32,263 nucleotides of DNA from Acidobacteriota bacterium (GTDB taxonomy: Bacteria; Acidobacteriota; Terriglobia; Terriglobales; Acidobacteriaceae), in assembly GCA_003225535.1 (NCBI GenBank), contig QIAL01000217.1:1-32263 (forward strand). The letters run 5' to 3'. This document shows positions 1 to 32,263 of the stretch, piece by piece. The notes beneath the pieces were generated by a model that searched no databases, had not been told where the DNA came from, and saw only the letters and a list, made by a program, of their open reading frames with translations. The first letter of the stretch is position 1. Each line of letters starts with the position of its first letter. The position numbers were made by a program, and so were the translations under genes.

Positions 1-181
1 TCGCGACTTTCTTGCTCGCAACCTCGGTGGCAATGGACGCCGCTCCGCTGCCCACGACGGCAGCTTCCAGTGTCCATCCGGTCGCAGCGGCAATCGCCTG
101 TCCGGCGGTAATGGTTTCCCACGAAACGCGATTCAACCTGCCTTCGCGCTGTTCGACAACCACGAGAATCGTATCTGCCAT
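1..181 (-). CDS. etfA: Electron transfer flavoprotein alpha subunit, N-terminal part (runs off window)
   Basis: Reverse-strand translation from cat at 179-181: MADTILVVVEQREGRLNRVSWETITAGQAIAAATGWTLEAAVVGSGAASIATEVASKKV; downstream of etfB on the same strand. Confidence 0.85.
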   Translation of the reverse strand, partial: MADTILVVVEQREGRLNRVSWETITAGQAIAAATGWTLEAAVVGSGAASIATEVASKKVA

Positions 182-213
182 AAAGTCAGCTCTTGGCTTC
201 CAACCCTTAAACA

Positions 214-283
214 TGTGGGGACAGCCGCCATCGGCTGTCCGCCGAGCAAAGCTCGGCTCGCGGGCAAGAGTGCCCGCGCCACA
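214..283. repeat. Composite palindromic repeat, family A (three hairpins) between etfB and etfA
   Basis: tgtggggacagccgccatcggctgtcc gccgagcaaagctcggc tcgcgggcaagagtgcccgcgccaca. Confidence 0.85.
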
Positions 284-284
284 C

Positions 285-1055
285 TCACAAAACTCTCAAC
301 TCATTCCGCAACTTATCCACCAGCTTCTTCGCAATCTCGCCTGGAGATCCTTCAATATGCTCTGTCTTCTTCGTTTTCTGCGGGATATATAGCTTCTCAA
401 TCTTCTGCAGATTCTCTCCCAGAGCCGACTGCACCTCGGCCAAAGACACCTTCCGCAACGGCTTGTTCTTCGCCTGCTTGATGCCGATCAGGGTGGCATA
501 CCGCAACTTGTTGATGCCCGACTGAATCGTCAGCACCGCCGGCGTAGGCATATCGACAAACTGGAAGTATCCCGCTTCGAGTTCGCGCTTCACGCGAATC
601 CCGCTCTCACTTTTCTCGATCTGCATGATGATGGTCGCGTGCGGCCATCCGAGCAACTCCGCCAGAATGACACCGGTCTGCGCGTATCCGTAATCATCCG
701 ACTGCAGCCCGGTGAAGATCAGGTCAAACTGCTCGTCCTTAATCGCCGCAGCAATGGCCTTTGCCGTGTTGAAGGCGTCAAGACCAACGAATTTGTCGTC
801 TTCGAGATGAATCGCGCGATCCGCGCCCTTGGCCAGCGCCTCGCGCAGCACCTGCTGCGCCCGCGCCGGACCGCTCGTGATCACCACAACCTCGCCTTTA
901 TGCTTCTCTCGCTGCCGCAGCGCCTCTTCGAGCGCATAGGCGTCCGGCTCGTTGACCTCGTAGGAAACGTCTTCGCGAATCCACGTGCCCGAGTCATTGA
1001 GCTTCAGGGGTGCATCCTTCTGCGGCACCTGCTTCATGCAAACCAGAATCTTCAA
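285..1055 (-). CDS. etfB: Electron transfer flavoprotein beta subunit
   Basis: MKILVCMKQVPQKDAPLKLN...ALEEALRQREKHKGEVVVITSGPARAQQVLREALAKGADRAIHLEDD, typical EtfB. Confidence 0.95.
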   Translation of the reverse strand: MKILVCMKQVPQKDAPLKLNDSGTWIREDVSYEVNEPDAYALEEALRQREKHKGEVVVITSGPARAQQVLREALAKGADRAIHLEDDKFVGLDAFNTAKAIAAAIKDEQFDLIFTGLQSDDYGYAQTGVILAELLGWPHATIIMQIEKSESGIRVKRELEAGYFQFVDMPTPAVLTIQSGINKLRYATLIGIKQAKNKPLRKVSLAEVQSALGENLQKIEKLYIPQKTKKTEHIEGSPGEIAKKLVDKLRNELRVL

Positions 1056-1157
1056 GAGAATTTCTCCCTAGACCGGTGGCGTGCTTCAACCACGGCAAAA
1101 CCTGTCAGTATAAATGACGCACAAGGTGCCTAGGAAATCCATGGAACGCGAGAATTC

Positions 1158-1185
1158 GTAGAGACGTTGCAAGCAACGTCTCTAC
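1158..1185. repeat. Palindromic repeat, family C
   Basis: gtagagacgttgc aa gcaacgtctctac, perfect 13-bp arms. Confidence 0.9.
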
Positions 1186-1253
1186 GGTTACCTCTTTGTG
1201 ATCCTAATCACAGACTCCCACGACTCCCTCCGTCAGCATGGCCGAGAGACCTT

Positions 1254-1919
1254 ATGCCTGACGACCACTTCTCCGCCATGCGCCAAAGCATCATCGACGG
1301 CGCCCCCGACACGGCGTCCAGCCTGGCGCGGGAAGCCGTAGCTTCCAGCATCCCACCCATCGACGCCATCAATAAAGGATTCGTCCCCGGCATGCACGAC
1401 GTCGGCGAGCAGTTCGCCCACGGACAAATGTTTCTCCCTGACATGATGGCTTCCGCCGAAGCGATGCGCGCCGCCATGGCCGTGCTCGATCCCGAACTCA
1501 AGAAATTAGGCACAGAGCGCCCGAGAGCCGGCATCGTCGTGCTTGGCACGACGAAAGGCGACATCCACGAAATCGGGAAAATTCTCGTCGGGACGATGCT
1601 GACGGCTCACGGATTCCAGGTTCACGACCTCGGCGTAGACGTCGCGGGCGAGAAGTTCGCCGCCAAAGCGCGCGAACTGAAAGCCGACATCGTCGGCGTC
1701 TCAGCGCTTCTGACCACGACGATGCGCAACCAAAAAGGTGTAGTAGAGGCGCTGGAAAAAGAGGGCTTGCGCTCGCAAGTAAGAGTCGTGGTCGGAGGCG
1801 CTCCCGTCACCCGCCGCTGGGCCGAAGAAATCGGCGCCGACGGCTACGCCAAAGACGCCATGAGCGCAGTCACGCTGGCGCACGAGTTAATGCAGCAGAA
1901 GTTGCAAATCGTGTCGTAG
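1254..1919 (+). CDS. Cobalamin (corrinoid)-binding methyltransferase partner protein, MtbC/MttC-like
   Basis: B12-binding motif GTTKGDIHEIGKILVGTMLTAHGFQVHDLGVDV; start taken at internal ATG 1254 (MPDDHFSAMRQSIIDGAPD); upstream part of the 1167 ORF overlaps a palindromic repeat. Confidence 0.9.
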   Translation: MPDDHFSAMRQSIIDGAPDTASSLAREAVASSIPPIDAINKGFVPGMHDVGEQFAHGQMFLPDMMASAEAMRAAMAVLDPELKKLGTERPRAGIVVLGTTKGDIHEIGKILVGTMLTAHGFQVHDLGVDVAGEKFAAKARELKADIVGVSALLTTTMRNQKGVVEALEKEGLRSQVRVVVGGAPVTRRWAEEIGADGYAKDAMSAVTLAHELMQQKLQIVS

Positions 1920-1941
1920 AGACGTTGCTTGCAACGTCTCT
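1916..1941. repeat. Palindromic repeat, family C
   Basis: gtagagacgttgc tt gcaacgtctc; contains the TAG stop of the corrinoid-protein gene. Confidence 0.9.
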
Positions 1942-1984
1942 GCCGCCAGCGCCACAGGCTCGCGGATTCAACGACACTGTCAGC

Positions 1985-2010
1985 AGAGACGTAGCAAGCT
2001 ACGTCTCTAC
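1985..2010. repeat. Palindromic repeat, family C
   Basis: agagacgtagc aa gctacgtctct ac, ends 11 bp before the MttB-like ATG. Confidence 0.9.
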
Positions 2011-2021
2011 AGGAACTACAC

Positions 2022-3488
2022 ATGCGACCCAAGCTCGAACTCCTTGACAAACCGCTGATCGAGCGCATTCTCGACGAAGCCTTCCAACTCATCGAAGACC
2101 CCGGCGTGCGCGTCGCCCCCTACGTCGAAGACTTGCTGCGTTCCGCCGGCATCACGGTGAAAGAGGGCGTCGCGCACATTCCCGAAGTCCTTGCCCGCCG
2201 CCTGCTCGATCTCGTTCCGCGCGGATTCTGCCTCTATGACCGCCTCGGCAAGCCCGCAGTCCACTACACGGGAGACACGGTTCACTTTGATCCCGGCTCG
2301 TCTTGCCTGAACATTCTCGATCCCGAAACGCAGCGGCCCCGCCCAGCCATGTCCACTGATCTCGTGCGCCTGGTGCAGGTCGCCGAGATGCTGCCTCAGT
2401 TTGCAGCGCAGTCCACCGCGATGGTCTGCAACGATATCCCGCCGGAAATCGGAGACTGGTACCGCCTGCTTCTCGTTCTGTGGTATTCCGAAAAGCCCGT
2501 GGTCACAGGAGCATTCTCCGCCTCAAGCCTGAATACGCTGATCGATCTGCTCGCCATTGAAAGCGGAGGCCGCGAGACTCTTCGGCGAAATCCCCGCGCT
2601 ATCTTCGATGTCTGCCCATCCCCGCCCCTGAACTGGTCGGAATTCGCTTCAAAGAACCTCGTCGATCTCGCCCGCGCCGGGGTTCCCGCCGAAATCGTCA
2701 GCATGCCGCTGGCCGGCGCGACTGCTCCGGTCACGCTCGTCGGTTCGGTGGTGCAGCACGCCGCCGAGTGCATCAGCGGCATCACCATTCATCAACTTGC
2801 GCAGCCCGGTTCTCCCATCGTCTGGGGAGGCGCGCCGGCCATCTTCGACATGCGCACCGGAAAGACTCCCATGGGCGCCATCGAAACAGCGATGCTCGAC
2901 CTGGCCTGTTCGCAAGTCGGAAAGTATCTCGGCCTGCCGACGCATGCCTACTTGGTCGCAGGCGATGGCGGTGTCGTCGACGCGCAAGTCGAGATGGAAA
3001 GCGGGATGTCGGCAGTGCTCGGAGCGCTCGCCGGCATCAACATGATCTCTGGCGCCGGCATGCTGGACTTCCTCGCGTGCCACAGCATCGAGAAGCTCGT
3101 CATCGATGCCGAAGCCATCGCCTCCGCGCAGCGCCTGATCGAAGGCATTCAGCCCCGCGGCGTTTCCCTGGCAGTCGACATGTTCGCGCAGACGGGCCTG
3201 CAAGGCGACTTTCTGAAGCTAAAAGAAACGCGCACACTCTTCCGCAAAGAGCAGCACTTTCCCTCAGGAGTCATCGACCGCGGACTTCCATCTCCGGACG
3301 GAACCACTCCCGACATCCTGCAGCGTGCGCGCCATCGCGTCGACGAATTGGTCGCCACGTATGAGCGCCATCCCCTGCCGGACGAAGTCGAGCGGGAGTT
3401 GATCACCTTCACCCAGCGCGAAGCCAAGTCATCCGGATTGGAAGGCCTGCCTGGGATCCTCTGCCCCGAACCCAACCTGACAAAGTAA
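2022..3488 (+). CDS. MttB-superfamily (trimethylamine methyltransferase-like) corrinoid methyltransferase, no in-frame amber codon
   Basis: 488 aa, MRPKLELLDKPLIERILDEAFQLIEDPGVRV...AGDGGVVDAQVEMESGMSAVLGALAGINMISGAGMLDF; adjacent to corrinoid protein; AGGAA just upstream of ATG. Confidence 0.88.
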   Translation: MRPKLELLDKPLIERILDEAFQLIEDPGVRVAPYVEDLLRSAGITVKEGVAHIPEVLARRLLDLVPRGFCLYDRLGKPAVHYTGDTVHFDPGSSCLNILDPETQRPRPAMSTDLVRLVQVAEMLPQFAAQSTAMVCNDIPPEIGDWYRLLLVLWYSEKPVVTGAFSASSLNTLIDLLAIESGGRETLRRNPRAIFDVCPSPPLNWSEFASKNLVDLARAGVPAEIVSMPLAGATAPVTLVGSVVQHAAECISGITIHQLAQPGSPIVWGGAPAIFDMRTGKTPMGAIETAMLDLACSQVGKYLGLPTHAYLVAGDGGVVDAQVEMESGMSAVLGALAGINMISGAGMLDFLACHSIEKLVIDAEAIASAQRLIEGIQPRGVSLAVDMFAQTGLQGDFLKLKETRTLFRKEQHFPSGVIDRGLPSPDGTTPDILQRARHRVDELVATYERHPLPDEVERELITFTQREAKSSGLEGLPGILCPEPNLTK

Positions 3489-3650
3489 CGGCGCCTCCAT
3501 GGTAGCGCCGGCGCTTGCCCTGAGCGAAGTCGAATGGGTCCCGCCGGCTGTGGCGGGGACGTCTCGCCCCCTCGTCTGCGGACAATGCAATACTTCAGAT
3601 TTTTTGAGAAAAGTCGTTCGTTGGCCGCGAGATTTGTGCCAAAAAGGGGC

Positions 3651-3923
3651 CTACTCCATGATGACCGTCGACTGCCCGGAGATCTCAAACCGTTTCCGGC
3701 AGCGCATGTTCTTGCAGGCCATCATGTCGTCTTTCCGCACCATATAAGAACGGAATTTCGCGAAGCGGGCCCGGTCGCGTTCATCGGCTCGTCCCCCAAG
3801 TTGGTGCTTCTTGGTGCGTACCACCCAGGTCACCTCATACTCCGCCGCCTGGTGACAGTGCGGGCAATTCAGTGAAGCCGGTTTCTTTTCCTGACGCTCA
3901 TCAAAAAAATCACGCTCTTCCAT
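3651..3923 (-). CDS. Small zinc-ribbon-like hypothetical protein
   Basis: 90 aa, two CxxC-type pairs: NCPHCHQ ... ACKNMRCRKRF. Confidence 0.7.
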   Translation of the reverse strand: MEERDFFDERQEKKPASLNCPHCHQAAEYEVTWVVRTKKHQLGGRADERDRARFAKFRSYMVRKDDMMACKNMRCRKRFEISGQSTVIME

Positions 3924-4080
3924 AGTTGTAGGAGCACCAGCTCAGCGGCGCTCGGTCAAACATGAATTATTGCACACTTGAGCGAGCGCGTTCCTCGGTT
4001 GCGCCTCCGTGACCTCTGTGGTTCAGGCCGTTCCTGCATCAGCTAGAATTCCAATTGTCTGAGGCACGACAGGGTTCAAC

Positions 4081-4248
4081 GTGGCAAGAAAGAAGAAATT
4101 AAAACGCTTCCGCGCAGTCACCGCAGTGAAGGAACTGGCCCGCGAGCGGGTCGGCGCACCACCGGCAGGGAAGATTGTCGTCGAGAAGAAGAAGAAACCG
4201 GAGAAGCACAAGCCCACAATGAGCAAGCTGCTGGACGAAACGGACTAG
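4081..4248 (+). CDS. Small basic hypothetical protein (55 aa, GTG start), not in the supplied ORF track
   Basis: gtg gca aga aag aag ... gac tag: VARKKKLKRFRAVTAVKELARERVGAPPAGKIVVEKKKKPEKHKPTMSKLLDETD. Confidence 0.5.
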   Translation: MARKKKLKRFRAVTAVKELARERVGAPPAGKIVVEKKKKPEKHKPTMSKLLDETD

Positions 4249-4264
4249 ACGAAACAGCAAGACG

Positions 4265-4924
4265 TTAGTCAAAAGATGCTGTCACGGTAACATCCCCATT
4301 TATTATTACGTTACACGTATTCCCTGAGCCGGATGTGCAGCCGGTCGTGAAACCGAGGAAGGTGTGTCCAGCATCGGGCGAGGCCGTAAGTGACACCGTC
4401 GAACCAGACTGAAACGCGACTGCACATATAGTTCCACCGGCTCCGCAGTTGATGCCTGCCGGACTGCTGGTGATCGCGCCATCCGAGACGCCACTTGTCA
4501 AGTTCAACGTAAGAATATTCGTCGCCGTACCCTGCGGGCACCCAAGGCTCGCCGGACCATCGACGGTAATCGACACCAGATTGCTAACGATGTCATTGGG
4601 GCTGTCATGCATGCTGGCAAAGATCTGCGCCACGCCACAACCTGTATTAGGCGACACAGTTCCGGGGCTGGTGAACTGGGCAACTTCCGGATTATCCGAC
4701 TGCCACGTTACTTGATTCGTAATATCGACAGTTTTCGGCGGGTGAATGTACGTGCCGTAAGCTTTGTACAGGAAAAATGCCGAGGGGTCGACGGCGCCAA
4801 AAGTCCCGTTCCCCGGCTGAATATTGATCCCCACCAAATGCTGATTGTGCGCGCAACTCGACAAGCTCAACAGACTGCAAGCTGTAATCACAAGGGCCGT
4901 AGCGACAAACCACTTCCGGATCAT
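4265..4924 (-). CDS. Putative lipoprotein with bacterial Ig-like and C-terminal beta-repeat domain
   Basis: MIRKWFVATALVITACSLLSLSSCAHN (lipobox LSSC); VTWQSDNPEVAQFTSPGTVSPNTGCGVAQIFAS; C-terminal GINCGAGGTICAVAFQSGSTVSLTASPDAGHTFLGFTTGC. Confidence 0.75.
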   Translation of the reverse strand: MIRKWFVATALVITACSLLSLSSCAHNQHLVGINIQPGNGTFGAVDPSAFFLYKAYGTYIHPPKTVDITNQVTWQSDNPEVAQFTSPGTVSPNTGCGVAQIFASMHDSPNDIVSNLVSITVDGPASLGCPQGTATNILTLNLTSGVSDGAITSSPAGINCGAGGTICAVAFQSGSTVSLTASPDAGHTFLGFTTGCTSGSGNTCNVIINGDVTVTASFD

Positions 4925-5079
4925 GCTAGCTCCTGGGACCGAGCGCCGGGACGCGCACTGCGGCTGGAATGGGGCCAATGTAGTCAAAGCCCGCGTAAAA
5001 TGCAATAGCCCGCGAGGTCCAGCGGATTCGATTTCCTTGTTGTACCTTCATGCCCTTTGTGGTGAAAGAGTTTAGCCGG

Positions 5080-6120
5080 CTACCGCACCGCGTCCGCCAC
5101 GTACTTCACGAACTCGTTCACATCCTCTTCGGTCGTATCAAACGAGCACATCCAGCGCACAATGCCATCCTCCTCGATCCAGGGATAGAAGAAATATTTC
5201 TCCTTGATCTTCTCAATCGCGTGTTTCGGGATCTGCGCGAACACGCCGTTGCACTCCACTTTCCAGACGATGCGGATCTGAGGAATCTTTCGCATCTCGG
5301 CTTCGAGCACCCGTGCCATGCGGTTGGCATGTTCGGCGTTACGTTTCCACAGATCATTCGTAAGCAGCGCCTCAAACTGCGCAGCAATGAATCGCATCTT
5401 CGACGCAAGTTGCATCCCCTGCTTGCGCAAGTAGAGGAAGTCCGCGCTGAGAGCGCGGTTGAAGAACACCACTGCCTCCCCGCCCATGATGCCGTTCTTC
5501 GTGCCACCAAACGAAAGCACATCCACACTCAAATCGCGCGTAGCCTGGCGCAGCGTTTGCCCGAGACTCACTGCCGCGTTCCCGATGCGGGCCCCGTCCA
5601 TATGCAGGAACATCCCGCGCTCGTGAGCAAACCGCCCCAGCGCCTGAATCTCTTCGGGTTGGTACACCGTGCCCATCTCCGATGCCTGCGTAATCGAGAT
5701 GACTCGGGTCTGTACGTGATGCTGATCGCCGATGCCGTGATAAGCATGCCGGACGGAGTCGAGCGTGATCTTGCCATCCTGATGCGGCAGCGGAATCAGC
5801 TTGCATCCAGTATGTTTTTCGGGAGCTCCACATTCATCGGTATAGATGTGTGCGTAGTCGCTGCATAGCACCGCATGGTAAGAGCGGTTCAATGCCTGCA
5901 GCCCCAGCACGTTCGCTCCGGTGCCATTGAACGTAAAGAACACATCGATGTCGTCGCCGAAATGCTCCTGGAACTTCGTAACTGCCGACCGCGTGTAAGG
6001 GTCGTCTCCGTAGGCCACCACGTGTCCCTGGTTCGCCCGCGCGATGGCTTCCAAAACTTCCGGATGAACTCCGGCATTGTTGTCGCTGGCGAACCCGCGA
6101 GTGATTTTTGCAGATGTCAT
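5080..6120 (-). CDS. ltaE: Threonine aldolase (PLP-dependent, aspartate aminotransferase fold)
   Basis: FASDNNAGVHPEVLEAI...HMDGARIGNAAVSLG...SFGGTKNGIMGGEAVVFF typical of low-specificity threonine aldolases. Confidence 0.92.
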   Translation of the reverse strand: MTSAKITRGFASDNNAGVHPEVLEAIARANQGHVVAYGDDPYTRSAVTKFQEHFGDDIDVFFTFNGTGANVLGLQALNRSYHAVLCSDYAHIYTDECGAPEKHTGCKLIPLPHQDGKITLDSVRHAYHGIGDQHHVQTRVISITQASEMGTVYQPEEIQALGRFAHERGMFLHMDGARIGNAAVSLGQTLRQATRDLSVDVLSFGGTKNGIMGGEAVVFFNRALSADFLYLRKQGMQLASKMRFIAAQFEALLTNDLWKRNAEHANRMARVLEAEMRKIPQIRIVWKVECNGVFAQIPKHAIEKIKEKYFFYPWIEEDGIVRWMCSFDTTEEDVNEFVKYVADAVR

Positions 6121-6148
6121 AGCGATTCAATGTAGCAGACGAATAGAA

Positions 6149-6214
6149 AGGCTTCACCACGGAGGACACAGAGGGTCACTCAGGACTTCCTCTGTGCCCT
6201 CTGTGGTGAAGCCT
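6149..6214. repeat. Inverted repeat with 26-bp arms between divergent ltaE and adenosine deaminase genes
   Basis: aggcttcaccacggaggacacagagg ... cctctgtgccctctgtggtgaagcct; arms complementary at 24 of 26 positions, 14-bp loop. Confidence 0.85.
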
Positions 6215-6274
6215 TTGACGTTGGCCGCCCAGCACGCGGTCAATTACAATGCCCCTTCCCGAGGTTCTTGACCG

Positions 6275-7792
6275 ATGCGCCAGTTCGTCCGTCGCCTGTT
6301 TCCAGTTCTGGCTCTTTCGCTGCTGGTTCGCGCCCAGACGCCCGAACAGAAAACCGCCCGGTATCTCGACTCCATCCGCAACCAGCCATCGTTGCTGCTA
6401 GCGTTCTTGCACGATATGCCAAAAGGCGGAGACCTCCACAACCATCTCGACGGCGCTTTGTACGCCGAGGATCTTATCGACTTCGCCGCCTCCGACAACT
6501 ACTGCGTCGATCGCACGACATCCCGACTCCTCGCCCCGCCCTGCGATGATTGCGAACACTACACGCCCAAGCCCGCCATCCGTTGCGCCTACGAAGACCA
6601 CATTCTCTATAACCAGATCATCGATGCCTGGTCCATGCGAAACTGGCGCGCCGGAGAGGAATCGGGCCACGACCACTTCTTTGCCACCTTCGATAAATTC
6701 GGTCTCACATCGCACAACCACGTCCCGGAAGCGATCGCTAGCGTCATCAATCGCGCCGCTAAAGAGCACGTGCAGTACATCGAGTTCATGCACAGCGGCG
6801 ACGGCCGCGCCGCGGCCCAACTCGGCTTGAAACTGGGATGGGACGATGATTTCGGAAAAATGCGTGAGAAACTTCTGTCCGGAGGATTGAAGGACATTGC
6901 CGCCGCGACCAGCAAGGCTCTTGCCGAAGATGAAGCAAAAGCGCGCGGGGAACTGAAATGCCGATCCCGGGAAGCAGAGCCTGGATGCGACCTCACCGTT
7001 CGCTATCTCTACCAGGTCCTGCGCGGGCTTCCCCCGGAGGCCGTATTCTCTCAGATTGTTCTGGGATTCGAACTGGCCTCCTCCGACCCTCATTTCGTCG
7101 GACTGAACCTGGTGATGCCAGAGGACTGGTACGTTCCCATCCATGACTTCAACCAACACATGGCCATGCTGGATTACCTGCACGGCATCTATCCCAAGGT
7201 GCACATCACTCTCCACGCAGGCGAAATCGCCATGGGCCTGGTGAAGCCCGAGGATCTTTCGTTCCACATCCGCGCCTCGGTTGAGCGCGGACACGCCGAA
7301 CGCATCGGCCACGGCGTCGATATCATGCTCGAGAAAGATCCCGTGAGCCTGATGAAAGAGATGGGCGCCCGCAACGTGCTCGTCGAAATCAATCTGACGT
7401 CGAACGATCAGATCCTCGGAATCAGCGGCGACGAACATCCCCTTCCGATTTACATGAAGTACGGCGTTCCCGTCGCAATCTCAACGGATGATGAAGGCGT
7501 CGCCCGCTCCGATATGACGCACGAATATCTGCGCGCCGTCGAGTCCTACCATCTGTCCTATACTGTCTTGAAGCGCATGACGCGACAGAGCGTCGAGCAC
7601 AGCTTTTTGCCGGGACAAAGCTTGTGGGCCGAGACTAAGAGTACGTTCCGTCCGGTCGCCGCCTGTGCATCCGATAAAGCTGGCAGCGGAAAGCCGTCCG
7701 GGGGATGCGCAAAGTTCCTCGATGCAAGCGAACGCGCTCGGGAGCAATGGAAGTTAGAAGCGGCCTTCGCGGATTTCGAAAAGAATTTCTGA
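6275..7792 (+). CDS. Exported adenosine deaminase family protein
   Basis: N-terminal signal MRQFVRRLFPVLALSLLVRAQ; MPKGGDLHNHLDGALY, TLHAGEIAMG, RIGHGVDI, ISTDDEGVARSDMTHEY motifs of metal-dependent ADA. Confidence 0.9.
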   Translation: MRQFVRRLFPVLALSLLVRAQTPEQKTARYLDSIRNQPSLLLAFLHDMPKGGDLHNHLDGALYAEDLIDFAASDNYCVDRTTSRLLAPPCDDCEHYTPKPAIRCAYEDHILYNQIIDAWSMRNWRAGEESGHDHFFATFDKFGLTSHNHVPEAIASVINRAAKEHVQYIEFMHSGDGRAAAQLGLKLGWDDDFGKMREKLLSGGLKDIAAATSKALAEDEAKARGELKCRSREAEPGCDLTVRYLYQVLRGLPPEAVFSQIVLGFELASSDPHFVGLNLVMPEDWYVPIHDFNQHMAMLDYLHGIYPKVHITLHAGEIAMGLVKPEDLSFHIRASVERGHAERIGHGVDIMLEKDPVSLMKEMGARNVLVEINLTSNDQILGISGDEHPLPIYMKYGVPVAISTDDEGVARSDMTHEYLRAVESYHLSYTVLKRMTRQSVEHSFLPGQSLWAETKSTFRPVAACASDKAGSGKPSGGCAKFLDASERAREQWKLEAAFADFEKNF

Positions 7793-7802
7793 GCAGGTTG
7801 TG

Positions 7803-7829
7803 GTAGAGACGTAGCTCGCTAAGTCTCTG
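7803..7829. repeat. Palindromic repeat, family C (degenerate)
   Basis: gtagagacgtagctcgctaagtctctg. Confidence 0.7.
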
Positions 7830-7870
7830 TCGGCACCGCCGATGAATTCGATGTTGTAGGCGCCGTCAGC

Positions 7871-7896
7871 AGAGACGTTGCAAGCAACGTCTCTAC
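7871..7896. repeat. Palindromic repeat, family C
   Basis: agagacgttgc aa gcaacgtctct ac. Confidence 0.9.
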
Positions 7897-7920
7897 GAAA
7901 TGCTTTTGGAACCGACTTGC

Positions 7921-8520
7921 ATGCCCCGCAAACGCACACTGATCCCGTCCCCGCTCGCGTGGACCACGCTGAACCTCCCGGTCCCGCACCCGCCGCTCCC
8001 CGTCGTCGCCGAGCGCGGAGGGACTCAGCTCCGCACGCCTCTCCCGGTCGCCATTGTCGACACGCGCGAGCAAAATCCGCTCTCGTTCCGTCGCTTCCGC
8101 GGATGGTTCGCCAAGATCGAATACCGCGCCTTGCCCCTCGGGGATTATTCCGTCAAAGGCATGGAAGACACCTGCGTCGTCGAACGCAAAGATCTTGCCG
8201 ACCTGATTTGCTCCTTCACGACAAACCGCACCGTCTTCGTCAACCGGCTCCGCCGCATGGCCGAACGCCCACACAGCCTGCTCGTGGTGACTTCGTCATT
8301 GTCAGAGATCAAATCCGAATATCCCTACCGCGCCGCCAATCCCAACCGCATCACGCAGTCGCTGATCGCGGTGCTAACCGGCCTTCATCTCCCCTTCATC
8401 TGCACCGACACCCACGAACTCGGCGAGGAGATCGTCGCCTCCTACCTCTATCAAACGTTTCTGTATGATTGGCTGGACCGCAACGGCCACGGCCGTCATC
8501 TATCCGACGGCGATTTGTAG
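7921..8520 (+). CDS. ERCC4/XPF-type nuclease domain protein
   Basis: AIVDTREQNPLSFRRF...LPLGDYSVKGMEDTCVVERKDLADLICSF: DTREQ and ERK catalytic motifs; start set at ATG 7921 (MPRKRTLIPSP). Confidence 0.85.
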   Translation: MPRKRTLIPSPLAWTTLNLPVPHPPLPVVAERGGTQLRTPLPVAIVDTREQNPLSFRRFRGWFAKIEYRALPLGDYSVKGMEDTCVVERKDLADLICSFTTNRTVFVNRLRRMAERPHSLLVVTSSLSEIKSEYPYRAANPNRITQSLIAVLTGLHLPFICTDTHELGEEIVASYLYQTFLYDWLDRNGHGRHLSDGDL

Positions 8521-8575
8521 CGCCGGCGTATCGCCCGCGCACCCGAGGTGAAAACAGAGCTCGCAGATCTTTCGA

Positions 8576-9415
8576 ATGACCGATCAATTCACCCAAGCTG
8601 ACGCCGCCGCACAACTAATCCTGAAACGCACGCCGCTGCGCCCCAGGATCGGCCTCGTCCTTGGCTCTGGCCTCGGCGCCTTCGCTGACTCGCTCGCCGA
8701 CGCCACCTGCGTCCCCTACTGTGAAATTCCTTCGTTCCCGCAATCCACCGCGATCGGGCACGCCGGGCGCATGGTCATCGGCAAAGCCGGTGACGTCGCG
8801 GTCGCCGCCATGCAAGGCCGCGTCCACCTCTACGAGGGATACTCCGCGCAACAAGTTGCTTTCCCGATCCGAGTCTTCGCCCGTATGGGGATCAAGGCCG
8901 TAATCCTGACCAACGCCGCCGGAGGCATCAATCTCGGATTCTCGCAAGGCGCGCTGGTGCTCATCCGCGATCACATCAACTTGCAGGGAACCAATCCTCT
9001 GGTAGGCAACAACGACGACCGCTTCGGTGTCCGCTTCCCCGACATGACCCACGCCTATTGCAAGGAATATCGGCAGGCCGCCCGCGAAGAAGCAGGCAAG
9101 CTCGGAATCACTTTGCACGAAGGCGTCTACGCCGCGCTTCTGGGACCCAGTTATGAGACGCCCGCGGAGATCGAATATCTCCGTCGCATCGGTGCCGACC
9201 TGGTGGGAATGTCAACCGCAGCGGAAGTAATCGCCGCCCGTCACATGGGACTCAACGTCCTGGCAATCTCCTGCGTCACAAACATGGCCGCAGGAATCCT
9301 CGACCAGCCACTCTCACACGCAGAAGTAATGGAGACCGGCGAGCGAGTGAAGTCCACCTTCGAATCACTCCTCAAAGCAGTCTTGCCGCGAATCGCACGC
9401 GAAGTCGGCGGCTAA
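8576..9415 (+). CDS. Purine nucleoside phosphorylase
   Basis: RIGLVLGSGLGAFADSL...QGRVHLYEGYSAQQVAFPIRVFARMGIKAVILTNAAGGIN...GPSYETPAEIEYLRRIGADLVGMSTAAEVIAA. Confidence 0.95.
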   Translation: MTDQFTQADAAAQLILKRTPLRPRIGLVLGSGLGAFADSLADATCVPYCEIPSFPQSTAIGHAGRMVIGKAGDVAVAAMQGRVHLYEGYSAQQVAFPIRVFARMGIKAVILTNAAGGINLGFSQGALVLIRDHINLQGTNPLVGNNDDRFGVRFPDMTHAYCKEYRQAAREEAGKLGITLHEGVYAALLGPSYETPAEIEYLRRIGADLVGMSTAAEVIAARHMGLNVLAISCVTNMAAGILDQPLSHAEVMETGERVKSTFESLLKAVLPRIAREVGG

Positions 9416-9423
9416 TCGGTTCA

Positions 9424-9472
9424 TGTGGCGACGGCCGCCTTCGGCTGTCCCGCAAAGGCGAAGCCGAGCGGC
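9424..9472. repeat. Palindromic repeat, family A
   Basis: tgtggcgacggccgccttcggctgtcccgcaaaggcgaagccgagcgg, 8 bp after PNP stop; shares core with 214-256 and 14192-14236. Confidence 0.75.
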
Positions 9473-9503
9473 CCGCTCAGACTGCCCGACTTGAATTTGA
9501 GCT

Positions 9504-10451
9504 TCACCGCCCCGCCCGCGGAATCAACAGCGACACCGGCGGCCTAATTCCATACTTCTCAGCAAAACTCCTCTGATTCAGCGCCAGCCCCAGACGTCCA
9601 CGCGAGTCAATGTACAGCAATGGATCCCCCACCGGAACATCGCTGAACGTCTTCACGAATTTCATCTTCAACTCTTTGTCGCCGACCTTCACCGGAACTT
9701 CCTGCCCGTGCTGGTAGCCGAGCTTCAGAAAGTCGCTCCCATCCACGTTGGTCACAAGATTTCCAAATGGCCCATCCGTAGCAATCACAGAAGCCTTCAA
9801 GGCGTGATCATCGATCGTTGCGACTTTCAGATCCAGCCGAACCAAGTCCTTCACCGCCATCGCCGGACCAACCTTGCTCCAGTCGTCGCCACGCGCCAGG
9901 TGCCCCCCCACCGGCGAAAAAATGTCACGCCCATCAAACGTCGACGACAGCTTGCTGCCGATCATCCACTCCGTATTGGTAATTTCCCGAACCGCGTCAA
10001 TGCCGTCGCGCTGCTCCACCAGCGTGATCACTCCATTGTCGGGCAGTACAAAGTACTGGCCCTTCTTCGAGTGGGCCACGATGGCCTTTCGCGAACTTCC
10101 CACTCCCGGGTCGACCACCACGACAAAGACCGTTCCGCTCGGATAATACGGCGTTGCACCAAAGAGATAGCGGGCTCCTTCGAAGACCGAAAACGGCGTC
10201 ACCTGATGCGTGAGATCCACGATGCGCACGTCAGGCATGATTCCGTACATCACACCGCGGCAGATCGCCACGGAATCGTCGAGCACTCCGAAATCCGTCA
10301 TGAACACAATGGTCGGCGGATACTTCTGTGCCGCGTCGTTCGCCGCCCACGCCCCTGAAGGAGAAAGCGTCAGCAAGAGAATCGCGAGTGTGACGGCGAT
10401 CGTGTTGCGGACACAGCCCCGCCCAGGACTGACTGAAGATGAAATGATCAA
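9504..10451 (-). CDS. S-adenosyl-L-methionine hydrolase (adenosine-forming), DUF62 family, with N-terminal signal sequence
   Basis: PPTIVFMTDFGVLDDSVAICRGVMYGIMPDVRIVDLTHQV...VVVVDPGVGSSRKAIV...FDGRDIFSPVGGHLARG; likely TTG start at 10451 preceded by GGAGGGAGAAG; signal VRNTIAVTLAILLLTLSPSGAWA. Confidence 0.9.
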   Translation of the reverse strand: MIISSSVSPGRGCVRNTIAVTLAILLLTLSPSGAWAANDAAQKYPPTIVFMTDFGVLDDSVAICRGVMYGIMPDVRIVDLTHQVTPFSVFEGARYLFGATPYYPSGTVFVVVVDPGVGSSRKAIVAHSKKGQYFVLPDNGVITLVEQRDGIDAVREITNTEWMIGSKLSSTFDGRDIFSPVGGHLARGDDWSKVGPAMAVKDLVRLDLKVATIDDHALKASVIATDGPFGNLVTNVDGSDFLKLGYQHGQEVPVKVGDKELKMKFVKTFSDVPVGDPLLYIDSRGRLGLALNQRSFAEKYGIRPPVSLLIPRAGR

Positions 10452-10657
10452 CTTCTCCCTCCTGTCCAAGTTCAGCAATGAGATGTTCCTGGATTTTACC
10501 CGCGACCGGCGAACAAGTGCCCGGAGATCTTTCCGCTCAGAGCGCTTGATTCTAAGCAAAGTATCGCAATGCAGGAAGCCAAAGCCCACCATCATTGCCC
10601 GTCCAGTTATAATCCACCAGAGCACACTCCGCTGCTCGATCTCTATGTGGAGGCCTC

Positions 10658-11056
10658 ATGCCGCAAGCCATTCCCGAAAAATACAAGGATCTCTTCCAGA
10701 AAAGGGCCTTTGCCAACCTCGCCACGCTCATGCCCGACGGCCGCCCGCAGGTCACTCCGGTCTGGGTCGACTTCGACGGTGAGCATGTCATCTTCAACTC
10801 GGCCCGTGGACGCCAGAAGGATAAGAACGTCCGCCGCGATCCGCGTGTCGCGCTCGCCGTTGTCGATCCCGAGAATCCTTATCGCTATCTCGAAATCCGC
10901 GGCCGCGTCACGGAAATCACCGAAGATGGCGCCGACGATAGCATCAACAAGCTCGCCAAGAAGTACCTTGGCGTCGATAAGTATCCTTACGGCCAGCCCG
11001 GCGAAGTCCGCGTCCTCTACAAGATCAAACCCGAACACACCACGGTAATGGGATAA
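10658..11056 (+). CDS. PPOX-class (F420/FMN) oxidoreductase, pyridoxamine-5'-phosphate-oxidase-like
   Basis: FANLATLMPDGRPQVTPVWVDFDGEHVIFNSARGRQKDKNVRRDPRVALAVVDPENPYRYLEIRGRV. Confidence 0.9.
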   Translation: MPQAIPEKYKDLFQKRAFANLATLMPDGRPQVTPVWVDFDGEHVIFNSARGRQKDKNVRRDPRVALAVVDPENPYRYLEIRGRVTEITEDGADDSINKLAKKYLGVDKYPYGQPGEVRVLYKIKPEHTTVMG

Positions 11057-11081
11057 CGGTCGAGTGACCAAGAACCACGTT

Positions 11082-11135
11082 GGGACAGCCGCCTCGGCTG
11101 TCCCGCGGCCGAGAAAAAGATGGGGCTTTAGCCCC
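11082..11135. repeat. Family A core hairpin plus ggggctttagcccc hairpin
   Basis: gggacagccgcctcggctgtccc (11082-11104) and ggggctttagcccc (11122-11135). Confidence 0.8.
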
Positions 11136-11148
11136 CGTGTGAGGCTCT

Positions 11149-12150
11149 ATCCGCTCCTACAATCTCTGCTTCCTGGGCTACGGAAACGTGAACCGGACGC
11201 TGGTCCGCCTGCTCGATGATCGCTCCGCCGAACTCCGCGACCGTTACGGCATCAAGTTCCGCGTCACCGGCATCGCCTCCCGCCGCTTAGGATGGATCGC
11301 CGATCCAACCGGCATCGATCCCGAAAAATGTGGCACGGGCACTCCTGCCCGCGAAATCTCACCAGGAAGCGTCAGTGTCTGGCTAAAGAGCGCCCAAGCC
11401 GACGTCCTCTTCGAAGCCACATCCCTCAACGTTGAGGACGGCCAGCCCGCCGTCGACCACATCCGCGCCGCCCTCAATCACGGAGCCCACGCCATCACCG
11501 CCAACAAAGGCCCCATCGTCCACGCTTACCGCGAACTCCGCGACCTGGCCGCAGCTAAAGGCAAACGCTTCTTCTTCGAGTCAACCGTAATGGACGGTGT
11601 CCCCATCTTCTCTCTCTTCGACCAACTCCCTACCATCCATCTGCAAGGCTTCCATGGAATCCTGAACTCCACCACCAACGTCATCCTCAGCCAGATGGAA
11701 CAAGGCCTGAGTTTCGACGAAGCGCTAAAGAAAGCGCAGGAACTCGGCGTTGCCGAAACCGATGCCACCCACGATATCGACGGCTGGGACGCCGCCGTAA
11801 AAACCGCAGCCCTGATCACGGTGTTGATGGATACGCCCATCCGCCTCGATCAGATCGCACGCGAAGGCATCCGCGAGCTGACCCCGCAAGCCGTCCGAAA
11901 TGCTAAGCGCGATGGATGGCCCTTCAAACTAGTCTGCCGCGCCAGCCGGACCGAAAACGGCATCGAGGCCAGCGTGAAGCCAGAAAAGATCCTGAGCACG
12001 CAACCGATGGCAAAGATCGCGAACACGTCTTCCTACGTCTACTTCGAAACCGACATCTTCCCCGGCCTCGCCATCACCGAAGAAAATCCTGGCCTCTACG
12101 CAACCGCCTACGGCCTGCTGGCGGATTTCGTAAGAGCAGTCAAAGACTAG
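11149..12150 (+). CDS. Homoserine dehydrogenase (short form); 5' end proposed at non-canonical ATC 11149, ORF track begins at GTG 11188
   Basis: In-frame upstream sequence reads (I)RSYNLCFLGYGNVNRTLVRLLDD containing the Rossmann GxGxV motif; ILNSTTNVILSQMEQGLSFDEALKKAQELGVAETDATHDIDGWDAAVKTA; preceding stop TGA at 11140-11142. Confidence 0.85.
   Translation: MRSYNLCFLGYGNVNRTLVRLLDDRSAELRDRYGIKFRVTGIASRRLGWIADPTGIDPEKCGTGTPAREISPGSVSVWLKSAQADVLFEATSLNVEDGQPAVDHIRAALNHGAHAITANKGPIVHAYRELRDLAAAKGKRFFFESTVMDGVPIFSLFDQLPTIHLQGFHGILNSTTNVILSQMEQGLSFDEALKKAQELGVAETDATHDIDGWDAAVKTAALITVLMDTPIRLDQIAREGIRELTPQAVRNAKRDGWPFKLVCRASRTENGIEASVKPEKILSTQPMAKIANTSSYVYFETDIFPGLAITEENPGLYATAYGLLADFVRAVKD
11329..11353 (+). 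repeat. Family A sub-element embedded in frame in homoserine dehydrogenase
   Basis: tgtggcacgggcactcctgcccgcg matches reverse complement of 259-283 at 23 of 25 positions. Confidence 0.8.
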
Positions 12151-12250
12151 AACGCGTTGAAGCAAGAACCTAAGGAACGGTGCCTGAGGTAAACCAGCGG
12201 TGTCTGATAAACAGCAGCGTGGGTTGATAGAGAAAGGCTCACAGCGCGGT

Positions 12251-12313
12251 TGATACAGAGGTGCAGTACCGTGATGGAGGCTTACAGTATCGTTGTGGAG
12301 GCTTGCAGCACCG
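12251..12313. repeat. 21-bp degenerate tandem repeat, three clear units (weaker units upstream to about 12180)
   Basis: tgatacagaggtgcagtaccg / tgatggaggcttacagtatcg / ttgtggaggcttgcagcaccg. Confidence 0.75.
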
Positions 12314-12320
12314 TGGAAGA

Positions 12321-12338
12321 GCGGCCCTTCAGGGCCGC
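12321..12338. repeat. Hairpin of the CTTYAG-centred family
   Basis: gcggccct tc agggccgc; similar to ggggctttagcccc (11122) and gcacggctttagccgtgc (about 31464). Confidence 0.75.
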
Positions 12339-12379
12339 GTCCAGCGCCCCAAATTGAAGGGCTTCAGCCCCTGACCCGC

Positions 12380-12973
12380 TCACTGCCCCGATAGTCTCAG
12401 CGGCGATCCTGCTGCGCCGTACACCACTTCGCCATCAATCAACGTCATCAGGCATTTCATGTCTTTGATCTGATCTGTAGGCACGCTGTATAGGTCGCGA
12501 TCCCAGATCGCGATATCGGCTCTCTTGCCGACTTCAAGCGACCCGATCTTGTTCTCCAGAAACATCTGCCGCGATCCCCACGCTGTGTAGCTGCGCAAGG
12601 CCGTATGCATGTCGATCGCCTCCGCAATTCCGAACGGATTCATGCCGTATGTGCCCTTCGCGGTTTGCCGCGCCACCGCGGCCCAAAGCCCATATCGGGC
12701 GGCAAGGGGCGTCACAGAATAATCCGACCCTCCAGACCAGAGAATCCCGCGGTCATACAGCGTCTTGAATGGCTCCAGACTCTGTCCGCGTTTCGGACCA
12801 TAATTTCCCGCGTAAATGTCGCCAATCCACCACAGGAACTCGGCCTGCATTTCGGGATAGCCGGCGTCGTACGGCTTTTGCAAGTTCGCAATCACATCGA
12901 GGGAATGTGGAGTGGGCAGATTGGCATGGATGATGCTGTGCCGCAGACCGGGCTGGTTCGCGGCCCAAATCAA
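12380..12973 (-). pseudogene. C-terminal remnant of an amidohydrolase-family protein
   Basis: GILWSGGSDYSVTPLAARYGLWAAVARQTAKGTYG...IDMHTALRSYTAWGSRQMFLENKIGSLEVGKRADIAIWDRDLYSV; no N-terminal metal-binding region upstream in frame. Confidence 0.75.
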
Positions 12974-12974
12974 C

Positions 12975-13235
12975 AGAGATCTCTCGTTGGCTCTGGCGGT
13001 ACAACGTCTTTCCTGAGTCCAGGTATTTCAGAACTTCCGAGCGGGGCATCCCGATTCGGAGAGCACGCTGATACTGTCGCACCTGCGCCTGATAGCCGAC
13101 GTCCAGTTCTGCCCGGACGCGCGCGGCAGTTGCCTCCTTTTGTTTGATTTTCCGATAGGTAAATCCACCGAAGAGCAAAACTCCAGACACAACAACGAGA
13201 AGAACAAGAAGGGCGACTTTGGTGGTGCGAGCCAC
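12975..13235 (-). pseudogene. N-terminal part of small membrane-anchored hypothetical protein, truncated by junction to the amidohydrolase fragment (boundary approximate)
   Basis: MARTTKVALLVLLVVVSGVLLFGGFTYRKIKQKEATAARVRAELDVGYQAQVRQYQRALRIGMPRSEVLKYLDSGKTLYRQSQ, then frame runs antisense-like into sequence encoding the amidohydrolase in another frame. Confidence 0.6.
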
Positions 13236-13303
13236 GCCGCATCATGTCATGCGACTTCAGAATTCGCAATAAACGCACTCGTGGTAGAAATATTCAGGCC
13301 ACA

Positions 13304-14626
13304 ATGTCTACCATAACAAACACCGCGCCCGCCTTCGACCTTGCTTATGTCCGCTCTCAGTTTCCGTCTCTCTCGCAGACGGTCAACGGCCGCTCCACCG
13401 CCTTCCTCGATGGCCCCGGCGGCACGCAAGTCCCTCAGCGCGTGATCGACGCCATCTCCGCCTACCTCAGTCACGACAACGCCAATACCGGCGGAGCCTA
13501 CTCCACCAGCCGCAACACCGACGCCATGATCGCGCGCGCGCGTGGCGCCATGGCCGACTTCCTCCATTGCGGCGCCGATGAAGTTGTCTTCGGTCCCAAC
13601 ATGACAAGCCTGACTTTCGCCATCTCCCGCGCAATCGGCCGCGAACTCAAGCCTGGAGACGAAATCCTCGTCACGCGCCTCGATCACGACGCCAACGTCT
13701 CTCCCTGGCTGGCGATGGCGGAAGACCGTGGCGTCACCGTCCGATGGGCCGAGATCCATGACGAAGATTGCACGCTCGACATGTCCGACCTCGCGTCGAA
13801 GATTAATGCCAACACCAGGCTCGTCGCGGTAGGCTACGCCTCGAATGCGGTCGGCACCATCAATCCGGTCCGCGTGATCACGAAACTTGCGCACGCCGTG
13901 GGAGCATTGTGCTACATCGACGCCGTCCACTACGGCCCCCACGGATTGATCGACGTCGCCGCGCTTGATTGCGACTTCCTTGCCTGCTCCACCTATAAAT
14001 TTTTCGGCCCGCACATGGGAGTGCTATACGGCAAGCGCGAGCATCTCAAGCGCCTTCGTCCTTACAAGGTCCGCCCGAACACCAATGCGATTCCAAACTG
14101 CTGGGAGTGGGGCACGCTGAACCACGAATGCATCGCCGGAATCGAAGCTTGCGTGGAATATATTGTCGACCTCGGCCGCCGAGCCGTCGAATGTGGGGAC
14201 GGCCGCCTCGGCCGTCCGTCGAGCGAAGCTCGACAGGTTTCATCCGCCCGCCGGGCAGCCATCGAAGCCGCCTACGCCGCCATCCACGAGCACGAACGCG
14301 CGCTTCTGGAAAAAATGATGAGTGGCCTGCAGACAATCCCCGGCCTGAAAATATACGGCATCACCGATCCCGCCCGATTCGGCGATCGCTGCACCACGTT
14401 CGCCGTCCGCATCGAAGGTCACACCCCGCTGGAACTCGCCACGAAGCTGGGCGACCGCGGATTCTTCACCTGGGACGGCAACTACTACGCGTTGAATCTC
14501 ACCGAGCACCTCGACGTAGAAAAATCCGGAGGCTTCCTCCGCATCGGGCTGGTCCACTACAACACTCCGGACGAGGTCGACCGCCTGCTAGCCACCCTTC
14601 ACGAAATCGTGGGAGGCAGATCGTAG
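13304..14626 (+). CDS. Cysteine-desulfurase-like PLP-dependent aminotransferase class V
   Basis: FDLAYVRSQFPSLSQTVNGRSTAFLDGPGGTQVPQRVIDAIS...YIDAVHYGPHGLIDVAALDCDFLACSTYKFFGPHMGVLYGKREHLKRL. Confidence 0.92.
   Translation: MSTITNTAPAFDLAYVRSQFPSLSQTVNGRSTAFLDGPGGTQVPQRVIDAISAYLSHDNANTGGAYSTSRNTDAMIARARGAMADFLHCGADEVVFGPNMTSLTFAISRAIGRELKPGDEILVTRLDHDANVSPWLAMAEDRGVTVRWAEIHDEDCTLDMSDLASKINANTRLVAVGYASNAVGTINPVRVITKLAHAVGALCYIDAVHYGPHGLIDVAALDCDFLACSTYKFFGPHMGVLYGKREHLKRLRPYKVRPNTNAIPNCWEWGTLNHECIAGIEACVEYIVDLGRRAVECGDGRLGRPSSEARQVSSARRAAIEAAYAAIHEHERALLEKMMSGLQTIPGLKIYGITDPARFGDRCTTFAVRIEGHTPLELATKLGDRGFFTWDGNYYALNLTEHLDVEKSGGFLRIGLVHYNTPDEVDRLLATLHEIVGGRS
14192..14236 (+). repeat. Family A element embedded in frame in cysteine-desulfurase-like gene
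   Basis: tgtggggacggccgcctcggccgtccgtcgagcgaagctcgacag; compare tgtggggacagccgccatcggctgtccgccgagcaaagctcggc at 214-256. Confidence 0.85.
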
Positions 14627-14694
14627 CGGCGCAGTCCTCGGCGGCCGACTGCTAGAACAACATCGACTCGCGATTCAAAAGGGAATTGAGATCC

Positions 14695-14753
14695 GGGTGC
14701 CCCCATCCCTGTCCCGCGGCTTTTGGGCGGGATAGGGATGGGATTTTGACTTC
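14695..14753. repeat. Inverted repeat with conserved TTTTGACTT tail, family B
   Basis: gggtgcccccatccctgtcccgcggcttttgggcgggatagggatgggattttgacttcc. Confidence 0.75.
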
Positions 14754-14915
14754 CCAAGAAGCCCTTACACGGGATTCCTAACAGACGGCAGTCGGAGGTT
14801 GGCAGCGGCGAGCAACTCAGCGCTCACCGCACTTCGTCAGACACCGCAGCTTCGCCAGCTGCTCTCGAAACTCGTCCAGTAAACCGAGAAATCCCTCCTG
14901 CCGTTGTCGCCGTTA

Positions 14916-15866
14916 TTACAGCTTCCCCAAAATCGTCTTTCCAATTTGTGATCCCCTCATGCGCGCGTCGGGAACAAACATCGTTGACATCGTGATCACC
15001 GCGTCCCCCTTCTGTACATAGAACGCGTGGCCAAAGGCTCCAATCATCGCGTGATCTCCAATTCCCGGAACTTCCTCGAAGCCGGGGACCGCCGCCTCCG
15101 TCACCCGCATCCCTGCCCAGGCATCCGCGCTCACCCCGCGCTCCAACGTGAACGAAAAGACCCGGCCGTCCGCAGGTGGCTGGGTCATTCCCAGCGTCTT
15201 GACGATCCCTTCCAGATCATTCGCGTTCTTCATCAATGCAGGAAGATTGTCAGCCTTCGGTCCTGGCCGCCGGTTCACTTCGTCGGTCTGTTTTTTGGCC
15301 TGCGCCATGGCCATCCGCTGCAACTGGCTGACAGATTGCGCGTCGGTGTAATACGCGCAGCCGGGTTGATTGTCGTCGACAATTTCCGCGCTCTTTTCGA
15401 TCTTCACGCCCAGGATCTTTTGCAAGTCCGCCGTTGACAGCATTCGGCAGCTGTCTCCGGAAGCCACCACCTTCAGGTTGTCGCTCGATCCGCCGCTGAT
15501 CGCCGACGCGTAGTTCGAGACCTTGTGTTTCACCCAATACGCACCGTAAATGGCCGCACCCGCCACAATCATGAACAGCAACAGAAAGATTCCGCCCAGC
15601 CACAGCAGGACCTTGCCGAGTCCGGAGCCCTTCGGCGTCGCGCTGACTGGCGCTTGCAGCGGCTGATAGCCCTGGGGCGGCATGGGCGAGACGGGCTGCA
15701 AAAGAGTGCTCGGCACAACTACCGGCTGATAGCCTGCCGGAGATTGCGCTGGTGCCGAGGCCGGTGTTGCCTGCACCGGAGTTCCTGGAGGAACCGCTCG
15801 GGCTCCGCAGGTATTACAAAACGGTCCGGTCAAAGGCGTGCCACAACTCACGCAAAACCCCGGCAT
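14916..15866 (-). CDS. Zinc-ribbon, single-TM membrane protein of unknown function
   Basis: MPGFCVSCGTPLTGPFCNTCGARAVPPG, Pro/Gln-rich linker, TM VLLWLGGIFLLLFMIVAGAAIYGAYWV; start at ATG (cat 15864-15866). Confidence 0.8.
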   Translation of the reverse strand: MPGFCVSCGTPLTGPFCNTCGARAVPPGTPVQATPASAPAQSPAGYQPVVVPSTLLQPVSPMPPQGYQPLQAPVSATPKGSGLGKVLLWLGGIFLLLFMIVAGAAIYGAYWVKHKVSNYASAISGGSSDNLKVVASGDSCRMLSTADLQKILGVKIEKSAEIVDDNQPGCAYYTDAQSVSQLQRMAMAQAKKQTDEVNRRPGPKADNLPALMKNANDLEGIVKTLGMTQPPADGRVFSFTLERGVSADAWAGMRVTEAAVPGFEEVPGIGDHAMIGAFGHAFYVQKGDAVITMSTMFVPDARMRGSQIGKTILGKL

Positions 15867-15994
15867 ACACCCTCCCCATCGGTTCCAGGTTAATTTCGAA
15901 TCGCCCCACACAACGAACTCGCCTGCATCTCCGGACCCAAAAAGCCGCACAATTGTACCCCCGAATTCCGGGCCGGAGTACTCCATAAAACACG

Positions 15995-16020
15995 TCAGCC
16001 CGGGAGGCGTCCCGGGCTGA
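15995..16020. repeat. Perfect hairpin, 11-bp stem, GGCG loop
   Basis: tcagcccggga ggcg tcccgggctga. Confidence 0.85.
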
Positions 16021-16053
16021 TCAAGTGCTTAAAACGAAGATCGATGTGGCGGC

Positions 16054-16323
16054 TTACGGCCAGCGCTTTGCCGTATCTTCCCATCCCGCCGCACGCACAG
16101 GCTGCGGCGCCGGAATAGATGGACTCGATGGAACTGGAATCCGCGAAGTCGACTGTGGCCCGTTTACCGCGGTCGCCAAAGCCGGCTTTCCCATCTCAGA
16201 CATACTTTCCTTTTCCTCCGACAGCAAGGGAGCCACCAGCCGCAGTGCCTCCACTTCTTTCTCTAACCGAGTCAGTTCCATCTCTTTCTGTCGTAATACC
16301 TCGTACACGTTTTTCATGGTCAT
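16054..16323 (-). CDS. Small coiled-coil hypothetical protein
   Basis: MTMKNVYEVLRQKEMELTRLEKEVEALRLVAPLLSEEKESM, heptad-like N-terminus. Confidence 0.7.
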   Translation of the reverse strand: MTMKNVYEVLRQKEMELTRLEKEVEALRLVAPLLSEEKESMSEMGKPALATAVNGPQSTSRIPVPSSPSIPAPQPVRAAGWEDTAKRWP

Positions 16324-16450
16324 AGCACCCGCACTGTGGTCGATGGTTTCGAACCTTCCACCCGAACTCTAGCAGAGTTGCCTGTATTGTCAAGGGTTTC
16401 GGCAGCGGTGTAGTACCTTCTGCTCGAGGTCTGACGAGTGGAAGGTTGCC

Positions 16451-17893
16451 CTAGCGGAGTAGCAGGAATGCGGCCGCTCCAGCGCCAATCACCAGCAGCG
16501 CCAGAACAATGTATTTGTTTGCTGAAAACCACGACCGCGAAGGTTCAAGCCCAGCGCTCAGAATGAGTTGCGGAGGCTCGGCAGGCCCTGCAACTTCACC
16601 GATTGTGACTGGAACGGCTATCGCCGTCTCAGCAGGCTCAACCAGGAACGGACCCGGCTCCGGTGGAACCATCGCCACTTTGGGCGAGGCATCGGCAGCT
16701 CGTTGAGTCGGGACGTCAATAGCTTTAGCCATCGATACCGCAGCTGCAGAGAACGCCCCCCCGGCGGACTTCGAGGCCTGAGCTGTGATAATTCCAGTGG
16801 GTAGATTCCGGGTCGGAGCTTGCAGCCGCAGTTGTCCCCGCCACTTCTTCTCTTCGCACTCCACGCAGAGTACCCGCCCTGCCGAAATCGGGAACCCACA
16901 AGCCTCGCACTTCCGGAGCCCTCGCAGCACGGGAGGCACGTGGCTCTGGTCCGCATCGCTGGACTTCGTCACTTCGCCCTCACCCGCGGCCGACCAGAAC
17001 AAAAGCTTCTTCGCCCGACCCTGATTCGCTGAAACATGACCAGCCGTAGCTACTTGGGCACCACTCTGAACCGGCGATGTCCGCGCCTGTGGCTCCGGCA
17101 AAATCACCTGTGGAGCAGCCTCCGCCTGATGGGGAATTACTTCGGCTAAAGGTGATTCCAGCGCTGCCGCTGCTGTTATCTCAGGAGCCTGATCTTCCTG
17201 ATGGTGTCTGACCTCTTCCACGACGAGGTCGCTCAGGAACTGACCTTCGAAAACTTCCGGATGCACCGCTTCCGCCACCGAACTCTCCCGCTCACTCAAT
17301 TGCTGCGGCAGGATTTCGACAGCATGCGCCAGCCGGACCGCCGTTTCGACCATCTCGCTCAGCCGCTGCACCGCCGAGAGGTCGCGCTCCCCGAAGGCGT
17401 TCGCTTTCCCCGAAAAAAGTTCGAAGACTCCAAGAACCGTATCATCGTTCACGACTGGCATGACCAGCACCGATGCAATTCCCATCTGCCGGCACACCTC
17501 GCGATTCACGCGCGCGTCGCGCTCCGCATCGTCGCAACGCAGAAGCTGGCGCGTGCGCACACTCTCGCCTGAGAGCCCGAACTCGGTGGAGAGCAGGGCG
17601 CCTAATTCCGGCGCATTCGTCCCCGAACTGGCGCGGCACAACATGTCATGGCGTCCATCGCGCCGCAGCGCAATCGCGGCTCCGCTCGCGCCCGTGATGT
17701 ATTGCGCGCGGTCGGCGAGCAACTGAAGCGCGGCGTCGAGATCCCTTTGCGCCATCTCGGCCAGTGAACGTCCTCCATCTTCGCCCGGAAAACGCACCGA
17801 CGCCGCCATGGCGGCCTGCGCCGCCAGTGCTGCCGAGACTCCCTGCCGACGACTTGGACTGTTCTCTTCCAAGAATGCTCCCCGGCGGACCAA
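16451..17893 (-). CDS. GAF-domain protein with internal zinc ribbon and C-terminal TM helix
   Basis: QYITGASGAAIALRRDGRHDMLCRASSGTNAPELGALLSTEFGLSGESVRTRQLLRCDDAERDARVNREVCRQMGIASVLVMPVVNDDTVLGVFELFSGKANAFGERDL; CEACGFPISAGRVLCVECEEKKW; TM YIVLALLVIGAGAAAFLLLR. Confidence 0.85.
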   Translation of the reverse strand: MVRRGAFLEENSPSRRQGVSAALAAQAAMAASVRFPGEDGGRSLAEMAQRDLDAALQLLADRAQYITGASGAAIALRRDGRHDMLCRASSGTNAPELGALLSTEFGLSGESVRTRQLLRCDDAERDARVNREVCRQMGIASVLVMPVVNDDTVLGVFELFSGKANAFGERDLSAVQRLSEMVETAVRLAHAVEILPQQLSERESSVAEAVHPEVFEGQFLSDLVVEEVRHHQEDQAPEITAAAALESPLAEVIPHQAEAAPQVILPEPQARTSPVQSGAQVATAGHVSANQGRAKKLLFWSAAGEGEVTKSSDADQSHVPPVLRGLRKCEACGFPISAGRVLCVECEEKKWRGQLRLQAPTRNLPTGIITAQASKSAGGAFSAAAVSMAKAIDVPTQRAADASPKVAMVPPEPGPFLVEPAETAIAVPVTIGEVAGPAEPPQLILSAGLEPSRSWFSANKYIVLALLVIGAGAAAFLLLR

Positions 17894-18293
17894 AGTCCGC
17901 CCGTCAATTTCTCTATCAATTGTAGGGATACTTACTCTGGAGTCTCGCTCGCAGGAACTACCGTGTCAAGATTTCTTAAGGGCAGAGGTATTAAGCCAAA
18001 AGTGTCAAGCGGGGCCTTCAGCACTCGGCCTTCGGCCTCACCCGTCAGAGGGCAGCATCCAGAACCGGTCTCATAAATAGTTTTTGGAGCCGACTGTCTA
18101 GCCCGCAAGGAATAAAGCCCCTATTTTTATTGGGTCTGAACGGCACGGCTGAAGCCGTGCCCTACCCAAAACCATTTAGCTGCTTGAGAGCAGTTCTCAG
18201 CACTCGGTTTTCAGGATTCAGTCCATCAATAGGAAGCTGAGAAGAGGGAATGGAAGATGGAGTGAAAAGGGCAGAATGCTGAGTGCTGAATGC

Positions 18294-18812
18294 TCACTTC
18301 CTTCGCCGAGCCGCCTGCGCCAACCCATTGGCCTCGGCGTTTTCCTCCCGCCGCACGTGCGAAATGGAGAACGCCAGCGAGCGCGCCAGCTTCCGGCAGG
18401 TCCAGTGCAGAGAGTAGAGGCGGGGACTGCGGCAGACGTACTCTCCGGTCATCTGCCTCACCACAACTTCGGAATCGGAATAAACGTGGAGCTTCTGGGC
18501 CTTGCGCTCCACCGCGTACTGCAGAGCTTCCATCAAAGCGGCGTACTCGGCAACATTATTGTCCTGGCGCCCAATCCACTTCGCGATCCGGACGGGACCT
18601 TCCGCCAGACCGCTGATTACTACGCCAATGCCCGCCGGACCCGGATTTCCCAGGCATCCGCCGTCCACATAGGCCACCAGTTCTGACGTCACTTCGATTT
18701 TTCCAAGTCTACTCAGCACTGTGCCCTCATCAATCCTCACCGTCAAGGCTATTATTTGGTTCCCTTTCAGCGTTTTGCAGTTGCTCTTTTCACTGTGAAT
18801 TCTTCTGTGCAA
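18294..18812 (-). CDS. Ribonuclease HI-like protein (exact start uncertain; GTG 18692 possible)
   Basis: LVAYVDGGCLGNPGPAGIGVVISG...NNVAEYAALMEALQYAVERKAQKLHVYSDSEVVVRQMTGEY...VRREENAEANGLAQAA. Confidence 0.88.
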   Translation of the reverse strand: MHRRIHSEKSNCKTLKGNQIIALTVRIDEGTVLSRLGKIEVTSELVAYVDGGCLGNPGPAGIGVVISGLAEGPVRIAKWIGRQDNNVAEYAALMEALQYAVERKAQKLHVYSDSEVVVRQMTGEYVCRSPRLYSLHWTCRKLARSLAFSISHVRREENAEANGLAQAARRRK

Positions 18813-18918
18813 AAGGCGTACCAGAAAAAATCACATGGGACTAAGTTTTTCCATTACAACCATTTGCATTTTCGATTATGCACAGCGCAAGCCGTCGCTA
18901 TTGCACCAATAGTTTGCG

Positions 18919-18946
18919 TTGACTTTTCTAGTTACTCTGGTAACTT
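18919..18946 (+). promoter_or_regulatory. Putative sigma70-type promoter
   Basis: TTGACT (18919-18924), 16-bp spacer, TAACTT (18941-18946). Confidence 0.45.
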
Positions 18947-18952
18947 TGCCTA

Positions 18953-19210
18953 CGTCGACGGTCGAAAGGGTGGGCACAATAAAATGAGCCGGCCCGAAGT
19001 AGACTGAGTGATTAGCCGGGCGGGGCGACCCGCAAGGCGACCGGACCTGAAAAAACCGACGGATCTGCGAGGTTCAGTTGGGGTTCGGAACTGCGAAAGC
19101 AGTGATCGCATCAAGGGGCTGTGACGGTACATGCTTCCACGCTGTGGGCTCCCTCGCAGGAGCTAGCGGCTAGGGCATAACCAATGTCACGGCCCTTTCA
19201 ATTTTTTTCC
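18953..19210 (+). ncRNA. Candidate structured non-coding RNA, family not identified
   Basis: GAAAGGG (18964-18970) pairs with CCCTTTC (19193-19199), followed by AATTTTTTT; GNRA hairpins GCGGG-GCGA-CCCGC (19020-19033) and CTGC-GAAA-GCAG (19091-19102); GCTCC-CTCGCA-GGAGC (19148-19163); no credible CDS. Confidence 0.45.
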
Positions 19211-19474
19211 CAGCTTTTTCCTCCCTCTCCCTTCCAATGAGCCCTTACCATTTTGTCTAATCAACAATTCCTATGCGATTATTGCCATCAGTAATGACTG
19301 CCAGCTATTATGGGCAGGCCCGGTAGCGAGAATCCTTCAAAACTGTCATCTCAGAAAGACAACACACACAAAGACGTTTTATCTGTATTGTTGTTCCGGC
19401 GTGGGGACCTCGCTTAGCATCGGGCAGACCGCGGCTTCGTCGTTCTCAAGACCTCTGGCCTGAGGGAGTGTCCC

Positions 19475-20849
19475 GTGAAGCCCACATTGCTGCTGTTCTT
19501 GATAGCAGGGAGTATCCTGCTCGGCCTCGCAGCGCAGTCACCTACCCAACCGCCCGAAGCGGCGACCGGATTCGACGATCAGAGCAACGGATTTTCCGAT
19601 CCTGTTCGTCGTCTTGCCGACCAGAAATTTTTCGAGGAAGTTGAGCACATCGTCCCCGACGGACTAGGCCCGCTCTACAACGCCCAGTCCTGCCGCGAGT
19701 GTCATCAGACTCCGGTCACCGGAGCCGCCAGCCAAGTGAGGAGCGGAGATCGTCAAGGATCGGAACCTGGTGAATGACCGCGCCATCTGCCCCGAGATTC
19801 AGGAACGTGTACCTGAAACCGAGACCGTGCGCACCACCCGCCTCACTACCAACACCCTCGGCGACGGATATGTGGAAGCTATTCCCGACGAAACCCTGCT
19901 CAAGATTCGCAAGGATCAATGCAAAGCGTCGCGCGGAAAGATTTGCGGGCAGGCGATCAAGGTGCTCGTACCCGAGAGTGAAGGAGCCGATCGGATCGGC
20001 CGATTTGGATGGAAAGATCAGCACGCCAGTTTGCTGGCATTTGCCGCTGATGCTTACCTGAACGAGATGGGAATCACGAGCCGCCTTCAGCCAAACGAAG
20101 TGACGACAGCATGCAATCCTACGGTGACAACGATCATTCCGAACACCGACCCCACAAAGATCACTGAACCCAATAGCCTGCCCGATCCCACTGACAACAA
20201 TCTGGAAGACATCGACCACTTCGCTAGTTTCATGCGCTCGCTCAAGGCGCCAGCCCGAGACACAGCGACGACGACACCTGAAGTCATGCAGGGCGAGCAA
20301 CTCTTCACGAAGATCGGCTGCGCCAGTTGCCACGTGGAAACCATCGTCACGGGCAAGAGTCCGGCGGCCCCCGGTGGACCGGGATTGCATCCCGACGCGC
20401 TCGAGAACCGGACGATTCATCCTTACAGCGACTTTCTCTTACACAACGTGGGAACGGGAGACGGAATCTCAATCGCCTTGATCGAACATTTCGGCCGCGA
20501 GCGAGTCCACAGGCGGATGCGCGAACTGGAAGGAGCGCGGCCAGGGACGCAGCAGCCCACCAAAGGAAAACCCGAGGACGAATGCAGCGAGAGCTACCAG
20601 ACGGCGATGCTTGAAGGAGAAAAGCATCCCGACCTGTTGCGTGACACTCTTTGCGCGCGCAACAAGATCAGAACCGCCCCGTTGTGGGGACTTCGCGTGC
20701 GCTCGCGTCTGATGCACGATGGCGCGTCTGTCGAATTGAGCGAAGCCATCCGCCGTCATCAGGGCGAGGCGGAGGAAGTAACAGAGCGCTTCGTCAAGCT
20801 GAAGCCCGCAGAGAAGAAGGCACTGCTGGCGTTTCTGCAATCGCTTTGA
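19475..20849 (+). pseudogene. Di-heme cytochrome c / thiol-oxidoreductase-like (DUF1111-type) gene split by frameshift or deletion
   Basis: ORF 19475-19777 has signal peptide and CRECH; ORF 19770-20849 in another frame continues NDRAICPEIQERV...GRFGWKDQHASLLAFAADAYLNEMGITS...GCASCH...APLWGLRVRSRLMHDG. Confidence 0.75.
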
Positions 20850-21059
20850 CTTCGGGTCGGCGCAGCGTGATAGTGGTGACTGGGCTGTTTCCAGTCGAGC
20901 GAAGGATTCTCGCAGGCCACTCTTTACTTACAGAGCTTCTCCCCGCCTGATTTTGCTCCTATTCGGCGGCATCCCTAACAGCCCAGCGATTCTAAGGAAA
21001 TGCTAGTCGCTGCGCTCCGCAGGCCGAAAGTAACGAAGGTAATTCGCGCCAGCATGCAG

Positions 21060-21770
21060 CTAAGCCGCCGCGCCCGATGTCTCTGCGGCGCCGACGTCCG
21101 GCTTGCCGCCCATAATGAGAAGCCACAACATGAACACAATCTCCCCAATCATCGCGGGCTGAGAGTAGGTATCCACCTTGTCCTGATATTCCGGCAAAAG
21201 AATTCCCGTCATACTCAAGACCACCCAGGCCACGCCTGCCAATCCAAGCCACGCTCCCAGAAACCGCGGCAGGAATCGCGACCTGTACACGAGCAGCCCC
21301 AGTGGAAACAGCCACAGCCCCCAAAACATCTCGGCGACTACAAATCCCTGGCCATGCAGCTTGATGAACAGCATCGCCAGAGCCTCCCGCTGAGTCTTGT
21401 CGAGCACGGACAGGAAATCAGCCCCGCGCACCAGGACGAGCGCGGCGATGGAGTTCAGTTCATTCACAAACGCGATCGGAACCGAGACCACAATCAAGAG
21501 CACCATGAGCGAGGCGTGCCGCCGGCTGACCCCTTTGAGCAGATCGAACAAAGCCAGGGACACAAAGATAAAAGCGGCCTGCCCGATGATCGCACCCGCG
21601 ATGCCGAGGCGAAACAGCGTCTCGTGGGCCGAGATGTTGCTGGCCGTCGCCGCCGCGTTTCCATGCACGATCACCTTGCCGGGGACATAACCCATAGCGA
21701 AGAATCCGATGATTGACGTGAGTACATACAGTAAGCCTGCGAACCTGCCCGGGTTCCTGGTGAAGCTCAT
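21060..21770 (-). CDS. DUF4386-type multi-pass membrane protein
   Basis: NPGRFAGLLYVLTSIIGFFAMGYVPGKVIVHGNAAATASNISAHETLFRLGIAG...LFPLGLLVYRSRFLPRFLGAWLGLAGVAWVVLS. Confidence 0.85.
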   Translation of the reverse strand: MSFTRNPGRFAGLLYVLTSIIGFFAMGYVPGKVIVHGNAAATASNISAHETLFRLGIAGAIIGQAAFIFVSLALFDLLKGVSRRHASLMVLLIVVSVPIAFVNELNSIAALVLVRGADFLSVLDKTQREALAMLFIKLHGQGFVVAEMFWGLWLFPLGLLVYRSRFLPRFLGAWLGLAGVAWVVLSMTGILLPEYQDKVDTYSQPAMIGEIVFMLWLLIMGGKPDVGAAETSGAAA

Positions 21771-21873
21771 ACGTTCCTCGCGTGTGGAGTCTAGCCTGAG
21801 ATACGGCGGGGATGGTCAAAAGTTTCACCATCGCTGTTTCCGTTCGATGAATTTCGAAGGCGTCCACAAGAAA

Positions 21874-21903
21874 GCCTCCGTCGTCACGCTCGACGACGGA
21901 GGC
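21874..21903 (-). terminator. Putative intrinsic terminator hairpin for the S53 protease gene
   Basis: gcctccgtcgtc acgctc gacgacggaggc, perfect 12-bp stem; on minus strand followed by TTTCTTG. Confidence 0.6.
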
Positions 21904-21933
21904 AATCATCAACACTTGGTGGTTACTGCGAGC

Positions 21934-24087
21934 CTACGGATGAAAGGCATCCGCAAACGCTTTCCCGTTCGGCGTTCCCACGCCCGTCACGTTGTCCCAT
22001 CCCACCTTGGTCTTCAGCCGGGTCGGGTCCGTGCATAGCGTTCCGAAGAAAGTCGCCGGCCCTTCTGCGGAACAGTCCATGCCAAAGGAAACGAGCACTG
22101 CCGTGTCCGCCAGTGGCGCATAGTCCCATATCGCGTCGGCGAATTTTCCGGTGACCGAGCCTCCCAGGATTTGTGCCGGGTTATAAGGAACGGTTACGGT
22201 CGGCGATTCCCGGATCGAGGCAGTGACATTGTGCTTCGTTGCCACTGGGACGATGTCAGTGACGGCTCCAACCGGGAGCGAATACAGATAAGGAGCCGCC
22301 AATCCGAGCGGCGCTCCCGCCTCCTGGTTTGCGATCGCCCAAAGTGCCGAGAACATCGGGCACGCCAGGCTCGTTCCGCCCCATACCTGCCACGTCAGCG
22401 AGGGAATCTGGAACGGGACTGAGATCGCGATGACTCCGCCAGTGAACGGATCCGCCAGCCAGGATACATCCGGAACCTGACGCCATTTCCCCGGCACCCC
22501 TTTCTGGTAAGACGGCTTGAGGAAACCGCCCGTGCAGTTGAAATTGACATCCGCGAATACGCAATTGCTGGGACCTCCGCCCGCCCCGCCAATGAATCCA
22601 AAGAACAGTGGCGGATCGAATACGGTGCCCTCCTCGGCCAACAGCGTTTCGTTGTTGCCCCATCCCGCTTGCCACGCGATCGAATTGTCGGCATTCAGCG
22701 CCAACGTCACGCCTCCCACGGCAGTCGCATACGGGGAATCGGCCGGCGCTGACACTGTCGGCGGGATTCCAAAGAATGAGAAGTCTCCTTGATCACCCGA
22801 GGAGAAGTTCGCCGAAATTCCCGCAACCGCGGCTATTTGGTTAATCAGGTTCTCCGTTAGCAGTTCGTTGGTCGGATCGAAAGCCTCGATCGACCCATAG
22901 CTACCGGAGAGCACGTTTGCCAGACCGTAAACAACGGCCGTGAGTTCCGCTTCGTCCACATCCGAGAAGTTCGCCGAAGGTGGAACGATGAGGTTAATGT
23001 TCGCGCCCGGCGCAATGGCATGGGCCCACTCCACGTCGATATTGATCTCGGTCTGGTCTATGGCCTGGCAGGTGCTTACGGTCGGGACATAGGTAATCGC
23101 GAAATTCGACGAGGTCAACTGCGGCAAACCGAACTGCGCGGAGAATGCATTCGCATCGCTCTGGATGGTCAGCGAGCCGCACCAGTCAATGATCCCGATC
23201 GTCTGTCCTGAGCCATCGAATCCCTCCGCATACAAGGCATTAAGGTTGTATGCAGCCTGGATCATCGCCGGCGTGTATCCGCATCCTGCGCTGGTCAGGC
23301 TCTGCTCGTTGAGATGGTTGCCCTTGTATGTGCCAATGGGGAATGACCCATTGTTGTTCGTCGAGAACGATTCGGTCTCGGTGCCATCGAAGCAGTTATT
23401 CGAGAAGAAGCTGCTGTCCGGTGCCGCCGGTGCCATGGCAGCTAGTGACTTAGCCCCCGGTTTGGTCGATGGAGGACCTGGCCGCGTTGCCATCGGATGT
23501 GTATATTCACCGCTGTCGAGACCGGAGATCGCCCGCACCAGGGGCGCTGCCGCCCCGTCCACGTAGGGATCGCGGTTGTTGGCGCGCATTACATTGCTGC
23601 CTACTTGATATTGATTGAGCTGCACGTGCAGCGCATTCTCGATGTCGCCCACCGTTCCTTTCGCATGCACGAAGAAATTCATCGGACCAACCCGCATCAC
23701 CTTCAGGTTGTTCGCCGCGAGAAATTGCCGCACCACCTTCATCTGTGCCGCGGTCGGCGCAAACCTAGTCGCGATCTGGTTGCGGGTCAGGAAGTGCCGG
23801 AATTGGGGAGACGTAGGATCGTAGAGATTTTTGGTTATCGCATCCAGTTGCCCTCGGTTACGCGGATTCAGCCAGAAGCTCACCTCGATTACCTTCGCAG
23901 GATCCTCGGTTCCCAGGTTCGCTGCCGTGGCCACATAATTTGGCGTGTTGTGCGCGATGAATCTTCCGGTGGCAGCAAAGCCCTGCGATGCAAGGCATCC
24001 GATCAGCACCACCACAAACAGCCCCAGCCACATGGCCCACACTGCTTTGCTCTTGGCTGAAAGTAAAACTGCATTGCTAGAGTCCAT
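21934..24087 (-). CDS. Sedolisin / pro-kumamolisin family (S53) secreted serine-carboxyl protease
   Basis: Pro-domain (LTRNQIATRFAPTAAQMKVVRQFLAANNLKVMRVGPMNFFVHAKGTVGDIENALHV), EINIDVEWAHAIAPGANI, GGTSLACPMFSALWAIANQ. Confidence 0.92.
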   Translation of the reverse strand: MDSSNAVLLSAKSKAVWAMWLGLFVVVLIGCLASQGFAATGRFIAHNTPNYVATAANLGTEDPAKVIEVSFWLNPRNRGQLDAITKNLYDPTSPQFRHFLTRNQIATRFAPTAAQMKVVRQFLAANNLKVMRVGPMNFFVHAKGTVGDIENALHVQLNQYQVGSNVMRANNRDPYVDGAAAPLVRAISGLDSGEYTHPMATRPGPPSTKPGAKSLAAMAPAAPDSSFFSNNCFDGTETESFSTNNNGSFPIGTYKGNHLNEQSLTSAGCGYTPAMIQAAYNLNALYAEGFDGSGQTIGIIDWCGSLTIQSDANAFSAQFGLPQLTSSNFAITYVPTVSTCQAIDQTEINIDVEWAHAIAPGANINLIVPPSANFSDVDEAELTAVVYGLANVLSGSYGSIEAFDPTNELLTENLINQIAAVAGISANFSSGDQGDFSFFGIPPTVSAPADSPYATAVGGVTLALNADNSIAWQAGWGNNETLLAEEGTVFDPPLFFGFIGGAGGGPSNCVFADVNFNCTGGFLKPSYQKGVPGKWRQVPDVSWLADPFTGGVIAISVPFQIPSLTWQVWGGTSLACPMFSALWAIANQEAGAPLGLAAPYLYSLPVGAVTDIVPVATKHNVTASIRESPTVTVPYNPAQILGGSVTGKFADAIWDYAPLADTAVLVSFGMDCSAEGPATFFGTLCTDPTRLKTKVGWDNVTGVGTPNGKAFADAFHP

Positions 24088-24653
24088 TTACTCCTCCTGT
24101 ATCGACCAGACAAGCGTAGGTTCGGACTTACTCGCATTCTTGCGACGTTAAGTCCGTTCGCACAAACACGAATGACTCGACCTATGAGCCGACTAACTTC
24201 GTTGCAGATTGAGTTTGGTTGAGAGTTGAGATGACGGGTTGCAAATTGAGAGCGACATGCTACCCCTATTCGTGACGAATGGTCAATCATTAAACGGGAG
24301 ACCAAGCTGTCGCTCTTGACGCGTCCATGGCTCGATTTGACGGGTTCCCTACATTTCCCCGCCAAAAAACCTGCGAAGAACTCTTGTCCCATCACAGCTT
24401 GCCTTCCAGCGCGATTCTCGCGGCGCGAGTGATTCATGGCTCCGATCGTCAGGATTGAGTTCCAGACCGCCATCGGCGGTTGGCACATGCGAGAGCAAGC
24501 TCAAAATCGGAACGACCCTTGCCATGCCGAAGAAAATCGTTTTACTAAATCATCCCCCGCTATGGGATAATTCCTCACCGTAAACGATTTCCGCATCGGC
24601 GCACACGTCTGTCGCGGAAAATCACTTCAGCACTTGTGAGGGCGAAAACTTCT

Positions 24654-26018
24654 ATGTCTAAAAATCCCCTGTCTCGCCGCCAATTCATGCAAATCGGTTC
24701 CGGCGCTCTCGTCGCCACCACCGTCGCTAAATCCGTTTTGCAACCCCACATCCTCAATGCCTCCTCGCGCCCGGTTGCGCCCAGCGACACCGTGCGCTTC
24801 GCCTCGATCGGCACCGGCATTCGCGGATGCGAGCACCTTCAAGCATCTCTCTCGGTTCCGGGCATTCAGTGCGTCGCGGTATGCGATCTCTACGACAGCC
24901 GCCACACGGCTGCGCGCGAAGCCGTAAACAATCCAAGCGTCCCCGCCACCCGCGACTATCGTTCGATTCTCGACCGCAAAGACGTCGACTCCGTCCTGAT
25001 CGCCACCATGGATCACAACCATCTCCAGATCTTTCAAGATGCCTGTGCCGCCGGCAAAGACGTCTATTGCGAGAAGCCGATGTCGCATACCCCCGAAGAC
25101 GGATTCGCCATGGTCGAGGCCGCGCAGAAAAATAAACGCATGGTCGCTATCGGCAGCCAGCGCGTCAGTTCCGTCCTTTATGCCAAGGCGAAAGAGATCT
25201 TCGACTCCGGCAAGATGGGCGAAGTTTTCTCCATCAACGCCTACTGGGACCGCAACTCGCCCAGCGGCGCGTGGGTTTACCCCATTCCGCCCGATGCGAG
25301 TGAAAAGACCATCGACTGGAATGCTTTCCTCGGCAAAGCTCCCAAAGTCCCCTTCGATCCAATTCGCTTCTTCCGCTGGCGCTGTTTCCGCGACTACGGC
25401 GAGGGACTTGGTGGCGATCTCTTCGTTCACCTGCTCTCCGGCATCCAGTTCGTCGCCGGAATCAACGAGCCCGCCCAGCGCGCTCAGTCCTCCGGGGGCC
25501 TTTTCCACTTCCAGGATGGCCGCGAGTTCCCCGACCTCATCGAGACGCTCTATGACTATCCCAAGTGCCGCGTAACCTTGCGCTGCAACCTGAACAACAA
25601 CGGCGGAGAATTCATCGGCTTCTACGGCACCAAGGGCACGATGATCATCAAGGACTCCACGCTCACCTATAAACCCGAGGACACGCGTCCCGAGCCCGAA
25701 GGCTACTCAATTTTCGGTTGGCCGAAGGCGCTGCGCGATCAGTATCTGCAGAAGTGGCACGAGGAGCATCCCGAACCGGAAGCTCTGAGGTGGAAAGTCG
25801 ACGAAACCGGCGAATCCTACGTGAACCCTCCGGGCTACAGCGACACAGTCGATCACCAGGCCAACTTCTACAACGCGGTGCGCACTCGCAAGCCAGTTGT
25901 CGAAAACGAAGTCTTCGGCAACAACGCTGCCATAGGATGCCACCTGGCGAACTTCTCCCACTTCGAAAAATCCGTCGCAGTCTGGGACAAGTCAGCCAAG
26001 AAGATCGTCAAAGGTTAG
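24654..26018 (+). CDS. Gfo/Idh/MocA family oxidoreductase with Tat signal
   Basis: MSKNPLSRRQFMQIGSGALVATTVAKS; VRFASIGTGIRGCEHL; VLIATMDHNHLQIFQDACAAGKDVYCEKPMSHTPEDGFAMVEAAQ. Confidence 0.92.
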   Translation: MSKNPLSRRQFMQIGSGALVATTVAKSVLQPHILNASSRPVAPSDTVRFASIGTGIRGCEHLQASLSVPGIQCVAVCDLYDSRHTAAREAVNNPSVPATRDYRSILDRKDVDSVLIATMDHNHLQIFQDACAAGKDVYCEKPMSHTPEDGFAMVEAAQKNKRMVAIGSQRVSSVLYAKAKEIFDSGKMGEVFSINAYWDRNSPSGAWVYPIPPDASEKTIDWNAFLGKAPKVPFDPIRFFRWRCFRDYGEGLGGDLFVHLLSGIQFVAGINEPAQRAQSSGGLFHFQDGREFPDLIETLYDYPKCRVTLRCNLNNNGGEFIGFYGTKGTMIIKDSTLTYKPEDTRPEPEGYSIFGWPKALRDQYLQKWHEEHPEPEALRWKVDETGESYVNPPGYSDTVDHQANFYNAVRTRKPVVENEVFGNNAAIGCHLANFSHFEKSVAVWDKSAKKIVKG

Positions 26019-26040
26019 CCGGAACGAGGAACAACGAGGG

Positions 26041-26090
26041 GTGCCCACCCTTGTCGCGATCTAAGCGACAGGGTGGGGTTTTTGACTTTC
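26041..26090. repeat. Inverted repeat, family B
   Basis: gtgcccacccttgtcgcgatctaagcgacagggtggggtttttgactttc. Confidence 0.85.
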
Positions 26091-26148
26091 TGGTACGGAA
26101 AGAAGGGATTTCAGTTTTAGCACACTGCTCCCCGTCTGAGCGCCTCCG

Positions 26149-26613
26149 TCACTTCTTAAATACGGCATCCAGCGCCGCCTGCGCGATCGCTTCATCGATC
26201 TCCGACTTGGCGCCACTGGCCGCAATGCCCCCGAGTGTTTGGCCGTCGACCTGAATCGGCAGCCCGCCCTGATTAGGGAAGAAATCGGGAAAGGCAAGTA
26301 CCTCCAGCTTCCAAGCCTTCAGAGCATCCGCTCCGTCCTTCGATGGCTTCCGGTACAGCGCCGAGTGTCGCGCCTTCTTCTGTGCGAACTGAATCGTATT
26401 GAGCGACGCGCCATCCGCCTTCTCCAGAAAGAGAAGATTCCCGCTGTCGTCCACAACGCAGATGGTCACTTCAACGTTGAGCTTCTTCGCCTCCGCCTCG
26501 GCCGCGGCCACCAACGCCTTGATCGTGGCCAGGTCAAGGCGCTTCTTGGTTGGGAGTTCAGCGACAGACACGGCCACCATGAAAGTCAGCATCACAACAA
26601 AGAGTTTGCACAT
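26149..26613 (-). CDS. GlcG/HbpS-like (DUF336) heme-binding-family protein, signal peptide
   Basis: MCKLFVVMLTFMVAVSVAE; RLDLATIKALVAAAEAEAKKLNVEVTICVVDDSGNLLFLEKADGASLNTIQFAQKKARHS...GGLPIQVDGQTLGGIAASGAKSEIDEAIAQAALDA. Confidence 0.88.
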   Translation of the reverse strand: MCKLFVVMLTFMVAVSVAELPTKKRLDLATIKALVAAAEAEAKKLNVEVTICVVDDSGNLLFLEKADGASLNTIQFAQKKARHSALYRKPSKDGADALKAWKLEVLAFPDFFPNQGGLPIQVDGQTLGGIAASGAKSEIDEAIAQAALDAVFKK

Positions 26614-26670
26614 GCCACGGATGCTAGCAGCCGACGTGCCAGTTTTCCAATGCACCTGCTCTGCAGACGC

Positions 26671-26723
26671 GGGTGCCCCACCCTGGTCGCGATTTTTGCG
26701 ACAGGGTGGGGATTTTGACCTCC
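26671..26723. repeat. Inverted repeat, family B
   Basis: gggtgccccaccctggtcgcgatttttgcgacagggtggggattttgacctcc. Confidence 0.85.
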
Positions 26724-26749
26724 TACGAATCGTACTGAAAGCCAGATCC

Positions 26750-27868
26750 CTACTTCGGCAGAACAATCAGGTTCTGAACGTTGGGAATCGAGTGCGGTGA
26801 CCCCGGAGCCCGCGTCGCCCCGGTCGAGGTCACCGTCCATACGAACAGCTTTCCTGCCTTCAGGCTGATCGCATACACGTGGTTCGCGTTATCCCAGAAA
26901 ATCTGATCGATCGTGTTCCCCGTCAGAAGCCCGGTGAACTTCGTGATCGGATTCGCTCCATTGAAATGGAAGATCTGGAACCCCGCTGTCCCACCCACGG
27001 CTAAATACTTCCCCGATGGCGACATCGAGTAGTCGTTCACCGCTCCCACAAGCACGGTTGGCATGTTCGAGAACGTGCTCTTTGTGGTCAGATTCCCCGT
27101 AGCGCCTGCTGTGTAAGACGCCAACTGCCACAGGCCATCCTGTCCCCAGTTCGAATTCAGCGGCTCCATCGCAATCGCAAGATGATTCGTCGGATCAGCC
27201 GCCGCCTTCCACGGACAATAGAATCCGCCCGACTTCTCCGCCGGAAATGGGAAGTTGTCGTTCAGGTACGAGAGTGTCCCATCCGTGTTGCGCTTCACCC
27301 CGATGATCTCTTGCCCGAAGTGATAGCAACTGGATGAGTATGCATACACGTTATTTCCGATGAAGCTCACCGGAGTATTGTTCGGTGGGCCTCCCGCCAG
27401 ATCGCCGATCTTCGTCAGGCGTCCGTTGGATTGGTTAATGCTGAACGACAGGTAATCGTTGTTGGTGGTGTAGTAGTCCGCATACAGCGTCTTACCGGTG
27501 TGGTCCAGGTACACGCTGATAACTCCCGGCCCGGGATTCGTCACCTTATACGTGTCTTTGAATGTCAGGGCCCCGTTGGACGCAATCGAGAACGAGTTGA
27601 TGTCAGTGTCCACATTCGCAACACCAAACAGCCATGCTCCATTGAGCGCCATATAGTTCACGTCATATGGAAACGGCGAACCAGGGATAGGTGTCAGCGC
27701 TCCGTTGGAGGCCGCCGCGTACGCGTTGATCTTGCCCGTGCTGCTCGTCGGTGCGCTGGAAACGTACACGTACGCGACGGGGGAAGCAGGGGCCTGAATT
27801 GAATTGGATTCAGTTGGTGAGGGCGTGACCTGAGCGGATGCCAGAACTATGCTGGCGCTGCGAGACAT
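26750..27868 (-). CDS. Lactonase-like beta-propeller repeat protein
   Basis: AYVYVSSAPTSSTGKINAYAAASNGALTPIPGSPFPY...NAFSIASNGALTFKDTYKV-type repeats; YAISLKAGKLFVWTVTSTGATRAPGSPH. Confidence 0.78.
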   Translation of the reverse strand: MSRSASIVLASAQVTPSPTESNSIQAPASPVAYVYVSSAPTSSTGKINAYAAASNGALTPIPGSPFPYDVNYMALNGAWLFGVANVDTDINSFSIASNGALTFKDTYKVTNPGPGVISVYLDHTGKTLYADYYTTNNDYLSFSINQSNGRLTKIGDLAGGPPNNTPVSFIGNNVYAYSSSCYHFGQEIIGVKRNTDGTLSYLNDNFPFPAEKSGGFYCPWKAAADPTNHLAIAMEPLNSNWGQDGLWQLASYTAGATGNLTTKSTFSNMPTVLVGAVNDYSMSPSGKYLAVGGTAGFQIFHFNGANPITKFTGLLTGNTIDQIFWDNANHVYAISLKAGKLFVWTVTSTGATRAPGSPHSIPNVQNLIVLPK

Positions 27869-28272
27869 ACAATTGATCGCTGCTCCACCGGAGAATTGGA
27901 TTTCGGACGAGCGAGGATTCAGATGCTGTTCCGCACTTCCGGGTTTAATCCGCCAACGTCAGTGAACCCTTGCGATCAAGTGCGATCAAGTGTTTGCTTT
28001 AGGTGTCCAAGGATTTCACTGTATGAAAGCGCAAATAGGCCTCAAATCCTTAACCCTCGCTATGTCTGACGACCCCAGCAGAGAACAACATTGTCAAATC
28101 TCTAAATTTAACTTGGATTGCCAGAGAATCTGGAGTATCTTTCCGGCATTGAAATTGGCGCAAGGCCCGCCAAGCCTGCTTTCCGGGAACCGTCGATCAC
28201 GTCAAAGTCACCCTGCTCGCGTGATCGATAACAGGTGAAGTGAGGTCTCAGCAGATCCGAGGGAATTCTGCC

Positions 28273-31200
28273 GTGAAATCTCCTCTTTTTGTCTGCATCT
28301 TGTCGTGCTCTCTTCTCAACTGTTCCTCCTATGCCCGCAGCATCCAGGCGGGCTCACCCGATAACTCACAGCCTGCCACTGCAGCCGCGCACGCTCCTTC
28401 CGAAAACCAGGTCCCTGCCGCTGCGCACTTTACGATTCCCGGTCCGGAGCGTTCTTTCCTCCGCATGGCCGGCATCAGCCAGATGATCAGGCCCGAAGAA
28501 GTCCTGCCTCTATTGAGCAGGAATGTCTTTATCGAGGGCTATCAGGGTTCCAGTCAGCCCACGGAGTTCCTGATCTTGCTTCGACGTTACGTCGTCCAAG
28601 CCAGAGAACTCACCGAGTTGGCGGCGAAAAACGACATGGTCATCCGTGTTGCGGGTTGTGACGACGCCCAGCCCCTTCTGCACATCCTCGGATACCGCAC
28701 TCGTCCGGATTGTGGCAAGGCTGACACTGCTTTACTCACCGACGATCCCGAACGTGCGTTCCTCACTATCGATTCCGGATTCCCTCTGCCTGACCTGGAG
28801 CGGACGCTGCAGGGAGGAAAGCCCTTCGAGTACGCGTTCTCGCCTTCCGCCGTGCCCGTGCTGTTTGCCGGAAGCGAGTGGACCATGGCGAGCAAGAAGA
28901 ACCACACCGAAAACAGCAGAGACTTGCTCGACACAATTTTGAACGACCCCGCGGTAGCTCGTCTCTACTGGGCGCTCTCCCGGATCGAGCCCGAAACCGC
29001 TGGGTTCTTGCAGCAGTCCATTGGACTTCAGAAGTTGCTCCCCTACGCCGCAGTTCTTGACTTCTATGGCAGAGAGCTCTCCATCTCCGGCGGCAAAGTC
29101 AGCGTGCCCGGCGGCGCGGCAGCAGAATCTTCATGGAACGATTTGGTCGGCGCAAGTCCGGCAAGTCCATCTGCCTTCGTTTCAAGATTGCTCGGCCGCG
29201 ACAAGGGATGGCTTGCCGCTTATTTCGATGTGCTTTGCCGCGCCAATCGCGAGCAGCAGGCGTATTTCACGGATCCGCATCGCCTGAAATTTTTCTACAC
29301 CGCACTCCTCTCGACGGATTCCGCCGACAAGCCAACTCGCGGCACGTTCCGCCCCGTGCCCGAAATGTTGCTTCTGGTCTCCCGCCTTCCGCTCGACAGT
29401 TCCGCACAGCCCCAGGTTCCGGGAGGTCTCGAATCCTGGAAAAGGATTCTTTTCGACGGTCATCACCGAAGCGTGTTTCGCAAATGGGCGAAGGCCGACA
29501 AGTTGAATCATCCCGATGACCTCGTTCGAGTGCTATTCGCGCTGTCGCGCACTCACGATACCAATCTCCTTCAGCTCTACATGGCGCTTAGCCAAATCGA
29601 CAGCAGGAGGCCGCCCGATCATCGCCTCGCACCTGCAACCGTCGAATTGTTAGCACGCAAGTACGAGGACTACAGCGATCAATACCGCATTTTCTCCGAG
29701 TTCCCGGAGTTAGGTGACGAGTCGATCACGTTGTTCCTAGACGTAGCGCAGAGCCTGGGCAATGCGCCCATGGCATTTCGCGCCAATGGATTCGGGACGT
29801 TCCAGGCAACCGTCGGAATCTGGCAGATTCTGGCCCGTCAGGGACAAATCCCGCCATCCCGCTTCGATGAATCATGGCAGCGCGTGATCCGCCCCTTTGA
29901 GGGCATTCGTTCGGCAGCTCATCTTTATGACGCCGGCCGGAATTCCCTGGGAGAAGTCTTCCGCTTCTCCACCGGCAAACCGCACGGATCCCAAGACGAC
30001 ATCATTGAATTGCTGGCAGGACCGCCGCAGACCACTCCGCAGGGAAAGCAGATGCACAACGAAGTCGCCAACCGCATCCGCTCCGTCCTCGACGATCAGC
30101 GCCTGGTCTCGATCGACACGTTGATGTCAGTAGGCGATGGACTCGCCGAAAAGGAACGCGGCAAGCATCCGGAAGAGTACGTCGTTCTGCTGGCGGCGCA
30201 AACTCGCGAGTTCGAAATGCCGCGTCCCATCTTCAGCAACGGTGAACGGACCCAGTGGGCCGCGGGAATTTACAACAATCACCACACTGATGTGGAGATG
30301 CGCACCGATTTGCCCAAGCTGCTCAAATCCCCGACAGCTTCGCGGGCGCAAATTGAAGAGGCCCGAGGCCAGCTCGCATCGTTCCTCCGCGACACTCTCG
30401 TCGGCCTCAACTACGCGTACTACGAGCCGCCGGGCGCACAAGCCCTGCACAACAATCCGTTGTTCGTTCGCTCCCACGATTTTGCCGGAGAGTCTGTCAC
30501 CGGAATCTCGAGCCTCTGGCAGGCGCCTGTGCTTCTCGGCCGCGGAACTCCTGCGGGCGGCGGCGCTCATTTCGTCGGCTCTCTTGCTGACCTCCCATAC
30601 GCCTTAGCCGAGCTCGAGCAGGATTTCATTTCTCCCAACAGCGTTCAAGCGCTGGTCTGGGGTGAGATGACTCCCGGCATGCTGACCAGCGCCATCTTGC
30701 CTCGATGGTGGAACGTCACCCCCGTGGAGTTGCACGCCATCGCTCTCTACCAGAAATCCGGCGAGGAGCTTCTTACCGCTTCTGAAAAAGACGAGGCACT
30801 GCGTGCCGACGTTCTTGCCATCTTGTCCAATCGCCTCCTTCCCCAGCAAGCCCGGCAGATTGAGCAGGCAATGCGCACGGGAAGCGTTTCCGAAATCATT
30901 CCTCAGATGATGCCCGCCGACACCTTCTACCTTGCCGCGGAATTCCAACAGAAATATCCCGAGCAACCCCGTGACTTGGGAACGTCAACTCAGGAACTGC
31001 AGGAACTGATTCGTCAGCATCCCGACCAGGTCAACTGGAGACGCTTATCGCACGACTTCGGCACGCCTCATCCGGTGATGGCGCAGAACTACGGCCCTGA
31101 ACTGCTGAATGTGGCTCCCATGCCGCCCTTCGCCGGATCCTCCAGCCGCTTCCTGCCGGAATGCTGGGATTCGCCCAACTTGTACTGGGCTCGCTTGGCG

Positions 31201-31392
31201 GATGAAGCGGGCGTTTCCCCGGTGATGTTGAACCGTTTGGTACCTGAGCTCACGCAAAACATGATCCAGAGAATTTTCGCTACCGATTTCGAGGATTGGC
31301 CGGCGCTTCTTCGTGCCATGCATGAGACCGGTGCCGAGTTCCGCCAAGGCAAACTGGGCTCACCGCAACGAATCACCGCCGTTCAACATTGA
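28273..31392 (+). CDS. Large secreted protein of unknown function (about 1040 aa)
   Basis: Continuous ORF; GTG start at 28273 gives signal VKSPLFVCILSCSLLNCSSYARS; GAGGGAA upstream; no recognised domain. Confidence 0.8.
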   Translation: MKSPLFVCILSCSLLNCSSYARSIQAGSPDNSQPATAAAHAPSENQVPAAAHFTIPGPERSFLRMAGISQMIRPEEVLPLLSRNVFIEGYQGSSQPTEFLILLRRYVVQARELTELAAKNDMVIRVAGCDDAQPLLHILGYRTRPDCGKADTALLTDDPERAFLTIDSGFPLPDLERTLQGGKPFEYAFSPSAVPVLFAGSEWTMASKKNHTENSRDLLDTILNDPAVARLYWALSRIEPETAGFLQQSIGLQKLLPYAAVLDFYGRELSISGGKVSVPGGAAAESSWNDLVGASPASPSAFVSRLLGRDKGWLAAYFDVLCRANREQQAYFTDPHRLKFFYTALLSTDSADKPTRGTFRPVPEMLLLVSRLPLDSSAQPQVPGGLESWKRILFDGHHRSVFRKWAKADKLNHPDDLVRVLFALSRTHDTNLLQLYMALSQIDSRRPPDHRLAPATVELLARKYEDYSDQYRIFSEFPELGDESITLFLDVAQSLGNAPMAFRANGFGTFQATVGIWQILARQGQIPPSRFDESWQRVIRPFEGIRSAAHLYDAGRNSLGEVFRFSTGKPHGSQDDIIELLAGPPQTTPQGKQMHNEVANRIRSVLDDQRLVSIDTLMSVGDGLAEKERGKHPEEYVVLLAAQTREFEMPRPIFSNGERTQWAAGIYNNHHTDVEMRTDLPKLLKSPTASRAQIEEARGQLASFLRDTLVGLNYAYYEPPGAQALHNNPLFVRSHDFAGESVTGISSLWQAPVLLGRGTPAGGGAHFVGSLADLPYALAELEQDFISPNSVQALVWGEMTPGMLTSAILPRWWNVTPVELHAIALYQKSGEELLTASEKDEALRADVLAILSNRLLPQQARQIEQAMRTGSVSEIIPQMMPADTFYLAAEFQQKYPEQPRDLGTSTQELQELIRQHPDQVNWRRLSHDFGTPHPVMAQNYGPELLNVAPMPPFAGSSSRFLPECWDSPNLYWARLADEAGVSPVMLNRLVPELTQNMIQRIFATDFEDWPALLRAMHETGAEFRQGKLGSPQRITAVQH

Positions 31393-31401
31393 GAGATCTG
31401 T

Positions 31402-31463
31402 CACGAACGTATTTGAGGAATACACGAACGTTTTTGGGGAATGCACCAACGCTTTTGGCAGGG
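31402..31463. repeat. 21-bp tandem repeat, three units
   Basis: cacgaacgtatttgaggaata / cacgaacgtttttggggaatg / caccaacgcttttggcaggg. Confidence 0.85.
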
Positions 31464-31533
31464 CACGGCTTTAGCCGTGCCGTTCGGGTTTCACAAATGA
31501 TGCGGGGCTTTGGCCCCTGAGGGAAACGCGCTC

Positions 31534-32263
31534 ATGGTAAGGAAATTTCATTTGGCGGCCGCACTCTCTTTTCTATTGTTCCTGGTCAATGAAACTGCCA
31601 CCCGGGCACAAGACAGCCCCGATATCCACGTTGTCGTCAATATGGTCCAGCTCAACGTGGCCGTTACCGATAACAAGGGAAACTACATCACGGGACTCAA
31701 GCCCAGCGATTTCGCCATCTATGAAGATGGCATCAGGGAAAAGCCTGCCACCTTCGCGGAAGGCGATGCACCCGCGCACCGCCTCGACGATCTCGGACAG
31801 GAGGCTTCTTCCCCCTCGCCGGACGCGGCCGCCGGATCTTCAGACGGCGCCACGGCTCAGACTTTCGATCAACTGATAAGCGGTTCCAACGTCTTCGTCC
31901 TGTTCGATACCAGCGACTACATGTATCGCGGCTTCGTTTTTGCCCAGGACGCAATCTCCGAATTCATTCGCTCGCTCGCCAAAGCCGACAAAATTGCCTT
32001 CTATTCCTACAGCCGCGATCTCTCGCGCGTCGCTCCTCTCACCGCCGACCGCGGCCAACTACTCCAGGCCGTGCGCTCCACGGTTGCCGGCGATCAGGCC
32101 GCCCTCTACAACGCACTTCTGCTCACACTTAAGGACGCCGCGCAAAACCGTGGCCGCAAAGTCGTCGTCGTGTTTTCCAACGGCCCCGACAACTCCAGCG
32201 TCGTGCCCCCCGAAGACGTAGCCGAATTCGCCCAATCTTCCGGCGTCTCCATCTACATGATCA
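31534..32263 (+). CDS. VWFA-related acidobacterial-type domain protein, N-terminal part (runs off window)
   Basis: ATG 31534: MVRKFHLAAALSFLLFLVNETATRAQDSPDIHVVVNMVQLNVAVTDNKGNYITGLKPSDFAIYEDG...VFVLFDTSDYMYRGFVFAQDAISEFIRSLAKADKIAFYSYS; absent from ORF track because open at window end. Confidence 0.85.
   Translation, partial: MVRKFHLAAALSFLLFLVNETATRAQDSPDIHVVVNMVQLNVAVTDNKGNYITGLKPSDFAIYEDGIREKPATFAEGDAPAHRLDDLGQEASSPSPDAAAGSSDGATAQTFDQLISGSNVFVLFDTSDYMYRGFVFAQDAISEFIRSLAKADKIAFYSYSRDLSRVAPLTADRGQLLQAVRSTVAGDQAALYNALLLTLKDAAQNRGRKVVVVFSNGPDNSSVVPPEDVAEFAQSSGVSIYMI

Follow-up and report, generated by a model that had tools for sequence, protein, structure and literature searches.

A conserved structured RNA without a match in Rfam 15 lies beside a second RNase HI gene in one family of Acidobacteriota

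What is encoded by a stretch of about 250 nt that adjoins an RNase HI-like gene on the acidobacterial contig QIAL01000217.1 (positions 1 to 32,263; this whole stretch of 32,263 nt is called the window hereafter)? An earlier note, made from the letters alone, had suggested a structured RNA not described before. Large structured RNAs that are conserved but lack a known function are few, and for most of these no protein partner is evident. The reading that I favour, with a probability of roughly 60%, is that of a trans-acting structured RNA whose protein partner would be the neighbouring RNase HI homologue, named RNH2 here.

A protein-coding reading was rejected for either strand: net length differences between copies of the region amount to 1, 2, 4 bases and so on, not to multiples of three, and no frame is conserved among 154 copies (one antisense frame is open in 67 of the 154 copies, but it is not kept). 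Searching Rfam 15 with the window and ten diverse RNA copies returned no known family, and only chance matches were obtained in Rfam with permissive thresholds or for the most divergent branch of the RNA. This negative result does not cover Soil-1 and Solibacter-1, which have no Rfam number in Table 1 of the paper that describes them (PMC2864571). An identity as 6S RNA was rejected, as there is no match and a separate 6S gene (RF00013) scores above the cut-off elsewhere in 34 of 61 relatives. No paper was found that connects RNase HI with a structured RNA in Acidobacteria, most subscription journals being outside the scope of that search. Taken with homologues in many genera and the strong covariation described below, this leaves hardly any doubt that the RNA is real and uncatalogued, as the earlier note had suspected.

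The gene was placed on the forward strand at 18952..19207, with ends inferred from promoter spacing and the terminator; the expected RNA of about 255 nt would thus run from ~18952 to a T-run finishing near 19207. The promoter-like pair that had been pointed out before is indeed present, as a sigma-70-type -35 box TTGACT (18919..18924) and -10 box TAACTT (18941..18946) on the same strand with 16 nt between them, and TTGAC stands at the correct distance in 76/76 copies linked to RNH2 and in 34/42 of the others. A conserved forward-strand upstream element, TTGCAC (18901..18906), 12 nt 5' of the -35 box, and a -10 box of the form T-A....T are common to the linked and most of the orphan copies, and the promoter is kept in copies with differing flanks. 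TTGCAC-N12-TTGAC was also considered as a general promoter class and rejected: it was found six times in the window's own genome and six times in the reversed control, and this lack of enrichment indicates a promoter particular to the RNA gene. At the 3' end lies an intrinsic terminator, in which the base of the 3' arm doubles as the terminator stem and is followed by AATTTTTTT. Promoter and terminator are both conserved and suggest an independent unit; with sequence as the only evidence and no RNA-seq, a free-standing gene and its transcription are inferred.

The predicted RNA starts with the self-complementary CGTCGACG (18953..18960, forward strand), the core of which remains self-complementary in 153/154 copies and occurs in a compensated form, CATCGATG, in L146 and L102. 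This element (compare L102, L103, and L146) could serve in RNA dimerisation or, at the start site, as a DNA operator. Separately, a CRP-like TGTGA-N6-TCACA site was seen upstream of the RNA in the divergent copies L102 and L103 of genus g50 (at about 1450-1475).

Folding the single sequence gave a minimum free energy (MFE) with z = -5.6, which none of 200 shuffles matched, and RNAalifold on 57, 36, and 154 copies returned essentially one fold, with a multi-branch domain and a long 3' arm, to which a loop-loop contact is added (all on the forward strand). Helix P1 (18959-18963/19002-19006) encloses hairpin P2 (18968-18975/18988-18995), together occupying 18959..19006, while P3 (19008-19013/19104-19109, spanning 19008..19109) closes a multiloop of three hairpins: P4 (19015..19038) with a GNRA-type loop GCGA at 19025-19028, P5 (19041..19088) with an invariant A-rich bulge GAAAAAA at 19049-19055 and an apical loop engaged in the kissing contact, and P6 (19091..19102) with a GAAA loop at 19095-19098. 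The 3' arm P7/P7b/P8 follows at 19115..19196. All these helices are supported by covariation, P5 resting on the consensus fold and covariation like the rest, and the hairpins first spotted by eye (GCGGG-GCGA-CCCGC, CTGC-GAAA-GCAG, and GCTCC/GGAGC) all fall within this structure. Genus g50, the most divergent branch of the RNA, retains the overall architecture.

The structure was then set against covariation measured without it, by counting parsimony substitutions on a tree of 154 unique copies and ranking 16,071 testable column pairs by their same-branch changes. The 15 top-ranked pairs were all predicted base pairs, 12 of them also present in the MFE structure of the window itself, and nine column pairs passed an FDR of 0.05. 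In the 36-copy alignment, two-sided changes occurred at 40 of 85 pairs, 97.4% of cells were paired compared with 31-44% when slid, and 0/500 shuffles reached any of five covariation measures. The criterion for a large structured bacterial ncRNA, a conserved fold with compensatory changes, is met, and for this predicted fold I regard the covariation as decisive.

The TGCGA/TCGCA long-range pair of the earlier note turned out to be a real loop-loop contact between TGCGAG (19066..19071) and CTCGCA (19153..19158), with all six pairs kept in 146/154 copies and both sides changed in L107 (TGCAAG/CTTGTA, a double compensatory change); as the contact is otherwise nearly invariant, its support rests on few changes. 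The terminal complementarity GAAAGGG/CCCTTTC fared only partly as described, since the letters are there but do not form a closing stem: GGG belongs to P2, CCC pairs with GGGG at 19115 to close the 3' arm, and such a helix was rejected because conservation of its outer GAAA/UUUC pairs is poor (68% at one pair).

By blastn, the RNA was found in 46 of 101 relatives, often in at least two copies per genome. A search of 398 genomes of the order with a covariance model derived from 36 copies gave 109 positive genomes, with 1-5 copies each, and the RNA-positive genera (35 of 81) all belong to the window's own Acidobacteriota family; so do all eight positive genomes in an even sample of 396 from the phylum. 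Named records among the matches listed are Candidatus Sulfotelmatobacter and other Terriglobia/Acidobacteriaceae MAGs. The single exception is a MAG labelled Verrucomicrobia (L210) with an internally deleted copy, which may be a misbinned contig. Searches for the RNA in phage and plasmid collections were negative.

RNH2 lies on the reverse strand at 18294..18692 (132 aa from a GTG start), divergent from the RNA, and the divergent upstream gene is an RNase HI homologue in 107/154 RNA copies. Two RNase HI paralogues occur in the order, RNH2 and a housekeeping copy with about 40-50% identity that is present in nearly all genomes; the neighbour once called RNase HI-like is thus an RNase HI homologue distinct from the housekeeping enzyme. 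Among the 398 genomes, 102 contain both RNA and RNH2, 287 neither, seven the RNA only, and two RNH2 only. In the last two (G015 and G354) the RNA is in fact present but truncated where the contig stops, while the RNA-only genomes comprise three of genus g50, with its divergent RNA, and four more without an RNH2 match. At the level of genes, 111/113 RNH2 copies have an RNA copy no more than 1.5 kb away (100 near listed RNA matches and 11 of 12 others that were checked, G433 retaining only an RNA fragment).

Fisher's test on this table is extreme but ignores shared ancestry, and the independent evidence for the pairing comes from its persistence while the surroundings change and from the recurrent loss and duplication of both genes together. 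Linked copies were found in 31 genera; setting aside shadow frames of RNH2, every other gene family within 3 kb of them was confined to at most three of these genera. At least two RNA-RNH2 pairs are present in seven genomes, and neither RNA nor RNH2 occurs in G031, G028, G029, and G010, four genomes of the window's genus. The linkage is an observation, from which binding of RNA and protein can only be inferred; adjacent genes can be gained and lost jointly without acting jointly, which counts against a partnership, and I regard RNH2 as the probable rather than the established dedicated partner of the RNA.

The protein itself is a bare RNase HI domain of 132 residues (PF13456, PF00075) with an AlphaFold pLDDT of 93.7, and Foldseek matched it to the RNases HI of Halobacterium, Rv2228c, LC11, and S. 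tokodaii, so that on all three counts it has the RNase H fold. It is alike in fold and sequence to the type 1 RNases H of Sulfolobus tokodaii, Halobacterium, and Rv2228c, for which I know of no RNA gene partner. Its active site differs: the aligned solved relatives retain the fourth Asp of the DEDD tetrad, whereas RNH2 reads D-E-D-N, the last residue being Asn in about 100 of the 104 linked proteins that could be read (98 by pattern and two more by eye; the exceptions are one His and three Asp). Housekeeping paralogues have Asp at this position in 20/20 cases. Counted from the alignment, the Asn corresponds to Asp125 of S. tokodaii RNase HI, mutation of which strongly reduced cleavage of dsRNA but not ordinary RNase H activity (PMC9719913). 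By this analogy RNH2 may bind its structured RNA and leave it intact, which is a hypothesis and not a result. The substitution need not mean altered function, since E. coli RNase HI altered at Asp134 can still be activated by Mn2+, going by the title of a work cited in PMC9719913.

According to the favoured reading, the locus would yield a stably folded ncRNA running from its own promoter to its own terminator, which very probably acts in trans, and RNH2 would be its dedicated partner, most likely binding the folded RNA to form an RNA-protein particle. The Asn would spare double-stranded parts of the RNA, other RNase H activity may persist, and RNA copies at further sites in a genome would supply the same RNH2. 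It is a tentative possibility, not a likely one, that this is a new class of RNA-protein particle, in which a large structured RNA carries or directs an RNase HI-fold protein altered so as to leave duplex RNA uncut; this RNA may dimerise through its 5' palindrome.

The RNA may instead work alone as a regulator or scaffold, as is thought for raiA/ModT, with RNH2 a hitch-hiker in the same small cassette, which I consider rather unlikely but not to be dismissed. Orphan copies (42 of the 118 with known context are not beside RNH2) retain promoter and fold, the g50 genomes keep their divergent RNA though they have no RNH2, and on the RNA tree orphan copies are scattered among linked ones with at least nine forced changes, from which it follows that the transcription unit moved or was separated repeatedly. 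However, RNH2 is present in nearly every RNA-positive genome, its linkage survives in 31 genera though all other flanks change, and the linked paralogue has a derived active site that has become fixed. An improbable alternative is a toxin-antitoxin or phage-defence pair, with the RNH2 nuclease restrained by the structured RNA as in type III systems. A two-gene module that is jointly gained, lost, and duplicated and a nuclease fold would suit it, but RNH2 has no PADLOC match, the genes are divergent instead of operonic, there is no repeat array, lone RNA copies are common, and nothing shows toxicity. A cis-regulatory leader (riboswitch or attenuator) of a downstream gene is very improbable: the RNA ends in a terminator and some orphans directly precede a Fis-family gene in the same orientation, but among linked copies each downstream family is limited to three genera or fewer, so the conserved downstream gene expected of a leader is missing, and about 270 bp separate terminator and next ORF in the window. 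Least probable of all is that the RNA carries the guide for a nuclease of the OMEGA/IscB/TnpB-like kind, with RNH2 in the role of nuclease, because, although a structured RNA does adjoin an RNase H fold, the copies are conserved and paired throughout without the hypervariable guide segment expected of OMEGA/HEARO RNAs, RNH2 is only a bare domain, and HEARO/omega RNA was unmatched in Rfam.

Compared with known systems, the RNA paired with RNH2 resembles the raiA motif RNA (ModT) of Bacillota and Actinomycetota in being free-standing by its signals, strongly structured, found in many genera, and trans-acting by inference (PMC11706538); it differs in phylum, in its lack of an Rfam match, in being multi-copy, and in its tie to an RNase HI paralogue. 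OLE, ROOL, and GOLLD are large ornate bacterial ncRNAs that owe stability to kissing loops and A-minor contacts, and OLE forms dimers (PMC12286853). The RNA described here likewise has a kissing loop, together with an A-rich bulge and a 5' palindrome through which it could dimerise, but no sequence match to them and no evidence of assembly. It is also shorter than these three. Acido-1 (RF01686) and Acido-Lenti-1 (RF01687) are earlier structured RNA candidates from Acidobacteria (PMC2864571), both of them Rfam families that it does not match. What emerges is a previously uncatalogued RNA gene and its linkage to an apparently dedicated RNase HI paralogue, a combination that suggests joint working; the linkage lay beyond the reach of the earlier note. 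An almost one-to-one co-occurrence and a fixed active-site change offer a concrete partner candidate, make the unknown function of the RNA approachable as an RNA-protein question that can be tested in a soil lineage of high abundance, and suggest that proteins of RNA particles can be recruited from among RNase HI paralogues.

Several minor observations concern the surroundings of the RNA. The supposed cytochrome gene downstream in the window (19475-20849) is instead di-haem oxidoreductase-like (PF06537) and split over two frames, reflecting a frameshift, decay, or an assembly error. Orphan copies L044, L099, L110, L143, L150, L151, L161, L164, L166, and L168 adjoin a small Fis-family HTH_8 protein, a neighbour seen in nine genera. 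Clean internal deletions in L055, L062, L210, L224, and L258 possibly mark decaying duplicates. Contigs often terminate within the RNA (L358, L360, L361, L363, L364, and L057), as is expected where a multi-copy repeat breaks assemblies. In a contig from a viral collection (L300:381-5487), the RNA gene apparently harbours a phage-like element: this copy is interrupted close to its 3' end, next to a serine recombinase and to ORFs resembling a terminase and a methyltransferase.
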